Below are positions 1 to 64,000 of a stretch of DNA of 64,000 nucleotides, piece after piece. Both the position numbers and the translations under genes were made by a program. The notes under the pieces are model-generated. The model ran no database searches. It saw nothing but the letters and a program-made list of their open reading frames with translations, and was not told the DNA's origin. Each line of letters opens with the position of its first letter. Position 1 is the first letter of the stretch. Source of the DNA: a virus; IMG/VR virus record IMGVR_UViG_3300044970_000539, positions 1 through 64,000 of that record; one strand, written 5' to 3'.

Positions 1-1
1 A

Positions 2-187
2 GATGGTTTCGTCGACTTGACATTCCCATCAAACCGTGTATGGGGATTCCAGCGTGATATTACTGTAAACCGTGAATACAAGCCAAAGAAGGATACAATT
101 GAATACACAGTATTCGTCCGCTTTGGTGTTCAATGGGAAGAACTAGATGCAGTTGCCTACGGCGATGCAGATAACGTTTCTGAGTAA
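2..187 (+). CDS. Probable major capsid protein, C-terminal fragment
   Basis: An open frame runs from the window edge to TAA at 185-187 and gives about 61 residues. It includes a segment reading VNREYKPKKDTIEYTVFVR and ends AYGDADNVSE. The N-terminus lies outside the window. Basic, beta-strand-like ends of this type, just before a rho-independent terminator and head-tail connector genes, fit the C-terminus of an HK97-fold major capsid protein. The identification rests on position and general resemblance, not on a full domain. Confidence 0.6.
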   Translation, partial: DGFVDLTFPSNRVWGFQRDITVNREYKPKKDTIEYTVFVRFGVQWEELDAVAYGDADNVSE

Positions 188-206
188 TACTCATAAATAA
201 TTGAAT

Positions 207-240
207 GAGGAGGGCGGTGTAACAACTGCCCTCCTTCTTC
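207..240 (+). terminator. Rho-independent terminator after the capsid gene
   Basis: GGAGGGC at 209-215 pairs with GCCCTCC at 228-234 around a 12-nt loop, followed by a TTCTTC tract. It lies 20 nt after the stop of the capsid fragment and just before a new promoter, so it would separate capsid from connector transcription. Confidence 0.75.
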
Positions 241-246
241 ACATTC

Positions 247-255
247 TGGTATAAT
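247..255 (+). promoter_or_regulatory. Extended -10 promoter
   Basis: TGGTATAAT is a perfect extended -10 (TGn plus TATAAT), placed directly after the terminator. AGGAGG follows at about 260-265 and the start codon is at 275. No convincing -35 was seen. Confidence 0.65.
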
Positions 256-274
256 AACATAGGAGGATATAATT

Positions 275-607
275 ATGACAATTGAAGAATTAGTTGGAAA
301 GACAGTTTTTGAGTTAAAGTCCTATGCCAAAAAGAATAATATTAATTTAGACGGAGCCACAACAAAATTACAGATCTTAGAAACAATAGGAAGTTTTATT
401 CCAGACCCAAATAAAGAAATTATTGAACCAAGCAAAACAAGTGAAAAAGTTGCAATATACTCAAGTAAAAATTTACATTGGTTAAAAGTTGGCCAACTAA
501 AACCAGGCTATAATATTGTAACTAAAGAAGCATCAGAAAAATGGCTAACACGTAAGCAGGTACGCCTTGCGACACCTGAAGAATTAGCGAGTTATTACGG
601 TAAATAA
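275..607 (+). CDS. Small head-region protein with SAP/Rho-N-like N-terminus
   Basis: 110 residues. The first 40 (starting MTIEELVGKTVFELKSYAKK) look like a SAP or Rho-N-type helix-extended-helix with the pattern L..K.V.ELK.YAK. The C-terminal half has a short beta-rich segment (LHWLKVGQLKPGYNIVTKE). AGGAGG precedes the ATG. The stop overlaps the next start as TAATG. Its place between capsid and connectors suggests a head or head-tail accessory role, but I do not recognise a named family. Confidence 0.75.
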   Translation: MTIEELVGKTVFELKSYAKKNNINLDGATTKLQILETIGSFIPDPNKEIIEPSKTSEKVAIYSSKNLHWLKVGQLKPGYNIVTKEASEKWLTRKQVRLATPEELASYYGK

Positions 608-1584
608 TGGAAATACTACGTAAGCCACCATACCCATTGTCTGTATCTTATACAGTACCAGAACCAGATACAGAATATATCCTTGTAATTGATGACCTTT
701 TAGAGCAGGTAGAATCAGAGATAGTTCTTGAGTCAGATGAAAACTCTAGAATTACCTATGAACTTACTGGAAACTATGTTCGGTATGACAAGTCATATCC
801 AGTTACTGTTTATGAAAGTGTCACGGTATCGGGAGTTGAAAATACTCGTGGAGACATAGTAGTAGAAGATAATCTAGATATAACAAGACCGTATGTGGAT
901 CCAGCAAGTTTAGGGACAACCCCTACTGAGATAGCGGAATATACAGAGCATGAAAAACTTGCAAGAGCAATTATTGATGCATTTACTGGTGGATTTTATT
1001 ATAATAGAACTTACTTAGAGGTTGTTGGTCAGGGAACTGACTATGTACCGCTTTGGGATAAAACACATAAGATTTTAACTGTACACGAAAATGCAGAATT
1101 AGTTTATGACTCATCGGAAACTCCAAACATCCTTGGAGTATTTAACTATTTAATAACTAAAGATAAGAGCGCAATAACAAAAGATCCTGTTGAACTAACA
1201 GATGCATTAAACCGTGCAGAAAGAAAACCAGCAAGAATTCCTTTAGCATACTCTGACTCAATCTCTATGTTTGATACAGAGGATAGTGGAAACGTTCAAA
1301 CTGTTAGTTCTGGTGTTGGATTTGCAGAAGGAACTGATTATATCTTCTTGCTAGAAACTGGATACAAGGTTGTTCCTTATGATATTCAGGACGCAGCAAA
1401 AATGTTAATTAATGATATTAAGTGTGGAAAACTAGATTATTACAAGAGATACGTCAAGATGTATAGCACTGAACAGTTTAAAATTGAATATGATAAGAGA
1501 CTTATTGACGGAACTGGAAATATCTTAGTAGATAAGATTTTAGATAAATACGTAGACAATCTCCCTAAGCCTTGGGTGTTGTAA
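607..1584 (+). CDS. Putative head-tail connector or neck structural protein
   Basis: 325 residues, translationally coupled by TAATG at both ends. Acidic N-terminal half, no signal peptide and no obvious enzyme motif. It sits in the slot where siphoviruses encode the adaptor (Ad1-type) after the capsid gene, although it is longer than usual adaptors. The function is inferred from synteny only. Confidence 0.6.
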   Translation: MEILRKPPYPLSVSYTVPEPDTEYILVIDDLLEQVESEIVLESDENSRITYELTGNYVRYDKSYPVTVYESVTVSGVENTRGDIVVEDNLDITRPYVDPASLGTTPTEIAEYTEHEKLARAIIDAFTGGFYYNRTYLEVVGQGTDYVPLWDKTHKILTVHENAELVYDSSETPNILGVFNYLITKDKSAITKDPVELTDALNRAERKPARIPLAYSDSISMFDTEDSGNVQTVSSGVGFAEGTDYIFLLETGYKVVPYDIQDAAKMLINDIKCGKLDYYKRYVKMYSTEQFKIEYDKRLIDGTGNILVDKILDKYVDNLPKPWVL

Positions 1585-2030
1585 TGGATCTATGTGAAGA
1601 GACAGACTTCATGTATCCAATGAAGGCAGATGTTTACTATCCAATAGTTGAACAGGGTGCTTATGGAAATGTTAAAAAGACTTGGATCTTCAATAAGACA
1701 GTAGTTTGTAATTTTTCAAAAGATGGCACGGTAGATGAAGAAGTAAAAACAAATGTAAACATAACATTAAAGAAAGTCTTAGTAGGAAGAACAAAGAAGG
1801 ACATTCGTTTTTCTGAAGAAAATGTAGGAGATGCAATAACAAATGTTATTGTTACAAACATTAGAACAAAAAATGATGTCCCCTTATACGTAGAAACCTC
1901 TGGAACAAGGGCTGGAAAGTCAACAATATATGAGATTGAGTCTCAGTCACCAATCATAGGACCATTTGGAGATCCAGAGTATTTTGCATTAGTGGTACGC
2001 CGTTCAGAGAATCAGGCATCAGATATCTAA
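1584..2030 (+). CDS. Putative head-closure (stopper) protein
   Basis: 148 residues from ATG 1584, chosen because it makes the same TAATG overlap as its neighbours; an in-frame TTG at 1572 is the alternative. The sequence is beta-rich (ADVYYPIVEQGAYGNVKK, then alternating hydrophobics), as in small head-closure proteins. Its place between the adaptor-like gene and the gp10-like gene supports this role. No diagnostic motif. Confidence 0.55.
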   Translation: MDLCEETDFMYPMKADVYYPIVEQGAYGNVKKTWIFNKTVVCNFSKDGTVDEEVKTNVNITLKKVLVGRTKKDIRFSEENVGDAITNVIVTNIRTKNDVPLYVETSGTRAGKSTIYEIESQSPIIGPFGDPEYFALVVRRSENQASDI

Positions 2031-2707
2031 TGAGACTAGCAATTAATAGCAAGCAGTTTAGAAAAGATATGGACAATATCATTGAATACTCTTTTGGCTA
2101 CCTAGATGGAGTTCAAATTGGAAAAGTTGAGTTCTTTCATAATCTTGGTTTAAACATTTCAGAAATGTTGCAAAAATATATTGACTCAAATGCAAGGGTA
2201 AATCCACAAGCACTAAACCATATATATGAATGGTATCAAGTGGGAAGTCCAAACGCAAGACTATATGACATAAAACACACAGTAAGCAATAATGGACTAA
2301 CATTTATAACAAACTTTAAACAATCATCATCACTCAAAGATGGATCAAATGTACCTTTCTATGAAAAGGCAAGAATAATGGAAGAGGGAATACCAGTAAC
2401 GATTACACCAAGAAATTCTGATGTGCTTGTATTTGAAGAAGGCGGAGAAACAGTATTTACTAGAAATAGTGTGAATGTAGATAATCCTGGCGGAGACGCA
2501 ACAACAGGAGCATTTGAAAAAGTAATTGATTCCTTCTTTACAAAGTATTTTACACAAGCATTTTTAAGATCAAGCGGTATATCACAATACTTAGAAAACC
2601 CTATATTATATAAAAAGAACCTTACATCAGGAAAGAAATCTGGAAGATCAAAGGGAAGAGATGTAGGATATAGATGGATAGCAAATGCGGGGTTACTAAA
2701 TGGCTAA
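2030..2707 (+). CDS. Putative neck protein, HK97 gp10-like
   Basis: 225 residues, TAATG-coupled to the previous gene. An alpha/beta N-terminus contains helical segments around residues 40-70. A conserved-looking central stretch (VPFYEKARIMEEGIPVTITP) is reminiscent of gp10-type neck or tail-completion proteins. The tail is very basic (KKSGRSKGRD). The next gene starts inside its last codons (ATGGCTAA, 8-nt overlap). Confidence 0.5.
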   Translation: MRLAINSKQFRKDMDNIIEYSFGYLDGVQIGKVEFFHNLGLNISEMLQKYIDSNARVNPQALNHIYEWYQVGSPNARLYDIKHTVSNNGLTFITNFKQSSSLKDGSNVPFYEKARIMEEGIPVTITPRNSDVLVFEEGGETVFTRNSVNVDNPGGDATTGAFEKVIDSFFTKYFTQAFLRSSGISQYLENPILYKKNLTSGKKSGRSKGRDVGYRWIANAGLLNG

Positions 2708-3341
2708 TACAGATTTATTAAATACTCCATTGTTATGGATTAATAAGTACTTACAATCAAAACTAAGTGAGAGCCTAGGATATGTAACCCCGTTTTTTCC
2801 ACCTTCACCATTTAATCTTGACGACCTTACAGAAAAGTGGATGATACTAAATAATGTCAATACACCAGTAAGCAACGGTGTTGCCTGTACATGGGATAGA
2901 CTTATCAAGATGCAGAAGAACAAGTTTCCACACATAAAAAATGAACAGATATTATATTATTTTTATGGACTTGGAGAAGACTCAATCCCAACCATGATTC
3001 AAACACAGGAGGCTGTCTTGAGGCTTCTTGACCGTGGAGATGAGTCTGCTGAAGAGTTAAATGCCTGGTGTGCCAACCGAAAAGTACAGTTAGACGATGG
3101 AACTACCGTAGACAACATGTTCCTATTCCATAGTTTTAAGGTATACCAACTAGAAGAAACCAGAGACATTATTGACTTTGGAACAGCCCGCACCTATGGC
3201 GGTAACAAGATAATCATTGACTTTGAGTACCACCAGGCACCAGGACCGATAACCCCAGGTTTGTCAAATCAAGATCAGATGCTATATTCTGACTGGACTC
3301 CAGAGGCAAGACTCTCTGATGCAAACAAAATAGTTATATAA
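2700..3341 (+). CDS. Putative tail terminator/completion protein
   Basis: 213 residues, overlapping the previous gene by 8 nt. It lies immediately upstream of the tail tube gene, the usual place for a tail terminator. It has mixed alpha/beta content, no membrane segment and no recognised motif. Length is at the upper end for terminators. The gene ends just before an extended -10 promoter that would serve the tube gene. Confidence 0.5.
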   Translation: MANTDLLNTPLLWINKYLQSKLSESLGYVTPFFPPSPFNLDDLTEKWMILNNVNTPVSNGVACTWDRLIKMQKNKFPHIKNEQILYYFYGLGEDSIPTMIQTQEAVLRLLDRGDESAEELNAWCANRKVQLDDGTTVDNMFLFHSFKVYQLEETRDIIDFGTARTYGGNKIIIDFEYHQAPGPITPGLSNQDQMLYSDWTPEARLSDANKIVI

Positions 3342-3346
3342 AACAA

Positions 3347-3355
3347 TGTTATAAT
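3347..3355 (+). promoter_or_regulatory. Extended -10 promoter for the tail tube gene
   Basis: TGTTATAAT follows the upstream stop codon and leaves a leader of about 58 nt with GGAAGAGGTG just before ATG 3420. A dedicated promoter suits a protein needed in hundreds of copies per virion. Confidence 0.6.
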
Positions 3356-3419
3356 TGAGGCTGAGGAAACAAATCACGCCAAAACAACTTAATATCTATT
3401 TTAAGGAAGAGGTGAATAA

Positions 3420-4058
3420 ATGGCATATAGTCGTGGAAGTTCTACCAACATTATCGTTGGAGCAGCAGCGCTTTTCGTTGCAGACACAACCCTAACTCCA
3501 GGCACACTGGAGCCATTTGTAAACGGCGAATCATACAAGGAAACTTTGTCTGATGAGGCTGCTTATACAAACGTAGGTTATACCATGAACGGTCTTGAAA
3601 TGCAGTTCCAACCAGACTTCGGTGAAGTCCAGGTAGACCAGATTCTTGACGTTGCTAAACTTTACAAGCAGGGAATGCAGGTTAACCTTGCAACTGCTTT
3701 TGCTGAGGCTACACTAGAGAACTTGCTTCTCTCATTGGCAGCAAACGAAGATGATCTATCTGGAAATAAGTCAACATCAGCAGGAAGAACATTGAATCTT
3801 TCTGCAGGTGATATTGGTGAGTGCCCAGTAGAACGTGCTATCGTTGCAGTTGGACCAGGAACAGGTGATTGTGCAGATTCTCCATACATTGAGCGAGTCT
3901 ACACAGCATACCGTGCTTTGTCTATTGAAAACGTAACAGTATCAGCAAAGCGTGATGAGGCTTCAATGTTTGAAGTATCATTCCGTTTGCTACCAGAGGA
4001 CGCTTCTGGCTCATACGGTAAGATCGTTGACCGTACTTGGGACTCAAGTTCAATCTAA
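3420..4058 (+). CDS. Major tail (tube) protein
   Basis: 212 residues, beta-rich, starting MAYSRGSSTNIIVGAAALFV. It lies between connector genes and tail chaperones, upstream of the tape measure, the fixed position of the siphoviral tube subunit. It has its own promoter, a good RBS (GAGGTG) and a strong terminator directly downstream. Its codon use (CGT, GAC, AAC, CTT) is richer in GC than its neighbours, as in highly expressed genes. Family assignment is by position and general form. Confidence 0.75.
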   Translation: MAYSRGSSTNIIVGAAALFVADTTLTPGTLEPFVNGESYKETLSDEAAYTNVGYTMNGLEMQFQPDFGEVQVDQILDVAKLYKQGMQVNLATAFAEATLENLLLSLAANEDDLSGNKSTSAGRTLNLSAGDIGECPVERAIVAVGPGTGDCADSPYIERVYTAYRALSIENVTVSAKRDEASMFEVSFRLLPEDASGSYGKIVDRTWDSSSI

Positions 4059-4073
4059 TATAAATTAACAACT

Positions 4074-4110
4074 AGCCCATCTCCTTAATTGGGGGTGGGC
4101 TTTTTGTTTG
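4074..4110 (+). terminator. Rho-independent terminator after the tail tube gene
   Basis: AGCCCATCTCC pairs imperfectly with GGGGGTGGGCT, with loop TTAATT, followed by TTTTTG. It lies 16 nt after the tube gene stop, so most transcripts should end here and the chaperone gene needs its own promoter. Confidence 0.85.
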
Positions 4111-4119
4111 TGGTAAAAT
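4111..4119 (+). promoter_or_regulatory. Extended -10 promoter for a leaderless transcript
   Basis: TGGTAAAAT begins at the end of the terminator. The ATG of the next gene is at 4127, 8 nt after the last base of the -10, so transcription should start on or beside the start codon. No Shine-Dalgarno sequence is present. The -35 position falls inside the terminator, so this would be an extended-10-only promoter. Confidence 0.65.
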
Positions 4120-4126
4120 TGATAAG

Positions 4127-4831
4127 ATGGCAACAAGAATATATAAGTCAGACATTATTACATTAATAGATGGCGAACAAATAGAGATTTATCCCTTAAA
4201 AATTAAATATCTTAGGGAGTTTATGGAGGCATTCCATTTAATTAAAGATGCTAAAAATGATCTTGAATCAATATCCTATTTGTCAGAGTGTGCAAGAATT
4301 GCTATGAAACAATATAAGCCAGAAATTTCTAAAACACTTGAAGATCTTGAAGATAATGTTGACCTTCCAACAATTTATAAGATAATTAATATTGGCGGGG
4401 GTATAAGTGTGAACGGTGAGATAGACGAACCAGTAAAAGAACAAGCACTAAAGAGTGAGTCCTCTGGAAGCGGATGGGATGAGTTAGATTTAGCAAAATT
4501 AGAGTCTGAGATATTTTTGCTGGGTATATGGAAAGATTATCAAGAATTAGAACTAAACATGTCAATGCCAGAGTTAGTTACAACAATTGGATCTATTAGA
4601 GATTTAGATTATCAAGAAAAGAAATTCCTTGCAGCAATTCAAGGGGTAGATTTAGATGGTGCAACAAATCAAGATAAAGGTCAAAAGGAGTGGGAAGACA
4701 TGAAGGCTAGGGTATTTAGTAAAGGTCAAACCAGCGATAGCAATGACGTATTGTCTTTACAGGGTGCTACTGCACAAAAGGTAGGGTTTGGAATAGGCAT
4801 GGGTCTTGATTACGAAGACCTAACAAAATAG
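4127..4831 (+). CDS. Tail assembly chaperone, long form (G-T-like in one frame)
   Basis: 234 residues. Residues 1-105 match the short chaperone downstream (shared pattern LIDG, PLKI..LR.FM..F, AM.QYKPE, DLPT.Y.II). Residues 115-234 form a second domain (WDELDLAKLESEIFLLGIWK, then KEWEDMKARVF) like the T extension usually reached by ribosomal frameshift. Here both domains are fused in a single frame. The protein would bind the tape measure during tail assembly. The start is leaderless. A G-run at 4397-4401 with a +1-frame TAA at 4404 is noted in findings. Confidence 0.75.
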   Translation: MATRIYKSDIITLIDGEQIEIYPLKIKYLREFMEAFHLIKDAKNDLESISYLSECARIAMKQYKPEISKTLEDLEDNVDLPTIYKIINIGGGISVNGEIDEPVKEQALKSESSGSGWDELDLAKLESEIFLLGIWKDYQELELNMSMPELVTTIGSIRDLDYQEKKFLAAIQGVDLDGATNQDKGQKEWEDMKARVFSKGQTSDSNDVLSLQGATAQKVGFGIGMGLDYEDLTK

Positions 4832-4839
4832 CCCTTTTA

Positions 4840-4848
4840 TGCTATAAT
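4840..4848 (+). promoter_or_regulatory. Extended -10 promoter
   Basis: TGCTATAAT lies 9 nt after the long chaperone stop. A leader with GAGAGGAAG precedes ATG 4874. This allows the short chaperone to be made in excess of the long one. Confidence 0.6.
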
Positions 4849-4873
4849 TGAGGTAACTTACTGAGAGGAAGTT

Positions 4874-5203
4874 ATGACTACAACAGTTCATGAAGAAAAA
4901 ATAATTACCCTGATTGATGGAACAAAGATCAAGGTAAGACCTCTCAAGATCTCACTTTTACGTAAATTTATGAAGAAGTTTGAGGGCTTGGGGGCAGTCC
5001 AAAATGATAACGATAAGTCTATGACACTTTTAATTGAGTGCGTGGCAATCGCTATGGAGCAGTATAAGCCAGAGTTGGGGGAAAGCATTGAGAAACTTGA
5101 GGATGTAATTGATCTTCCTACGGTTTATTCAATCATTGAGGCAGCATCTGGAATTAATCTTTCAGATACCGCTTTACTTGCTTTAGCACAAGAAGAACTA
5201 TAA
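4874..5203 (+). CDS. Tail assembly chaperone, short form (G-like)
   Basis: 109 residues, clearly paralogous to the first domain of the preceding gene and lacking the second domain. In most long-tailed phages the short form is the unshifted product of one gene; here it is a separate gene with its own promoter and RBS. It lies 20 nt upstream of the tape measure gene, as expected for a chaperone. Confidence 0.75.
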   Translation: MTTTVHEEKIITLIDGTKIKVRPLKISLLRKFMKKFEGLGAVQNDNDKSMTLLIECVAIAMEQYKPELGESIEKLEDVIDLPTVYSIIEAASGINLSDTALLALAQEEL

Positions 5204-5223
5204 CGGTTTAAGGTTAACGGTTA

Positions 5224-8200
5224 ATGGCTGGAGATACAAATAGCAATATTTTTATAAATATTGATACCTCACAAGCAATGACGCAACTGCGTCTACTTGA
5301 GAAGGAACTCACAGCCCTTAACCGTTCCTTAATTGTTGGAACAAAGGCTGCAGCAGCAGCCCAAGCAAAATACGCACAATCTCTTCTACACAATGTAAAT
5401 GCCACTGGTCAGTGGACAGCATCAATGACAAGAATGAGCACTGCCTCTGAGCAGTTTGCTACAAACCTAGATAGACAAAGATTATCACTTAAAGAATACT
5501 TTAGATATGGTGCAGCATCTACCAAAACTTTTGGAAAGTTTTTTGGTCGTGAATTTGACACCATTGGAAAACTTGTAGACAAGCGTGTAAAGACTTTACA
5601 GCAACAGTATGTTCAATTAGGACGTGATGCTCAAGGCGCAATGAACGCCATGAAGTTTACTCCAAAGTCCCTGAACATGCAAAATTTAACTACCCAGTTA
5701 ATGATGGCAACACAAAAACAACAAATATTAAATAAACTTATTGATGATGGTTCAACAAAACTATTAAACTTTGGTAAGAATACTCAGTGGGCAGGCCGCC
5801 AACTTATGGTTGGTTTTACAATTCCACTTATGCTTTTTGGCGCTCAAGCAATTAAAACATTTAAGGAAATTGAAACACAAACAATTAGATTTAAAAAAGT
5901 TTATGGAGATATCTTTACAGACCAAGGAGCAACAAACGCTGCTTTAAAGAATATTCGTGATCTTGCTGATGAGTATACTAAGTATGGTCTTACAGTTGCT
6001 GACACAATTAAGATGGCTGCAGATGCTGCAGCAGCAGGTTTTTCTGGTAAGGGATTAGAAAACCTTGTAGAGCAAACAAATAAACTTGCAGTACTTGGTG
6101 GAGTTACACAAGAAAAGGCATTAGAAACAACAATTGCATTAAAGAACGCATTCCAGATAGATACTGGAGCAATGGCTGGAACAATTGATTTCCTTAACGC
6201 AGTTGAAAACCAAACTGTTGTAGCACTTGATGATTTAACAGAAGCAATTCCAAAGGTTGCTCCAGTTATTCAGCAACTTGGAGGAGATGTAAAAGATCTT
6301 GCATATTTTATGGCTGCAATGCAAGAAGGTGGAATTTCTGCAGCACAAGGTGCTAACGCCCTTAAGTCTGGCCTTGCATCTTTAATTAATCCAAGTAACG
6401 CTGCATCAAAGGCTGCAGCAGCCGTTGGAATTAATATCAAGGGAATTGTTGAAGCAAATGCTGGTAACTTAAGAAATACTGTAACTGGATTTGCAAAAGC
6501 ATTACAACCATTAACAGATCTAGAAAAAGCAAGAGTAATTGAAAAGGTTTTTGGTAAGTATCAGTTTGCTAGAATCTCTGCACTTTTAAATAACATAGGA
6601 AGAGAAGGAACACAGGCTGCTCGTGTACTTCAATTAACCAATGCATCTGTTGAAGAACTTGCAATCTTAAGTCAACGAGAATTAAAGGTTCAAGCCGATT
6701 CACCAATGAACAAATTAGCATCATCAGTAGAAAAATTTAAAGCATCTATTGCTCCAATTGGAGAATTATTTGCTAAGGTATTTACTCCAGTAATTGAGTT
6801 TATTGCAAGAATGGCAGAAAAATTTAATAACCTTCCAGATGGAATAAAGAAGGCTATTGGAATTATTACTGTTGTAGTTGGAGGCCTAGGACCTATATTC
6901 TTAATGACATTTGGTTTACTTGCAAATGCTGTTGCAAACTCAGTTAAGGGTGTTCAGATTCTTCGTAAAGGATATCAGCAACTTGCAGCGGGATCAACTG
7001 ATGCAGCATTAAAGACACAGTATTTATCACAAGAAGAATTAGAAAACATATCTATTAGCAATGCCCTTTACTCTAAGCATCAACAACTCTCTGCAGCATA
7101 TGCTCTAGAGGCATCTGCTCTAACATCTTTAACAAGTGTATACACCAAGGCCAACGCATCTATGGGAGCCTTTGCAGCAAGTAACCCAGGAATGTTTATG
7201 CCTAGAGGCGGAGTTCTACTTCCTAAGAAATTTGCGGGAGGAACAACATCTGTACCAGGACCAAAGGGAGCAGGAGACGTAGTTCCAGCAATGCTTTCTC
7301 CTGGAGAGTCTGTTATTCCAACAAAGCAAACACAAAAGTATGCAGGGTTTATTAATCAGATTATTCAAGATAAGGTTCCAGGTTTTATAACTGGAACTAC
7401 TGGCGTTGCTGTAACACGGGCTGCTGCAACACGGGCTGCATCAACAAGAGGTGCTGTTAGTTCATCCCTTGCTCCAGTCGTTGATATTTCTTCTGGACTT
7501 AGAGGAATATCATTTGCTACAGAAGGAAATAGAGTTAAAGTTTCTGTTGGAGGTAAATTCTTCTACATTCCTGCAGGTAAAAAAGATTATGTTCAAAGCA
7601 AACTTAAAGAAAATGAAGAATGGCTAAGGTCTAAAGGGCGAACAGATACCACAGAAGAAAATCTTCTTCATGCAATTATAAGAAAAAATCTTGGTGGACA
7701 AAATGTTACTAGTGTAGCCAAGTTAATAGCAGGAAACCTTCCTAAATTTCAAGCAGGAAGAAACCGTCGTGTCCCACAACAAGTTAAGTCTTTAAGAGCA
7801 AAATATCAAAATTCACCAATTTATAAAGAACTTGTTTCCACACATAAACAAGAAATTGAAGAGTTAAAGTTACTTGCAAACACTAAAGATAACCCATATG
7901 GAATAACACAAGCAGACCTTGATGCTGTTAAAAAAGTTCAAGCAGCAAGGGCTGAAAAGTTTGAATATACTCCAGCATTTAGTCATAGATTTACAGATAG
8001 ACAGGTAGATGAGTTACCAGGATTAACTCAATATAAAAGAAATGCCCCAAGCAATGTATTTGAAGAACAAGGATTTTTTAATACATTTTTTCAAAACATT
8101 TCAGGAACATCTCTTGGTGGAATGCACATATCAAAAAGAGCACAAGCAGAGGCTGCTCGTAGATTTATTTTAGATATACCAGCATCTCAAAGAACATCAG

Positions 8201-11200
8201 TTCAAAAAGCAGTTCACGCAACACTAGATAGAAGACTTGCTAGTGGCTACTATGAAAAGTTTGGTTCAAAAACAAATCAACTGTCATTGTTGCAAGATGC
8301 TGGCTTAAGCAATGAAAAAATAAAATCTTTCAAAAGATTTAGACCAAAAGATGAAGAACTTCCAGGATTTGCTGGTGGAGTAGTTTCACTTGGAATGCCA
8401 ATACCATTTAAGGTTATTGCAAAAAATAGAGCAGCGGCTCAACAGATAGATGCTCGTGTAAGATCAAGTAAGTTTAAAGATACTCCACCAACAAACTTTG
8501 GAGTAAGGTTAGAAGAATTTACAGGTCACAGTTTTCCAATCCCAGGCGTTGGAGGGGTTTACAGAAAACCAAATGGACAAGTTGTTGTTGTTAAGCCAGT
8601 TCTTAATGAAAAGGCAGCGTTAGCAGAACAAAGAGGAACAGTAATTACTAGAGGGGCGTTCCCAGAACTAGACGCTCCAGAACAAACAATTAGAACAATG
8701 GTTGATCCAACAGACTTAACTGGTAAGCGTAAATTTATTGTCCTTGAATCTCCATACAATCCAAAATTTGCAACTGGAGGAACTAAGTTCTCTAAGGAAG
8801 AATACTTTTCACAACTTCTTGCTTCAACAGTAAGAGGAGACAAAGACTTATCTCCTTCAAACGTGTTTGGACCAAACGTAGCAGATCAAGGTGCCTCTGG
8901 AGTATTCGGTTCGGCTTCAGGACAAAGAGAATTTAAATTCAACATGCCATCTCTAGAAGAGCAGGCAATGATCAATCTTCTTGGAGTCAAGGGTGGTGCT
9001 AGAAAAGCATTTGCTGAAAATACTGCTGATATAGCAAGATCTATGACACCACAGCAATATCAAGATGCAATGATTGCTGAGATTAATGCGACTATCCCAA
9101 GATTAGAAAAGACTATTGCTTCTCTTGGGTTAACAACAGGAGTTGAAAAAATTGTATATCAAAGAATGGTTGATAGACTTAAGGCTGGGTTAGGTGTTGA
9201 TTGGACTAAGTTACACGCAGTTCACTCTAAGGTAAAGGCTCCTCTTGAATTAGCAGAAGGCATTGTTTCAGTACCTGGTCCAAAGGGTGCTGGAGATATT
9301 CAACCTGCAATGCTTTCTCCAGGAGAGGCAGTAATTCCTGCAAAGCAATCTGAAAAGTATATGCCACTTATTCGTTCAATGATTGCTGATAATGTTCCTG
9401 GGTTTGCAGAGTCAAATGTTAGTTGGGATGGCTACCCAGCATCACTAAAAGAAGGTGGAAAGTATGCAGGACCAGTTACTCCTGTATATCCACCAGGATA
9501 TGATGCTTTCGGCAAAATACAAGAGCCTACTTCATCTGGAGGAAGAGTAAGAAATGCTGCTACTTCATTAATTACAGATAAAGGAATGAGGTCAATCACA
9601 AACTTTGCAACAGAAACAGCAAGGGCTGCAAGACAGTCAAGACTAGCATCCAACGCACTTGAAGGTGTAAAGAACGCTGGATCAAAAGTTAAAGCATCTT
9701 TTGTTTCTACTACAACAGCAGTAGACGCTGCAGCAGATAGTACAGTAAAAAATACTCAAGTTGCATCAACAATGACCAAAGAAGAGTTAAAAAATGCTCG
9801 TCAGTTAAAGCAGATGAACAACATGGGCAAGAACATGGGTATTGGAATGGCTGCCTCTATGCTTCCTATGATGGGTATGGCACAGGCTTCTACAAATCCC
9901 GAAGGGATGATGGCAAGAAACATGAGCACTCTAAGTGGAGTTGCCATGTTAGCAATGATTGCCCCAATGTTAAATACACCACTAAAACTTCTTGCAGGAG
10001 TTGCTTTAGGATACGCTGCTATATTAAAGATGCAGTCTGCACAAATTAAAAAGGCAATAATAGAAGGCAACAAACTTGCTGAGTCATTCTCTATGACAAC
10101 TAAAAAGTTAGAAGAGTTTGGATCAATAACTGGGGAAGTATCAATTACTCAAGAGTATGAGCAGAAAAGGTTGGGAAGAACAACTGTATCTGGTGTTGTA
10201 AACCAAGAGTTTGGAACAAGTTTTCTTTCATCTGAACCTGGTAAAAAGTTTAAAGATGATTTTACAAAACTTTCACAACAATATGAAACTGCTGTTGCGG
10301 GACAAATTGCTACTGCACAACTTGCATCTGCAGTAAATCAAGGAGTATTGTCTTATCTACAGGCAGAATCAATTATTACAAAGATGGCAAGAGATCTAAA
10401 GGATCCAACTTTAGAGTACCAGATGCAAGGTCAGTTAATGAAGATTCTTGGTCCAGATGGACAAGACCTTGCAAGAGATCCACTAAAGGTTCAACTTGAA
10501 TTAGTAAGGGCAAATCAAACAGGATTTAACACTGCAGCACAAAATTTCCAAGATGTAGGGTCTGCTCAGTTAGGATTACCAAGTAGGGGAGAAGTAGGAG
10601 GTCTTGCTGCTGGCGCTACCGCTGGTGGCTTAATCGCAGCAAAAGCATACAGTTCATCTTTGATGGCAGTTGCTGCTCAGGCTCAACTTGCAGGTACTGC
10701 AGTTACTGGAATGTCAGCAACACTGTCTGCAATTCCTGTAGGAAGACTTATAGCAGCAGGTGCTGCAATAGGAACTATTGCAACAAGAATATTTCAAAAA
10801 GGAAAAGAACAAGAAGCAATTGGAGCAGCAGCAGGACTGCTACAGGGAGTTGCAGCACAAAACTTTGCAGCAATTCAGCAATCTGCTGATGCCCTAAACT
10901 ATCAGTATGATGTTCAAATAGCAAACCTTTCTATTGAAAAAGATAGAACAAAAAACCTAGAACAAATTAAAAAACTTAATGAACAAATTGCAGAACTTGA
11001 GACTAAAAGAAGTATAGGGTTAGATAAACTTGCTCAATCTCAATTAGACACTATAAATTCATATATTGAAGTTGTAAGAAATTATAAGAACGATACAGAA
11101 GGGTTTGGTCAAAATCTTACAGAAGCACTTACTGAGCCATCTACTGTTCTTAATGCGCTGCCATTCTTTACTTCTAAAGATCAAAAGATGTATAACAAGG

Positions 11201-14200
11201 CTATGGATGCAGCAATTCTTGGAATGCAAGAGGCCTGGGACAACAGCATAGGTGCAAAACTTCTTGGAACACAACTAGAAGGTATGGACATCGAAGATGT
11301 AATTAGAATATCACTTCTAGTTGAATCAAAGACAGTATCTCCAGAACAAATGTTGCTTCTTAAAGATGTTGTTGAAAGAAATGGTAAAGATTTAGATCAA
11401 GTTATTAGGGTTACATTAGAAAATACTGATCCAGAGACTTTTGCAAGAATTTCAACACTTCTTGGAAGGTTTGAAACGCCTACAAAGCAGCAGGGATTCC
11501 AAAACCTAACAGATAGATTAATGGGTGATCCAGCAAAACTTAAGAACGTTCTTACAGCACTTGAAGAATATTCTAAGGCTCCAGATGAAGTTCCAGTTGT
11601 TATGGGAATGGAAATTGATCAAAGTGATATTGATGACCTTGCTAAATTTGGAAAAGAAATTGACGGAATTAAAAAGAGATTCCCTAAAGGCCAGTTTGAT
11701 ATTAAGTTGTTGCAAAAGTATCAAACAGAACTTGCTGGTGCTGGACTCCCATCTAATGCTACCTTAGATTATGTTATAAGCAATATTGATTATTTTATGG
11801 AGTTACCTGCAGAAAAAAGATTTGAAGCAATATTTGCTTTTAAAATGTTAAAAGATGCAGACTCAGTTAAGGCAGATATTGAAAGAACCTTGCAAATAGG
11901 ATTTATGAAAAAGCAAGCGGTAACAGGTGCAAACACAGTATTAAAAGCAACAGACCCGCTTTCTATTGCTGCTCAAAAACAATTTGAAGCATGGAGAAAA
12001 TCTACCGAAGGTGTAAAGGCTTATACTGCTGCTCTTAAGAAGATGGGTCTTGACTGGAAGGGTACTGGGCTAGACGAAGATGATGAAGATGGTGGTCCTA
12101 TAAGTGATCTAACTAAGGGACCAACAAAAGATATGTCTTGGCTTAATGATCTTGGCCAAAGACTTAAGTTAGTTAAGGAAAGTGCATTTAATGCACTTGA
12201 TCCTTTAGGATCTTTAAAAGAATTTCTTGATAAGGGCGGTAAGAAGTCAGTAAACCCAGGACTTGGCGAACAAGACGGAGCAATTAAAAGAATAGAAGAA
12301 GCAGCAAAAAAGTATAAGGATGCTGCTGGAAATATTGGTATAGCCATAGATAAAGACTTCATGGATGTTATTAGAGGTCTAGATGCAGAACAGTTTAAGT
12401 TATGGTCAGATACCTTGTTTAAGGTTGGTAAAGATAGTAAACAAATTTATGCGCTAACAGAAGTTTTTGCTACTATTAACGAAGGATTCCGTGTAGCAAC
12501 CATTGGTGGATTTATTCAAAATGTAAAAGATTCAAGCAAAGAAATTGAAAATCAAGTTAATGCTTATAATATTTTATCTAATGCTCGTGATGAAGACAAT
12601 AAACTAATGTATAACTCACTTGAAATTCAAAAGATATTACAGAACGCAACACTGGCTGCAAAGATTGCAGCACAGGGTGGACTGAAAGCCACCAAGCAAG
12701 AGCAAGAAGAGTTAAATAAAGAAATACAAAAAACTATTGATCTTAACTATGAATTAAGCACAATAAAACTTAATGACAACATTGCAGAAACAAAGATGCA
12801 GGTTGAAGCATTTAAGAGGCTTACTGCTGCTGGTGTAAAACATGAAGTTATTCTTGAAATATTAAAAGATAAAAATAACTCTTGGGCTATTGGCTCTGCT
12901 GATGCAACGGTAAATGTTAAAGATAAGTTCGGTGATTTAATAAATAAGACCAAGGAATATTCTGATATTCTTGAGTTAATTGCAAATCAAACAAAAACTT
13001 TTGAACAAAAAACACAAGATGCTATTGATGCAAATATTGCTGCACTTGACCTACAGGCTAAGACATTACAAAATGCTTTTGACATTAAAAACTTTGATCT
13101 TAAAGCAAAAATTACTTTAACAGAAAATGCTATTAAAGATATAAATGATGATATTCAAAAAGAACAAGATAAAATTGATAAAATTAATTTTGAACTTAAG
13201 TATGATTCAAAGATTGGTCAAAACCTTCTTGATGATATTCAGGAAAACATTAATGATGCCCAAAGAAAGATGGAGTTTGATTTTGATAGACCACTACAGG
13301 CATTGTCTGATAGATCAGCGGTATTATCAAATGACCTAACGTTAATTGATAAGGCTACAGAAGCAATCAATGAAAAGTACGATAAGCAAGAAGAAGCCTT
13401 ACGTACAATTTTTGAACTAAATCAAGATATTGCTGCACAAGAGCAAAGAAGAATTTCTCTTGCAGATGCGCTTTCTCAAGGTGATATCTCAGCAGCAGCA
13501 CAACTAGCAAATGAGATGCGCTCTACTGCAGCAGAAGCAGCAAGCCGTACATCTGGAGACTTTATCACAGCAGCAAGAAAGGCTGAAACAGAAGGCTTAG
13601 TATCTGCAAGTGGTATGACAAGAGCACAAATTGAGGCAGAACAGTTTAGAATTGGTCAGCAGTCTTATGCTCTTGAACTACAAAGAAAGACTGCTCAAGA
13701 AGCAATTCTTAAATTAGAAGATCAAGTTTATGATATAACAGAATTAAGAGAAGTAAAACTCTTAGCAATTAGAGATATTGAAACTGTAATTGATGGTATT
13801 AAGAAATACCAACTTGATAAGGCACAAGAAGAACTAGATCGAGATCAGAAAACACTTGAGGCTCAACAAAGAATACTTGATGCAAAACTTCTTGCAATTG
13901 ATAAAGAAAAACTAGGTTGGGAATCTATCCAGATTCAACTTAATGCTTATACACTTAAGTTAGATGAAATTAATAAGGGTCCACTTAAGAGCATGAAAGA
14001 TATAGTTGATTCAATTGCTGCAGCCCTTTCACAAATTAATAACGCAAAGTATTCACCAACAAGTGCATTTATTCCAGCAGCAACAGATACGACTACAGTT
14101 CTAACACCTGCACAGGTAACAGCAGCAACTGATGCAGCAAACGCAGCAGCAATCGCAGCAGATGCAGCAAACGCAGCAGCAGAAGCCACTGCAGCAGCGC

Positions 14201-14820
14201 AAGCAGCAGCCCAGGCAAAGGCTGACGCTGAAGCAGCAGCAACAAGTGCAGCACTAAAGAAAGCAATAGAAGATGCAAAGAAAGCAATCGCAGATGCAGC
14301 AAAGTCAGGAGACTCAGCATCTAAAGCCTACATTGCTCAACAAAAAGCAGAAGAAGAAAGACTTGCAGCCATTGCAAAACAAAATGCACAGTGGGTTGCG
14401 AAGGTAGCAGCAATGCAGGCAGCAGCAAACGCAGCAGCAGGCACAGCAGCATCTGCCTCTACCACAGTTTCTTCAGGTGGTGGAAGCGGTGGTGGTGGAA
14501 GATTTGGAATGATGGCACTTTCTTCTGGAGGAATGGTCAGACCTAAGTATTTTGCGGTAGGTGGAAAAGCAAGGGGTACAGACATTATTCCAGCAATGCT
14601 CACCCCTGGAGAATTTGTAATGAGTAAGTATGCCGTTGACTCATATGGTGTTGATAAAATGAAGGCTATCAATAGCGGATCATACGAAGGCGAGAAGGTG
14701 TATAATTATAATCTAAACGTCAATGTTAAGTCTGATGCAAATCCAGAGGATATTGCAAGAGTCGTTATGACACAAATTAGACAAGTTGACTCACAGAGAA
14801 TTAGGACACAGAGGGGCTAA
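5224..14820 (+). CDS. Tape measure protein
   Basis: 3198 residues, the longest gene here, lying between chaperone and distal tail genes. The N-terminus has long amphipathic helices. Hydrophobic segments occur near residues 540-570, 1570-1610 and 1795-1860. Heptad-like coils occur near 1910-1945 and 2620-2900, and an Ala/Gln-rich stretch plus a Gly-rich linker near 2965-3090. A motif around AMLSPGE/AMLTPGE recurs three times (about residues 669-705, 1343-1378 and 3110-3138). Between the first two copies is an inserted segment with kinase-like features (see findings). At about 0.15 nm per residue it would set a tail of up to about 480 nm, less if the inserted domains do not stretch. Confidence 0.95.
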   Translation: MAGDTNSNIFINIDTSQAMTQLRLLEKELTALNRSLIVGTKAAAAAQAKYAQSLLHNVNATGQWTASMTRMSTASEQFATNLDRQRLSLKEYFRYGAASTKTFGKFFGREFDTIGKLVDKRVKTLQQQYVQLGRDAQGAMNAMKFTPKSLNMQNLTTQLMMATQKQQILNKLIDDGSTKLLNFGKNTQWAGRQLMVGFTIPLMLFGAQAIKTFKEIETQTIRFKKVYGDIFTDQGATNAALKNIRDLADEYTKYGLTVADTIKMAADAAAAGFSGKGLENLVEQTNKLAVLGGVTQEKALETTIALKNAFQIDTGAMAGTIDFLNAVENQTVVALDDLTEAIPKVAPVIQQLGGDVKDLAYFMAAMQEGGISAAQGANALKSGLASLINPSNAASKAAAAVGINIKGIVEANAGNLRNTVTGFAKALQPLTDLEKARVIEKVFGKYQFARISALLNNIGREGTQAARVLQLTNASVEELAILSQRELKVQADSPMNKLASSVEKFKASIAPIGELFAKVFTPVIEFIARMAEKFNNLPDGIKKAIGIITVVVGGLGPIFLMTFGLLANAVANSVKGVQILRKGYQQLAAGSTDAALKTQYLSQEELENISISNALYSKHQQLSAAYALEASALTSLTSVYTKANASMGAFAASNPGMFMPRGGVLLPKKFAGGTTSVPGPKGAGDVVPAMLSPGESVIPTKQTQKYAGFINQIIQDKVPGFITGTTGVAVTRAAATRAASTRGAVSSSLAPVVDISSGLRGISFATEGNRVKVSVGGKFFYIPAGKKDYVQSKLKENEEWLRSKGRTDTTEENLLHAIIRKNLGGQNVTSVAKLIAGNLPKFQAGRNRRVPQQVKSLRAKYQNSPIYKELVSTHKQEIEELKLLANTKDNPYGITQADLDAVKKVQAARAEKFEYTPAFSHRFTDRQVDELPGLTQYKRNAPSNVFEEQGFFNTFFQNISGTSLGGMHISKRAQAEAARRFILDIPASQRTSVQKAVHATLDRRLASGYYEKFGSKTNQLSLLQDAGLSNEKIKSFKRFRPKDEELPGFAGGVVSLGMPIPFKVIAKNRAAAQQIDARVRSSKFKDTPPTNFGVRLEEFTGHSFPIPGVGGVYRKPNGQVVVVKPVLNEKAALAEQRGTVITRGAFPELDAPEQTIRTMVDPTDLTGKRKFIVLESPYNPKFATGGTKFSKEEYFSQLLASTVRGDKDLSPSNVFGPNVADQGASGVFGSASGQREFKFNMPSLEEQAMINLLGVKGGARKAFAENTADIARSMTPQQYQDAMIAEINATIPRLEKTIASLGLTTGVEKIVYQRMVDRLKAGLGVDWTKLHAVHSKVKAPLELAEGIVSVPGPKGAGDIQPAMLSPGEAVIPAKQSEKYMPLIRSMIADNVPGFAESNVSWDGYPASLKEGGKYAGPVTPVYPPGYDAFGKIQEPTSSGGRVRNAATSLITDKGMRSITNFATETARAARQSRLASNALEGVKNAGSKVKASFVSTTTAVDAAADSTVKNTQVASTMTKEELKNARQLKQMNNMGKNMGIGMAASMLPMMGMAQASTNPEGMMARNMSTLSGVAMLAMIAPMLNTPLKLLAGVALGYAAILKMQSAQIKKAIIEGNKLAESFSMTTKKLEEFGSITGEVSITQEYEQKRLGRTTVSGVVNQEFGTSFLSSEPGKKFKDDFTKLSQQYETAVAGQIATAQLASAVNQGVLSYLQAESIITKMARDLKDPTLEYQMQGQLMKILGPDGQDLARDPLKVQLELVRANQTGFNTAAQNFQDVGSAQLGLPSRGEVGGLAAGATAGGLIAAKAYSSSLMAVAAQAQLAGTAVTGMSATLSAIPVGRLIAAGAAIGTIATRIFQKGKEQEAIGAAAGLLQGVAAQNFAAIQQSADALNYQYDVQIANLSIEKDRTKNLEQIKKLNEQIAELETKRSIGLDKLAQSQLDTINSYIEVVRNYKNDTEGFGQNLTEALTEPSTVLNALPFFTSKDQKMYNKAMDAAILGMQEAWDNSIGAKLLGTQLEGMDIEDVIRISLLVESKTVSPEQMLLLKDVVERNGKDLDQVIRVTLENTDPETFARISTLLGRFETPTKQQGFQNLTDRLMGDPAKLKNVLTALEEYSKAPDEVPVVMGMEIDQSDIDDLAKFGKEIDGIKKRFPKGQFDIKLLQKYQTELAGAGLPSNATLDYVISNIDYFMELPAEKRFEAIFAFKMLKDADSVKADIERTLQIGFMKKQAVTGANTVLKATDPLSIAAQKQFEAWRKSTEGVKAYTAALKKMGLDWKGTGLDEDDEDGGPISDLTKGPTKDMSWLNDLGQRLKLVKESAFNALDPLGSLKEFLDKGGKKSVNPGLGEQDGAIKRIEEAAKKYKDAAGNIGIAIDKDFMDVIRGLDAEQFKLWSDTLFKVGKDSKQIYALTEVFATINEGFRVATIGGFIQNVKDSSKEIENQVNAYNILSNARDEDNKLMYNSLEIQKILQNATLAAKIAAQGGLKATKQEQEELNKEIQKTIDLNYELSTIKLNDNIAETKMQVEAFKRLTAAGVKHEVILEILKDKNNSWAIGSADATVNVKDKFGDLINKTKEYSDILELIANQTKTFEQKTQDAIDANIAALDLQAKTLQNAFDIKNFDLKAKITLTENAIKDINDDIQKEQDKIDKINFELKYDSKIGQNLLDDIQENINDAQRKMEFDFDRPLQALSDRSAVLSNDLTLIDKATEAINEKYDKQEEALRTIFELNQDIAAQEQRRISLADALSQGDISAAAQLANEMRSTAAEAASRTSGDFITAARKAETEGLVSASGMTRAQIEAEQFRIGQQSYALELQRKTAQEAILKLEDQVYDITELREVKLLAIRDIETVIDGIKKYQLDKAQEELDRDQKTLEAQQRILDAKLLAIDKEKLGWESIQIQLNAYTLKLDEINKGPLKSMKDIVDSIAAALSQINNAKYSPTSAFIPAATDTTTVLTPAQVTAATDAANAAAIAADAANAAAEATAAAQAAAQAKADAEAAATSAALKKAIEDAKKAIADAAKSGDSASKAYIAQQKAEEERLAAIAKQNAQWVAKVAAMQAAANAAAGTAASASTTVSSGGGSGGGGRFGMMALSSGGMVRPKYFAVGGKARGTDIIPAMLTPGEFVMSKYAVDSYGVDKMKAINSGSYEGEKVYNYNLNVNVKSDANPEDIARVVMTQIRQVDSQRIRTQRG

Positions 14821-15456
14821 ATGGCTACAGCAGGGTATTTAACAGGTAGACGTAGGTATCAGCGCCCCCAGGCCCTGTTGTGGTCTGAGAACCCTGGCAC
14901 ACTGGTTAATGGGGTGTATCTACCAGATGGCTATGAAGTACAAGGTAACTTTGCAGAGTCTACAGATCCAGATCTAATTAATCAATTTCTCATTCTTTCA
15001 GACCATAATCGTGGGGAATTAAATTTTACACCAACAAGAATTGAACAAAGACAAAGAACCATTAATGGACGTATGCGTTCATATCATATAGCAGATAAAT
15101 TAACAATGTCTGTCTCTTGGAATAATCTACCATCAAGGTCATACTTTCAAGATGCAGGGTTTTTATCTACTGGCTTATCCCCTGACAAAAATACAACAGG
15201 TGAATTTACATCAGATGGTGGAGCAGGGGGAGTAGAACTTCTTGATTGGTATGAAAACCACACAGGACCTTTTTGGATGTTCCTAGCATACGATAAGTAC
15301 TCAAACTTTGGCAAGGATGATGCAGACTATGGACACCTTGCACAATACAATCAAATAATGCAGGTTTATATAACAGACTTTAACTACTCCGTTGTAAAGC
15401 GTGGTGGGTCAAACCACGATCTCTGGAATATTTCGGTATCACTGGAAGAGGTCTAA
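14821..15456 (+). CDS. Distal tail-type minor tail protein
   Basis: 211 residues, starting directly after the tape measure stop. It is beta-rich and ends in a segment with the feel of a Dit or minor tail jelly-roll (WNISVSLEEV). The position, first after the tape measure, matches the distal tail protein. No enzyme motif. It directly abuts the hub-like gene (stop and start touch). Confidence 0.65.
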   Translation: MATAGYLTGRRRYQRPQALLWSENPGTLVNGVYLPDGYEVQGNFAESTDPDLINQFLILSDHNRGELNFTPTRIEQRQRTINGRMRSYHIADKLTMSVSWNNLPSRSYFQDAGFLSTGLSPDKNTTGEFTSDGGAGGVELLDWYENHTGPFWMFLAYDKYSNFGKDDADYGHLAQYNQIMQVYITDFNYSVVKRGGSNHDLWNISVSLEEV

Positions 15457-18400
15457 ATGTTTGTTAGTGAGACATTAAAGACACACCTAGAAACATCTTC
15501 AACAGTACACCTACAGTCATTAGTTTTGGCTGAGTGGAACATGAATATGCCAGATAACATATTTAAACTTGGTAACTATAGATATAGACCTACTGGATCA
15601 GATGTTCAATACCGAACACTTCCTTTAACATTTGATAGCCTAGATGTAGGAAATTATTATACAGGTGCAACAGATGCCGATGTTGTTGTAGATGGAGGGT
15701 TTGATAATTCTGGGGTTCCACAATTATTTACTTCAACTAAAGAAAAAATGAAAATGATATATTCTTTAGAAGATTGTGTAAAGCCTTTTAGACCAAGATC
15801 TGGAATTAATAAAGCATCATATTTTACTAATAGGTATTTTGCAAACTCTGGTGTATCTATTGCAGAAAGACCCAGATACTACATGGCATCAAGATATGAT
15901 CAGTTTAGATATTGGTCATCATTTAGAACAGAAGGTAGCATTGAAAGAGGAATTGCTAAAAATGTTTCTAATGGATTAAATTATATTGATGATGCGGTTC
16001 CATTTGTAGTCTATAAAGAAAAGGTTCCAGCAAACAGACTTGTTGTAAAAATGCAAACAAATGTTGGAACGGCAAACTTAGGAAACTTTACTACACCATC
16101 TGGCATTTTGCCTGATCCACTATATGGCGCAACAAATAAAACAACCCCCGTTAAATGGAAGATCCAATACTTAAATGAAGATAACTGGGTTGACGCTTAT
16201 TCTTTTGATGAAAACTCTGTTCGTGATGATCAATCTGCAATTATTCCAGAAGATGGATATGTTGAATTAGAGTATGGAATAAAAATTCCAGATGCCTATA
16301 AAGAATCATACACCTTCGTTGAAAAGATAGCATCTATAACATTGTTGCCAGAGCAGTCTTTTAATGGAGATGCATATCTTGTAGTTGAAAATGCAAATAC
16401 TCGTGGAACGCTTTATATATGGAATGGCGCAGATGAAGACTACGATTCTTTTATTCCTGAATATGGATGGATGCTAGGCACTGGAGTTTTAAATAGTTCA
16501 ACAAAACTTGTTACAGACCTAACCAATCCAGAACTATTTACTAATGATGCACAAAATCAAACTACATATAGAGAGTTTGCCTATATTCGTGGTATAAGAG
16601 TTGTAGCAGAAACAATGAACAAGTTTGATTCAACTTTTGATTTAATTGAAATGTCTCCTAGACTAGTCGTAAATATATCGGATAAGGTTGTTGATTTTAA
16701 TATTAAAAAGATCTTATCTGATATAGGAACTACATCTCTTCCAGTTGGACAGTTGCTTGCTTCTACTGGAACACTATCATTGTTTGATGATGATCAGGCA
16801 TTTAATGAAAACAATACGTCTAGCATAGTCGCTGACTATATTAGAAAGAATATTAAGTTTGTTTTTTATGAATCAATTTTAAATGTTGATGGTGACGAAT
16901 ACTCTGTTCCAATTAAAACGTTATACTCAGAAGGATTTCCTCAAGCAGATGTTACTGCAGCAAAACTATCAATAGAGTTAAGAGACTTTTATTTCTTCTT
17001 AGAATCAATGCCAGCCCCAAGATTACTTACAACACAGACATCATTAAGTTATGCAATCTCAATGCTTCTTGATTATATTGGGTTTAGCAACTATACATTT
17101 AGGCGTGTAGCAGATGAAGCAGATCCTATCATCCCATTTTTCTTTGTTGCTCCAGATCAAAATGTTGCAGAGGTTTTAAATCAACTAGCAGTGTCAACTC
17201 AGAGTGCAATGTTTTTTGATGAATATAATAACTTTGTCGTAATGAGCAAAGACTACTTAATGCCTACAGCAGAACAAAGAGAAACAAACTTTGTCCTATC
17301 TGGATCAAACAATCAAACCGACTCAGGAGTTATTAAAAACTCTAGTTCTGGAAACCTTCCTAACATTATTGCCATTGCATCACAAGATAAGAAGATTTAT
17401 AATGATGGAAAGATTAACTACACAACTAGATATATTCAAAGATCTTACGGATCAATTAGACAATCAACAATGATTGATAAAGAAAAAACTTGGATATATA
17501 AGCCATCTCTTTTATGGGAAGTTGCGGGAACAGAAAATACAAAAACGATAAACGAACTTGCTTCAAAGCAGGGTAGTTATGTATTAGGGGCAATGCCATT
17601 AAACTCAGACCTAGTAGGAACGGCACCAGTTGTAGTAGGAAATGTTCTTACAAATAACATAATTGATCTTGGAGAAAATGTTTATTGGCTAACAAGATAT
17701 AACGGATACCTATATTCTAACGGAGAGGTTATTCGTTATGATGCCTCAGAGTTTGATATTACTGGAACTGGCAAGGTTTGGATTAGTAGCAATCAAGAAT
17801 ACCAAAAGTATTTTTCATCAATACCCTTTAACGGTAAGATATATCCAACTGGACTTGTAAGAATTTATGCAACACCAAACTATGAAACCGTAGATGGAAT
17901 AACAAGATTACAAAACGGTGCCGTGGTTGATCATGGACGTGGACAGTTTGGAACTCAGATAGTCTCACACTCTGCTGGAATAAATAGTTACTGGACAAAT
18001 AATAATAATGTTCGTGGACTAAATATGCAATCTCAATATCTATTTAGCACACAACTAGACGCTAACCTTGCAGCAACACTTCCATCTACAACAGTTGCTG
18101 CTGCAGGAGTAAATAATCCAGTTGCAAGGCAGTCAACAAGAAATAGCATTATAAAGAATTTTATGGCTACAAACTATTTAAGTGAAACAGAAGTAAATAA
18201 TCTACAATCAACGCAAACTGGAACAATTCAGTCATCTGCTTTAGTCTTTAATGGCCCATCATTTAAAACAACTGAAAAACCTTTGAACTTTGTATCTTAC
18301 GTATACAAGGGTTTGGATAATGCCTATAAGCATTTTGGAACTAGAATGAGAATTATTGGTAAGATTGAAAATAATACAAGCAGAACACAGTCTCCAAATG

Positions 18401-19779
18401 GAAGTATTACATACTATCAATTATCTGGAAACCAGCCAGATCAAAATATAAATATCGGTGGAGGCTCTGGCGGACTAGCATTTTTGCTAAATCCAGAAAC
18501 AAATAATGGTTATTATTTTGAAATTGTTGCATTAACAGAAGACAACATAAACTCTTACCTTAAGGTTGATGAAAATAATAATGCACAATTCTCAGTAAAC
18601 AATGTTGTGTTCTATAAAATTAAAAAAGATTCTTCAAACTCAAATGCTATACCAGTAAAACTTTGGGGAGGCCTATCAAAAATTATTGTTGATGACGGAA
18701 AGTTTACTGGGCAGCAAAGACTTGCTGGAGAAGAAAATTCAACGGTATACGATTTATCAGTAGAGTATATTGATATTGGAAATACAAGAAGGTTTTATCT
18801 ATACATAAACAATCAATTAATAAAGGTTGTAGACGATACAGACCCTCTACCAACATACAATAATATGGCATTGTTTGTTCGTGGTTCTTCAAAGTGTATG
18901 TTTGAGAATATATATGCTCTATCTAAAAACTATAGTCAAAATACAGTATTTACAGTTAATGAGACTTTGGGTCAGGTGTTTGGAGACAACGAGATTGATG
19001 TTACAGAATCTTTTAGAAAATACGCTATGAGTGGAGTTATTCAATCAACTTACCTATCTGGAATTAGTGCACAGCAACCACCAAAATATAACATTTATTT
19101 TGAAGAGTTTGGATCTATTATGCGTGAGTGTGCATACTTTGACATTAAGTATGACCGTGCATACCCTGCACTTTATGCAAAACTTTCTCCTACCTTTAAT
19201 AATATAAAGGGATATACCACATCTGGGTTTTATGCAGACTCATATGGTGCAGAGTTTTTAATATTTAACTCAACAGATAAAGCATTAAACTTAGATGAAA
19301 CAACTGGAAACTTTTTAAGAATTCAGGGAATTACATTTACACAAGATACAACCCATGAACTAACTGTAGATGAGTTCTTTAAAAAGCGTGGTAATTTGTC
19401 AGATCCAGAGTTAGTTGGAAGCACACTAACATACTCTCCATTAGTTGAAAAATCAAGGTATGATGAAATAAAGTTAAGTAGATTGACCTACGGTAAAAAT
19501 GAATTTAGTATTGATAGCCCATATATACAGACACAAGATGATGCAGATGCTATGATGAATTGGATTATTAATAAGTTAATGGTACCTAAGAAGTCTGTTG
19601 GAATGAATATATTTAGTATTCCAACCTTACAACTTGGAGACATTGTAACTATAAACTATAAAGATTCTTCTGGCTTAGACCTAGTATCTAAAGATTCGTC
19701 TAGGTTTGTAGTTTATAATATAGAATATCAAAGATCAGAAAGTGGTCCAAACATGACAATTTATTTGAGTGAGGTATAA
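15457..19779 (+). CDS. Large tail hub/tip protein with lectin-like insertion
   Basis: 1440 residues. The N-terminal and middle parts (to about residue 620) contain hub-like beta segments. The C-terminal 80 residues (LQLGDIVTINYKDSSG, then FVVYNIEYQRSESGPNMTIY) resemble the closing domain of tail-associated hub proteins. Residues about 955-1150 form a concanavalin/laminin-G-like sandwich (GGLAFLLNPETNNGYYFEI, RRFYLYINNQLIKV, MALFVRGSSKCMFENIYAL), suggesting glycan binding at the tail tip. No peptidase or muramidase motif was found. It overlaps the next frame only through an optional upstream GTG. Confidence 0.75.
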   Translation: MFVSETLKTHLETSSTVHLQSLVLAEWNMNMPDNIFKLGNYRYRPTGSDVQYRTLPLTFDSLDVGNYYTGATDADVVVDGGFDNSGVPQLFTSTKEKMKMIYSLEDCVKPFRPRSGINKASYFTNRYFANSGVSIAERPRYYMASRYDQFRYWSSFRTEGSIERGIAKNVSNGLNYIDDAVPFVVYKEKVPANRLVVKMQTNVGTANLGNFTTPSGILPDPLYGATNKTTPVKWKIQYLNEDNWVDAYSFDENSVRDDQSAIIPEDGYVELEYGIKIPDAYKESYTFVEKIASITLLPEQSFNGDAYLVVENANTRGTLYIWNGADEDYDSFIPEYGWMLGTGVLNSSTKLVTDLTNPELFTNDAQNQTTYREFAYIRGIRVVAETMNKFDSTFDLIEMSPRLVVNISDKVVDFNIKKILSDIGTTSLPVGQLLASTGTLSLFDDDQAFNENNTSSIVADYIRKNIKFVFYESILNVDGDEYSVPIKTLYSEGFPQADVTAAKLSIELRDFYFFLESMPAPRLLTTQTSLSYAISMLLDYIGFSNYTFRRVADEADPIIPFFFVAPDQNVAEVLNQLAVSTQSAMFFDEYNNFVVMSKDYLMPTAEQRETNFVLSGSNNQTDSGVIKNSSSGNLPNIIAIASQDKKIYNDGKINYTTRYIQRSYGSIRQSTMIDKEKTWIYKPSLLWEVAGTENTKTINELASKQGSYVLGAMPLNSDLVGTAPVVVGNVLTNNIIDLGENVYWLTRYNGYLYSNGEVIRYDASEFDITGTGKVWISSNQEYQKYFSSIPFNGKIYPTGLVRIYATPNYETVDGITRLQNGAVVDHGRGQFGTQIVSHSAGINSYWTNNNNVRGLNMQSQYLFSTQLDANLAATLPSTTVAAAGVNNPVARQSTRNSIIKNFMATNYLSETEVNNLQSTQTGTIQSSALVFNGPSFKTTEKPLNFVSYVYKGLDNAYKHFGTRMRIIGKIENNTSRTQSPNGSITYYQLSGNQPDQNINIGGGSGGLAFLLNPETNNGYYFEIVALTEDNINSYLKVDENNNAQFSVNNVVFYKIKKDSSNSNAIPVKLWGGLSKIIVDDGKFTGQQRLAGEENSTVYDLSVEYIDIGNTRRFYLYINNQLIKVVDDTDPLPTYNNMALFVRGSSKCMFENIYALSKNYSQNTVFTVNETLGQVFGDNEIDVTESFRKYAMSGVIQSTYLSGISAQQPPKYNIYFEEFGSIMRECAYFDIKYDRAYPALYAKLSPTFNNIKGYTTSGFYADSYGAEFLIFNSTDKALNLDETTGNFLRIQGITFTQDTTHELTVDEFFKKRGNLSDPELVGSTLTYSPLVEKSRYDEIKLSRLTYGKNEFSIDSPYIQTQDDADAMMNWIINKLMVPKKSVGMNIFSIPTLQLGDIVTINYKDSSGLDLVSKDSSRFVVYNIEYQRSESGPNMTIYLSEV

Positions 19780-19780
19780 G

Positions 19781-20284
19781 ATGACAATATCTCCAGTTCC
19801 ACAAACTCCATCAAATGCAACAGTCGTAACAGCCTATTCTCCAGCACCAACAAAGACTGCTCCAATAGATACTGTTCTTTTTGATGACGAGTCTATGTCT
19901 CCAGAGATTATGGCTGATTTAATATTTGAAGATATTGGTGGTCACGAGTTATTAAGTATTTCTAGAAACGATATTATAAATGGTCAGAGAGTCTCTTATT
20001 CACCAATTAAAAATCTTGGACTTGTACAGCAAAGATATAATCCTAACAATATTTTAAGATTGCAGGCAACCTCTGATACATACTTTGCAAACTTTGCAAT
20101 TAAGTTTGAAGAGAAGGTCCCTCTTGAAGCAAACGGAACAAATGGGGTAAATGTTTATATTGAGGAAGAGACTGGAGACTTGATTATTGAGACTGTTAAT
20201 ATGAATAATGATGAGCAGATAGAGATTCAAATCGCCATAAATGGTACAATATATGAAGCGAACTTTGGAGAAACTGTGTCATGA
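19781..20284 (+). CDS. Tail tip-associated protein
   Basis: 167 residues from ATG 19781, preferred over GTG 19769 because GAGGT lies 8 nt upstream and the gene then just follows the hub stop. Proline-rich N-terminus, then acidic, then a beta-rich C-terminus. It ends with an ATGA overlap with the next gene. Function is inferred from position only. Confidence 0.65.
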   Translation: MTISPVPQTPSNATVVTAYSPAPTKTAPIDTVLFDDESMSPEIMADLIFEDIGGHELLSISRNDIINGQRVSYSPIKNLGLVQQRYNPNNILRLQATSDTYFANFAIKFEEKVPLEANGTNGVNVYIEEETGDLIIETVNMNNDEQIEIQIAINGTIYEANFGETVS

Positions 20285-21435
20285 TTACAAATAAGGGCAA
20301 GAGTATAATCGGGAAATATATGCTAGGGCAGGCCCCCGCCTATGCCTCATACCTTGCAGTTGGCTGTGGACCACAACCATTACAGACAGAAGATGTCGCA
20401 GATGACTTTGCAACAAAAACAAACCTAGATTTTGAAATGTTTAGAGTTCCTATATCCTCTAGAGGATTTATAAATGAAAACGGTATAGATAAGATAGTCT
20501 TAACAGCAGAACTACCAACAGAAGAAAGATATGAAATCACAGAGGTAGGACTATACTCAGCAGGCTCAAACCCTTCTGCTGGAGCCAATGACAGCAAGAC
20601 TGTTTTTTCTTTTGCACAAGGAGAGACCTGGGTTCATCATACTCCAAGCGCAGCAACAGAGATACCAACAATTTCTATACCATTAGACGATCCAGAAGAC
20701 GATAATGTTATTGGTGTAGATGGTGTATTTCAAACTAATGCAGATAATTCTATTTTTTATAAATCAGGTCGTATTGAGAGGTATGAACGTGCAAGGTTTT
20801 TAAATAACACAATATTAATTCAAGGAGATGATTCAGACTTAACACTAGATGGTGGAGGGTCAGGAGGAGTCGATCATATTGTTATTGAGCCTGGTTCAAA
20901 CCACATACACTTAACTGCAGCAAATGTTGATTTTTCTAGAAACTCTCCAACAGATGAGTTAAGGTTTGCATTTTCTTTAGTTAACAAAGATGGAGATTCT
21001 TTAGCGGTTCCAGATACAGTTAGAATATTAATTGATTTTGCAGATACTGATATTGCAGAACCAGAAGTTTATGCAAGATTTGAGATTGATATTGAAAATG
21101 GTTTTGACGGATATGACTTTGAAACTAATAGATATTTTGTAGTAAAGAAACAATTACAAGAACTTTACACAACTCAAAACTTTACATGGCAGGCAGTCAA
21201 TGTTGTTAAGATTTATGCATGTGTTCTTGACTCTACTGGAACATCTGGACCATTCCCTTCTCCTGATTATTATATTGCCTTAGATGCAATGAGGCTTGAA
21301 AACATTGCAACAACAAACCCTTTATACGGGCTAACTGGATATTCAGTTATTAAAAACGATAACTCTACAACTATTATTAAATCACCAAATACAAGTAATT
21401 ATGTTGAATTTAGATTTTCTATTGGTGTAACCTAA
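20281..21435 (+). CDS. Tail fibre or upper baseplate-type structural protein
   Basis: 384 residues. The N-terminal part resembles phage tail proteins with a conserved ITNKGKSIIGKYMLGQAPAY opening and a segment LTAELPTEERYEITEVGLYS, as in tail-collar or baseplate-associated proteins. The C-terminal part (about 195-384) is a beta-sandwich-like region with many aromatic residues. It overlaps neighbours by ATGA (start) and TAATG (end), so it is co-translated with the tail tip set. A receptor-binding role is possible but unproven. Confidence 0.65.
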   Translation: MITNKGKSIIGKYMLGQAPAYASYLAVGCGPQPLQTEDVADDFATKTNLDFEMFRVPISSRGFINENGIDKIVLTAELPTEERYEITEVGLYSAGSNPSAGANDSKTVFSFAQGETWVHHTPSAATEIPTISIPLDDPEDDNVIGVDGVFQTNADNSIFYKSGRIERYERARFLNNTILIQGDDSDLTLDGGGSGGVDHIVIEPGSNHIHLTAANVDFSRNSPTDELRFAFSLVNKDGDSLAVPDTVRILIDFADTDIAEPEVYARFEIDIENGFDGYDFETNRYFVVKKQLQELYTTQNFTWQAVNVVKIYACVLDSTGTSGPFPSPDYYIALDAMRLENIATTNPLYGLTGYSVIKNDNSTTIIKSPNTSNYVEFRFSIGVT

Positions 21436-21860
21436 TGGTTGATTCAAACATTAAAAAAACAAGGGTTTTAAAATCATCCTTGCCTCCAGTTGACCATGAC
21501 ACAGGAAAATATAATATTAGATATAGAATTATATCTGAAGATAGAAACAGAACTTCGCACTGGTCTCCGATATATAACTCAGACGGCGCTGCCATAATTG
21601 GAACAACTGGTGCCCTTTCAATAACTGAAGAAATAATTACTGCAGTTTGGGGAGATGAAAACCTTCATCCAGAATATGATGTATTTGTTAGTTTTGATGG
21701 AGATCCATTTTTTTGGCACGGTACATCATCAGTTCACTCATATTCTTTTTTAAATGAAGGAACAACAACTGTACATGTAAAAATACAACTATCATCATCT
21801 AAAAAAGAAATAAAGGCAGGATTAGGAATCTTTGATTCTGGATCTCAATCTTTGATATAA
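21435..21860 (+). CDS. FN3-like tail accessory protein
   Basis: 141 residues. A single Ig/FN3-like domain is suggested by the spacing of hydrophobics and by YNIRYRIISEDRNRTSHWSP and YDVFVSFDGDPFFWHGTSS. TAATG-coupled to the upstream fibre gene. Such small beta domains commonly decorate tail tips and bind surfaces weakly. The last codons overlap the promoter of the next gene. Confidence 0.6.
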   Translation: MVDSNIKKTRVLKSSLPPVDHDTGKYNIRYRIISEDRNRTSHWSPIYNSDGAAIIGTTGALSITEEIITAVWGDENLHPEYDVFVSFDGDPFFWHGTSSVHSYSFLNEGTTTVHVKIQLSSSKKEIKAGLGIFDSGSQSLI

Positions 21861-21861
21861 T
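21853..21861 (+). promoter_or_regulatory. Extended -10 promoter
   Basis: TGATATAAT overlaps the stop codon of the preceding gene. AGGAGG follows at about 21867-21872, then ATG 21879. It would start the unit that runs into the replication genes. Confidence 0.6.
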
Positions 21862-21878
21862 CTAATAGGAGGAATAAA

Positions 21879-22319
21879 ATGGCAAAAGTACCACTACCAG
21901 AAAGAGGGCAACCTCTTGATGTTACATATATCTATCAGTTAGCAGAAGCAGTAAACGATCTGTCTACTTCTATTTCTGATGCAACATATAACTACACAGA
22001 TGTTGATGTAGTTGGAGCAGAAAAGAAAAGTCTAAAAACTTCAGACACAAAGTTTGTTGGAAAATATAAGTCAATTGCAAACAATGAAACAGTAACTGCT
22101 GGTCAAGAGAAAACATACTCTGTAACATTTTCTAACTTTAAGTTCCCTCCAATTGCTACTGCATCAATTGTAAACCTAAGTGGTACCACTGCTGGATCAA
22201 ACACAAGTGTTGTAATAACTTCTATAACAACTTCAGAGGTTCAATTTATTGTAAAGTTTGGAACTTCTGGAACAGCATCAGTTGGTGTTAATGTTATTGC
22301 CATTGGGGTACCTAACTAA
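21879..22319 (+). CDS. Tail-associated beta-rich protein
   Basis: 146 residues. A helical N-terminus (VTYIYQLAEAVNDLSTSI) is followed by a Thr/Ser/Val-rich beta domain from about residue 60, a layout like short trimeric tail fibres or head fibres. It has its own promoter and a perfect AGGAGG RBS. It is the last structural-looking gene before the regulatory and replication block. Confidence 0.6.
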   Translation: MAKVPLPERGQPLDVTYIYQLAEAVNDLSTSISDATYNYTDVDVVGAEKKSLKTSDTKFVGKYKSIANNETVTAGQEKTYSVTFSNFKFPPIATASIVNLSGTTAGSNTSVVITSITTSEVQFIVKFGTSGTASVGVNVIAIGVPN

Positions 22320-22320
22320 C

Positions 22321-22509
22321 ATGACTTGTAAAAGATGTGAAGGAAAAATGTTTGTTGATAGAATACATTCAAACGTAGATCACCTAGAGACATATTGTGT
22401 CAAGTGTGGAAATAGAAAATTCTATCATCCACCTAGCGAATCTGTGGAGGGAAAATGGTTACTGCAAAAGGAAAAATTCAGAGCGAAGCATATAATAGCG
22501 AACCTGTAA
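22321..22509 (+). CDS. Small zinc-ribbon protein
   Basis: 62 residues from ATG 22321, one base after the previous stop; a longer upstream frame is ignored because it would overlap the fibre gene by 60 nt. Two Cys pairs (CKRC near residue 3 and CVKC near residue 28) predict one zinc ribbon. It overlaps the next gene by about 55 nt, which carries its RBS inside this one. Possible nucleic-acid-binding role. Confidence 0.7.
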   Translation: MTCKRCEGKMFVDRIHSNVDHLETYCVKCGNRKFYHPPSESVEGKWLLQKEKFRAKHIIANL

Positions 22510-22997
22510 TTTCTGGCGGTAAAAAGATTTGGTTTCTTAATGGAGACTTAGTAAGACTTCATCATAGTTCTAGATCAACAGGAATGGTAACTGTTTATAA
22601 TATTAACAAAGATAGATTAGAAACTTGCCTTCGTTCTGATTTTAGAAGAAATAGGAAAAGAGCATACACAATTGCTGAGACTGCTAAGTTAGTTAATCGT
22701 CATAGAAAGTATATGCCAAGATTAATAAAACGAGGAGTCATTCCTCCACCAGTGGGGTCAAGCATTGATGGGAAAACAGGATTTCAAATAAGAGCATATT
22801 ACTCAGAAGATCAGGTTAAAGAGATTTGTGCTATACTTGCAACTATACATATTGGACAACCAAGAAAAGACAAATTAATAACAAACAACATGACTCCTAC
22901 AAGCCAAGAGTTGACAAGGCGAATGGGAGACGGTATACTTACATATACGAAGACAGAAGATGGACGATTTATTCCAGTGTGGAGTGAATCTATTTAA
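22455..22997 (+). CDS. Helix-turn-helix DNA-binding protein (MerR/excisionase-like fold)
   Basis: 180 residues with GGAGGG 5 nt upstream of the ATG. Residues 70-100 (TIAETAKLVNRHRKYMPRLI) look like a winged helix-turn-helix of the MerR/excisionase type, followed by a wing-like segment with GKTGFQIRAYYSEDQV. Its position at the junction of structural and replication genes suggests a transcription regulator. Excisionase function is unlikely because no integrase is present. Confidence 0.65.
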   Translation: MVTAKGKIQSEAYNSEPVISGGKKIWFLNGDLVRLHHSSRSTGMVTVYNINKDRLETCLRSDFRRNRKRAYTIAETAKLVNRHRKYMPRLIKRGVIPPPVGSSIDGKTGFQIRAYYSEDQVKEICAILATIHIGQPRKDKLITNNMTPTSQELTRRMGDGILTYTKTEDGRFIPVWSESI

Positions 22998-23015
22998 TTA
23001 TTGAATGGGTGGATA

Positions 23016-23222
23016 ATGGAAAACGATAATACAAAGGTATCTGTAACACTTGGATATACGCTTAATCTAGGAAATTTTCAGTCACTACGCCTTGATTTGG
23101 GTATTGTAGATTCAAAGCGTGAAGGCGAAAATGTAGATGAGGCTTTTAGTCGTGTCTATAAGTTTGTAGAAGATAAACTTACAGAGAAGATTCAAGAAGC
23201 AAAATCTGAAATCTCAGAGTAA
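23016..23222 (+). CDS. Small conserved phage protein
   Basis: 68 residues from ATG 23016 with GGGTGG upstream; TTG 23001 is a less likely start. The layout (VSVTLGYTLNLGNFQSLRLD, then a long charged helix) recurs in phages next to replication genes, but I cannot name the family. TAATG-coupled to the next gene. Confidence 0.65.
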   Translation: MENDNTKVSVTLGYTLNLGNFQSLRLDLGIVDSKREGENVDEAFSRVYKFVEDKLTEKIQEAKSEISE

Positions 23223-23530
23223 TGGCTGATCGCAAAGACCGAATGGCTTTGCTCAGTAGGTTTAACAAGTTTTACTTGCAACGGTATGAGCAGAAGTCTA
23301 ACATGAATCTAAACGTTGAGCAGTGGGCTGCTGATGCCCTTGTAGAGTCATATGGTATTGCACAGTGTTATGATATTCTTGAATATTACTTTAGCATTGC
23401 ACAAGAACCATCCTGGAATTACTTTGCATATAATGCAGAAAAGATTATTAACGGAAAAGCAGAAGTAGAGCAAGATAAAAAAGAACGTGAAGAGCGCAGG
23501 AGATTAGCAAAGGAGTGGTTAAGTGAATAA
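23222..23530 (+). CDS. Possible helicase loader/accessory protein
   Basis: 102 residues, all helical, with a highly charged C-terminus (KKEREERRRLAKEWLSE). It directly precedes and overlaps the DnaB-like helicase gene by 8 nt. Small helical proteins in this slot can act as helicase loaders (G39P or gp59 types). There is no sequence motif to prove this, so the role is inferred from context. Confidence 0.6.
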   Translation: MADRKDRMALLSRFNKFYLQRYEQKSNMNLNVEQWAADALVESYGIAQCYDILEYYFSIAQEPSWNYFAYNAEKIINGKAEVEQDKKEREERRRLAKEWLSE

Positions 23531-24743
23531 CACAGAGGCAAAGTTAATTTCTGCAGTATTGCAAGACAAACAAATTCACGTACTACTACAGGCAAACGTT
23601 GAAACACTACTAAGAACCCACAACGACGTATGGAACTTTATTCGTTTATATTCTGAAAATAATCAATGCCTACCGCCAGCAGATTTAGTTACAGAAAAGT
23701 TTAGAGACTTTGAACCAGTTCCAGGTATTGGAGCAACAAAACATCATCTAGCAGAATTACAAACAGAATATCTTAATGATAGCCTAAAAGATATATTGCG
23801 TAATGCTGCAGGAGAAGTACAAAGCGGTAATGGTGGGGAAGCCCTTGAACATCTAATTACAAAAACATCTGAGTTAAAAAAGAATACTTCTGCAATTCGT
23901 GACATTGATGCAACAGATCTTGAGTCTGCAGTTGCATACTACGAAATGGTCCAAAAACAAAAAGAGACTGGTCAGATAGGAATTAAAACAAACCTTCCAG
24001 GATTTGATAACTATTTGCCATCTGGAATTATGCCAGGACAACTAGGAGTGTTCCTTGCCTATCCAGGAATTGGTAAGTCATGGATGGCTTTATACTTTGC
24101 AGTTCAAGCATGGAAGCAAGGCAAGTCACCACTTATTATTTCTCTTGAAATGTCTGAGACAGAGGTTCGTAATCGTATTTTTGCAATTATGGGTGAAGGT
24201 CTTTGGTCACATAGAAAATTATCTAATGGTGAAGTTGAGATTGATATGCTTAAGAAGTGGCATGCCAATAAGGTTGCTGGTCGTCCAGAGTTTCATATTA
24301 TCTCAAATGATAGCGGTGGAGAAGTAACTCCTTCAGTTATTCGTGGAAAGATTGATCAGTACCGTCCAGACTTTGTGGTTGTTGACTACTTACAACTTAT
24401 GTCTCCAAACCAAAAGGCTGATTCTGAAACGGTACGAATGAAGAACCTTTCAAGAGAACTTAAACTAATGTCTATTGGTGAAGAAGTACCCATTATTGCT
24501 ATCTCATCTGCAACTCCAGATGATGTAAAAGATCTATCAAGTCCTCCTACACTTGGACAAACTGCTTGGTCTAGACAGATTGCTTATGATGCTGACTGGG
24601 TTATGGCACTTGGTCGTGCAACTAATAGTGATATTATTGAATGTGTATTCCGTAAAAATCGTAATGGGTTTATGGGAGACTTTTTAGTTCAAGTAGATTT
24701 TGACAAGGGCTACTACAGGTATAAAGACTATGAGGAGAAATAA
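23523..24743 (+). CDS. dnaB: DnaB-like replicative helicase
   Basis: 406 residues, GTG start. The N-terminal helical domain covers about residues 1-130. The RecA-like ATPase domain follows with Walker A YPGIGKS at 180-186, Walker B with FVVVDYLQLM near 285 and the later arginine-rich DNA-binding loops. It unwinds the fork and recruits the primase encoded two genes downstream. The length is slightly short of bacterial DnaB (about 450-470), typical for phage versions. TAATG-coupled to the next gene. Confidence 0.9.
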   Translation: MNNTEAKLISAVLQDKQIHVLLQANVETLLRTHNDVWNFIRLYSENNQCLPPADLVTEKFRDFEPVPGIGATKHHLAELQTEYLNDSLKDILRNAAGEVQSGNGGEALEHLITKTSELKKNTSAIRDIDATDLESAVAYYEMVQKQKETGQIGIKTNLPGFDNYLPSGIMPGQLGVFLAYPGIGKSWMALYFAVQAWKQGKSPLIISLEMSETEVRNRIFAIMGEGLWSHRKLSNGEVEIDMLKKWHANKVAGRPEFHIISNDSGGEVTPSVIRGKIDQYRPDFVVVDYLQLMSPNQKADSETVRMKNLSRELKLMSIGEEVPIIAISSATPDDVKDLSSPPTLGQTAWSRQIAYDADWVMALGRATNSDIIECVFRKNRNGFMGDFLVQVDFDKGYYRYKDYEEK

Positions 24744-25474
24744 TGTTTAATAAAAATAATAACAAACAGATATTTTTTAAAGAAACAACACCTGCAGCAA
24801 AACATCTGTTACAAATGCCAAAACCAGCAACAAACCATGTTCCTAAATGGTATAAGGATGATAAACTTTTTGTTAGTGGGCATAATGATTTTCTGAGGTC
24901 TTATCGTGATAAGTCAAGGGGTACATACAAGTTATGTGTTCCATTAGTAGACTCGCTAACCGCTGGTTATATTTTTGTTACTCCATGCGATATACTTGTA
25001 ACCAATGCTTCTAAAGATAAATATACACCATTACTTCAATGGAAAGTAGACTGGGCTCCAGTGGAAGTGCAGCCACAAGAAATTTTGGCAAATTTACCAA
25101 TACCTTTTGGTCACAGTTTAACTTCATTCAGATGGGCTACTGATTGGCAAATCATTACTCCAGAAGGATATAGTTTATGGATAACTCATCCATCTCATAG
25201 ATATGATCTTCCATTTACTACAATGACTGCATTTGTAGACACCGACAGACATCCAAATAATCTTTTCTTTCCATTTTTCATAAGAGATGGATTTGAGGGT
25301 ATTATTCCAGAAGGAACCCCTATAGCACAAGTTATACCAGTTAAAAGGGATATTTGGAAATCAGAAAAAATAGACTATGATCCAGAAAAAGAGTTTATGA
25401 CTAACAATATTATGAAGACCAACATGATTAGAACATATAAAAATAAGTTTTGGTCAAAAAAAGAGTATAAATAG
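24743..25474 (+). CDS. Uncharacterised phage protein, paralogue of the 59.1 kb gene
   Basis: 243 residues placed between helicase and primase. It contains VPKWYKDD, a run PLVDSLTAGYIF, PEGYSLWITHPSHRYDLPF and PEGTPIAQVIPVKR. All four blocks recur in the minus-strand gene at 59142-59834 (IPDWFKS, PFFDTLLSGYTI, PPGYSLLISHPFNRYELPF, EKGTPILQILPFKR). The compact beta-rich pattern with conserved H, P and R suggests a cupin-like or nucleotide-handling fold, but no function is assigned. Confidence 0.75.
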   Translation: MFNKNNNKQIFFKETTPAAKHLLQMPKPATNHVPKWYKDDKLFVSGHNDFLRSYRDKSRGTYKLCVPLVDSLTAGYIFVTPCDILVTNASKDKYTPLLQWKVDWAPVEVQPQEILANLPIPFGHSLTSFRWATDWQIITPEGYSLWITHPSHRYDLPFTTMTAFVDTDRHPNNLFFPFFIRDGFEGIIPEGTPIAQVIPVKRDIWKSEKIDYDPEKEFMTNNIMKTNMIRTYKNKFWSKKEYK

Positions 25475-25477
25475 ATT

Positions 25478-26401
25478 ATGTTAAAAAATATATATACTCA
25501 GGATCAAATTAAACGTGTTCTTGTTGGTTCTGGAGTTGACATTGAGGCAGAGTTTGGTAACGACTTTATAATCTTTTGTCCTTATCATAATAACAATAGA
25601 ACACCTGCTGGTGAAGTTGCAAAAGATAGTGGACTATTCTTTTGCTTTGGTTGCCAGACAACAAAGAACTTAGAAGAACTAATAATGCACATGTCTGGAC
25701 GAACATACTTTGAGGCAGTTCGTTATATTAAAAGTAAAGAAACAGAGCACGATATTGAAAAGTTAGTTAATAAGACATTGGTTGCACCACCAGAGTTTAC
25801 TCCATATGATGAGTTAATCTTAAAGCGTTTACATAACCAGTTGCTTGCAGAAGAAAAACCTAAAAATTATCTTAAGTATAGAAAGATTAACAGTTCTTCC
25901 TTTACAAAGTTTTCACTTGGATATTCAGAAAAACAAGATTCAATAACCATACCAATGCATTCACCAGATGGCATGTGCCTTGGTTTTGTTGCAAGAACCA
26001 TTGAAGGTAAAGATTTTAAAAATACACCAGGATTACCAAAGGGTAAAATATTATTTAACCTGCACAGAATTAAATCATCTGGTACAGTATATGTAGTTGA
26101 ATCATCCTTTGATGCTATTCGACTAGACCAAGTAGGTTTCCCAGCAGTTGCTACTCTGGGTGCTAATGTATCTAATTCTCAAATTAGATTGTTAGAAAAG
26201 TACTTCACAAACGTTGTACTAATTGCAGATAACGATGAGGCTGGTAATATAATGAAAGATAAGTTAGTTGAAAAACTTGGATCTTTGGTTACTACTATCA
26301 GGCTTGATAAAAAATATAAAGACATAGGTGATATGGATGATGAAGAAATTAAGAACTTAGAGTTCCAGTTTGACAAATCTATATCTGCTATGCTAAACTA
26401 A
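25478..26401 (+). CDS. dnaG: DnaG-like DNA primase
   Basis: 307 residues. The N-terminal CHC2-type zinc site is C34-P-Y-H37 with C56-x2-C59. The RNA polymerase core follows with a Toprim segment: glutamate in VYVVESSFDAI and the DxD-type motif VLIADNDEAG. It lacks the C-terminal helicase-binding domain of cellular DnaG, which is normal for small phage primases. It makes primers for the polymerase III alpha encoded downstream. Confidence 0.88.
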   Translation: MLKNIYTQDQIKRVLVGSGVDIEAEFGNDFIIFCPYHNNNRTPAGEVAKDSGLFFCFGCQTTKNLEELIMHMSGRTYFEAVRYIKSKETEHDIEKLVNKTLVAPPEFTPYDELILKRLHNQLLAEEKPKNYLKYRKINSSSFTKFSLGYSEKQDSITIPMHSPDGMCLGFVARTIEGKDFKNTPGLPKGKILFNLHRIKSSGTVYVVESSFDAIRLDQVGFPAVATLGANVSNSQIRLLEKYFTNVVLIADNDEAGNIMKDKLVEKLGSLVTTIRLDKKYKDIGDMDDEEIKNLEFQFDKSISAMLN

Positions 26402-26425
26402 TATAACAACACGAAGGAGAAAAAT

Positions 26426-27082
26426 ATGAGTATTGTAAAGGGACTGAAGAACATTGAAACCCTACTCGAAAAGCCAAAGTATGACGAGAATGCACCAAAG
26501 GTAAAGTGGCTAAAACTTGCCGATGGACAATCAGTAAAGATCCGATTCATTGAAGAGTTGGACGAAGATTCTGCAAACTATAATGCAGAGCGTGGACTTG
26601 CACTAGTTGTTAAGGAACACACAAATCCAAAGGACTATAAGCGTAAGGCTGTAGACACAATGGAAACAGAAGGCCGTGACTGGGCAGAAGAAATGCATCG
26701 CAAAGATCCAAAGGCTGGCTGGAGAGCCCGTCTTCGCTTCTATTGCAACGTTCTTGTAGACGACGGCATTGAAGCACCATATGTTGCAATTTGGAATATG
26801 GGTATTAGCAAGCAGTCATCATTTAATACAATTCGTGAGTATGCTCTTGAAACAGGAAGCATCTCTAACGTACTATGGAAGTTAAAGCGTAATGGTCAGG
26901 GTACTGAAACCAATTACACACTTATTCCATCAGCGCCAGATAAGGAACCATTTAACTGGGGAGACATCAAGCCTTATCCACTAGAATCTGCACTACGCAA
27001 GATTCCATACGCAGAACAAGAAGCGTTCTATTTGGGGTTTGACACTCCATCTATAACTTCATCTACCAACGCAGATTGGTAA
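26426..27082 (+). CDS. Single-stranded DNA-binding protein, gp32-like
   Basis: 218 residues with AAGGAG 8 nt before the ATG. The N-terminal basic patch is followed by VKWLKLADGQSVKIRFIEEL, a beta-barrel entry typical of T4 gp32-like SSBs in phages with bacterial replisomes, then aromatic residues on strands. An acidic-free C-terminus (SSTNADW) ends in Trp. Codon use is GC-richer than its neighbours, as for an abundant protein. It would coat single-stranded DNA at forks and recombination sites. Confidence 0.75.
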   Translation: MSIVKGLKNIETLLEKPKYDENAPKVKWLKLADGQSVKIRFIEELDEDSANYNAERGLALVVKEHTNPKDYKRKAVDTMETEGRDWAEEMHRKDPKAGWRARLRFYCNVLVDDGIEAPYVAIWNMGISKQSSFNTIREYALETGSISNVLWKLKRNGQGTETNYTLIPSAPDKEPFNWGDIKPYPLESALRKIPYAEQEAFYLGFDTPSITSSTNADW

Positions 27083-27083
27083 T

Positions 27084-30000
27084 ATGAACTACGTAGGCTT
27101 ACACGTACATACCCATTACTCACTATTTGACGGCGTAGCAACTCCAAAAGAGTATGTTGACCGTGCTAGTGCTTTAGGCATGCCAGCAATCGCAATCACA
27201 GACCATGGTACGTTGTCTGGTCATCGTGAGATGTATCGCATGGCTAAAGAAAAGGGTATTAAGCCGATTCTAGGTCTAGAAGGATATATGTGTGCAGACA
27301 TATCTGATACACGAGATAAGTCTGAAAGAGAAGGTCAGCAAGATCTTGTCTATAATCACATTATCCTTCTAGCCAAGAATAAAATTGGTTTGGAAAACCT
27401 AAACAAGATTAGCGAATTATCTTGGACAGATGGATTTTTTAAGAAGCCAAGGTTTGATTTTGATATTCTACAAAAGTATCGTGAAGGAATTATTGTAACT
27501 TCTGCCTGTCCAAGTAGTGTTATTGTTAAGGCATTAGAAGAAGAAGAGTTTGCTCTTGCTAAAAAATATATTCAGTGGTTTAAAGATAACTTTGGCAGCG
27601 ATTACTACATTGAGGTAATGCCACACAATGAAGCACACATAAACAAATACCTAATAGAACTAGCAGACGAGTTTGGCATTAAGGTTGTTGTGACACCAGA
27701 CTGTCACCACGTTGACCAATCACAAAGAGAAGTACAAGAGTTTAAATTGTTGCTTAACACACATGGTAAAGTAAACAAAGAAGCAACATATGAAAAGTCA
27801 AAAAAGCAACCAGACATGATGAAGCGACTTGACTATCTGTATGGAGAAGATCGCCAGATAACATTTAATAAGTTTGATATCCACCTTTTGTCTTATGAGG
27901 AGATGAAGGCAGCGATGGAATTGCAGGGTATTGATAGACCTGACATCTATGCAAACACACTCCTACTAGCAGACACAGTAGAAGACTATGAAATACAAGA
28001 TGGACTAAACCTACTACCAGTTCAATACAAGAGTCCAGATAAGGAACTTGCTAAGATTGCTTTAGAAGGTTTACAACTAAAAGGTTTGTCAGAGAATAAA
28101 GAGTATCTAGATAGACTTGATGAAGAACTTAAAATTATTAAAGACAAGAAGTTTGCTCCATATTTCCTTGTAGTTCAAAGCATGATTGCTTGGGCTAAGA
28201 AGGAAGGTATCATGGTAGGTCCAGGTCGTGGATCTGCTGCTGGCTCATTGGTTTGTTACTCACTTGGAATTACAGATATTGATCCAATTAAGTACGGACT
28301 GCTGTTCTTCCGATTTATTAATCCAGAACGTAATGATTTTCCTGATATTGATACAGATATTCAAGATAACAGACGTGATGAAGTTAAAGATTATCTTGTT
28401 AGACAATATAGACACGTTGCATCTATTGCAACATTCCTTGAATTTAAAGACAAGGGTGTTGTGCGAGATGTAGCCAGAGTTTTAGATATTCCTTTAACAG
28501 ATGTAAACAAAGTTTTAAAGTTGGTAGACACTTGGGACGAATATTGTTCATCAAGGACTACGGCTTGGTTTAGAGAAAAGTATCCAGAGGTGGAGGTTTA
28601 TGGTGAACAATTACGTGGTCGTATTCGTGGTACTGGTATACACGCTGCTGGTGTGGTCACTAGCAAAGATCCGATTTTTAGGTTTGCTCCAATGGAAACG
28701 AGATCTAGTCCTGGGTCTGATGAACGTATACCTGTGGTTGGTGTCGACATGGAAGAGGCTGAACGCATCGGCCTTATAAAAATTGATGCACTTGGTCTTA
28801 AGACATTGAGTGTTATTCAAGATGCAGTTGCTATGATTAAAGAAAATCATTACAAAGATATTGATTTAGATTCTCTTGATCTTGCAGATGCAAAAGTTTA
28901 TGAAATGCTTTCAGATGGATATACAAAGGGAGTATTTCAGTGTGAAGCAACCCCTTACACAAATCTTTTAGTTAAGATGGGTGTAAAGAATTTTAATGAA
29001 CTTGCTGCATCAAATGCACTTGTTCGCCCTGGTGCTATGAATACTATTGGTAAAGACTACATTGCCCGTAAACACGGAAAGCAAAATGTATCTTATACGC
29101 ACCAAATTATGAAAGAGTTTACGGAGGATACCTATGGCTGTGTTCTTTACCAAGAGCAAGTTATGCAAGCATGCGTACACCTTGGACAAATGTCCATGTC
29201 GGAAGCAGATAAAGTTAGAAAAATCATTGGAAAGAAAAAGGATGCTAAAGAGTTTGACGTATACAAAGAGCAATTTGTCAAAGGTGCTTCTGCCTATATT
29301 GCTCCCAATCAGGCTCTTGATTTATGGCATGACTTTGAAGCACATGCGGGGTACTCATTCAACAAGTCTCATGCGGTTGCTTACTCTACGCTCTCGTATT
29401 GGACGGCGTGGTTAAAATACTACTACCCTCTTGAGTTTATGTTTGCATTACTTAAGAATGAAAAAGACAAAGATGGTCGCACAGAATATCTAATTGAAGC
29501 AAAGCGTATGGGAATCCCTATTAAGTTGCCACACATTAATGATTCTGACTTTGACTTTAAGATTGAAGGTAAGGGAATTAGATTTGGATTGACTGGAATT
29601 AAGTTTATTTCAACTAACATTGCTGAAAAATATGTTGCTGCTAGACCTTTTAGTTCCTATAAAGAACTTGAAGAGTTTACTTTTACAAAAGGCAATGGAG
29701 TAAATAGTCGTGCACTTAATGCTTTACGTGTTATTGGCGCAGCAACATTTCCAGATCAGCCAAGAAATGATAGTGAGATTAAAGAAAATCTATACGAATA
29801 TTTAAACCTTCCAGAGTTTAATATTACAATACCATCTCACTATTATGCATTTATTCAGGATGTTGACTCATTTGAAGAAAAGGGGTCTTTTATTCTTATG
29901 GGAATGGTCAAGGCAATTAAAAGAGGAACAGGATGGTCACGAATTGAAATTTTGGACAAGACTGGCAGTGTTGGTATATTTGATGAAGAGTCTACGACTA

Positions 30001-30356
30001 TTGAGACTGGCCGTACTTATCTTATTCTTGCAAATGATAATAGGATTGTGTCTGCAATACCTGTTGACGAGATAAAAGGATCTTCTAACGCACTAGTAAA
30101 GTTTTTAAGTTATAAGCAATTGCCTTATTCTGAAGAAGAAATGTTTGTTGTTTCTTTTAAACCAAGAATGACAAAGGCTGGAAAGAAGATGGCTTCTCTA
30201 ACTTTGGCAGATACAAGTAGAGAACTTCACTCTGTAACTGTATTTCCTACCGCATTTCCTAGAGCATACATGCACATTGAAGAAGGTAAGGCTTATAAGT
30301 TTAGTTTTGGAAAAACGAAAGACGGAACAGTAACATTGGAGGATGTACATGTTTGA
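27084..30356 (+). CDS. dnaE: DNA polymerase III alpha subunit (C-family polymerase)
   Basis: 1090 residues. The N-terminal PHP domain has HVHTHYSLFDG at residues 7-17 (H7, H9), DHG at 40-42, GLEGY near 74 and DCHH near 212. The polymerase core has GPGRGSAAGS near 379 and the catalytic PDIDTD near 419-424, then the fingers and a helix-hairpin-helix region. A C-terminal OB fold is around residues 945-1010 (ILMGMVKAIKRGTG). Length is normal for DnaE. No separate exonuclease gene is visible, so the intact-looking PHP site may proofread. Confidence 0.93.
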   Translation: MNYVGLHVHTHYSLFDGVATPKEYVDRASALGMPAIAITDHGTLSGHREMYRMAKEKGIKPILGLEGYMCADISDTRDKSEREGQQDLVYNHIILLAKNKIGLENLNKISELSWTDGFFKKPRFDFDILQKYREGIIVTSACPSSVIVKALEEEEFALAKKYIQWFKDNFGSDYYIEVMPHNEAHINKYLIELADEFGIKVVVTPDCHHVDQSQREVQEFKLLLNTHGKVNKEATYEKSKKQPDMMKRLDYLYGEDRQITFNKFDIHLLSYEEMKAAMELQGIDRPDIYANTLLLADTVEDYEIQDGLNLLPVQYKSPDKELAKIALEGLQLKGLSENKEYLDRLDEELKIIKDKKFAPYFLVVQSMIAWAKKEGIMVGPGRGSAAGSLVCYSLGITDIDPIKYGLLFFRFINPERNDFPDIDTDIQDNRRDEVKDYLVRQYRHVASIATFLEFKDKGVVRDVARVLDIPLTDVNKVLKLVDTWDEYCSSRTTAWFREKYPEVEVYGEQLRGRIRGTGIHAAGVVTSKDPIFRFAPMETRSSPGSDERIPVVGVDMEEAERIGLIKIDALGLKTLSVIQDAVAMIKENHYKDIDLDSLDLADAKVYEMLSDGYTKGVFQCEATPYTNLLVKMGVKNFNELAASNALVRPGAMNTIGKDYIARKHGKQNVSYTHQIMKEFTEDTYGCVLYQEQVMQACVHLGQMSMSEADKVRKIIGKKKDAKEFDVYKEQFVKGASAYIAPNQALDLWHDFEAHAGYSFNKSHAVAYSTLSYWTAWLKYYYPLEFMFALLKNEKDKDGRTEYLIEAKRMGIPIKLPHINDSDFDFKIEGKGIRFGLTGIKFISTNIAEKYVAARPFSSYKELEEFTFTKGNGVNSRALNALRVIGAATFPDQPRNDSEIKENLYEYLNLPEFNITIPSHYYAFIQDVDSFEEKGSFILMGMVKAIKRGTGWSRIEILDKTGSVGIFDEESTTIETGRTYLILANDNRIVSAIPVDEIKGSSNALVKFLSYKQLPYSEEEMFVVSFKPRMTKAGKKMASLTLADTSRELHSVTVFPTAFPRAYMHIEEGKAYKFSFGKTKDGTVTLEDVHV

Positions 30357-30666
30357 TCAATTAGCAGAAAAAATACACGCAAATGCAATAGAGAAAGGGT
30401 TTTGGGATCGTCCAGCAGATGAAATTTTTGTAACAAAGCAAATGATGATGATCGTATCTGAAGTTGTTGAAGCAATGGAAGCATTAAGAAAAGAGATGGA
30501 CCCAGATCAATTATCAGATGAGTTTGCAGACATTATAATTCGTACCCTAGATCTTTATGCAGGCATGGTAAAGGCAGGGTATGTAACTAAATCATTAGAT
30601 TCTGCAGTTAAACAAAAGATAGAAAAAAATCAGGATAGACCAAAGAAGCATGGGGTAAGATTTTAA
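30349..30666 (+). CDS. MazG-like nucleotide pyrophosphohydrolase
   Basis: 105 residues from ATG 30349, which has GGAGG 6 nt upstream; ATG 30343 would leave no room for that RBS. The helical pattern KQMMMIVSEVVEAMEALRK followed by DEFADIIIRTLDLY carries the conserved E, E and D side chains of the MazG/all-alpha NTP-PPase fold (EExxE...ExxD). It would hydrolyse non-canonical or dNTP pools during replication. It overlaps the polymerase stop by 8 nt. Confidence 0.78.
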   Translation: MFDQLAEKIHANAIEKGFWDRPADEIFVTKQMMMIVSEVVEAMEALRKEMDPDQLSDEFADIIIRTLDLYAGMVKAGYVTKSLDSAVKQKIEKNQDRPKKHGVRF

Positions 30667-31679
30667 TGGCAGTCACAATGGAAGAAGTATTAGCACAGTT
30701 AGACCCTAAATTAAGAAAGAGATTGGGTAGTGGTGTTGGAGTAAACTTTGAGTATCAGCCTACTCCAAGTTTTGGATTAAACCGTGCACTAGGCGGAGGA
30801 CTGCCTTATGGACGACAGGTCCTTATCTGGGGATCAAAGTCGTCTGCAAAGTCCTCTATGTGCCTTCAGATGATTGCTATGGCACAAAAAGAAGGCAAGG
30901 TCTGTGCATGGATTGACTCTGAAATGTCATACTCTGAAGACTGGGCTGTAAAACTTGGGGTAGATCCAACTAAACTAATCTACTCACAAGCAAGAACTAT
31001 CAGTGATATGGTAGATGTAGGTGTTGGACTAATAAATGCTGGTGTTGACTTAATCGTAATAGACTCTATTACATCAATGCTTCCTGCAATCTATTTTGAA
31101 AAAGATACCGATGATATGAAGGCATTAGAAAATACAAAGCAAATCGGAGCAGAGTCTCGTGACTTTAGTAATGCTTGGAAGATGCTTAACTATGCAAACA
31201 ATAAGGTTAAGCCAACCCTACTTGTACTTATTTCTCAGTCTCGTAATAATATTAATGCTATGTATACTAGCCAACAACCTTCTGGTGGTCAGGCTACTAA
31301 GTTTTATTCCTCATGCGTTATTAAATTGTTTTCATCAGAGTCAGACAATCAAGCACTTAAAGGCAAGATTAAGGTAGGAGATAAACTAATTGAAGAAAAA
31401 GTTGGTAGAAAGATTCGCTGGGAACTACAGTTCTCCAAAACCTCTCCAGGGTTCCAATCTGGTGAGTATGATTTTTATTTTAGAGGTGACGATATTGGTA
31501 TTGATGCCATTGGTGATTTGGTTGATACAGCAGAGTCAGTAGGACTGGTTAATCGTACTGGTGCATGGTATCAACTTGATGATGGTACAAAAGTTCAAGG
31601 AAGAGATGGATTTATTAGTCGTGTAAGAGAAGACCTTGATTTACAGCAAAGCCTAAGAGATAAATTGGCAAATGGCTGA
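30666..31679 (+). CDS. recA: RecA-like recombinase
   Basis: 337 residues, TAATG-coupled to the MazG-like gene. The core ATPase has a Walker A of G56-SKSSAKS, where the usual GxxxxGKS glycine is Ala61, and Walker B VDLIVIDSITS near residues 119-129. Loop regions with SQSRNNINAMY near 190 and a C-terminal LGLV..GAWY segment fit the RecA family. It would drive strand exchange and recombination-dependent replication. The alanine substitution is unusual and is treated as a finding. Confidence 0.85.
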   Translation: MAVTMEEVLAQLDPKLRKRLGSGVGVNFEYQPTPSFGLNRALGGGLPYGRQVLIWGSKSSAKSSMCLQMIAMAQKEGKVCAWIDSEMSYSEDWAVKLGVDPTKLIYSQARTISDMVDVGVGLINAGVDLIVIDSITSMLPAIYFEKDTDDMKALENTKQIGAESRDFSNAWKMLNYANNKVKPTLLVLISQSRNNINAMYTSQQPSGGQATKFYSSCVIKLFSSESDNQALKGKIKVGDKLIEEKVGRKIRWELQFSKTSPGFQSGEYDFYFRGDDIGIDAIGDLVDTAESVGLVNRTGAWYQLDDGTKVQGRDGFISRVREDLDLQQSLRDKLANG

Positions 31680-31857
31680 TAGTAATTTTACTATATATCA
31701 TGGAAAGTTTCCATGCAAAAAATGCCATGAAGAAGTCTTATCTTTAAGACTTTGGAGTGAAACTGGAGATGCAACCTGGATGTGTTCTGCAAAGCATGTG
31801 TCAAAAGTTGCGCTAGTGCCATCAAAAAAGAAAAAGAAAGATTTTGTTAATGAGTGA
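31672..31857 (+). CDS. Small zinc-binding protein
   Basis: 61 residues overlapping recA by 8 nt (ATGGCTGA). Contains CKKCHEE near residue 15 and a later single Cys in WMCSAKH, enough for a C-x2-C...C-x3-H zinc knuckle. Very basic C-terminus (KKKKKD). Likely binds nucleic acid and acts with recombination genes, by position. Confidence 0.65.
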   Translation: MADSNFTIYHGKFPCKKCHEEVLSLRLWSETGDATWMCSAKHVSKVALVPSKKKKKDFVNE

Positions 31858-32146
31858 GAGGTCTGAGTCAAAGCGTATAGGGGCTAAGCAGCACAAGAAC
31901 TCTGGTAGGAATAACACTAAGGGTGATGCATCTTGGAATAATTTTGTAATAGACTTTAAAGAATGCTCTAAGTCTTTTACCTTAAATCAAGATGTTTGGG
32001 CTAAGGCTACAACTGATGCATTAAAGAAAAGTATGGATCCTGCTTTGATTATTGTGCTCGGTGAGGGTACACAAAAAGTACGCCTTGCTATAATAGAGTT
32101 AGATATGTTAGAACAGTTAATAGAGGAGAACAAGAATGTCAAATGA
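31850..32146 (+). CDS. Putative PD-(D/E)XK nuclease, Holliday-junction resolvase-like
   Basis: 98 residues from ATG 31850, which overlaps the previous stop; TTG 31844 is less likely. Shows the small-resolvase layout: a conserved E in the first helix (SERSESKRIGAK), then SGRNNTKGDASW with the first acidic residue, then VIDFKE carrying the D-x-K of the catalytic core. Located between recA and other nucleases, it could resolve junctions or trim ends. Confidence 0.6.
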   Translation: MSERSESKRIGAKQHKNSGRNNTKGDASWNNFVIDFKECSKSFTLNQDVWAKATTDALKKSMDPALIIVLGEGTQKVRLAIIELDMLEQLIEENKNVK

Positions 32147-32450
32147 GGGTCCACAAAAAACAACACTAGAGCAAGTAAATGGTTTGGCTGAGATTGCAGA
32201 GTATATGAATGATGAAGAACTTACAGTTGCTCTTACAATGATTGCTAAAATAATCATTAAACCAGACATTCCAATTCAAGTTGCAAGTCTTGAGATTGTT
32301 AGACTACAGGCAATTGCAGCAAAGATGTCATTAAAGGCTACATGGATGGCCAATGTTGATAAAAGTGACAGGGCAAAGAAAAATATTTACTATACCGCAG
32401 CAGAATCAATCAATGATTTGGTATCAGCATTAAAATACATTATGCGCTAA
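32136..32450 (+). CDS. Uncharacterised helical phage protein
   Basis: 104 residues, mostly helical, overlapping the previous gene by 11 nt with GAGGAG upstream. Contains NDEELTVALTMIAKIIIKPD and a hydrophobic face that suggests self-association. Many actinophages carry a similar protein in their recombination cluster, but I have no function for it. An extended -10 promoter follows directly. Confidence 0.65.
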   Translation: MSNEGPQKTTLEQVNGLAEIAEYMNDEELTVALTMIAKIIIKPDIPIQVASLEIVRLQAIAAKMSLKATWMANVDKSDRAKKNIYYTAAESINDLVSALKYIMR

Positions 32451-32452
32451 CC

Positions 32453-32461
32453 TGCTATACT
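32453..32461 (+). promoter_or_regulatory. Extended -10 promoter
   Basis: TGCTATACT just after the previous stop, with AAGGG at 32471-32475 and the chosen start at 32482. Would boost the nuclease and terminase segment. Confidence 0.55.
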
Positions 32462-32481
32462 TATATAAACAAGGGATGATA

Positions 32482-33291
32482 ATGACTAAAAATTTACTAC
32501 AGCAAATAATGATTAGAGAACCAAAGAAGATAGAGATTATAGACACTCAGGCATTGATTGAAAAGATTCAGTCAGGTTATACAGTTAAACGTGTAGATAA
32601 ATTTCAAACAAAGAAAACTTTTGCACCATCAACAATTGCATACTCTCATGGTGAGTGCCCAAGATATTGGTACCTTGCATTTGAGGGTGCAGTCTTTGAG
32701 GATAATGCAGATGCTTATGGAGCAGCAAATATGACTGCTGGTACTAAGTCACATGAACGCATTCAGCAGGCTATGATGGATTCTGGTATTGCAGAAATAT
32801 ATGAATCAGATGAAGGTCCAACAACAGAGTTTAAGATTGTTAACAATGATCCACCTATCTTTGGTTATGGTGATGCCATGATTAATTGGGAGGGTGAACA
32901 GATTGTTGGAGAAATTAAGACCATGCTCAATGAAGGTTTTGAGTATCGCAAGAAGGCGTTAAAACCAAAAACTGGCCACTTAATTCAATTACTTATTTAT
33001 ATGAAGATTCTTAAAAAATCAAAGGGTGTGTTGATTTATGAAAACAAGAATAATCATGAGTTGCTAGTTCTTCCAATAGAAGTAACAGATTATTATCGTC
33101 AATGGATTGACGAAACATTTCAATGGATGAGAGATGTTCGTAAAGCATGGACAGATAAAACACTACCTACAAAAAACTACAGATCAAATTCAAAAATCTG
33201 TAAGACATGTCCAATTCAAAAAGCATGTGAAGATGCTGGCACAGGGGTAGTAAAACTTAAATCCCTGGAGGGGCTCAGTGAAGTTATGTAG
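32482..33291 (+). CDS. Cas4/RecB-like PD-(D/E)XK exonuclease
   Basis: 269 residues from ATG 32482, where the AAGGG RBS has proper spacing. Core motifs in order: TAGTKSHERIQQ (helix with His), GYGDAMI (first acidic residue) and VGEIKT (E-x-K). Four cysteines, one in GECPRYWY and three in CKTCPIQKAC near the C-terminus, match the Fe-S cluster of Cas4/AddB-type nucleases. Likely processes DNA ends for RecA-mediated recombination. No cas genes or arrays are nearby, so a CRISPR role is not supported. Confidence 0.8.
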   Translation: MTKNLLQQIMIREPKKIEIIDTQALIEKIQSGYTVKRVDKFQTKKTFAPSTIAYSHGECPRYWYLAFEGAVFEDNADAYGAANMTAGTKSHERIQQAMMDSGIAEIYESDEGPTTEFKIVNNDPPIFGYGDAMINWEGEQIVGEIKTMLNEGFEYRKKALKPKTGHLIQLLIYMKILKKSKGVLIYENKNNHELLVLPIEVTDYYRQWIDETFQWMRDVRKAWTDKTLPTKNYRSNSKICKTCPIQKACEDAGTGVVKLKSLEGLSEVM

Positions 33292-33568
33292 TGTATGCGA
33301 TACATCATTTAAACCTAAAGTAACTTATCAAATTTACTGTACTAAGGTTTGTAGAGATATTGCAACCAGAGAAAAGATTGTGGAAAGATATAATGTCACA
33401 AAAAGACAAAAGCGAAAAGGCAAAAAGCGTTTATGTCTTGGCGGTTGTGCACAAGAACTTTCTATCTACAATGACTCTGGATTTTGTTCAAACTGTAATG
33501 TTAGTGAAAAAGCAGTTGCAAAAATGTTAAAAGAATTGAAAGGCTATATTCAGTATGAGCAAGACTAA
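33278..33568 (+). CDS. Double zinc-finger protein
   Basis: 96 residues, GTG start with TGGAGGGG upstream. Two Cys clusters: CSVC...C...C at residues 4-24 (CTKVCRD) and C..GC...CSNC near 53-75. Between them lies a very basic helix (KRQKRKGKKR). The composition suggests a nucleic-acid-binding accessory factor for the neighbouring nucleases. TATGAG overlap with the next gene. Confidence 0.7.
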   Translation: MKLCSVCDTSFKPKVTYQIYCTKVCRDIATREKIVERYNVTKRQKRKGKKRLCLGGCAQELSIYNDSGFCSNCNVSEKAVAKMLKELKGYIQYEQD

Positions 33569-34151
33569 GTGGGGAGCAGAGGCTGAGCCAAAGACTATTT
33601 GTGCTATTGATGCAAGCACTAATAGCCTTGCTTTTGCTTTGTTTGATACCCAACAAAAAACATTGGGCAGTATAGGTAAGATTTATTTTGAAGGAAACAA
33701 CATCTATGAAAAGGTTATGGATGCTGGTAAAAAGGTAAAAGCATTTATTGATTACTACGGTAGTTTTGATGCAATAGTAATTGAACATACAGTATTCATG
33801 AATAGCCCTAAAACTGCTGCAGATCTTGCATTAGTTCAAGGGGCTATTCTTGGAGCAGCAGGCCAGTCTGGAACAAAGCAAATAGGCAGGGTTTCTCCAA
33901 TAACTTGGCAAAACTTTATTGGAAACAAAAAGATTTCTAAAGAAGAACAGTTGGTTATTCGTGCACAAAACCCTGGAAAGTCTTTATCTTGGTATAAGGC
34001 TTATGAAAGAATGCTTCGTAAAGAAAGAACTATTAATTTTATTAATATTAATTATGACAGAACAATTACAGACAACGATGTTGCAGATGCCTGCGGTATT
34101 GGTCATTGGGCTGTAAAGAATTGGGATAAAGCGATAGGGGAAAGCAAATAA
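33555..34151 (+). CDS. RuvC-like Holliday junction resolvase
   Basis: 198 residues with an RNase H-type fold: first catalytic Asp19 in ICAIDASTNS, a second acidic residue in AIVIEHTVFM near 76, and an Asp pair in TDNDVADACGIG near 177-182. A basic loop near 110-150 would bind DNA. It would resolve branched intermediates before packaging; this phage type often carries RuvC near the terminase. TAATG-coupled to the next gene. Confidence 0.8.
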   Translation: MSKTKWGAEAEPKTICAIDASTNSLAFALFDTQQKTLGSIGKIYFEGNNIYEKVMDAGKKVKAFIDYYGSFDAIVIEHTVFMNSPKTAADLALVQGAILGAAGQSGTKQIGRVSPITWQNFIGNKKISKEEQLVIRAQNPGKSLSWYKAYERMLRKERTINFININYDRTITDNDVADACGIGHWAVKNWDKAIGESK

Positions 34152-34795
34152 TGCCTGAGTTAAATGCAAACATACCACCAATTGAATGCTATGTTCGTGG
34201 TAATTTTTTAAGAGATCAAGAAGATAGTCATGACAAATATTTTCCATGCGTTATCTTTGGTGTTTCAAGTATTAAGAGTAGAAGTCCACTGTTTCATTTT
34301 CTAATGGAAGATGGAGGAATTTGGTGGAGAATGCCAATCAATGCTTTTTGTACTAAGCCAGGAGTTCCAGAGGAGCCAATTCATAATCTTGTCTTATGGA
34401 ATTCTTTTAGCCCATATATTTCTGTTACAAAGTTTGAGAACTTAAGCAATATGAGAATGTCATACATTGACAGAACAAAAACAAGTATTCTTGGAACATA
34501 TTTATTTACTCTTGACTGGCATAATCCAGAAACAAACATACTAGATGATGGATACTCTGAAAATCCAGGGCAGCATAAATGTGGACATGTAATTCAAAGA
34601 GATGATGGAAACTTTGCTATTCAGCCTAACAATCGGGTAAGGCTAAAGGAACCCTCATTTGTAACAAAAAATGATCTAGTTATACAAAGACTCATTAATA
34701 CAAATAAGTGGGACGTTGAAAGTTATGACAAGTGGATGCTTGAAGACTCAAACGCCTACGACTATGAGGTTATTGACACAGGGGTTGACAAATAA
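34151..34795 (+). CDS. Uncharacterised phage protein
   Basis: 214 residues, no signal peptide. Two halves: an N-terminal beta-rich part with conserved-looking WWRMPINAFC and a C-terminal part with a possible metal-like pattern HKCGHVIQRDDGNF. Similar proteins occur in phages next to RuvC, but I have no function. Read as real because it fills the frame between two coupled genes. Confidence 0.65.
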   Translation: MPELNANIPPIECYVRGNFLRDQEDSHDKYFPCVIFGVSSIKSRSPLFHFLMEDGGIWWRMPINAFCTKPGVPEEPIHNLVLWNSFSPYISVTKFENLSNMRMSYIDRTKTSILGTYLFTLDWHNPETNILDDGYSENPGQHKCGHVIQRDDGNFAIQPNNRVRLKEPSFVTKNDLVIQRLINTNKWDVESYDKWMLEDSNAYDYEVIDTGVDK

Positions 34796-34799
34796 CACC

Positions 34800-34955
34800 A
34801 TGCCTGCTAAACTATATACATCAGAAGTCTATATGCGTAAGCGATATCTTATGGATAAAAAGACTCCAGAAGAGATTGCAAAGGAGTGCGGAGCCAGTGT
34901 TGAGACTATCTACGTATACCTTGCAAAATTTGGATTAAGGAAATCTAAAAGATGA
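34800..34955 (+). CDS. Small helix-turn-helix protein
   Basis: 51 residues from ATG 34800. Contains KKTPEEIAKECGASVETIYVY, a textbook helix-turn-helix of the resolvase/sigma-region-4 type, with a basic tail. Could be a DNA-binding regulator of late genes. Overlaps the next small gene by 4 nt (ATGA). Confidence 0.7.
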   Translation: MPAKLYTSEVYMRKRYLMDKKTPEEIAKECGASVETIYVYLAKFGLRKSKR

Positions 34956-35089
34956 AAAAGATTAAATATTTTATGTCATTCATATCATTAGTAATGGCTG
35001 TTGGGCTTATAACTGCAATTGCTACACTTAAAAACATTCCAGAATCATTTGACTGGAACCTAGAGGAAGATGAAGATGAGAATTATTAA
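34952..35089 (+). CDS. Small single-pass membrane protein
   Basis: 45 residues, one hydrophobic segment (FISLVMAVGLITAIATL) followed by an acidic tail (DWNLEEDEDENY). Found by reading the frame from ATG 34952 to TAA 35087-35089. Overlaps the genes on both sides, which supports that it is expressed. Role unknown; a membrane adaptor or antitermination-like accessory are possible. Confidence 0.6.
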   Translation: MKKIKYFMSFISLVMAVGLITAIATLKNIPESFDWNLEEDEDENY

Positions 35090-35237
35090 GCATTTTGTAG
35101 ATGTTGCAAAGGCACTTACACAAAGACTATTCTGTAAGCATACAGAGTCTTCAATATCATCTTGTCCCTTTACTGGTAGAACATATACAACATGCTTAAA
35201 TTGTTTTAAAAGATTAAAAGTTGAGGTAACTCCGTGA
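35076..35237 (+). CDS. Small zinc-ribbon protein
   Basis: 53 residues from ATG 35076 to TGA 35235-35237. Cys-rich: FCKH, SCPF and TCLNCF give a possible four-ligand zinc site. It overlaps both the membrane micro-gene upstream and the DUF3310 gene downstream, so translation is likely coupled. Confidence 0.6.
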   Translation: MRIIKHFVDVAKALTQRLFCKHTESSISSCPFTGRTYTTCLNCFKRLKVEVTP

Positions 35238-35476
35238 GTGATAACCTACATATTACTGTTGATCAGGTAAACCACCCCGTTCATTACACATCAGATCCTT
35301 CTGGTGTTGAATGTATTCAAATTACTAGACATAGAAACTTTAATATTGGTAATGCATTCAAGTATTTGTGGAGAGCAGGGCTTAAAGATGAAGCAAAAAC
35401 AATTCAAGATTTAGAAAAAGCCATCTTCTATATTAAAGATGAAATAAATAGATTAGAGGGAAAGTATGTCAAGTGA
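35234..35476 (+). CDS. DUF3310-like protein
   Basis: 80 residues, GTG start overlapping the previous stop (GTGA). Has the family pattern NHPVHYTSDPSGVECI, then GNAFKYLWRAGLK and DLEKAIFYIKDEI, which matches the phage DUF3310 domain (often next to nucleotide metabolism or terminase genes). Function of the family is not established. ATG of the terminase small subunit overlaps its 3' end. Confidence 0.82.
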   Translation: MSDNLHITVDQVNHPVHYTSDPSGVECIQITRHRNFNIGNAFKYLWRAGLKDEAKTIQDLEKAIFYIKDEINRLEGKYVK

Positions 35477-36002
35477 GGCAGAACTTATTCAACATCTTGA
35501 TGAAGTTAATCAAGTAGTTACAGAATACCTTAAGGGTAATGATCCTACAGTTATTTCTAAAGAACTAGACATTCCAAGAACTCGTGTTGTATCTTTAATT
35601 AATGAGTGGAAGGTTATGGCATCTGCAAATGATGCTATTCGTGCCCGTGCAAAAGAGGCATTAGTAGGTGCTGACACACACTATACAAAGTTAATTACAA
35701 AGGCTTATGAAGTTATTGATGAGGCAAGCCTATCAACAAACCTTACTGCCAAGACTGCTGGCATTAAACTAGTTTTAGATATTGAGTCAAGAAGAATTGA
35801 TATGCTGCAAAAGGCTGGACTTCTTGAGAACAAAGAACTTGCAGAAGAAATGATTGAGATTGAAAGACGACAAGAAGTTCTTGTTGGAATACTAAGAGAC
35901 ATTGCTTCAGAGCATCCAGAAGTCCGTGATATTATTATGAAGAGGCTTTCTGCTATTGCAAAAGAAGGAGAAGTGATTACTGTTGTCCACGATGTTCAAT
36001 GA
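35466..36002 (+). CDS. terS: Terminase small subunit
   Basis: 178 residues. A helix-turn-helix near residues 28-48 (ISKELDIPRTRVVSLINEWK) is followed by a coiled-coil-like helical region and a short C-terminal acidic tail, the usual TerS layout. It would recognise packaging sites and load the large subunit, which starts inside its last codons. No cos or pac site can be pointed to from sequence alone. Confidence 0.72.
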   Translation: MSSEAELIQHLDEVNQVVTEYLKGNDPTVISKELDIPRTRVVSLINEWKVMASANDAIRARAKEALVGADTHYTKLITKAYEVIDEASLSTNLTAKTAGIKLVLDIESRRIDMLQKAGLLENKELAEEMIEIERRQEVLVGILRDIASEHPEVRDIIMKRLSAIAKEGEVITVVHDVQ

Positions 36003-37767
36003 TTTTCTTGAGGTATTAAAAGAAAATCACTTTGTTGAAACTCCAGTTGATGTAAAGACATTTGTCCAGTCACCTGATTATCTTGGTCAACCACTTTTAT
36101 CTGATATTCAATATGAAATTGTAGAGGCAATGAGCCAGATATATCGTAAAGAAGATCTAATAGAGATTATGGGAGATGTTGAAGGCACCAAACACTTTAA
36201 CAAATATACCAAGAATGAACTAATTCTTCAACTTGGCAAGGGTAGCGGTAAAGATTTTATTTCAACTGTAGCATGTGCATATGTAGTATATAAACTGTTA
36301 TGTCTTAAAGACCCTGCAATTTATTATGGCAAGCCTGCAGGAGATGCTATTGATATTATTAACGTTGCTGTTAACGCACAACAGGCTAAAAACGTTTTCT
36401 TTAAAGGTTTTAAAACAAAGATTGAGAAGTCACCTTGGTTTGCTGGAAAGTATAATGCCAAGGCTGACTCAATTGAGTTTGACAAAGCAATTACTGTTTA
36501 CTCTGGACACTCAGAAAGAGAATCTCATGAGGGCTTGAACTTGCTTATGGCAGTACTTGATGAGATTTCTGGTTTTGCAAGTGAGGTTGTGTCTGGAAAT
36601 GAGCAAGGAAAGACTGCTGATAACATTTACAAAGCATTCCGTGGAACAGTAGACTCTCGTTTTCCAGACCTTGGAAAGGTTGTTTTGCTTTCTTTCCCAA
36701 GATATCAGGGCGACTTTATTTCTCAACGATATGAGTCTGTTATTGCTGACAAAGAAACTGTTGAGCGCAGACATACTTTTATTATGAATGAAGATTTGCC
36801 ACACGATGATCCTGGAAATCAGTTTGAAATTTCGTGGGATGAAGACAACATTCTCCAATATAAAATTCCAAGGGTATATGCATTTAAAAGACCTACATGG
36901 GAAGTAAACCCAACCCGTAAGATAGAAGACTTTAAAGTAGCGTTTTACACTGATCTTGGTGATGCCATGATGCGTTTTGCATGTATGCCAACCTATTCAT
37001 CTGATGCTTTCTTTAAGCAGATTGACAAGGTTGAGAAGTGTATGAACACTAGAAACCCGCTAGACTCATTTAGAAGGTTTGACGAAACGTTTGTACCAGA
37101 TCCAGATAAGACATATTATATTCATGCTGACCTTGCACAAAAGCACGATAAGTGTGCGGTAGCAATTGCTCACGTAGATAAATGGGTAAATATCCAAGTA
37201 ATCAAAGATTACGAGCAGGTAGCACCAATTGTAGTAGTAGATGCAGTTGCATGGTGGGAGCCGAGAGCAGAAGGACCTGTAAACCTATCTGAAGTTAAAC
37301 AATGGATTATGAACCTACGTAGACAAGGTTTTAATATTGGTATGGTTTCTTTTGACCGTTGGCAATCATTTGATATTCAAAATGAGTTACAAGCAGTTGG
37401 AATTAGAACTGAGACGGTCTCTGTTGCCAAGAAACACTATGAAGACCTTGCTATGATGATTTATGAAGAGCGTGTTTCTATTCCAAGAATACCTATCCTA
37501 TTAGAAGAAATGTCAGAACTTAAAATTATGAAGGGTAATCGTGTAGATCACCCAAGAAAAAAGTCTAAAGACTTAGCAGATGCCGTGACAGGCGCTGTAT
37601 TTGGTGCTATTTCTCATACACCAAAGAGTAATAATACTGAGATAGAAGTCCATACTTGGTCCTCTTCGGCAAGACTTGCAGAAAGAGAGCAGGGTATGGT
37701 AAAATTAGATAATCGAGAAATGCCTGACGACGTTAAGGACTTTCTTGACGGATTTAACTTAATTTAA
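35983..37767 (+). CDS. terL: Terminase large subunit
   Basis: 594 residues. The ATPase has Walker A GKGSGKD at residues 85-91 and Walker B LMAVLDEIS near 186-194. The C-terminal nuclease domain has an Asp in IHADLAQKHDK near residue 380, VSFDRWQSFD near 462 and KSKDLADAVTGAV near 530. TTG 35983 has better spacing to GGAG than ATG 35992, so the exact start is uncertain. Its position far from the capsid gene is noted as odd. Cuts and translocates DNA into proheads. Confidence 0.92.
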   Translation: MSTMFNDFLEVLKENHFVETPVDVKTFVQSPDYLGQPLLSDIQYEIVEAMSQIYRKEDLIEIMGDVEGTKHFNKYTKNELILQLGKGSGKDFISTVACAYVVYKLLCLKDPAIYYGKPAGDAIDIINVAVNAQQAKNVFFKGFKTKIEKSPWFAGKYNAKADSIEFDKAITVYSGHSERESHEGLNLLMAVLDEISGFASEVVSGNEQGKTADNIYKAFRGTVDSRFPDLGKVVLLSFPRYQGDFISQRYESVIADKETVERRHTFIMNEDLPHDDPGNQFEISWDEDNILQYKIPRVYAFKRPTWEVNPTRKIEDFKVAFYTDLGDAMMRFACMPTYSSDAFFKQIDKVEKCMNTRNPLDSFRRFDETFVPDPDKTYYIHADLAQKHDKCAVAIAHVDKWVNIQVIKDYEQVAPIVVVDAVAWWEPRAEGPVNLSEVKQWIMNLRRQGFNIGMVSFDRWQSFDIQNELQAVGIRTETVSVAKKHYEDLAMMIYEERVSIPRIPILLEEMSELKIMKGNRVDHPRKKSKDLADAVTGAVFGAISHTPKSNNTEIEVHTWSSSARLAEREQGMVKLDNREMPDDVKDFLDGFNLI

Positions 37768-37809
37768 CATTCTGGTCGTGGGATCAGATAAAACTAACAA
37801 GGAGAAAGA

Positions 37810-38982
37810 ATGAATTCATTTAAGAAAATCGCTCTTGCCGTGGTTGCAGCCATGACATTGGGCACAATCGTAGCAACACCTGCAAGTGCTGCCGTAATGA
37901 CAGTGGCTGTATCGCTAAACGGAACTGCAAATACAACAAATTCCGCTATTGCTACACCTGCTGCATTGCCAGTACCATCAGACAACAAGATTGATGCAAC
38001 AGATGCACTTAGATTTGTTGCAACTGTTGACACAGGAACAGCAGTTACTGTATCAGCAACCAACGCAACAATCGTGTCTGCTCTACACTCAGATGCAGCA
38101 CCAATTGGAGCATCGTCAGGATCATCATCTTTGACAATCGCAACAGGTACTGGAACAACTGCAACATTTTTTGTCTACACAAAGACAACAGCAATTGGTA
38201 CAGTTACAGTTACTAACCAGGGAACTACTTTTACATACTATGTACAGGGTACTGCTGGACTAATTAACAACCTATCAGTTTCTGCTCCAACAGCAGGTGC
38301 TGCTGGCACAAAGCATGATATTCTAGTTACAGCAACAGATGTATTTGGAAACAAGGTTTCTGGTAAGTCACTTACTGCAACAGTATTTGCTGCAACAGCA
38401 GTCATGGATACAGCAACAGCAACAACTGGTGCTACACTTTCAGACTTTGGAGTAGCAACATTTAAGGCAACACTTCCAGCAACTGGAAATCGTTCACTTA
38501 TTATGTTTGCTCCAACTACTGCTGGCGATGCATCAACTGCTGATGTGGTTGGTCTAACTGTTCGCACACTTGCACCATTTGCAGAAATTGCTGTTCGTGA
38601 TCTAGTATCAGAACTTGCTGCTGAAAAGGCTGCAAAGGATGCAGCAGTTGCTGCACTTGCTGCTGAGAAGGCTGCACATGATGCAACTAAGGCTGCAGAT
38701 GTTAAGGCTCTTGCAGATGCAAAGGTTGCTGCAGATAAAGCACTTGCTGATGCAAAGGTTGCTGCAGATGCAGCACTTGCTGCAGCAGTTAAGGTAGAAA
38801 CAGATAAGGCTGCTGCTGCTAAGTTAGCATCAGATGCTGCTCTTGCTGCTAAGGATGCTCAGATTGCTAAGTTAACAGCAGATAACGCTGCTGCTCTTGC
38901 ATCACTAAAGAAGGCATTTAACACACTTGCAAACAAGTGGAACAAAAAGAATCCAAAGGCTAAGGTTACTCTAGTTAAGTAA
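37810..38982 (+). CDS. Secreted Ig-like protein with long coiled-coil tail
   Basis: 390 residues with AAGGAGAAAG RBS. An N-terminal signal peptide (MNSFKKIALAVVAAMTLGTI, then ATPASA) is followed by Thr/Ala/Ser-rich Ig-like domains. One of these (about residues 155-260) resembles bacterial Ig-like/invasin folds (VTATDVFGNKVSGKSL). Residues 265-370 are an Ala/Lys/Asp heptad coil, and the end is KWNKKNPKAKVTLVK. GC-rich codons and a strong terminator suggest high expression. It looks like an actinobacterial cell-surface protein carried by the phage; role uncertain. Confidence 0.75.
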   Translation: MNSFKKIALAVVAAMTLGTIVATPASAAVMTVAVSLNGTANTTNSAIATPAALPVPSDNKIDATDALRFVATVDTGTAVTVSATNATIVSALHSDAAPIGASSGSSSLTIATGTGTTATFFVYTKTTAIGTVTVTNQGTTFTYYVQGTAGLINNLSVSAPTAGAAGTKHDILVTATDVFGNKVSGKSLTATVFAATAVMDTATATTGATLSDFGVATFKATLPATGNRSLIMFAPTTAGDASTADVVGLTVRTLAPFAEIAVRDLVSELAAEKAAKDAAVAALAAEKAAHDATKAADVKALADAKVAADKALADAKVAADAALAAAVKVETDKAAAAKLASDAALAAKDAQIAKLTADNAAALASLKKAFNTLANKWNKKNPKAKVTLVK

Positions 38983-38999
38983 CAAAACCTTAAAAGTTT

Positions 39000-39030
39000 G
39001 GGAGTCAGGAAACTGGCTCCCTTTCTTTTT
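39000..39030 (+). terminator. Rho-independent terminator with GAAA tetraloop
   Basis: GGGAGTCAG at 39000-39008 pairs with CTGGCTCCC at 39013-39021 (one G-T wobble), closed by a GAAA tetraloop and followed by TTTCTTTTT. A strong intrinsic terminator after the secreted protein. Confidence 0.9.
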
Positions 39031-39054
39031 GTCCTCATGTCTAATTGAATAATT

Positions 39055-39063
39055 TGATATAAT
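39055..39063 (+). promoter_or_regulatory. Extended -10 promoter
   Basis: TGATATAAT, then AGGAGAG and a TTG start at 39086. Starts the second transcript of the envelope cassette. Confidence 0.6.
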
Positions 39064-39085
39064 AGGTAAGAGGAGAGTCCACCAC

Positions 39086-41215
39086 TTGAAAAAACTCTTG
39101 CGTATATTTACAGTTTCTATACTTGCTTTTGCTTGGCTTTTAATAGCCCCTACAGAGGCTAATTCTGACGACCCTCTAACCGTTGCAGCCCAAGAAATAC
39201 AAGAACTTAATAGCAAAGTAAGCAATTTAGTTTATCAAGATGATTTTATAGATCTTATAGACATAGCAGAAAACAAGTTTGACTATGCCAAAAATGCGAT
39301 GGAACTTAGAGATGATGCAACCGATGCCCACGAAGATGCAGTAGAGGCAGAAGCCACAGCCTTAGAAGCAAAGAACCTTGCCCAGTCAAATGTGGATGGT
39401 CAGACAGCCACAGTAGCCTCGGCCCTTGAACATAAAGACAACGCTCTTGAAGAAAAGAATGATGCTCAAGATGCACTAAGCATAGCCAATATTAATGTTC
39501 AAACCACTCAATCAAATATGCAGGCTGCTGGAGGAACAGGTTTGGCATACACTGTTTATACTCTTGTTAGACAAGGTAATGTCGCTACCCCAGGATCTGT
39601 GCTTTGTTCTGGCACTTGGAACTCAAGCCACATGCAACTACCAGTTTGTGGTAACAGATACGAAAACTTTATAGTTAAGTTCACTGGTCAAATAACAGTA
39701 CCGTCTTGGTTCACATCAACATATTTTGCAGGATATACAGATGATGGATTTAGAATGTATGTAGACGGAAATCTTGCAATAGATCAATGGATAGAGCAAG
39801 GAACTACCTGGAGCGACTATTCACCAGTATATGATGTTAGCGAAGACAAAACATTTAGTGTAGAGATTTGGTGGTATAACGGTGGAGGCCCAGGATCTTA
39901 TCATCTTGGATGGGCAATTCCTGGAGGCTGGACTGGAGCAGGTTGTGACTATGCTGGAGATCCACGAGTATGGGGAGAAAATTTTAGTTGTAATCTTAAT
40001 ACATTTTCCTCTGGATCAGGACCAACCCAAGCACAGATAAATGCATATGATGAAGCACTTGCAGCAAGGACTACTGCACAAACAAATTATAATAATAAGT
40101 TAGAAGCATACAATGACAAACTAAGCGTATACAACTCTGAGAATGCAATACTATCATCAATGAATCAGGTTTTGCAAACCAAAACACAGGAACATCTTAA
40201 TGCAGTTGCAGATACAGAAGATGCTTTAGAGTTGAAGAATAGCAGAATAGAAATATACAATCAGTCAATCGTTGACTTAAATAATTCTATTAATGATGCA
40301 TGGGAATATTACTACGAGCAAGCACAAAGAGAACTTAATGCTGCTATTGCTCAAGCAGCAGCCAACGCTGCAGCCAATGAGCCTACCCCAGAACCCACAC
40401 CAGAGCCTTCTCCAGAACCAACTGAAGAACCAACAGATGACCCAAGCCCAGAGCCTTCACCAGACCCAACAGATGAACCAACTGAAGAACCTACTCCAGA
40501 GCCTACAGCAGACCCTACAGAGGAGCCTACACCTGAACCTACCCCAGAAGTTACCCCAGATCCAGAACCAACTGAAGAGCCAGTTGTAGAGCCTACTGAA
40601 GAGCCTACCCCAGAACCCACACCAGAGCCTGGACCAGAGCCAGAGCCAGAAGAGAATCCTTGGACTGAACCAGATGTAGAAATTACTGATGAGGTATTGG
40701 CAGCACTTGTTCCTGAAAAAGGAACTGGAACATCAGAAGATTTATCTGGAGTTATTGCCAACCTCACAAGCAAGGATAATAAGTTAGTTACACTTTCACC
40801 TGAGCAAGTAGCAGCAGTTAGCCAAACTCTTAAGTCTTTGACCCAAGAGGCAAAGTCAGAGATTTCTGAAGATCTTGGCATTAAAGCATCAGAAGTTGCA
40901 CAAATTGCTGAGCAGATGAAGGACAACCCAGCACTTGCTGCAGCATTTGTTGAGTTCGCAGATAGAGCAGAAGAAGCAGGGGATTCAGCAATGCCATTTA
41001 CATTAGCAGATGCAGTAACAGAGGTTCAAACAGAGGCATTTCTTGCTGACCCATTGGGAGCAATTACAGAGATAGATTTTGAAAAGGTTTTAAACCCAGC
41101 AGAATGGGGAAAGGATATGACTGACGACCAAAGAGAAAAGGTTCAGGAAGTCATAATTCCAGTAATTATAGTATCAAACATTATTAGTTCTGTTATGTCA
41201 ACAAGGAGGTTATAA
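39086..41215 (+). CDS. Secreted PA14-domain protein with acidic proline-rich stalk
   Basis: 709 residues, TTG start. Signal peptide MKKLLRIFTVSILAFAWLLI ends near ANSDD. A helical region (30-150) precedes a PA14/GLEYA-like beta domain at about 150-310 with FAGYTDDGFRMYVDGNLAID and SVEIWWYNGGGPGSYHLGW. A second coiled region covers 310-430. An acidic Pro/Glu/Thr/Asp stalk (PEPTPEPSPEPTEEPT type) runs from about 435 to 535. A final region ends in a hydrophobic helix (VIIPVIIVSNIISSVMSTRRL), possibly a membrane anchor. It would sit on the outside of the cell or virion and bind glycans. Confidence 0.75.
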   Translation: MKKLLRIFTVSILAFAWLLIAPTEANSDDPLTVAAQEIQELNSKVSNLVYQDDFIDLIDIAENKFDYAKNAMELRDDATDAHEDAVEAEATALEAKNLAQSNVDGQTATVASALEHKDNALEEKNDAQDALSIANINVQTTQSNMQAAGGTGLAYTVYTLVRQGNVATPGSVLCSGTWNSSHMQLPVCGNRYENFIVKFTGQITVPSWFTSTYFAGYTDDGFRMYVDGNLAIDQWIEQGTTWSDYSPVYDVSEDKTFSVEIWWYNGGGPGSYHLGWAIPGGWTGAGCDYAGDPRVWGENFSCNLNTFSSGSGPTQAQINAYDEALAARTTAQTNYNNKLEAYNDKLSVYNSENAILSSMNQVLQTKTQEHLNAVADTEDALELKNSRIEIYNQSIVDLNNSINDAWEYYYEQAQRELNAAIAQAAANAAANEPTPEPTPEPSPEPTEEPTDDPSPEPSPDPTDEPTEEPTPEPTADPTEEPTPEPTPEVTPDPEPTEEPVVEPTEEPTPEPTPEPGPEPEPEENPWTEPDVEITDEVLAALVPEKGTGTSEDLSGVIANLTSKDNKLVTLSPEQVAAVSQTLKSLTQEAKSEISEDLGIKASEVAQIAEQMKDNPALAAAFVEFADRAEEAGDSAMPFTLADAVTEVQTEAFLADPLGAITEIDFEKVLNPAEWGKDMTDDQREKVQEVIIPVIIVSNIISSVMSTRRL
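40381..40660 (+). repeat. Degenerate tandem repeat coding the Pro/Glu/Asp stalk
   Basis: Imperfect repeats of CCAGAACCC/GAGCCTACC-type units encode alternating Pro and acidic or Thr residues. They make the gene prone to length change by slippage. Confidence 0.75.
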
Positions 41216-41219
41216 TAGG

Positions 41220-41690
41220 ATGGTTATGAATAAAGTTAAAGAAAGTATAAGGGTGATTTTAGGCAAAATAAAGATGCCTAAAATTGCAATCCCTAAAATA
41301 AAAATACCAAGCATTAAAATCCCAAGCATCAAAATGCCAAAGTTTAAGATGCCAAAAATGTATATGCCAAAGGTAAATATTCCAAAAATATCTATTCCAA
41401 AGATTAAAATGCCAAAAATAGATATGGAAAAACTAAAAGCATATGCTGCAAAGTATTTTCCCATTATTAAAAAAGTATTTGAAATTTTGGTAAAGATCGT
41501 TAAAGGATTTATCTCATGGCTTTGGAAAGCAGTTAAAGAAAGTATTGCTCAGGTTTGGACACTGCTTGGATTCTTTATTGCATGGCTTACGCTTACGGGA
41601 ACAGCACAACAGGTAGTTGGAGTGGCAACATTAATTGCTACTGCTATCTGGCTTATAACAATTCCATTGCGTGAAGAAAAAGAAGACTAA
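41220..41690 (+). CDS. Pentad-repeat membrane protein
   Basis: 156 residues with a perfect AAGGAGGT Shine-Dalgarno. Residues about 18-68 hold around ten tandem pentads of the form [IFMV]-x-[IM]-P-[KS], for example IKIPS, IKMPK, FKMPK, MYMPK, VNIPK. Lys and alternating hydrophobics suggest an extended strand or amphipathic binding surface. The C-terminal part (about 95-150) has two hydrophobic segments (VWTLLGFFIAWLTLTG and VVGVATLIATAIWLITI). Could act at the membrane; a lysis-related role is possible. Not a family I recognise. Confidence 0.7.
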   Translation: MVMNKVKESIRVILGKIKMPKIAIPKIKIPSIKIPSIKMPKFKMPKMYMPKVNIPKISIPKIKMPKIDMEKLKAYAAKYFPIIKKVFEILVKIVKGFISWLWKAVKESIAQVWTLLGFFIAWLTLTGTAQQVVGVATLIATAIWLITIPLREEKED

Positions 41691-41703
41691 GATAGTTACT
41701 GAT

Positions 41704-41913
41704 ATGAAAAAAATAGCAGCCCTTTTATCAGCAACAGTATTATCATTAATGTTAACATCTTGTGGTTTACTAGAAAATAGATATCGTTATGATTGCCATG
41801 ACCCTGAAAACTGGTATAATAAAGAGTGTAATCCACCAATCTGCCAAGCAGATGGATTATGCACTAAAGACATACTTGGTTTTGATCCTACGGAGGGTAG
41901 CGTAAATGAGTAA
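41704..41913 (+). CDS. Putative lipoprotein
   Basis: 69 residues from ATG 41704; the longer GTG 41671 start would overlap the previous gene and lacks benefit. Signal peptide MKKIAALLSATVLSLMLTSC with lipobox LTSC predicts lipid attachment at the Cys. The mature part is short and Cys-rich (CHDP, CNPPICQ, LCTKD), so disulfides or metal binding are possible. Part of the envelope cassette. Confidence 0.7.
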   Translation: MKKIAALLSATVLSLMLTSCGLLENRYRYDCHDPENWYNKECNPPICQADGLCTKDILGFDPTEGSVNE

Positions 41914-42238
41914 AAAAAGATATACATCAGATGAACTAGATGCACGACTAAAGTTTTTTCTTGGTATGACACTAGGAACAATCTTGTTGTTTACAACAAT
42001 GGGTATCTTGTATGCCCTTGTTTTTGTAACACAGCCAATTGGAGAGCAGTCAGAAAATGACAAGATGTTCTTCAATGTATTATCATCTGTTGCAACATTT
42101 ATTACTGGCACACTTGCTGGTATTTTAATTGGCAAAAATGGCGGGGGTTCAGATAACTCACAGCCTAATCAAGTATCTGAGCCTATGACTAATAGTGTTG
42201 TAGATGATCTTGATGACATTGATGATTTTATTGAATAA
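41906..42238 (+). CDS. Two-transmembrane protein, possible holin or membrane adaptor
   Basis: 110 residues with GGAGGG RBS 8 nt upstream and an overlap with the lipoprotein gene. Two hydrophobic segments (about residues 17-42 and 58-79), a short loop, and an acidic C-terminus (DDLDDIDDFIE). The topology would fit a class II holin, but a better holin candidate is encoded at 53.4 kb, so this may serve another membrane role. Confidence 0.6.
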   Translation: MSKKRYTSDELDARLKFFLGMTLGTILLFTTMGILYALVFVTQPIGEQSENDKMFFNVLSSVATFITGTLAGILIGKNGGGSDNSQPNQVSEPMTNSVVDDLDDIDDFIE

Positions 42239-42250
42239 ATAATACATTAC

Positions 42251-42280
42251 TTGACGGCCCTCTTTGGGCAATGGTATACT
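42251..42280 (+). promoter_or_regulatory. Consensus-type promoter inside an inverted repeat
   Basis: TTGACG at 42251 and TATACT at 42275-42280 with an 18-nt spacer and an upstream TGG. GGCCCTCT at 42256-42263 and AGAGGGCC at 42299-42306 form a perfect inverted repeat around it; the second arm overlaps the RBS of the next gene. Confidence 0.7.
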
Positions 42281-42313
42281 TGATTATAACCTATCTGGAG
42301 AGGGCCTACAATT

Positions 42314-43030
42314 TTGTATAATCCGAATTCTGTTCCAAGTTTTTTTATTAAAGAAGCATCTTCTGGAACTGTAAAAATTGAAAAATATATGAATAGTTTT
42401 GGTCTTTATAATAATAACAAGCAATGGATGTGTTATCTTAACCATGACTCTGTTATTAAAGAAATGTATTCTTCTTATGATCTAGCACATGGAGACGTTA
42501 TTGTTTCTGGTTTAGGGTTTGGAATACTTGCTTTATGGCTTTGCAGTAAGGAAGAAGTAGATAGCGTTACAGTTATAGAATTTTCATCAGATGTTATAAA
42601 ATTATTTAAAGATTCAAACATTGTTCCAGATAAATTAAACATTGTTAATGCTGATATAAGAAGTTATAATACAGATATAAAGTATGACGTAATGTTGTTA
42701 GATCACCATGAACTGGAAGACTTTGATTTTAGGTTATTTGACATTGAAGAAATTTCTAACAGAATTAAACATAAGTATATGTGGTCTTGGTCTTTAGAAT
42801 TAATGTACATATTTAAAATGTATGCAAATGAAGATCATAAAGTCCAAGAGAGCCTATGGTACGATCTAACAATTAAATGCGAAAAAGACTTTAGTACACT
42901 CTGGAATGATTTTGTAGATAATTTTTTTCCTAAAGAAGAAATGCTAAAAAATATAAGCAATCAAAAAATAAATGAGTATGTGTATACATACTATAGCCCG
43001 AAATTTACCAAGTTTGACTTTTTAAAGTGA
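42314..43030 (+). CDS. SAM-dependent methyltransferase, spermidine-synthase-like fold
   Basis: 238 residues, TTG start with AGAGGG 9 nt upstream. Has motif I VIVSGLGFGILALWL (GxGxG-like), an acidic residue at VTVIEFSSD and motif IV-like IKYDVMLLDHHE, so a Rossmann-fold methyltransferase of the spermidine-synthase/MTase superfamily. The C-terminal half is aromatic and unusual. The substrate is unknown. Confidence 0.65.
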   Translation: MYNPNSVPSFFIKEASSGTVKIEKYMNSFGLYNNNKQWMCYLNHDSVIKEMYSSYDLAHGDVIVSGLGFGILALWLCSKEEVDSVTVIEFSSDVIKLFKDSNIVPDKLNIVNADIRSYNTDIKYDVMLLDHHELEDFDFRLFDIEEISNRIKHKYMWSWSLELMYIFKMYANEDHKVQESLWYDLTIKCEKDFSTLWNDFVDNFFPKEEMLKNISNQKINEYVYTYYSPKFTKFDFLK

Positions 43031-43042
43031 GAACGGTATACT
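43014..43042 (+). promoter_or_regulatory. Consensus promoter
   Basis: TTGACT at 43014-43019, 17-nt spacer, TATACT at 43037-43042. Overlaps the 3' end of the methyltransferase. GGGAGGGG at about 43060 then provides the RBS for the Ntn hydrolase. Confidence 0.7.
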
Positions 43043-43073
43043 TAAATATACCTAATCTGGGAGGGGTTTTGTC

Positions 43074-43598
43074 ATGACTTGCATTGTCGCTCTGCGCCAT
43101 GAAGAAAAAGTTTATATGGCAGGAGATCGTGGAGCATCAGATGATGGAGTTATCCTTTCACTTGAATCGCCAAAGGTTTGGAAAGTTGGACCCTATCTAA
43201 TTGGATATGCTGGCTCAATGGACGGGGATAGAATAAGACACAACTTCAGACCATCAGCACCTAACATTAAAGACACAGATAGGTTTATGCACACAAAGTT
43301 TATTAAAGAACTTCGTGAATTCTATAATGAGTTCTGGATTGACACATCTAAAGAAGGTGAACTTAGTTTAATTATTGGTATTCGTGGAGAAATCTATGAG
43401 CATAGTTCTGGAGATATGTCTTTATCTAAATACTCTTTGCCATATATGTCTATTGGTTCTGGAGCAGAGTACGCTTATGGGGTTTTGTATGCAACAGATA
43501 AACAAAAAAATGCAAGGAACAGAGTAATTCAAGCAGTATCAGCAGCAATTAAATTTAACCCATCATGCATGGGTCCAATTGACATCATAAGTGCCTAG
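43074..43598 (+). CDS. Proteasome/HslV-like Ntn hydrolase
   Basis: 174 residues. Starts MTCIVA: removal of Met would expose Thr2 as the N-terminal nucleophile. The core pattern VYMAGDRGAS.. followed by later SIGSGAEYAYGVLYAT and GPIDI fits the proteasome beta/HslV fold (alpha-beta-beta-alpha Ntn hydrolase). There is no propeptide beyond Met. It may degrade host or phage proteins, possibly alone or as a ring, or act on another amide substrate. It lies next to a protease and Hsp20. Confidence 0.78.
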   Translation: MTCIVALRHEEKVYMAGDRGASDDGVILSLESPKVWKVGPYLIGYAGSMDGDRIRHNFRPSAPNIKDTDRFMHTKFIKELREFYNEFWIDTSKEGELSLIIGIRGEIYEHSSGDMSLSKYSLPYMSIGSGAEYAYGVLYATDKQKNARNRVIQAVSAAIKFNPSCMGPIDIISA

Positions 43599-43607
43599 GA
43601 GTATACT
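43579..43607 (+). promoter_or_regulatory. Consensus promoter for a leaderless transcript
   Basis: TTGACA at 43579-43584, exactly 17 nt, TATACT at 43602-43607. The next ATG at 43614 is 7 nt after the -10, where transcription should begin. No RBS lies downstream of the -10. Confidence 0.75.
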
Positions 43608-43613
43608 TAGTAT

Positions 43614-43835
43614 ATGAACGAAGAATTTGAAGAGATCCTAAAGGACATTCAGAATATAGAGTCAAATTTTGATGAGTTTGAAATTTGGCTTGAAAACGGA
43701 ATTGAACGGGGATGGGTAACTGAACCGTTCTGTAATACTCATGAGGGTGATCCCTATATGAATGAAGAAGAACAGAAGGAATGGGAAGAGGGCGGAGACC
43801 CTTGCCAAGTAGTAATTAAAATCAAAGAAAACTAA
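43614..43835 (+). CDS. Small acidic conserved phage protein
   Basis: 73 residues, leaderless start. Acidic helix first, then a conserved-looking block WVTEPFCNTHEGDPYMNEEE and GGDPCQVVIKI. Such proteins are common in actinophages, but their function is not established. The two Cys and one His may bind a metal. Confidence 0.7.
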   Translation: MNEEFEEILKDIQNIESNFDEFEIWLENGIERGWVTEPFCNTHEGDPYMNEEEQKEWEEGGDPCQVVIKIKEN

Positions 43836-43847
43836 CAAGGAGAAACA

Positions 43848-44726
43848 ATGAAGAAAATCGCAGTGGGAATTATTGCAGTACTTAGTTTAGTATTGCTACA
43901 ACCAGTACAAGCACAACCAAATAAATCAATTGTTATTATTGATACAGCAATTGATTCATCTATTCCACAACTAAAGGCAAAACTTGTACAGGAAGTTTGT
44001 ATTCTTGGAAGCATGGTTTGTCCAAATGGTCAAAAATTCCAAGAAGGTACTGGAGCAGCAACTCTTCCATCAGCACAAGCACTAAAGGGTGGATTTGAAC
44101 ATGGAACGATTATGGCACTTATTGCTAATAAGGTTAATCCAGATGTTGATCTTATCTTTATCAGAATTGCTGGTATGACAAAGCGTGGAACAATGGATAC
44201 ATATAGTATTACTGAAGTGGAAAAGGCTCTTACATGGGTAGTCAACAACAAGCAAAAGTACAATATTGTTTCAGTTTCTGCTTCACAAGGAAACCATAAT
44301 ATAAGAACTGGACTAAATTATTGCCCAATTAGAGCAACTCATTCACAACTTATTGGAAACATTGATAAGTTGTCTTCCGTTGGAGTTGCAACCATGTTTG
44401 CTGCTGGAAACCAAAGAGACTATTCAAGAATTAACTTTCCAGCATGTATTACACAGGCTGTAGCAGTAGGTGGAGCAACAGAAGATAATGCAATGGCTCC
44501 ATACTCAAATGCTGCACCAGAGGTAGACTTTTACGCTCTTGGAGCATTTGACACACAGGTTGGTAGGTCAGTTGGAACATCTGCAGCAACTGCAGCATTT
44601 TCTGCACACTGGGCTAAAAATTACAAGGGTACATATCAATCAACTTATGATTACTTTGTATCAGTATCTAAGTCAGCAGTAGGAAGATCAACTACAACTA
44701 ATAGGCTTGTAAGTCTTTTAGGTTAA
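43848..44726 (+). CDS. Secreted subtilisin-like serine protease (S8 family)
   Basis: 292 residues with AACAAGGAG RBS. Signal peptide MKKIAVGIIAVLSLVLLQPV ends near AQA. Catalytic triad: Asp32 in VIIDTAID, His85 in FEHGTIM, Ser245 in GTSAATAAF. Oxyanion Asn188 in MFAAGNQRD. No propeptide domain is evident, which is unusual for exported subtilases. It is expected outside the membrane, perhaps altering host surface proteins. Confidence 0.88.
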   Translation: MKKIAVGIIAVLSLVLLQPVQAQPNKSIVIIDTAIDSSIPQLKAKLVQEVCILGSMVCPNGQKFQEGTGAATLPSAQALKGGFEHGTIMALIANKVNPDVDLIFIRIAGMTKRGTMDTYSITEVEKALTWVVNNKQKYNIVSVSASQGNHNIRTGLNYCPIRATHSQLIGNIDKLSSVGVATMFAAGNQRDYSRINFPACITQAVAVGGATEDNAMAPYSNAAPEVDFYALGAFDTQVGRSVGTSAATAAFSAHWAKNYKGTYQSTYDYFVSVSKSAVGRSTTTNRLVSLLG

Positions 44727-44733
44727 TTGGTTT

Positions 44734-44806
44734 TGGTCTGTAACTCAGATGGTAGAGTGCCGAACTGTTAATTCGGATGTCGCAGGATCGATACCTGCCA
44801 GACCAG
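44734..44806 (+). tRNA. tRNA-Asn(GTT)
   Basis: Acceptor TGGTCTG pairs with CAGACCA. Anticodon stem CCGAA/TTCGG encloses loop CTGTTAA, giving anticodon GTT. T-arm has GGATCGATACC. Discriminator G, then CA only, so the CCA end would be added after transcription. Confidence 0.9.
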
Positions 44807-44811
44807 CAAAA

Positions 44812-44885
44812 GCGAGTGTTGCATAATGGTAGTGCTTCTGCCTTCCAAGCAGATGGTGCCAGTTCAATTCTGGTCACTCGCTCCA
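44812..44885 (+). tRNA. tRNA-Gly(TCC)
   Basis: Acceptor GCGAGTG pairs with CACTCGC. Anticodon loop CTTCCAA between TCTGC and GCAGA gives TCC, decoding GGA. Encoded CCA end. Sits 5 nt after tRNA-Asn. Confidence 0.92.
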
Positions 44886-44887
44886 GG

Positions 44888-44957
44888 GCCCTATCTTCTA
44901 GTGGTTAGGATACCAGGCTTTCATCTTGGTGAGCAGAGTTCAATTCTCTGTAGGGCT
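44888..44957 (+). tRNA. tRNA-Glu(TTC)
   Basis: Acceptor GCCCTAT pairs with GTAGGGC (one wobble). Loop CTTTCAT between CCAGG and CTTGG gives anticodon TTC. T-arm AGAG.TTCAATT.CTCT is canonical. No encoded CCA. The hsp20 promoter follows directly. Confidence 0.88.
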
Positions 44958-44966
44958 ACAAAAGTT

Positions 44967-45003
44967 TGATATAATATATATGTACCTGCCAAATGGGGGT
45001 ACA
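44967..45003 (+). promoter_or_regulatory. hsp20 promoter with inverted repeat at the start point
   Basis: Extended -10 TGATATAAT at 44967-44975. TGTACC at 44981-44986 and GGTACA at 44998-45003 form an inverted repeat starting at the expected transcription start, a layout suited to an operator or a thermosensitive leader hairpin. Confidence 0.6.
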
Positions 45004-45032
45004 TTAACTTATTCGCTTGAAAGGGGAATAAA

Positions 45033-45461
45033 ATGGTAGTAACACATGCAATGGATCTATTCAATGATCCTTTTTTTATTGGGTTTAACAGAGAGTTAGC
45101 CCGTTTGAATACAGCACATAAAACAAATTCACAATCATACCCTCCGTATGATCTTCTTAAACTAGATGAAGATACATATAGAATCTCTTTGGCTGTTGCT
45201 GGATTTTCCAGGGAAAATATTGATATCTCAGTAGACAATGGAACTCTTATTATTAAGGGTGAGATTGTAGAGGTAGTAGACGCTGAAGTGGTTCATAAGG
45301 GCATTGCTGGTCGTAAATTTGTACGATCATTTGCTCTTGGAGAATATATGGAAGTAACTGGTGCAGAAATGAAGGATGGTATGCTGCATATTAATGTAGA
45401 TCGTATTATTCCTGAAGATAAAAAGCCAAAAACTATTGAAATCAAACTTGCTAAAAAGTAG
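45033..45461 (+). CDS. Small heat shock protein Hsp20 (alpha-crystallin family)
   Basis: 142 residues, AAGGGGAAT RBS. Short N-terminal arm, then an alpha-crystallin domain at about 45-135: YRISLAVAGFSRENIDISVD, GTLIIKGEI, the conserved RKFVRSFAL and MKDGMLHINVDR. Such chaperones hold unfolded proteins and are carried by several phages, possibly to aid tail or tape-measure folding. Its promoter carries the inverted repeat described above. Confidence 0.9.
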   Translation: MVVTHAMDLFNDPFFIGFNRELARLNTAHKTNSQSYPPYDLLKLDEDTYRISLAVAGFSRENIDISVDNGTLIIKGEIVEVVDAEVVHKGIAGRKFVRSFALGEYMEVTGAEMKDGMLHINVDRIIPEDKKPKTIEIKLAKK

Positions 45462-45476
45462 TATATAGGCTATAAT
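45448..45476 (+). promoter_or_regulatory. Promoter for the endolysin gene
   Basis: TTGCTA at 45448-45453, 17-nt spacer, TATAAT at 45471-45476. TTAGGAG lies about 9 nt before ATG 45535. Confidence 0.6.
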
Positions 45477-45534
45477 TGTATAAGAGACCTAGGCATGTCT
45501 TTATAAACTGCCCCTTAATATTAGGAGATAAAAA

Positions 45535-46338
45535 ATGGCAGCAAAGGGTAGTCTAGAAGCAATCATTGAGGTTGCAAAGAAAGAAGTAGGAACTATTGAA
45601 GGTCCTAAAGATAACGAGACAAAGTATGGTAAATGGACTGGAATGAACTTCCAACCGTGGTGCCAATCATTTGTTTCGTGGTGTGCATTCACATCTGGTT
45701 TAGATGCAAAGAAGTATCCAAAGTCTGCATCAACAGTAGCAGCATCAGATTGGTTTAAAAAGAATGATCGCTGGGCAGATGCTCGTAATGATGATCCAAC
45801 TCCAGGAGACTGGATTTATTTTGATTTTCCAGAAGATGGTGTAAACCGTATTTCACATGTTGGTATTTGTATTAAAAATAATGGAAACGGAACTATCCAA
45901 GTTATTGAAGGCAACACTTCAGGAACTGCAAAGGGAGACCAAAGAAATGGCGGAATGTGCGTAGAAAAGACTCGTGCATACGTTAAGGAAAATAAGTTAA
46001 AACTTATCAATGGAATTGTTGGTTGGGGTCGTCCAGTTTATGCTGGTGAAGAAAACCTTCCACTTCTTTCTAAGGTTGGATCATCTGATGCTCCAGTTAA
46101 AAAATCTGCTCCAGCCTCTTCAACACCTTCAGCACCTGCAGTTAAGAAAGAGTTTAAGCAGTTTAAAGAAGGAGCAAAAGGTTCACCTGTTAAAAAGATT
46201 CAAGAAGCACTTGGCTTAAAGGCTGATGGAGTTTTTGGTCCAGGAACATCTAAAGCAGTTAAAGATTTTCAATCTAAGTCTAAACTTCCAGCAACTGGAA
46301 TTGTAGATTTAAAAACATATAAGGCTATTTTGAAGTAA
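45535..46338 (+). CDS. Endolysin: CHAP amidase/peptidase plus PG-binding domain
   Basis: 267 residues. N-terminal CHAP domain with Cys43 in FQPWCQSFVSW and His108 in RISHVGI. A Ser/Pro/Ala-rich linker covers about 180-205. A C-terminal PG_binding_1-type domain (FKEGAKGSPVKKIQEALG, then DGVFGPGTSKAVKDFQ) covers about 208-267. No signal peptide, so release would depend on the holin at 53.4 kb. It would hydrolyse peptide bonds in actinobacterial peptidoglycan. Confidence 0.9.
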   Translation: MAAKGSLEAIIEVAKKEVGTIEGPKDNETKYGKWTGMNFQPWCQSFVSWCAFTSGLDAKKYPKSASTVAASDWFKKNDRWADARNDDPTPGDWIYFDFPEDGVNRISHVGICIKNNGNGTIQVIEGNTSGTAKGDQRNGGMCVEKTRAYVKENKLKLINGIVGWGRPVYAGEENLPLLSKVGSSDAPVKKSAPASSTPSAPAVKKEFKQFKEGAKGSPVKKIQEALGLKADGVFGPGTSKAVKDFQSKSKLPATGIVDLKTYKAILK

Positions 46339-46523
46339 TGCCAGTATATGAATACAAATGCACAGGACAATGTTCTGAAATTGTAATCAAACAAAGATCT
46401 ATTAAGGATAGCGATCCAGGGTATGAGTGTGAAACTTGCACTCTACCACTGGAACGTGTATACTCTAATGTAACAGCAGTATTCAACGGTAGTGGATTTT
46501 ATTCCACTGATAACAGAAAGTAG
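46338..46523 (+). CDS. FmdB-like zinc ribbon protein
   Basis: 61 residues, TAATG-coupled to the endolysin. Starts MPVYEYKC and continues GQCSEIV..., then ECETC, the pattern of the FmdB/small zinc-ribbon family with a C-terminal SNVTAVFNGSGFYSTD. Found in many bacteria and phages as putative regulators. The zinc site is clear; the role is not. Confidence 0.8.
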   Translation: MPVYEYKCTGQCSEIVIKQRSIKDSDPGYECETCTLPLERVYSNVTAVFNGSGFYSTDNRK

Positions 46524-46526
46524 CGG

Positions 46527-46532
46527 TATACT
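46527..46532 (+). promoter_or_regulatory. -10 element for a leaderless transcript
   Basis: TATACT with the second in-frame ATG of the next gene (46539) 7 nt downstream, the same geometry as at 43614. The -35 region is weak. Confidence 0.5.
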
Positions 46533-46538
46533 ATGAAC

Positions 46539-46787
46539 ATGACAATGACAAAAGAAGTTGTTCAAGAAGAGTGGATTTTAAATGCAACAGACAGATGTGA
46601 TGCTTGTGCAGCAGAAGCCCTTGTAAAGGTAACTGGATTATCTGGAGACTTAATGTTTTGTGGACATCACTACAACAAGATTATGGATAATAAAGAAGGG
46701 TATAAGAAGATGATTTCTTTTGCACTTTCAGTTGTTGATGAACGACATAAACTTATTGAAAACAAGTCAAAGGGGCAAGATTACTAA
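46539..46787 (+). CDS. DUF7455-like small zinc-binding protein
   Basis: 82 residues from ATG 46539; 46533 is the upstream alternative, but the -10 would start the transcript after it. Pattern DRCDACAAEALVKVTGLSGD followed by LMFCGHHYNKI matches the actinobacterial DUF7455 family with a C-x2-C and C-x2-H type zinc site. Supports an actinobacterial host. Confidence 0.75.
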   Translation: MTMTKEVVQEEWILNATDRCDACAAEALVKVTGLSGDLMFCGHHYNKIMDNKEGYKKMISFALSVVDERHKLIENKSKGQDY

Positions 46788-47194
46788 TGTATGAATACTA
46801 TGTAAGAAAAGTAGAGAACGTAGTAGATGGAGACACTATTGACGTTATTATTGATTTAGGGTTTGATATCTTGTTTGCATCTCGTGTAAGGTTGGCTGGG
46901 ATCGATACCCCAGAGTCTCGCACAAAAGATCTTGCTGAAAAGGCTCTTGGACTTGAAGCCAAGGAGTACTTAAAGAAGTCTTTAAAGGACGCTAAGTCTG
47001 TTGTTATTAAGACTGAGAAGATGGACTCATCTGAAAAGTATGGTCGTATTTTAGGTTGGGTATATGTAGATGACAACACTGTTTCACTTAACGACATGAT
47101 GATTAATGATGGCTATGCCTGGGGATATCTTGGAGATACAAAGGTTAAAGATTTTACAGCCCTTGCAAAAGCCAGAAAAAAGTCTGGAAAATGA
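46787..47194 (+). CDS. Thermonuclease-like (SNase) nuclease
   Basis: 135 residues, TAATG start. OB-type SNase pattern: VENVVDGDTIDVIIDLGF, then RVRLAGIDTPES with the catalytic Arg, and EKYGRILGWVY with a second Arg and Glu. No signal peptide, so it would act inside the cell, for example on host DNA or RNA. TGA overlaps the next ATG. Confidence 0.88.
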   Translation: MYEYYVRKVENVVDGDTIDVIIDLGFDILFASRVRLAGIDTPESRTKDLAEKALGLEAKEYLKKSLKDAKSVVIKTEKMDSSEKYGRILGWVYVDDNTVSLNDMMINDGYAWGYLGDTKVKDFTALAKARKKSGK

Positions 47195-48048
47195 AAAAAA
47201 ATTTAACTTTGGCAAAAATAATAAAAGAAAATAGTTTTTCTAATTTTACAGAATTTGAAAAAATAATATCAATGAAATACACTAATTTTTTTAACGCCAA
47301 AATAAAAGAAAAAGAACTTAATAAAAATTTTATAGAACCAAATAATTTAATTTTTATGAATGATGGATATGCAGAAATAGACGAAAATGGTTATCCTTAC
47401 GATTCACAAAAAATAAAAAATATTTTATTAAATCCAAAATTTATTCAATTTAAATATCAAATAAATTTATACAAAAGATTATTAAATTTTGCTGATATTC
47501 AAAACAATAAAAATGTAAAAGTTTTAATAGATGTAGGTTGCGGTAAAGGTGGAGGAATTTCTTTTTATAAACAGTTTTATAATTTTGATAAATGTATTGG
47601 AATTGATTTAACTAAAATAAATATAGAGTTAGCAAAACAACACGAAAAAAATGTTTCTTTTTATGTTGCTTCTGCAACTAATCTTCCTATAAATGATAAA
47701 ACAGTAGATGTAATCACATCTGTTGAATCTTTGATGTATTACGACCCACTTATCAAATTTATTGAAGAGGCTAGGCGAGTTCTAAAAAACAATGGGAAAT
47801 TTTTAATATCAATGCCATTGACCGAACAAGAAGAAAATAACTTAGAAGAGTCATTTACTAACAATGGGTTTATATTAAGTAAAAAAGAAGATATAACAGA
47901 AAATGTAAGAATGGCTTGTGCAATATCAAAAAATAGGTTTAGAAATTCTTCATTTCAAGAATCAGAAATTATGAGAAATGATGAAGAGAGATATTTCAAC
48001 AAAACCGTATTTTACAAAAATTTTGTATTTATTAAAAAGGGCGATTAA
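47191..48048 (+). CDS. Class I SAM methyltransferase, AT-rich insertion
   Basis: 285 residues. Motif I VLIDVGCGKGGGISF near residue 112, acidic strand at CIGIDLTK, and the motif VDVITSVESLMYYDPL give a standard Rossmann methyltransferase of the small-molecule or lipid type. By eye its DNA is much richer in A (runs of aaaaa/aataaa) than both neighbours, so it looks acquired recently. Substrate unknown. Confidence 0.8.
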   Translation: MKKNLTLAKIIKENSFSNFTEFEKIISMKYTNFFNAKIKEKELNKNFIEPNNLIFMNDGYAEIDENGYPYDSQKIKNILLNPKFIQFKYQINLYKRLLNFADIQNNKNVKVLIDVGCGKGGGISFYKQFYNFDKCIGIDLTKINIELAKQHEKNVSFYVASATNLPINDKTVDVITSVESLMYYDPLIKFIEEARRVLKNNGKFLISMPLTEQEENNLEESFTNNGFILSKKEDITENVRMACAISKNRFRNSSFQESEIMRNDEERYFNKTVFYKNFVFIKKGD

Positions 48049-48053
48049 AATTG

Positions 48054-48278
48054 ATGGATATAAAAAGTCAAGCCTTATTAGAGCATTTAATTATTCAAGG
48101 TGCAATTGAGATATCTGGTATTGATCAATCTGGTGAGATGACATACTCAATTACTGATAAGTTACAAGAGGTTCATCCAGAACTATACATGCAACTTAAA
48201 GATGAGTTTGAACATAACATGTTTGAAATGATAGATCAAGGACCAAAGGTTATGACGTGGAAGATTAGGACAAGATAA
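48054..48278 (+). CDS. Small acidic protein, paralogue of the 48.5 kb gene
   Basis: 74 residues from ATG 48054 (TTG 48051 is an alternative). Shares LLEHLIIQGAIEISGID...YSIT.KLQEV with the gene at 48529, which lies on the other side of thioredoxin. No recognised family. Possibly a partner of thioredoxin by context. Confidence 0.65.
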   Translation: MDIKSQALLEHLIIQGAIEISGIDQSGEMTYSITDKLQEVHPELYMQLKDEFEHNMFEMIDQGPKVMTWKIRTR

Positions 48279-48536
48279 ATGAATATGATTCTTTATTTTA
48301 CTGCTGATTGGTGTAACCCTTGTAAAAAAACAAAGCCAATTGTTGAAGAGTTAAATCGTGAACAAATTATGGCTAAATTCTTTATAGTTGACGTTGATTC
48401 AGAGATTGAGATGACTAAAGATTTTGAGATTAGATCTGTTCCTACTTTTGTAGTAATGAAGGATAATACTGAGATTTATCGTGTAACTGGTGCACAAACA
48501 AGGCAACAGTTAGAGGAGTTAATTAGATATGAATAA
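48279..48536 (+). CDS. Thioredoxin
   Basis: 85 residues. ILYFTADWCNPCKKTKPI has the redox motif WCNPC at residues 11-15; SVPTFVVMKD carries the cis-Pro loop. Slightly short but complete. It could keep phage reductases or nucleotide enzymes reduced; no ribonucleotide reductase is in this window. Starts right after the upstream paralogue's stop. Confidence 0.9.
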   Translation: MNMILYFTADWCNPCKKTKPIVEELNREQIMAKFFIVDVDSEIEMTKDFEIRSVPTFVVMKDNTEIYRVTGAQTRQQLEELIRYE

Positions 48537-48858
48537 CAATGAAGATGAACTAATCAAAAATCTTATACTTGAAGGTGCCCTAGAAGTGGCTGGAGTAGAT
48601 TCAGAAACAAATGAACTTTTGTATACTATTACTCCAAAAATGCAAGAGGTCATGCCAGATATGTATGAAGACCACCTAACTCAAGTAAATAGGGATCTTT
48701 TAAATTTATGGGAAAAGGGTTATGTTAATATTGATTTTTTACTAGCAGATCCAGTAGTTACAATATCTGAAAAAGGTCTTGATAAGGCTGAGGTTGCTAA
48801 ATTAACCAAGCCAGAAATCTGGGCACTAGAAGAGGTAAAGAGATTACTAAAAAGGTAA
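48529..48858 (+). CDS. Small acidic protein, paralogue of the 48.05 kb gene
   Basis: 109 residues, overlapping thioredoxin by 8 nt. Shares LIKNLILEGALEVAGVD and YTITPKMQEVMPD with the 48054 gene and has an extra C-terminal half (LDKAEVAKLTKPEIWALEEV). No known family. Confidence 0.65.
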   Translation: MNNNEDELIKNLILEGALEVAGVDSETNELLYTITPKMQEVMPDMYEDHLTQVNRDLLNLWEKGYVNIDFLLADPVVTISEKGLDKAEVAKLTKPEIWALEEVKRLLKR

Positions 48859-48862
48859 AGTC

Positions 48863-48871
48863 TGATATAAT
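48863..48871 (+). promoter_or_regulatory. Extended -10 promoter
   Basis: TGATATAAT, followed by TAGGAGGATT and ATG 48897. No -35 is evident. Confidence 0.6.
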
Positions 48872-48896
48872 CAGTATATAAACTAGGAGGATTGTT

Positions 48897-49646
48897 ATGC
48901 CATACAGAGTTGGAGCCAAAGGTTCTTTTGGGTGTTCTGGATACCCTGCACTAAAAGAAGGCACAAATGAAGTTATGGGTTGCCACACAACCCGTGCTGA
49001 GGCTGCTGCACAGATTTATGCAATCAATCGCTCTGAAGGCAACATAGGGAAAAGTATGAATGAAATTAAAGAGGGTGATTTCGTTATGGGAATGACCTCT
49101 GAAGGAATGGTTCACGGAATTGTTGAGCACATTATGATAGAAGGCGGAGTCTATGGGGTTCCTGGAACAGAATATGCAATTCAGTCTATGCCACCAGAAA
49201 ATCCAGCAATGGCTGTTAGAATTTATGAAGAAGAAGATGGTAAGTGGGAGCCAACCGCATATAGTATTGGAATGATGTACAAGGATGCACAGGTTGTAGA
49301 TATAAACAACCACACTATGGAAGATGATAAAGAAGAAATGGATTCAGAAGTTGCAATGGCAATGTATGATTCATCAATTGGAAAATCAGAAGAAAAGGAA
49401 GATGAAATGGAAAAAGCAAAAAAGCCTAACTATGGTGAAATGATTCAACCACGTCGTGGTGGATCAACACCTTCTAATCCAAGACTTTATGCAAGAGTTG
49501 TGCAGGCAGCAAAAGATAAATTTGATGTGTATCCATCTGCAGTTGCAAACTCTTGGGTTGTTCAAGAATACAAGCGTCGTGGTGGAACATATAAGTCTGA
49601 AAAATCAGCAGAGTTGGATAATTTTTGGAATGGATTTTTAAAATAA
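48897..49646 (+). CDS. Multi-domain conserved phage protein
   Basis: 249 residues with a near-perfect AGGAGG RBS. Residues 1-50 (GSFGCSGYPALKEGTNEVMG and CHTTRAEAAAQIYA) resemble a domain seen in actinophage capsid-associated proteins. The middle (about 58-140) is SH3/Tudor-like (GDFVMGMTSEGMVHGIVE). The C-terminal 70 residues (SNPRLYARVVQAAKDKFDVY, AVANSWVVQEYKRRGG) form a helical block often found in phages. Function not established. It looks transcribed with the next small genes. Confidence 0.65.
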   Translation: MPYRVGAKGSFGCSGYPALKEGTNEVMGCHTTRAEAAAQIYAINRSEGNIGKSMNEIKEGDFVMGMTSEGMVHGIVEHIMIEGGVYGVPGTEYAIQSMPPENPAMAVRIYEEEDGKWEPTAYSIGMMYKDAQVVDINNHTMEDDKEEMDSEVAMAMYDSSIGKSEEKEDEMEKAKKPNYGEMIQPRRGGSTPSNPRLYARVVQAAKDKFDVYPSAVANSWVVQEYKRRGGTYKSEKSAELDNFWNGFLK

Positions 49647-49780
49647 TGCCAAAGAAAAAAGCACAATCATTTAATGCAACACAAATCAAAGATGGAAAGA
49701 TTGTACGCATGAATAAAAACGGTACAGTTAAATCTATTATTGGTCCTTATGAAGTGAAGCATCCAAAGAAGGGTAAGTAA
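49646..49780 (+). CDS. Small basic protein
   Basis: 44 residues read from ATG 49646 to TAA 49778-49780, TAATG-coupled on both sides. Very basic (KKKAQS, HPKKGK). No known family; linkage by overlaps argues it is real. Confidence 0.55.
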   Translation: MPKKKAQSFNATQIKDGKIVRMNKNGTVKSIIGPYEVKHPKKGK

Positions 49781-50151
49781 TGGCAGATACATATTCACCT
49801 AATGCAGGCATGAAGGCTGCTGCAAGACGTGCTTTGAAGTGGAAAGAAGATGGAAAGGCAACAGGGGCTGGAACTCCAGTAGGTTGGGGCAGAGCAACAG
49901 ATATTGTTAGCGGTGCATCTATGTCTCTTGATACTGTCAAAAGAATGTACTCTTTCTTTTCACGTCATGAAGTAGATAAAAAAGGTAAAGGTTTCTTTGA
50001 TGGACCAGAGTTTCCATCAAATGGAAGAATAATGTGGGACGCATGGGGCGGAGATGCAGGTTTTGCATGGAGTCGTGCTATCGTTGAACGTGAAAAAAAT
50101 AAAACAGAAAAGGTTTGGCAAGGAAGTCCATTTAGTTTTAAGGGGGAATAA
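49780..50151 (+). CDS. Conserved phage protein of unknown function
   Basis: 123 residues. Contains AAARRALKWKEDGKATGAGT, a pattern PVGWGRATDIVSG and MYSFFSRHEVDKKGKGFFDG, then AWGGDAGFAWSRA. This layout recurs in phages as part of head morphogenesis or protease-associated proteins, often fused to the neighbouring domain. Here it is a free-standing gene following a related multi-domain gene. Confidence 0.7.
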   Translation: MADTYSPNAGMKAAARRALKWKEDGKATGAGTPVGWGRATDIVSGASMSLDTVKRMYSFFSRHEVDKKGKGFFDGPEFPSNGRIMWDAWGGDAGFAWSRAIVEREKNKTEKVWQGSPFSFKGE

Positions 50152-50153
50152 AT

Positions 50154-50333
50154 ATGGAAGATTTAACGATTGATGAATTAAGACAACTTCTGACATTCTA
50201 CAAGCAAAGAGCGTCAGACGTAGAGTTTACATTCTTACAGACACAGATAAAACTAAATAAGTTTATATCTGATCAATTAATTTCAGATCAAAATGTTTCA
50301 AAAAAAGAAACACCAGAAAAAACAACTAAATAA
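50154..50333 (+). CDS. Small helical protein
   Basis: 59 residues from ATG 50154 to TAA 50331-50333, missed by simple ORF length cut-offs. GGGGGAATAAAT upstream is a usable RBS. Amphipathic helices and a Lys-rich tail. Function unknown; part of the co-transcribed small-gene run. Confidence 0.55.
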   Translation: MEDLTIDELRQLLTFYKQRASDVEFTFLQTQIKLNKFISDQLISDQNVSKKETPEKTTK

Positions 50334-50345
50334 TTAGGAGAAAAG

Positions 50346-50762
50346 ATGCAGGCTATTTTGATTATCGGCTTGACATTGATCTCTTTTTCGTCTATAATTA
50401 TAGTAATGAACAAAAAAAGAAAAAACTCTTTTAATAAAATACTATATCGTCAAAGCGATATGCATAATATATTAAAGGATTTTTTCTTTAAAGATATTTT
50501 TGATGACAAGGTTGTTACATCTCAGTCTAAAATTTGGAAAGAGAAACAGACAACCAAGGTAGTCATAATAGATCAAAAGGCATATTGGGTATCAAATAAC
50601 ATGTTCTATGTTGGAGATACAGTAGATGGAAAGGTCAGACCAGAAACTGGAAGACCTTTAGATACAACCAAGATGTCAAAAAAAGAAGTAGATAAGATGT
50701 TATTCATCCTGGATAACTTAAAGAATGGGAAACTAAATGATAGTGGCAGTGCAGGGAACTAA
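50346..50762 (+). CDS. Membrane-anchored uncharacterised protein
   Basis: 138 residues with TAGGAGAAAAG RBS. N-terminal membrane segment (AILIIGLTLISFSSIIIVMN), a basic linker (NKKRKN), then a soluble domain with VVIIDQKAYWVSNNMFYVG and a charged end. Likely inserted in the membrane with its bulk inside the cell. No family recognised. Confidence 0.65.
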   Translation: MQAILIIGLTLISFSSIIIVMNKKRKNSFNKILYRQSDMHNILKDFFFKDIFDDKVVTSQSKIWKEKQTTKVVIIDQKAYWVSNNMFYVGDTVDGKVRPETGRPLDTTKMSKKEVDKMLFILDNLKNGKLNDSGSAGN

Positions 50763-51087
50763 TGAGTTTGATGACTATAATCTATTCCTTCGTGCTATAA
50801 GCGTTGCTTTATCTGGAATGAAAGAAGAAGAAAAAGATTTTATAATTTATTCTGTTGGTCCAACAAGGGTCAACTCTTTTGTTTCAGAGTTTTCAAACCT
50901 TTCAGAAAGAGGAATGAAAGCAAGGGGTCGTAAGATAAAGTTTTATAAAGTTCCAGAAAGTTGGGTACATGACAACATGGACAGCGTAAACTATTTTGCA
51001 TTTCTTAGCAAACCAAAAGAGCCAGTATCCAAACTAACTACTTTTGCAGAATCAAAAAATGTAGAAGTAGGAATATTCCGTTACTAA
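50737..51087 (+). CDS. Rossmann-like (SLOG/YspA-like) protein
   Basis: 116 residues, overlapping the previous gene by 26 nt. Starts MIVAVQGTNEFDDYNLFLRA and has FIIYSVGPTRVNSFV, a pattern seen in SLOG/YspA (DUF2493-like) nucleotide-binding proteins. Such folds bind nucleotides or cofactors. Assignment is tentative. Confidence 0.6.
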   Translation: MIVAVQGTNEFDDYNLFLRAISVALSGMKEEEKDFIIYSVGPTRVNSFVSEFSNLSERGMKARGRKIKFYKVPESWVHDNMDSVNYFAFLSKPKEPVSKLTTFAESKNVEVGIFRY

Positions 51088-51100
51088 AAGAAAGAATACA

Positions 51101-51310
51101 ATGATAATTAATTCGTTAGCACAAATGGAAAAGATTGTTTCAAAGAACAAAGAACTTGAATGGGTTGGCTGGGATGTTGTTGAACGCAAGCGATCAGACC
51201 TTGCAAGAACATCACCAAGCGGAGTTCGTGTAAAAAATGCATGGTACCTACAAAAAACTTTTAACCTTAATCGTAATGGTTGGGATATTCCAAACAAATA
51301 CGGTCAGTAA
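51101..51310 (+). CDS. Small conserved phage protein
   Basis: 69 residues, ATG at 51101. Starts MIINSLAQMEKIVSKNKELE, followed by WVGWDVVERKRSDLARTSPS and GVRVKNAWYLQKTFNL, a basic, aromatic-rich block. The stop abuts the WhiB-type gene. No family is assigned; possible accessory for the regulator that follows. Confidence 0.65.
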   Translation: MIINSLAQMEKIVSKNKELEWVGWDVVERKRSDLARTSPSGVRVKNAWYLQKTFNLNRNGWDIPNKYGQ

Positions 51311-51595
51311 ATGAAGCAACATTTATGGAAAGATCAAGCAGCGTGTCTTGGTCTTGATACTAATATCTTTTTTGATAAGTATGAAGACAATGTAGATGTG
51401 CGCCCAATTGTAGATTCAATGTGCCAAAGGTGTCCAGTATCAAAGGTTTGCTTTGCTAACGGTGTTTCTGGTAAAGAGTACGGTGTATGGGGTGGGGTGT
51501 TCCTTGAACTTGGAAATATATCTAGAGAGTTTAATAAACACAAAACCAAACAAGACTGGGCTAATACTTGGCAAGCATTGACAATGGAGAAATAA
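51311..51595 (+). CDS. whiB: WhiB-type iron-sulfur transcription regulator
   Basis: 94 residues. Four cluster cysteines at 12, 38, 41 and 47 (C-x2-C-x5-C in MCQRCPVSKVC), followed by GKEYGVWGGV, the WhiB signature turn, then a basic region. WhiB proteins occur only in Actinobacteria and their phages, and bind SigA to alter transcription; a phage copy could redirect host promoters. Confidence 0.92.
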   Translation: MKQHLWKDQAACLGLDTNIFFDKYEDNVDVRPIVDSMCQRCPVSKVCFANGVSGKEYGVWGGVFLELGNISREFNKHKTKQDWANTWQALTMEK

Positions 51596-51826
51596 TTGTA
51601 CACTGATCAAATGCGTAGAGCCTTTCACTCTGTAGTACCTCCAAAGGGTTTTGCTATAGAGTTAATTGATAATGAACACTTTTTAACTATTAAGTTAAAT
51701 GAACTTAAGTTTGCAAACATGGTTCATGACGATAAAATACAGGCTCTTCAATATGTTTTAAATTTAAAGAAAGCATTGGAAATGGAAGGGGCTATCGTCC
51801 TAGTAACAAGAGAGGCAATAAAGTGA
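51596..51826 (+). CDS. Small uncharacterised protein
   Basis: 76 residues from TTG 51596, which has GGAGA 6 nt upstream; ATG 51611 is the alternative. Immediately follows WhiB and overlaps the glycosyltransferase start by 4 nt. Amphipathic helix near residues 50-66. Function unknown. Confidence 0.6.
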   Translation: MYTDQMRRAFHSVVPPKGFAIELIDNEHFLTIKLNELKFANMVHDDKIQALQYVLNLKKALEMEGAIVLVTREAIK

Positions 51827-52737
51827 AAATCTTTGTATCTATTGCATCTTATCGTGATCCAGAACTTCAATGGACAATTAAAAGTGCTATTACAAATGCA
51901 AATAATCCAGACAATCTATATTTTGGTGTTGTTCATCAGGGAGTTGATTCAGAACTGTTTGATATTCAGGAAATTAAAAACATATCTATAACTAAAATGC
52001 ATCCAAAAGAAGCAAGAGGTGCAGGATATGCAAGAGCAAAAGCAATGGAGTTATACTCTGGACAAGAGTATTTTCTTCAAATTGATTCACATACTAGATT
52101 TGTTCCTGGTTGGGACTCTATATCTATTGATCAGTTGAATAGGGCTAAGAATATATCTGGCCATAGTCGTGTATTGTTATCATACTTTCCTGCCCCGTTT
52201 GAGCCAGAAAGAAATGGCGGTATGTATTTAATTACAAACAACCCAAAAGTAAAGCCATATCCAACTAGACAAAAGATATCATTAAATAAAAGAAAACAGT
52301 GGACAGCAGAAAGACTTGAGTTTAATAACAAACTAAAAGAAGATCCAGAACTTTCTGAAACAGTTCTTGGTGGCTTTATGTTTTCAGATGGTTCAATAGT
52401 TAGTGAAGTTCCTTATGATTCAGAAATTAGTTTCTTTGGTGAAGAGATTTGTTTTGCTATGAGATCATGGACAAGAGGATGGGATATATATTCTCCTTCA
52501 AAAAATATTGTATACCACTTTTATTCTCGTGGAGGATACAGTAAGATATGGAAAGATAGAAATCTACGTGGAATATCTTGGAAAGAGTTAGAAGAAATAT
52601 CATACAACAAACAAAAAAGAATTCTTTGTGGTGAAGAAGAAGGTGTGTTTGGTGCTGGAAACGTTAGAACCCTTGCCGAGTATGAGATCTTTACTAATAC
52701 TAACTTTAAAGATTTTTATAGTTTGACAAAACCTTAG
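51823..52737 (+). CDS. Glycosyltransferase (GlcNAc-type, GT-A)
   Basis: 304 residues, GTG start overlapping the previous stop. IFVSIASYRDPELQWTIKSA opens a GT-A fold; FLQIDSHTRFVPGWD carries the DxD-like metal site (QIDSH) used by PF11397-type glycosyltransferases, and GEEICFAMRSWTRGWDI fits the acceptor-side motif. It could modify phage or host surface molecules and is separated from the minus-strand sugar operon. Confidence 0.8.
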   Translation: MKIFVSIASYRDPELQWTIKSAITNANNPDNLYFGVVHQGVDSELFDIQEIKNISITKMHPKEARGAGYARAKAMELYSGQEYFLQIDSHTRFVPGWDSISIDQLNRAKNISGHSRVLLSYFPAPFEPERNGGMYLITNNPKVKPYPTRQKISLNKRKQWTAERLEFNNKLKEDPELSETVLGGFMFSDGSIVSEVPYDSEISFFGEEICFAMRSWTRGWDIYSPSKNIVYHFYSRGGYSKIWKDRNLRGISWKELEEISYNKQKRILCGEEEGVFGAGNVRTLAEYEIFTNTNFKDFYSLTKP

Positions 52738-52751
52738 TGTTAGGATATAAT
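52723..52751 (+). promoter_or_regulatory. Perfect consensus promoter
   Basis: TTGACA at 52723-52728, 17-nt spacer, TATAAT at 52746-52751: full SigA-type consensus. The expected start, 7 nt after the -10, is ATG 52758. GGAGTGGTG before ATG 52773 offers a second, SD-led start. Confidence 0.78.
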
Positions 52752-52757
52752 TAAAAC

Positions 52758-53204
52758 ATGTGGAGTGGTGATATGAAAGATATTTTTATTGTTGTTTTTG
52801 CAACATTGTCAGTTTGCTTTGCAGCATCATATATTTTAGTCTTAGGACAGTCCATTAAACTTAAAAGAGATGTTTCAAAACTTTTTATTGAAAAGACTTT
52901 GCTTCAAGAATATGTTGATATAACTAAGTCTACAAAAATAAAAGAAGATTCAGATGACTCAATACACAAAGAAAACTTTATTAAGTTTCTTTCTGATTCT
53001 AGACTATGGGCATTTGAATATATTGAGAATGTACAAAAAGGTTTAACTAAATTTGTTAATGATGTTGATGCAGACATATCATACTTTGATGAATATGGAG
53101 AAGCCTTATCTATGTCAAGACCAGACTATCCATCTATGAAGAATATTTCAAAAGCATATAAAGAATTAAAAACACTATTACCAGAAGATGAAATAAAACA
53201 ATGA
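52758..53204 (+). CDS. Single-pass membrane protein
   Basis: 148 residues (or 143 from ATG 52773, which has GGAG upstream). One transmembrane helix near residues 7-28 (IVVFATLSVCFAASYILVL) and a cytoplasmic helical acidic domain. Position before the XapX and holin genes suggests a lysis-related role, possibly a regulator, but no family is known. Confidence 0.65.
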   Translation: MWSGDMKDIFIVVFATLSVCFAASYILVLGQSIKLKRDVSKLFIEKTLLQEYVDITKSTKIKEDSDDSIHKENFIKFLSDSRLWAFEYIENVQKGLTKFVNDVDADISYFDEYGEALSMSRPDYPSMKNISKAYKELKTLLPEDEIKQ

Positions 53205-53359
53205 GAGATATATTGTTGTCAACACTAACAGGTTTTGGATGTGGTGTAGTATTTGCTGCATTCAAATTGCCAGTTCCAGCACCGCCAGTTTTTGCGGGAG
53301 TCGCAGGAATTGTAGGGCTGTGGGCTGGATATGCTATACTAATAAAGGTTCTATCCTAG
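53201..53359 (+). CDS. XapX-like small membrane protein
   Basis: 52 residues read from ATG 53201 to TAG 53357-53359. The pattern LLSTLTGFGCGVVFAAFKLP followed by PAPPVFAGVAGIVGLWAGY matches the XapX domain, which often has an SPAPP-like core and two hydrophobic halves. Small phage XapX proteins sit next to lysis genes. Function is not proven. Confidence 0.72.
   Translation: MRDILLSTLTGFGCGVVFAAFKLPVPAPPVFAGVAGIVGLWAGYAILIKVLS
53332..53340 (+). promoter_or_regulatory. Extended -10 promoter for the holin gene
   Basis: TGCTATACT lies inside the XapX-like gene and is followed by TAGGAGG and ATG 53368. Confidence 0.55.
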
Positions 53360-53367
53360 GAGGAAAA

Positions 53368-53637
53368 ATGAACACAGAACAACTAAAGGCAGTACTTGCA
53401 TCATACGGACGTTCAGTCCTTGCATCAGGCCTTGCACTATACATGGCAGGCGTAACAGATCCAAAGGATCTATGGACTGCACTTGTTGCTGCAGTTGCGC
53501 CAGTTGCAATTAGAGCAATCAACCCTAATGACAAGGCGTTTGGCGTATTGCCAGATGCTAAGGAAGTAGAGAAGGCTCTTAAGGGTGCAAAGGCACCCGT
53601 AAAGAAGGCTGCTAAGAAGGCTGCTCCAAAGAAGTAA
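53368..53637 (+). CDS. Holin, r1t-like
   Basis: 89 residues from ATG 53368 with AGGAGG RBS (an upstream frame in the same phase is not the start). Two short hydrophobic segments (SVLASGLALYMAGV and LWTALVAAVAPVAIRA) are followed by NPND, then a strongly basic tail (KAPVKKAAKKAAPKK), the layout of r1t-type actinophage holins. Would form membrane holes for the endolysin at 45.5 kb. A strong terminator follows. Confidence 0.82.
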   Translation: MNTEQLKAVLASYGRSVLASGLALYMAGVTDPKDLWTALVAAVAPVAIRAINPNDKAFGVLPDAKEVEKALKGAKAPVKKAAKKAAPKK

Positions 53638-53654
53638 TATTTACTTACAGAATT

Positions 53655-53682
53655 GCCAGTCTAGAAATAGGCTGGCTTTTTT
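53655..53682 (+). terminator. Rho-independent terminator with GAAA loop
   Basis: GCCAGTCTA pairs with TAGGCTGGC (one wobble) around GAAA, followed by TTTTTT. It ends the main plus-strand transcription unit, where the convergent minus-strand operon also ends. Confidence 0.9.
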
Positions 53683-53685
53683 GTT

Positions 53686-54720
53686 TTATGAATTAATTAA
53701 ATCAATATACTTTTGTTTTAGTGAGTCTATTGAAAAGTTATTGTTGCCAAGATCAAATGCTTTATCTTTTAACTTGGGAATATCTAAGCCATAATAATCA
53801 TCAACTAATTTACCAAGCATTTTAGCATTTCCATCATAAACATCAAGCATTGTTCTTGTCTGTAGTTCGTCAATCTTATTAGATTCAAATAACCACTCCT
53901 CTGGTAAAACCTTATTGTTTGGAGATATGTTAGTCATAAAAACAGGCAGGGAACTGATTAAAGCCTCATTCATAGGAAGACATAGGCCAGCATACCTTCT
54001 AGGCAATATCATAGCGTCAAAGCCCTCATACAGGCTCTGATGGCTATCTGGGTTTGATTTGTCAATGGTTAATCTTGGATCATTGCATTTTATGTCTAAA
54101 TTGCTCTGGGTTCTTATTACTAACTCATAATCACCGATAGAATAATTAAGCATTTCAATTACTGTGTCAGTACCGTTTCTATCTTTGGCTGCAGCCTTCC
54201 CAGCAATGTGTAATAATCTTTTATGTGTTTTGCTTGTATTTATTTCTCTTGCATTAGAAAATAAGTTAATGTCAGTCGGCGGCGGTATATGAACAACCCT
54301 TGTTTTATCTCCAAATTTACTAACAACATCTTCAAAGTTCCATAGACTAGGAGCAACAAGAACATCAGGCAATGTTTGATTAGGGTTTGCTAAATAATCT
54401 AAAAACTCATAGTTATACTGCAATATTGTTTTTATTCCACGACTTTTTGCAAGATCAACAAACTTTGGATTATAAAATAATTCACAACTAAGAACTACGT
54501 CAATGTCTTTTAAAAATTCTAAGATTTCATTTGTATTTGGAAAACCTTTGATTGTGGTTTGACAGTTGTATCCTTCGTACCATTCAGGATGCTGCTTGTT
54601 TTGATTAAAAAATCTTGAGTTAATAAGCATAATCTTATCAGGATTAAGCATGTTTACTAACTCTCTTGTTTGATTACCAAGACCTGTGTTGTCTGATCTT
54701 GCAATTATTCCTAGTCTCAT
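53686..54720 (-). CDS. Glycosyltransferase, GT-B fold
   Basis: 344 residues. Starts MRLGIIARSDNTGLGNQTRE, a GT-B donor-loop opening; the middle contains VAPSLWNFEDVV, and the C-terminal half has a UDP-type domain with MILPRRYAGLCLPMNEALIS, matching the E..G pattern of GT4 enzymes. Last gene of the sugar operon; ATGA overlap with the nucleotidyltransferase upstream. Transfers a sugar from a nucleotide donor to an unknown acceptor. Confidence 0.82.
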   Translation of the reverse strand: MRLGIIARSDNTGLGNQTRELVNMLNPDKIMLINSRFFNQNKQHPEWYEGYNCQTTIKGFPNTNEILEFLKDIDVVLSCELFYNPKFVDLAKSRGIKTILQYNYEFLDYLANPNQTLPDVLVAPSLWNFEDVVSKFGDKTRVVHIPPPTDINLFSNAREINTSKTHKRLLHIAGKAAAKDRNGTDTVIEMLNYSIGDYELVIRTQSNLDIKCNDPRLTIDKSNPDSHQSLYEGFDAMILPRRYAGLCLPMNEALISSLPVFMTNISPNNKVLPEEWLFESNKIDELQTRTMLDVYDGNAKMLGKLVDDYYGLDIPKLKDKAFDLGNNNFSIDSLKQKYIDLINS

Positions 54721-55379
54721 GAGTCCATATCTTTATATAGTTGTTTTAATCCATTAAGCGTTCCTATGTCCATATACTTACCGCCAGGACTTACAGATCT
54801 AATATTAAGACTCATATCTATCCAATCCTGTATTTGTTTTCCTGGATGCTCTAGTAATGGATCAATATATCTAATAAGGTTTTTACGAAACAACATTGTC
54901 CCCCACATATCTGGGTAATCACAGTCAGATACTTTGTCTCTAGATGACATAACCTTGCCTTCAGATATTGATACTTGTCCAACTCTACCCTTAAGTTCTG
55001 GATCACAACTCCAGGTTCCAAGAACCAGATCTCCAGAAGTATCCATCATATCTTTATAAATATTGGTTTTGCATCCAAGAATATATGTGTCTGGCATTCC
55101 AATTAAAACGGTATCGTTATAATCTCCAACCATAAACTTAACAGCATCAGACATAGTTGAAGGTTCACGAACAACTAACTTTATATCCATATTCATATTT
55201 TGAATAATAGGAACCCATTCAGCCCTTGTTGAAACTCTAACTTCATCACATACCTCTAGCATTTGATTAACGTGCCATTGAAGTATAGATTCTTTTTCTG
55301 AAACTGGAAGACAAAACTTTGGAATACCACCTATTCTAGATGCTTTTCCTGATGCTGGTAGGATTCCTATTGTAGCCAT
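54717..55379 (-). CDS. Sugar nucleotidyltransferase
   Basis: 220 residues. N-terminal IGILPASGKASRIGGIPKF is a variant of the signature GxGxR...K of nucleotidyltransferases such as RmlA/GlmU, and MPDTYILG carries the metal-binding Asp. A second acidic residue lies near YMDIGTLNGL. Would make an activated NDP-sugar for the neighbouring glycosyltransferases. Overlaps both neighbours by ATGA-type junctions. Confidence 0.82.
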   Translation of the reverse strand: MATIGILPASGKASRIGGIPKFCLPVSEKESILQWHVNQMLEVCDEVRVSTRAEWVPIIQNMNMDIKLVVREPSTMSDAVKFMVGDYNDTVLIGMPDTYILGCKTNIYKDMMDTSGDLVLGTWSCDPELKGRVGQVSISEGKVMSSRDKVSDCDYPDMWGTMLFRKNLIRYIDPLLEHPGKQIQDWIDMSLNIRSVSPGGKYMDIGTLNGLKQLYKDMDS

Positions 55380-56167
55380 TACCTTAACCCATATTTTTTC
55401 TTTAATGTTGCTATATCATTTACTGGCCAATAGTCTAAAGATTTTGTTGGATCATTAAATGGGTTCTTATATTCTCCCCAACCTTCCCTTGTTCTATCCC
55501 CGCCCCACTTGGCCTTAAAGTAATCGTGAAGAGGTTCAATGTTAATTCTTAGTCCGTCTATTGTTGCGCCTCCGTCTATTTGACATGTTACATCAACTTC
55601 TGCAGCAGGTGCGTTTATTCTCATTACATAACTTATAGGTGCATTAGGATGTACAAACTGACTACGCCAAGAAACTGCAACATCTGAATCAGGATTATTT
55701 ATAACTTGTTCTTCAAGTATTCTGCACCTTTGATCCCAGTCACAATCATCAAAATTATATGGATAAAAATTTTCATCAAAATATCCAATTGCTTCAACCA
55801 ATTTTTTGTTTATTCCAGCCAAATGCCATCCATGCTGTGTTCTAAACATTAAACCATTAAAGCCATTAAGCATATCAACTATATGAGAAAAGGGTTGATT
55901 AAACAACATTGAAGACGAAACAAAAAAGGTCCAGTCGTGATTCTTTTTTAATCCTATGTTCCATGCTCTGGCTAAACCAATATTTTCTGATTGATACTCT
56001 ACCTGAAAGCCATACTTCTTCTCAAATACTTCACACTCTCTGTTGCCACTATTGTCTATAAGTAAAACATTTTTATCTTTTATAGACTCCATGCATTTGT
56101 AGATTCTTTCTGTTACCCTGTAAACAGGTATACAAATTAAATAATCAATCTCAGTATCTATTTGCAT
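55379..56167 (-). CDS. Glycosyltransferase family 2
   Basis: 262 residues from ATG 56167, chosen because AGAGGAGG lies 8 nt upstream; earlier starts would overlap the methyltransferase by 80 nt. IDYLICIPVYRVTERIYKCM, NVLLIDNSGN and SENIGLARAWNIGLKK fit a GT-A fold; NFDDCDWDQRC provides the DxD-like acidic site. Adds sugars within the operon's pathway. Confidence 0.8.
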   Translation of the reverse strand: MQIDTEIDYLICIPVYRVTERIYKCMESIKDKNVLLIDNSGNRECEVFEKKYGFQVEYQSENIGLARAWNIGLKKNHDWTFFVSSSMLFNQPFSHIVDMLNGFNGLMFRTQHGWHLAGINKKLVEAIGYFDENFYPYNFDDCDWDQRCRILEEQVINNPDSDVAVSWRSQFVHPNAPISYVMRINAPAAEVDVTCQIDGGATIDGLRINIEPLHDYFKAKWGGDRTREGWGEYKNPFNDPTKSLDYWPVNDIATLKKKYGLR

Positions 56168-56846
56168 AAATATATCCTCCTCTTTCAGGGCTACCCAAAA
56201 TATCAATTCCAAACTGTTTTGAAAGTTTTTCAATCATTTGGCCAAATCTTCCATCAAAAGATTTATCAAATTCAAGAACTAATCTGTTTATCTTTGCTAA
56301 AGTTTCTGCGGGGGTATTTATAATAAGATCAAACTCTGCACCCTCTATATCAATCTTCATGACATCAACCTCTTTGATATCATAAGTTGAAAATAAGGTT
56401 TCTAAAGTTATTGCTAAGACTTCTGAATTATCTTCTTCTATGTCTACAATACTACTGTTGCCACCACGATTACTGATTGAAACCATCTTTTCTTCATACC
56501 AGATAGCATTATTTACTATAGTAATGTTTTCAGTAGGGTTATTTTCTATATTTTGACTAAGTAGATATAGGTTATTTGGCTCTGGTTCTACAGCGTATAC
56601 TTTGATTTTACTATCATCTGGTCTATCTTTATTAAAACTATCTACAAAAAGGCTAACTGCTCCAATATTTGCACCAACATCAACAAAAACACCACCACCA
56701 AAGAATTGGCCTTGATGTATTCTATATACATTTTCTATCCATGTTTCGTTAACTACTTTAAAGTCAAGGTTATGATCATAACTAGGATCTTCTGTATACT
56801 CTCTTATTTGAAAATTATAGTTTTCGTGGTTTAAGATAGATGTCAT
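56151..56846 (-). CDS. FkbM-family methyltransferase
   Basis: 231 residues from ATG 56846, which overlaps the upstream stop (ATGA); ATG 56876 would be a longer alternative. Motif I GGGVFVDVGANIGAVSLFVD, acidic YAVEPEPNNL, and VDVMKIDIEGAEFDLI are the FkbM signature. In the operon it could O-methylate the added sugar or the acceptor. Confidence 0.85.
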   Translation of the reverse strand: MTSILNHENYNFQIREYTEDPSYDHNLDFKVVNETWIENVYRIHQGQFFGGGVFVDVGANIGAVSLFVDSFNKDRPDDSKIKVYAVEPEPNNLYLLSQNIENNPTENITIVNNAIWYEEKMVSISNRGGNSSIVDIEEDNSEVLAITLETLFSTYDIKEVDVMKIDIEGAEFDLIINTPAETLAKINRLVLEFDKSFDGRFGQMIEKLSKQFGIDILGSPERGGYIYANRY

Positions 56847-57784
56847 AGGTTTAATTCTTTCAATATGTTTTGCCATCTATTTTTATAAGTATAATTAGAC
56901 TTAACTAATTCATGACCTGCTTTTCTAATTGCTTCACGCTCTTCATCATGTTCTATATAGTAATCAATTAGTTCTTTTAGTTGATTGAAGTTGCCGTACT
57001 CATAAAATACCAAATGTTTTTTGTCTTCAAACTCTCTTTCCATACCTTGGACATATGGGTGAATCATAAAGCCACCACGACCCAAGGTTTCATAAACACG
57101 ATCAGACCAGTAATCTGGGTAATCAAAGTTTATACAAAGAGTATCACCAACAACAACTTTTGTAGACCAATAAAGTTTATTAAGTTTTAGTCCACGAATT
57201 GATGGCAATCCACCACTTCCATAATGCTTAAAGTTATTTCTATATTTATCTTCAAGCCAATTAATAAGTTCAGTTCTGTAGTTCCACTCTGGATGATACT
57301 TCTTGCTACCGACAAATATAACTTGGTTGTTTAATTCTGACTCTTTATATATACACTCTTGATCATAAACTCCAGCAGGTACATAATGACCAATTACATT
57401 TGTTTTTGCATTAAACCATTCAGACATTTTTTTGTCTACCGTAAAGAAGTGCCCAATGTGTTTATATACTGGGTGAGTATCTAGATCTTTTTGTCTTTGT
57501 AGTCCAAACCAAAGATCAAGGTGATATGTCATTGTTGGGATATTATAATCTCTAAGTGTTAGCAACACCTTGTCCATTTCAAACTTTCCAGGAGTCTTCC
57601 AACCGTGTGTGTGAATCCATATGAAAAGATCTGAGTCAACAGAAGACTTTAATATGTCTTCGCTCTTAGCCTCTGTTTCTTGTAATCTTATTACTTTGTG
57701 TCCCAAAGATTCCAGGGTATTGGCATGGTGACTTTCACTAGTATAATCAACACGAAAGTTACCAAGAAAAACTATTTTTGCCAC
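56843..57784 (-). CDS. Glycosyltransferase, CgeB-like
   Basis: 313 residues, GTG start with AAAGGGG upstream. N-terminal Rossmann-like IVFLGNFRVDYTSESHHANT, the middle with AKTNVIGHYVPAGVYD, and VVGDTLCINFDYPDYWSDRV with RGGFMIHPYVQGMEREF resemble CgeB/Glyco_trans_1_2 proteins. First gene of the sugar operon; its promoter overlaps the tRNA-Arg end. Confidence 0.78.
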   Translation of the reverse strand: MAKIVFLGNFRVDYTSESHHANTLESLGHKVIRLQETEAKSEDILKSSVDSDLFIWIHTHGWKTPGKFEMDKVLLTLRDYNIPTMTYHLDLWFGLQRQKDLDTHPVYKHIGHFFTVDKKMSEWFNAKTNVIGHYVPAGVYDQECIYKESELNNQVIFVGSKKYHPEWNYRTELINWLEDKYRNNFKHYGSGGLPSIRGLKLNKLYWSTKVVVGDTLCINFDYPDYWSDRVYETLGRGGFMIHPYVQGMEREFEDKKHLVFYEYGNFNQLKELIDYYIEHDEEREAIRKAGHELVKSNYTYKNRWQNILKELNL

Positions 57785-57806
57785 AAATACCCCTTTGTTT
57801 TCATCT

Positions 57807-57815
57807 ATTATAGCA
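57807..57815 (-). promoter_or_regulatory. Extended -10 promoter of the sugar operon
   Basis: Minus-strand TGCTATAAT at the 3' end of tRNA-Arg. Leader with AAAGGGGTATTT before GTG 57784. Confidence 0.65.
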
Positions 57816-57884
57816 TCTCTGGTAGGATTTGAACCTACGACCTACACCTTAGAAGGGTGTCACTCTTCCGCTGAGTTACAGAGA
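57815..57884 (-). tRNA. tRNA-Arg(TCT)
   Basis: On the minus strand: acceptor TCTCTGT with CCAGAGA, anticodon stem ACACC/GGTGT and loop CTTCTAA giving anticodon TCT (reads AGA). Standard T-loop TTCAAAT. AGA is used widely in this genome and rarely in high-GC actinobacteria. Confidence 0.85.
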
Positions 57885-57889
57885 TTTAG

Positions 57890-57960
57890 TAGACCTAGAA
57901 GGTAATGCTCCTTCTTCTCAGGATTAAAAGTCCTGAGCATCACTTTAATGCTTTAGGTCC
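57890..57960 (-). tRNA. tRNA-Lys(TTT) with atypical T-loop
   Basis: Minus-strand acceptor GGACCTA with TAGGTCT (terminal wobble), anticodon stem CAGGA/TCCTG and loop CTTTTAA giving TTT. The T-arm GAAGG/CCTTC encloses AGCATTA rather than TTCRANY, and the D-arm lacks GG, so it is divergent or possibly decaying. Identity depends on the clear anticodon arm and acceptor. Confidence 0.65.
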
Positions 57961-57964
57961 ATAG

Positions 57965-58038
57965 TACATCTGGAAGGACTTGAACCTTCGGCTCTCTGCA
58001 TATAAGGCAGGTACTCTAACCAACTGAGTTACAGATGC
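57965..58038 (-). tRNA. tRNA-Ile(TAT)
   Basis: Minus-strand acceptor GCATCTG with CAGATGT, anticodon loop CTTATAT giving TAT, which reads AUA. D-loop TTGGTTAG and T-loop TTCAAGT are canonical. AUA is common in these genes. Confidence 0.8.
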
Positions 58039-58042
58039 TTAG

Positions 58043-58117
58043 TACACCAGGTAGGACTTGAACCTACGAATAGCCGAATTATGAGTTCGGTGCCTTAACC
58101 AACTTGGCTACTGGTGC
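58043..58117 (-). tRNA. tRNA-Met(CAT) or Ile2 precursor
   Basis: Minus-strand acceptor GCACCAG with CTGGTGT, stem CCGAA/TTCGG with loop CTCATAA, anticodon CAT. Since tRNA-Ile(TAT) is also present, an elongator Met is more likely than a lysidine-modified Ile2, but sequence alone cannot decide. Confidence 0.82.
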
Positions 58118-58133
58118 TTGCTTTATAAGTATA

Positions 58134-58574
58134 TTAAAATTCTTTATCAAAGTCAAGCCAGTACTGTTTAAAGTTATCTCTTGGTTCAAGATATCTAACC
58201 TCATCAATAATTTTATGTTTTAATGCAGTCTTAATCATGTTATCAGAATAACTTCCTGGTTCTGGTTTGGCAGAAAAATAAACAACATAGTATAAAACAT
58301 TAGAAGTTTTTATTAATGCACCATTAGCAATTGCTTTTTTAACATTGTCAGTTCTTTGTGCTCCTGGTCTTTTACCCTCACCAGAAAGGCCACCCTTTGC
58401 TTCAATATACTCAAAGGTTGTTTTAGAGTGTGCACGAAAGTCTACTTCACAACCAACATTCTCAAAGCAATAATTTCTATCAATAGGACCAAAACCCCTA
58501 CTAACCAAATCTGCGTATACAAGTTCTTCAAAAGCGTCTCCTGACTTTTTAGATTGTGATTGAAAGTTTTCCAT
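58134..58574 (-). CDS. PD-(D/E)XK nuclease
   Basis: 146 residues, leaderless start at 58574. N-terminal GDAFEELVYADLVSRGFGPI (helix with conserved E), then NVGCEVDFRAHS (first Asp) and FEYIEAKGG (E-x-K), the restriction-endonuclease core. Could degrade host DNA or resolve branches. Found in front of the tRNA cluster on the minus strand. Confidence 0.72.
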   Translation of the reverse strand: MENFQSQSKKSGDAFEELVYADLVSRGFGPIDRNYCFENVGCEVDFRAHSKTTFEYIEAKGGLSGEGKRPGAQRTDNVKKAIANGALIKTSNVLYYVVYFSAKPEPGSYSDNMIKTALKHKIIDEVRYLEPRDNFKQYWLDFDKEF

Positions 58575-58580
58575 ATGTTT

Positions 58581-58589
58581 ATTGTATCA
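58581..58589 (-). promoter_or_regulatory. Extended -10 for a leaderless nuclease transcript
   Basis: Minus-strand TGATACAAT; the nuclease ATG (58574) is 7 nt after the -10 end. No Shine-Dalgarno. The same TGATACAAT serves the gene at 59834. Confidence 0.65.
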
Positions 58590-58808
58590 GTTTACTGTTT
58601 CTTTAGACCAACGTAAAAATGACTTAATGTAAACGGCAGTGTATGCAAGAGCAGCAAATATAAATCCGTACTGCTCAGTGGCAAGTGCAAAAATGATCCA
58701 TAGACACTCATTAAATATAAGCCATAGCCAGGCCCATTTCTTTTTACGACCAACAAAGTAAATTCCAGACACACCTATCACTGCAAGAACCCATGAGTAC
58801 CACTCCAT
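58587..58808 (-). CDS. Small membrane protein, PnuC-like
   Basis: 73 residues, three hydrophobic segments (WVLAVIGVSGIYFVG, AWLWLIFNECLWIIFALA, GFIFAALAYTAVYIKS) with a basic loop. Resembles the small half-transporter/PnuC-like proteins of actinophages. Might import nicotinamide riboside-like substrates only as an oligomer; unproven. Confidence 0.6.
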   Translation of the reverse strand: MEWYSWVLAVIGVSGIYFVGRKKKWAWLWLIFNECLWIIFALATEQYGFIFAALAYTAVYIKSFLRWSKETVN

Positions 58809-58809
58809 A

Positions 58810-58899
58810 TTAGTCCTGCTTAACTTTATATGTCATAACAAGATAGCAAATTGAATACCCAGCAACAAATGTAGGGATCAAAAATAAAATATTAATCAT
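58810..58899 (-). CDS. Small membrane micro-protein
   Basis: 29 residues (ATG 58899 to TAA), one hydrophobic segment (ILFLIPTFVAGYSICYLV). GAGGAAG RBS. Overlaps its upstream neighbour by 8 nt (ATGATTAA) and lies 1 nt before the PnuC-like gene's start, so it is likely co-translated. Confidence 0.5.
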   Translation of the reverse strand: MINILFLIPTFVAGYSICYLVMTYKVKQD

Positions 58900-58993
58900 C
58901 TTCTTCCTCAAATTCTCTAAGGGCGTTGCTATTATCATTACAATAATTACAATCGCCATATTCTACTCTATTACCACAGTAGTTACAAAACAT
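58892..58993 (-). CDS. Zinc-ribbon micro-protein
   Basis: 33 residues (ATG 58993). Pattern FCNYCGNR...DCNYCND provides a C-x2-C and C-x2-C zinc site. Acidic end (REFEEEDD). Overlaps the next micro-gene, which supports that it is translated. Confidence 0.6.
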   Translation of the reverse strand: MFCNYCGNRVEYGDCNYCNDNSNALREFEEEDD

Positions 58994-58996
58994 TTA

Positions 58997-59149
58997 TTAT
59001 TCTACCAAATTTTCTTTTATTTCTTTTAAAACATTATTTTTAATTTTAAACATGTTGTAATACTCATCAAGACTTCTTATTTTAACCCTTCTATTAGATT
59101 TTGAATTAATAACTAAGTCTTTATAATAATATAATTTATCATTATTCAT
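58997..59149 (-). CDS. Small basic protein
   Basis: 50 residues from ATG 59149, overlapping the end of the paralogue gene by 8 nt. Lys/Asn/Tyr-rich (NNDKLYYYKDLVINSKSNRR). No family; likely accessory to the 59.1 kb gene. Confidence 0.5.
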   Translation of the reverse strand: MNNDKLYYYKDLVINSKSNRRVKIRSLDEYYNMFKIKNNVLKEIKENLVE

Positions 59150-59834
59150 ATGTTTTTTTAAACCACTTATTATTCTTATAGTTTCCATAAAAAACATTCA
59201 TAGATCTTGCTCTTTCATCATTATCCTCTTGTTGCATACTTAAATCTTTTTCTGCTTTCCAGTTTTCTCTTTTAAATGGAAGAATTTGTAAAATTGGAGT
59301 TCCCTTTTCTATTAAACCAGAAAACCCAGTTTTTAAGAAAAATGGAACTTGACCACCAAACATAATTTTTTCTGCATCAACAATTCCAGTGGAACTTAAA
59401 AATGGAAGTTCATATCTATTAAATGGATGAGAAATAAGCAAGGAGTATCCTGGAGGAGTTTTCATTGCATATGGCAATCTCCACATATAATGCATTGTTT
59501 CATCATATCCAGCAGGTGTTGGAACGTTTGTTGTTTCAGATTTTCTTTGTTGAAATGGTGGAACATTTCCAGCCCACTTAATTGACTTATCTTTTTCATC
59601 AAAAAATATATCACACCAAAGTTCAATTGTGTATCCAGATAGAAGAGTATCAAAAAATGGAATACAAGATTTTAGATTTTTTGCTGCATTATTATTTTTA
59701 TCAAAAACCATGTTTGATTTATTATATGCTTTTATGGATTTAAACCAGTCTGGAATATAATTTTTTGATGGACCTATATCATCAATTCCAGTATCTAATG
59801 GTGTATATTTAAAAATATTTTTGTTTTTCCACAT
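59142..59834 (-). CDS. Uncharacterised phage protein, paralogue of the 24.7 kb gene
   Basis: 230 residues from ATG 59834, which has GAAGGG upstream; longer starts would run through the promoter. Shares with the 24743 gene a W-K-N-K opening and the blocks IPDWFKS, PGYSLLISHPFNRYELPF and KGTPILQILPFKRENWKAE. The two copies sit in different operons, one in the replication block and one on the minus strand. Confidence 0.72.
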   Translation of the reverse strand: MWKNKNIFKYTPLDTGIDDIGPSKNYIPDWFKSIKAYNKSNMVFDKNNNAAKNLKSCIPFFDTLLSGYTIELWCDIFFDEKDKSIKWAGNVPPFQQRKSETTNVPTPAGYDETMHYMWRLPYAMKTPPGYSLLISHPFNRYELPFLSSTGIVDAEKIMFGGQVPFFLKTGFSGLIEKGTPILQILPFKRENWKAEKDLSMQQEDNDERARSMNVFYGNYKNNKWFKKTYE

Positions 59835-59881
59835 AGTTAAACCCTTCTTTATTGTTGACATTTTGTTTAGAATACCTTTTA

Positions 59882-59928
59882 ATTGTATCATATTGAAAAA
59901 ATTTTTGCAAGTATGGTAGAATTATAAT
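59882..59928. promoter_or_regulatory. Divergent promoters
   Basis: Minus strand: TGATACAAT at 59890-59882 for the paralogue gene. Plus strand: TTGAAA at 59893, 18-nt spacer, TGGTAGAAT ending at 59922, with the plus ATG at 59929, 7 nt later. Both -10s are extended. Confidence 0.65.
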
Positions 59929-60135
59929 ATGTGCACATTTTGCAAGGGTATATTAACCCCAATTGTATATTCACGGGTAGTTGACGATGTGCTTCTTGGT
60001 ATGCATAAAACGGGACAAATAATCTTATCAGGTCCATCAGAAAGATATTCAGACCACCCTAGATCATATTGTAGAGCCTGTCAAGAGCCAAGCACTATAG
60101 AAGTTTCCATTGATAACGCATTAGTTCTAGACTAA
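59929..60135 (+). CDS. Leaderless small zinc-binding protein
   Basis: 68 residues. C-x2-C in MCTFCKGI and a second pair in YCRACQE form a zinc site. Leaderless: TAGAAT ends 7 nt upstream. One of only two plus-strand genes in the right arm. Its stop overlaps the minus-strand micro-gene by 4 nt. Confidence 0.65.
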   Translation: MCTFCKGILTPIVYSRVVDDVLLGMHKTGQIILSGPSERYSDHPRSYCRACQEPSTIEVSIDNALVLD

Positions 60136-60251
60136 TCTTTATCTGGTATCTCATCAAACCTACGATAGCCTTTTCTAACCAGAACCTTTGCTATTTGAAA
60201 TGTAGCAAGTAGATATCCAAATAGCATTCCGTATAATATATGTAAAAGCAT
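60132..60251 (-). CDS. Small membrane micro-protein
   Basis: 39 residues (ATG 60251), one hydrophobic segment (LLHILYGMLFGYLLATFQIA), then a basic and acidic tail. Its ATG overlaps the upstream stop as TGATG. Function unknown. Confidence 0.5.
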   Translation of the reverse strand: MLLHILYGMLFGYLLATFQIAKVLVRKGYRRFDEIPDKD

Positions 60252-60361
60252 CAATCAATCCTATCTAAATCTTCAAGACTATATACTCCATATAGATTTA
60301 TCATTTCTTCAACACTAAACTCTAAATCAAACTCTTCTTCAGTATCCACCTGTGCACTCAT
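60251..60361 (-). CDS. Small acidic micro-protein
   Basis: 36 residues, strongly acidic (DTEEEFDLEFSVEEM). Sits inside the nested micro-gene array and shares the TGATG junction. No family; reality rests on coupling. Confidence 0.45.
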   Translation of the reverse strand: MSAQVDTEEEFDLEFSVEEMINLYGVYSLEDLDRID

Positions 60362-60578
60362 TTCTTGTATGATATAGTCTAATCTTTGTCATAATTTTGC
60401 GGGATGGAGCATAAAGATCTTCCTTACAAGTTAAACACTTATAAGACCATTCCCCAGTAAAGAAGTCATGAACATAACCTTTGGCATTAGCATACTTCTT
60501 GGCTACAAAGGTTTGAAAGGGATCAGGAATCTCTAGTGACTGGATCAAGTCTATCCCAAAACCCCATAGAATTCCCAA
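60339..60578 (-). CDS. Small zinc-binding conserved protein
   Basis: Up to 79 residues (start not resolved; TTG 60578 or TTG 60548). Pattern SYKCLTCKED with a later H and C (YHTRNEC) suggests a zinc site. Overlaps genes on both sides. Similar proteins occur in phages, function unknown. Confidence 0.55.
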   Translation of the reverse strand: MGILWGFGIDLIQSLEIPDPFQTFVAKKYANAKGYVHDFFTGEWSYKCLTCKEDLYAPSRKIMTKIRLYHTRNECTGGY

Positions 60579-60690
60579 CGAATACCTGACCAGTTTCTCT
60601 ATCTACAAGAAGATATTTTTCTGGACATCTAGTTTTAACTGTAAGACCAATTGGTTGTTCTAATTTTTCAAACTTTTTTGACTGTATCAT
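60523..60690 (-). CDS. Small conserved phage protein
   Basis: 55 residues from ATG 60690 with AAAAGGAAG upstream; the longer upstream part of this frame is a shadow of the next gene. Contains CPEKYLLVDRETGQVFVGNS, a pattern common in phage small proteins. Function unknown. Confidence 0.6.
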   Translation of the reverse strand: MIQSKKFEKLEQPIGLTVKTRCPEKYLLVDRETGQVFVGNSMGFWDRLDPVTRDS

Positions 60691-60787
60691 TTTCTTCCTT
60701 TTCCCATATTTTTTTACCATCTTTGTAGACTGGCCAATAGCCCAAGGCTCTCCAGTCCATCTTCGTAATCTTAGGTTCTTTTGGCAT
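60668..60787 (-). CDS. Small basic micro-protein
   Basis: 39 residues from ATG 60787 (MPKEPKITKMDWRALGYWPV then YKDGKKIWEKEE). Sits upstream of and overlapping the previous gene. The aromatic and basic pattern looks coding; the other frame here is low-complexity. Function unknown. Confidence 0.5.
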   Translation of the reverse strand: MPKEPKITKMDWRALGYWPVYKDGKKIWEKEENDTVKKV

Positions 60788-60887
60788 ACGCACACCAAAT
60801 TCTACCATCTGTCATTGTTTGATGTGTTTCCCAAAACAATGGATCTTTGTGTGACATCTTACACTTTACGCATTCATTCTTATTCAA
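60771..60887 (-). CDS. Small zinc-binding micro-protein
   Basis: 38 residues, TTG start at 60887. CVKCKMSHKDPLFW gives a C-x2-C site with further C in IWCAYAK. Overlaps both neighbours, typical for this array. Start codon choice is tentative. Confidence 0.45.
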   Translation of the reverse strand: MNKNECVKCKMSHKDPLFWETHQTMTDGRIWCAYAKRT

Positions 60888-61041
60888 AGTCTACCTGGCT
60901 TTCAAAGATGCTGTTCTCTCCTCTTGCTATTTTTGCAGCAGCAATACGCATACCAAGTGCATTTGTTACTCCTGTTTCAATTGGAATCAACTCAATAGCC
61001 TTGGCAATTTCTTCTCGCAAAATCATATCATCTATGCTCAT
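60880..61041 (-). CDS. Small helical protein
   Basis: 53 residues from ATG 61041, coupled to the HAD phosphatase by ATGA. Helical, with SIDDMILREEIAKAIELIPI and MRIAAAKIARGENS. Function unknown; the coupling argues that it is real. Confidence 0.6.
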   Translation of the reverse strand: MSIDDMILREEIAKAIELIPIETGVTNALGMRIAAAKIARGENSIFESQVDFE

Positions 61042-61484
61042 TTAACACCGTCCCAAGTTCCTATCTTTGTTGTAGGAATCTTATTGTCTTCCCACAATCT
61101 TATCACATTTGGGTTATCATCTACTGCATGTGTTACATCCCAGAGTTTAGTAATCTTATCAAGCATATCTTTCTTTGCTTCATAGTCTGGTCGGTTATCA
61201 TCGTCTGCTCTCATAAACAAGCCATGCGATCTAATATTGTTCTTTGCAAGCCACATGGATGTAAGACCACGGTATTTTTCTTTGCGTGATGTAACAACTA
61301 AAATAGAGTGTCCATCGCTAACAGAATTATTAAGCATTTCTAATACCTCAATATTTGGCAGGGCATCAATAGAGGCAGAATGAAAGGCATCGTAATCCCT
61401 ATCAGAGCCACGGACAAAATGTAAGTATGGGTCAACATTGGCAAGAGTGCCGTCTACGTCATATATATGTGCTGTTGGTTTCAT
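61038..61484 (-). CDS. HAD-superfamily phosphatase (PNKP 3'-phosphatase-like)
   Basis: 148 residues, leaderless at ATG 61484. IYDVDGTLANVD has the nucleophile Asp9 and Asp11; ILVVTSRKEK holds the second motif, and VDDNPNVIRLW the final acidic residues. Matches the phosphatase half of T4 polynucleotide kinase; would remove 3' phosphates from damaged nucleic acid ends. Driven by a perfect promoter with repeats (below). Confidence 0.82.
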   Translation of the reverse strand: MKPTAHIYDVDGTLANVDPYLHFVRGSDRDYDAFHSASIDALPNIEVLEMLNNSVSDGHSILVVTSRKEKYRGLTSMWLAKNNIRSHGLFMRADDDNRPDYEAKKDMLDKITKLWDVTHAVDDNPNVIRLWEDNKIPTTKIGTWDGVK

Positions 61485-61490
61485 ATATCA

Positions 61491-61519
61491 AGTATACAGT
61501 TCGGCGAAAAGTATGTCAA
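61491..61519 (-). promoter_or_regulatory. Perfect consensus promoter with 21-bp-spaced repeats
   Basis: Minus strand TTGACA (61519-61514), exactly 17 nt, TATACT (61496-61491), then ATG at +7. CGCCGAACT occurs twice, at 61506-61498 and 61527-61519, 21 bp apart, overlapping the -35 and spacer, as an operator would. Confidence 0.78.
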
Positions 61520-61568
61520 GTTCGGCGCAAAAATAGGAGTTAACAAACCTTCCCTTGAGTCTAACGAC

Positions 61569-62141
61569 TCACCCTTGGTTAGCAGGCTTCAACTTGCTCA
61601 AATAGTATTTATACTCTGAGACTAATCTAGATTTCTTACTGGAGTTACATTTCCTACAAAGAGGCTGAAGGTTTCCAATTGAATGGTTTCCCGACCTAGA
61701 TATGGGAATAATATGATCCATCGTAATCTTTTCTGTTGCCCCGCAGAAGGCACAGGGAGAGTTATAGAGACGTTTATACTCTTTATCTAATATCTTATAA
61801 CTCTTGGCATCTTTGGCTATCTTACGCTTGATATGGGAGTTGGCTACATGAAGGGTAAATCTTTCACGGTTTGCTTGATTCCAAGCCTTAGCAGTTGCTA
61901 CACGCCTTGCACTATTTTCTTGACGATAGATAGCCTTCTTAGTCATATAAACTTGATCTTGCTTTTGTTTTACCCAACGCTCTTTATTTTTCTTTTGCCA
62001 TTGCTTTTTATATTTCTCTGGATTAGCCTTTTGCCAAGCCTTAGAATACTCTTTGGCACATGGCTTACATTGTGACTGACCTTTATAAAAGTCTGTGACA
62101 AGGCAGGTCTTTTGACATTTTCTGCAAACCTTTGTATCCAT
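61569..62141 (-). CDS. HNH endonuclease
   Basis: 190 residues, leaderless at ATG 62141. An N-terminal Cys-rich finger (CRKCQ, CKPC), a very basic middle and a C-terminal HNH core: CAFCGATEKITMDHIIPISR followed by NLQPLCRKCNSSK with ligand Cys and His. Free-standing homing-type or mobile nuclease, or a packaging/recombination helper. Could cut near its own locus. Confidence 0.88.
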   Translation of the reverse strand: MDTKVCRKCQKTCLVTDFYKGQSQCKPCAKEYSKAWQKANPEKYKKQWQKKNKERWVKQKQDQVYMTKKAIYRQENSARRVATAKAWNQANRERFTLHVANSHIKRKIAKDAKSYKILDKEYKRLYNSPCAFCGATEKITMDHIIPISRSGNHSIGNLQPLCRKCNSSKKSRLVSEYKYYLSKLKPANQG

Positions 62142-62147
62142 ATACCT

Positions 62148-62176
62148 ATTCTACCAATTTTGCCAGGGTATGTCAA
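62148..62176 (-). promoter_or_regulatory. Consensus promoter for a leaderless HNH transcript
   Basis: Minus strand TTGACA (62176-62171), 17 nt, TAGAAT (62153-62148), extended by TGG. The -35 overlaps the stop of the upstream gene, and ATG 62141 is at +7. Confidence 0.75.
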
Positions 62177-62340
62177 GAATGCTCTTTACACACAGGCATA
62201 GGAATATCTTCTACTGGTATAAACATATGTCTAGGTTTGCGACATATATAGCATAGGCTCCAGGGGACTATGTTCTTGAATTTAATGTCATTAAAGTACT
62301 TTTGCTGTAGAGACTTTCGTTCATCATTAGATAGTCCCAT
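62173..62340 (-). CDS. Leaderless small zinc-binding protein
   Basis: 55 residues from ATG 62340, which fits the leaderless geometry; a longer upstream frame would run into the divergent gene. Starts MGLSNDERKSLQQKYF. Contains CYICRKPRHMF and a later C-x-E-H (PVCKEHS), so a zinc site is likely. Confidence 0.62.
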   Translation of the reverse strand: MGLSNDERKSLQQKYFNDIKFKNIVPWSLCYICRKPRHMFIPVEDIPMPVCKEHS

Positions 62341-62367
62341 ATGCTGATTATAGCCTATAATGTATGC
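62341..62367. promoter_or_regulatory. 27-bp bidirectional leaderless promoter
   Basis: The centre reads ATTATAGCCTATAAT, a palindrome holding back-to-back -10 elements on both strands, 3 nt apart. Each ATG (62340 on minus, 62368 on plus) lies 7 nt from its -10. There is no space for -35 elements outside the two genes. Confidence 0.7.
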
Positions 62368-62685
62368 ATGGAGCAAGCCATACTATACCTACTATACAGT
62401 CCAGAGCATAAGGCTATTAAGATAGGCATATCAGATATCTCAGGTAAAAGGTTTGCAAGCCACAGGACCAAAGGTTGGATCTTGATTAAGTATTGGCATT
62501 TTTTTGAACGGTATAGGGCAAAAGAAGTAGAAACTACAGTACTAAGAACACTAAGGGATAGATACGGACACTATCTAACTAAAGAACAAATGCCTCATGG
62601 GGGATATACGGAGACATTTGATGCAAATAAAGTAACCAGGAGGATGTTGATCCGTATGGTTAATAAGGCGATTAAAGAGGTTTGA
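62368..62685 (+). CDS. GIY-YIG-like (MUG113/T5orf172-type) protein
   Basis: 105 residues from the leaderless ATG 62368. LYLLYSPEHKAIKIGISDIS, later RFASHRTKGW and EVETTVLRTLRDRYGHYL, with PHGGYTETFD, fits the GIY-YIG-related nuclease family often seen in phages. Could cleave DNA or be an orphan nuclease domain. It lies right beside the origin-like region. Confidence 0.75.
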   Translation: MEQAILYLLYSPEHKAIKIGISDISGKRFASHRTKGWILIKYWHFFERYRAKEVETTVLRTLRDRYGHYLTKEQMPHGGYTETFDANKVTRRMLIRMVNKAIKEV

Positions 62686-62687
62686 GA

Positions 62688-62807
62688 CTATTGCTTTAAT
62701 GGCATAACAGCATCACATATACAGATGATTGACTCTGGCAATGTATGGACTTTAGTATTGATTGCAATAGTTGTTGCACACTCTGGACACTTGTATGTAT
62801 TCTTCAT
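62688..62807 (-). CDS. Leaderless zinc-ribbon micro-protein
   Basis: 39 residues from ATG 62807. CPEC and CICD pairs form a zinc ribbon (NTYKCPECATTIAIN). It ends 2 nt from the GIY-YIG stop. Its promoter is the extended -10 at 62814-62822 and the ATG is again at +7. Confidence 0.62.
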   Translation of the reverse strand: MKNTYKCPECATTIAINTKVHTLPESIICICDAVMPLKQ

Positions 62808-62813
62808 ATACCC

Positions 62814-62822
62814 ATCATATCA
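62814..62822 (-). promoter_or_regulatory. Extended -10 promoter, leaderless
   Basis: Minus strand TGATATGAT; ATG 62807 is 7 nt away. Adjacent to the first DnaA box, so DnaA binding could affect it. Confidence 0.6.
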
Positions 62823-62827
62823 TAGAG

Positions 62828-62880
62828 TTATCCACAGGTTTTATGTTAGAAATGTCATAGTTATCCACAAGTTATCCACA
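62828..62880 (+). promoter_or_regulatory. Cluster of three DnaA boxes
   Basis: TTATCCACA at 62828-62836, 62861-62869 and 62872-62880, all perfect, same orientation, with spacings of 33 and 11 bp (whole helical turns). This is a strong candidate for DnaA binding at the phage origin. Confidence 0.8.
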
Positions 62881-63247
62881 ATTAAATGTTACTGATATTT
62901 TTTAGATTTATCCCAAAGTGGAGGAAAGTGGAGGATAGTGGTTTATGGAGCACTTTTATAGAGGGCGTTCGTAATGTCGCAGAGCGCCAAACCTCCTACC
63001 ATAAAACCTTTACATTGTCAAACCTTCATATTTGGATAGCGGATTATACTCCCAAACCTCTATATTGTCAAGTATATTTGATAACAATTTGATAACAAAC
63101 CCCTATATAAAACCTCTCAAAATGTGAGAAAAATGTAGAAAAACCTCTATAAAAATATATAAAGGTTTGATAAATATTCTAAAATCCAGGGAAAAATATA
63201 TGTCCTTCGTAATGTCTTTTATACTATAGGGTTTGGTATATCTTTTG

Positions 63248-63301
63248 ATCCCCCGCTGCAGAATGTCTGATAATCCTGGGTTTCATTGCAGGGCGGGGGA
63301 T
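63248..63301. repeat. Large GC-rich inverted repeat
   Basis: ATCCCCCGC at 63248-63256 pairs with GCGGGGGAT at 63293-63301, and TGCA..AATG extends the stem with CATT..TGCA, loop about 18 nt. No T-run on either side, so it is not a simple terminator. Confidence 0.75.
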
Positions 63302-63402
63302 AAATAAAGAGAGTTCGTAATACCCCTATAGTAATAACAAACCATACATTCTGGTTTTTGGATATAGAGGTTTGAAAGATATGAGTTTATATGATATAAG
63401 GT

Positions 63403-63431
63403 TTGACAAACAAGGTTTGATATGCTAGAAT
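63403..63431 (+). promoter_or_regulatory. Orphan consensus promoter
   Basis: TTGACA at 63403-63408, 17 nt, TAGAAT at 63426-63431 with TGC upstream. It points right, but the genes beyond are on the minus strand, so its transcript would be noncoding or antisense to the gene at 63555-63833. The -35 is part of an AGGTTTGA iteron. Confidence 0.65.
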
Positions 63432-63554
63432 CCTGGGAAATTTATAGGTCGTTCGTAATCTTTTTTATTGGGATATAAGGTTTGATCGAAAACCCTGCGA
63501 ATTTTTTAGAAGGTTCGTAATAAGGTTTGGTGTGTAAAAGGTTTTTCGAAAATC

Positions 63555-63833
63555 TCAGTCTTCAGCAGCAGAGATTTCCAAAACCTCATCAAGGGTCATG
63601 CCTTCAATGATGTCATCTTCAGTAAGTTTAATAGACTCAAGAAACATTTCAAATGTGTCAGCAATGTATCTGCGACCATCATCTGAAACCTCAACAACCA
63701 AACCCTGTGATGTTAGATATGCCAATGGCAATCCGAGATCGTTGTATTCTATAAAGGCTCTGAAGTCTTTCTCTTCTTTATAGTTTTCATACAACTCCCC
63801 CAGGATTACACACTGTGTTACAAAATCTGTCAC
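63555..63833 (-). CDS. Small acidic phage protein
   Basis: 92 residues, GTG start that overlaps the upstream stop (GTGA). Acidic throughout with VVEVSDDGRRYIADTFEMFL and LTEDDIIEGMTLDEVLEI. Function unknown. Its 3' end borders the iteron region. Confidence 0.7.
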   Translation of the reverse strand: MTDFVTQCVILGELYENYKEEKDFRAFIEYNDLGLPLAYLTSQGLVVEVSDDGRRYIADTFEMFLESIKLTEDDIIEGMTLDEVLEISAAED

Positions 63834-64000
63834 TCTTTAACTTCCTGTGCCCTGAAAAAGTCTAGAGCCGTGTCATACATAACTTCTGGGTCAAGGTCAC
63901 GCATCTCGCAAAGTTCTCTCCATGCATACTCTAACTCAAACTCACCAAGAGATGTAAGTGTTACCCACTCTGCTGCGACATACTCTGCTAACTTTAGTTC
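63830..64000 (-). CDS. Partial small protein, N-terminus outside the window
   Basis: 56 residues are visible to the TGA at 63832-63830; the window edge cuts the start. Sequence includes LAEYVAAEWVTLTSLGEFEL and MRDLDPEVMYDTALDFF, mostly helical and acidic. Coupled to the next gene by GTGA. The minus-strand unit therefore continues to the right. Confidence 0.65.
   Translation of the reverse strand, partial: ELKLAEYVAAEWVTLTSLGEFELEYAWRELCEMRDLDPEVMYDTALDFFRAQEVKE

Follow-up and report, generated by a model that had tools for sequence, protein, structure and literature searches.

An optional kinase-like domain predicted within the tape measure protein of a freshwater bacteriophage

The tape measure protein (TMP) of a virus of bacteria from a freshwater habitat contains a kinase-like domain (residues ~1085-1345; 8476..9258, + strand), which keeps its predicted catalytic residues in 116 distinct sequences, is present in some related TMPs and absent from others, and appears to have been exchanged between phages as a cassette. 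The DNA analysed, hereafter the window, is a stretch of 64,000 nucleotides (positions 1 to 64,000 of IMG/VR record IMGVR_UViG_3300044970_000539), and is part of a virus record of 105,135 bases in full. The explanation we consider probable as a whole is that the domain is an optional, host-directed phosphotransferase, which would be delivered with the tail. A first-pass annotation had proposed a kinase-like domain within this TMP, and the predicted fold is indeed kinase-like in both the structural model and the fold search; the wider boundaries, the identification of D1208 as the predicted catalytic aspartate, the finding that key residues do not vary in 116 sequences, the optional, cassette-like behaviour and the repeated modules described below are new.

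The 3198-residue product of the open reading frame at 5224..14820 (+) carries PhageMin_Tail (PF10145) at residues 247-444, with an E value of 3.2e-27 in the Pfam search, and matches phrog_10030, tail length tape measure protein, with an E value of 4.2e-86 in the PHROGs search; its conserved N-terminal domain, its great length and its position after tail assembly chaperone-like genes are those of a TMP. TMP length sets tail length, and in well-studied phages it is established that these proteins line the tail tube and exit with the DNA. Directly upstream of the TMP gene there are two short paralogous ORFs, at 4127-4831 (MATRIYKSDIITLIDGEQIEI...) and 4874-5203 (MTTTVHEEKIITLIDGTKIKV...) of the window, in the position that is usual for tail assembly chaperones.

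The structure of residues 1040-1350 was modelled with AlphaFold2 from a 47-sequence alignment, yielding a mean pLDDT of 84.8, with values below 50 only at both ends, and a pTM of 0.81. In the model, an N-lobe of three strands, the third containing K1124, is followed by a helix with E1135 and by two strands ending near E1175; then come a long helix, the D1208-N1213 loop, a short strand pair, D1221 and a helical C-lobe, with helices at model residues 205-214, 223-233, 237-260, 267-285 and 288-295. These are the features of the kinase fold at the superfamily level, namely a lysine in beta3, a glutamate in alphaC, a D....N loop, a metal-binding aspartate and a helical C-lobe. The domain had been placed at 8440-8960; this extent was too small, the domain reaching from ~8476 to 9258 and including the helical C-lobe past the catalytic loop.

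A Foldseek search of the PDB returned CtkA as the top match (E 4.6e-4, probability 1.00), and each of the best 50 matches listed was an entry or complex with a kinase fold, HipA and PI4KII included; of those listed, only one reached E < 1e-3. TM-scores against solved kinases were modest (0.2-0.4), with large rmsd, and the likeness is thus one of fold, without tight superposition of the lobes. Among viral models, the best match (E 1.2e-5) was a phage protein whose name refers to a PI3/4-kinase catalytic domain, and gp13 of HHTV-1 and gp16 of HSTV-2 were also listed, their matches being tied to the genes by length and virus. A second query, the model of the neighbouring insert 1 described below, gave no significant match, indicating that the library does not return kinases indiscriminately. 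Judging from the predicted model, residues ~1085-1345 almost certainly have a kinase fold.

The peptides from which the domain had been recognized (GGVYRKPNGQVVVVKP, RGDKDLSPSNVF and VADQGASG) all occur in the 5224-14820 (+) ORF at the residue numbers given for them. K1124 (8593..8595), the predicted ATP-binding lysine, lies in strand beta3 (VVVKP; model strand 81-87); E1135 (8626..8628), its predicted salt-bridge partner, in helix alphaC (model helix 90-106); and E1175 (8746..8748) at the end of strand beta5, in the hinge region (model strand 131-138). The putative catalytic loop, G1205-N1213 (8836..8862), contains D1206 (8839-8841), D1208 (8845-8847) and N1213 (8860-8862), the last being a predicted metal ligand, whereas D1221 (8884..8886), which follows the short strand pair, is the predicted DFG-type metal-binding aspartate in a D-x-G-x-x-G-V-F motif; all these codons are on the + strand. 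In kinases, the catalytic aspartate sits five residues before the metal-binding asparagine. The proposed GD..P.N-type loop is borne out, but D1208, and not D1206, is predicted to be the catalytic residue, by the D(+5)N rule (D1208-N1213) and by a local alignment to HHTV-1 gp13. The spacing between N1213 and D1221, 8 residues, is shorter than usual for kinases, which counts against the kinase reading.

Relatives are abundant in viral contigs: a single-sequence query retrieved 14 and an alignment query at least 286 confirmed matches, a number that marks this kinase-fold family, which has no name in Pfam, NCBIfam or PHROGs, as a common one. A degenerate-pattern scan of bacterial and archaeal genomes found no relatives, and neither did tblastn searches of 50,697 cultured phage records in which three members served as queries, the three matches at E=10 being due to chance. 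After removal of duplicates, 116 distinct domains were aligned, that of the window included; the cluster representatives were at least 41% identical to one another. K1124, R1204, D1206, D1208, N1213, D1221 and R1235 are identical in 116/116, and the lysine and the aspartates are thus retained in relatives, as had been proposed for a check; E1135 is kept in 114/116, with Q in the other 2, and E1175 in 115/116, with Q in 1. The bare motif D....N..D.G is present in 38% of shuffles of the TMP sequence. The complete series K-P..E..D....N..D.G occurs in 1.1%, which is only a rough guide, the pattern having been composed with the sequence already in view; the bare motif is weak on its own, and the domain is considered real because five of its residues are invariant across the 116 relatives. 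The domain is under purifying selection: in distant pairs its dN/dS is ~0.24-0.28, versus 0.49-0.65 in the TMP stretch downstream, although these values are rough, dS being near saturation. That the domain is a pseudokinase or a purely structural tail spacer is accordingly very unlikely; any insert into a protein whose length sets that of the tail would have a structural side effect, but a spacer has no need of K, D, N and D, which remain invariant while the surrounding TMP drifts.

The segment belongs to no named family in Pfam, PHROGs, NCBIfam or PADLOC, with either single members or alignments as queries, and a PDB sequence search with profiles gave chance matches only. The resemblance to HipA-type kinases that had been suggested is found at the level of the fold, together with the PI3-4K/CtkA type, but not at that of sequence profiles: HipA_C (PF07804) gave no Pfam match in the domain or elsewhere in the genome, and hhalign against 12 HipA sequences gave no signal. 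The PI3/PI4 kinase family PF00454 likewise had no match in the domain or the genome. An ATP-grasp assignment, suggested by weak RimK-like and LarE matches, was dropped, since no such fold was among the best 50 PDB matches. V-K-P at beta3 is typical of HipA and PI4KII. The TMP domain shares this feature and the compact D....N loop with the CtkA, HipA and PI4KII kinases, CtkA being its best fold match; unlike them, it has a shorter N-to-D spacing, is embedded in a TMP and lacks a HipA profile match. Thus, according to the predicted structure, the domain represents a divergent kinase-fold family without a name in Pfam, NCBIfam or PHROGs.

Two archaeal viruses, HHTV-1 (gp13, L239:9436-12738) and HSTV-2 (gp16, L240:10647-12119), each have a PI3/4-kinase-like segment in a gene of the virion module whose annotation is hypothetical. 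The HHTV-1 gp13 peptide LTGNRDIHGGN (VLTGNRDIHGGN) aligns with the window loop LRGDKDLSPSN in a single hhalign comparison that is weak but in register (E 0.013), and HSTV-2 gp16 has a PF00454 match just below the cut-off. The position of D1206, an invariant aspartate in the TMP family, is occupied by asparagine in both archaeal virus proteins ('GNDDRHYGN' in gp16). The similarity is local only, and the genes are other than TMP genes, being located beside a Mu gpF-like gene or between capsid and tail genes.

Both the predicted fold and the order of the conserved residues suggest that the domain is likely to be a catalytically active phosphotransferase. A kinase fold with other chemistry in the host, such as SelO-like AMPylation or another ATP-dependent transfer, is unlikely: fold and ATP-site residues cannot separate such chemistries, and the sequence is distant from all named kinase families, but the canonical K-E-(hinge)-D....N-D order and the usual D(+5)N spacing are those of ordinary phosphotransferases.

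The kinase-like domain was found only inside TMPs. Complete ORFs with the domain (n=147, the number of distinct ones being smaller because some are repeat fetches of one contig) are all TMP-sized (1790-4268 aa); each locus has a single domain, which begins between residues 710 and 1362. When 80 TMPs were retrieved by their N-terminal region alone, the kinase was present in 23 and absent in 46, while 11 were too truncated to judge; in L247, one of the TMPs without it, the N-terminal query region is 93% identical to that of the window and the kinase domain is absent. Similarly, the cultured Streptomyces phages Yaboi and Coruscant, whose TMPs (2093 and 2133 aa) have related N-termini, lack the domain. 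The tree of the TMP N-terminal region contains at least 7 presence/absence changes, 3 of which are forced by well-supported branches, gain and loss being indistinguishable. In a codon comparison of the window with L002, dS was 0.11 in the kinase segment and 0.66-1.36 in the flanks; the kinase segment is thus far closer than its surroundings, pointing to exchange between phages, and the domain appears to move as a cassette.

The cargo region is framed by repeated modules, identified by regex and HMM scans, with the consensus SVPGPKGAGD..PAMLSPGE.VIP...VPGF and a looser form GPxGxGD..PAML(S/T)PGE(x)V; similar copies are found in most relatives. In the window, module A (residues ~670-721; 7231..7386, +; SVPGPKGAGDVVPAMLSPGESVIP...VPGF) is the first copy and has the cargo directly behind it, module B (residues ~1343-1395; 9250..9408, +) is the second and closes the cargo region, and the module scan revealed a more diverged C-terminal copy (residues ~3098-3152; 14515..14679, +). 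A first copy at residues ~665-722 is present in nearly all listed kinase-less TMPs and in many kinase-bearing ones; cargo follows it directly and often ends at a second copy.

Upstream of the kinase, presence and absence across TMPs define a second optional domain, insert 1 (residues ~735-1040; 7426..8343, +), with the conserved motifs SH, GG.H and R..(T/S)G(Y/F)Y. It is absent in many kinase-bearing TMPs, and homologues occur in 8 kinase-bearing TMPs and in TMPs without kinase. Insert 1 was also considered as a second enzyme; this was set aside, its AlphaFold2 model being poor (pLDDT 70) and the fold search giving no match. An automatic count, with untuned thresholds and near-duplicates kept, found between the first two modules the kinase without insert 1 in 56 TMPs (for some of which the C-terminal copy, and not a nearby one, was counted as the second module), insert 1 with the kinase in 14 and insert 1 alone in 8. 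Five representative relatives were searched for further cargo of a known kind, and PhageMin_Tail alone was above the cut-off. That closely related TMPs differ in having the kinase, and that another optional domain can occupy its slot, suggests a loading site of general use with swappable contents.

In the explanation we favour, an intact kinase-fold phosphotransferase of the compact HipA/PI3-4K/CtkA-like type would be optional cargo of the TMP, placed between repeated modules behind the conserved N-terminal part. It would be packed in the tail, enter the host envelope or cytoplasm together with the TMP at DNA entry, and fold there; it might then phosphorylate a host protein (a lipid or a small molecule being less likely), so that infection is established or defence blunted. 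A folded domain of ~30 kDa is not expected to fit the tail lumen, and it must therefore pass unfolded and fold later, or sit elsewhere. Carriage in the tail and action at entry are proposed by analogy with the TMP of mycobacteriophage TM4, whose embedded peptidoglycan-hydrolase motif aids infection (PMC1796659): both proteins contain an enzymatic module that is presumably used at entry, but in TM4 it is a cell-wall hydrolase and in the window it has a kinase-like fold. On this analogy, delivery to and action in the host are slightly favoured. Alternatively, the enzyme may act undelivered in the producing cell or the virion, for example by phosphorylating tail proteins at assembly; we regard this as rather unlikely. 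The many same-clade TMPs without the domain are compatible with an accessory role in assembly, but 46 of the 69 assessable TMPs, including L247 with its closely similar N-terminal region, do without it, which argues against an essential one, and cassette-like exchange would better suit an effector.

Kinases are also known as domains of the polyvalent proteins, large multidomain phage proteins for which host-protein targets have been proposed (Iyer et al. 2017, PMC5512222). Those kinases are described as having lost the C-terminal subdomain and as carrying an insertion that separates the catalytic His from the Asp (PMC5512222), whereas the window domain has a predicted helical C-lobe and a compact RGDKDLSPSN loop, a distinction drawn from the description in that paper and not from an alignment. 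In the literature searched, no earlier report of a kinase domain in a TMP was found; a kinase-annotated ORF of MinS1 was considered as a precedent and discarded, as it encodes a separate 95-aa protein and is not in the TMP.

If active and delivered, the domain would be a kinase-type enzyme borne by the TMP, where cell-wall hydrolases are known, and would offer a route for phage action on the host at the very start of infection. More tentatively, freshwater phages may possess a module-framed cargo bay in the TMP that swaps host-directed effectors, including a new kinase-fold family delivered before phage gene expression. Other contents of the loading site can now be searched directly.

Kinase-bearing TMPs of 35 loci (L062, L125 and 33 more) have a different stretch of 540-680 aa before the kinase, at TMP residues ~700-1300, in which a Pfam scan of three members (L062, L104 and L125) gave no match. 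In kinase-less TMPs, such as those of L247 and L244, diverged relatives of insert 1 are found alone between the modules.
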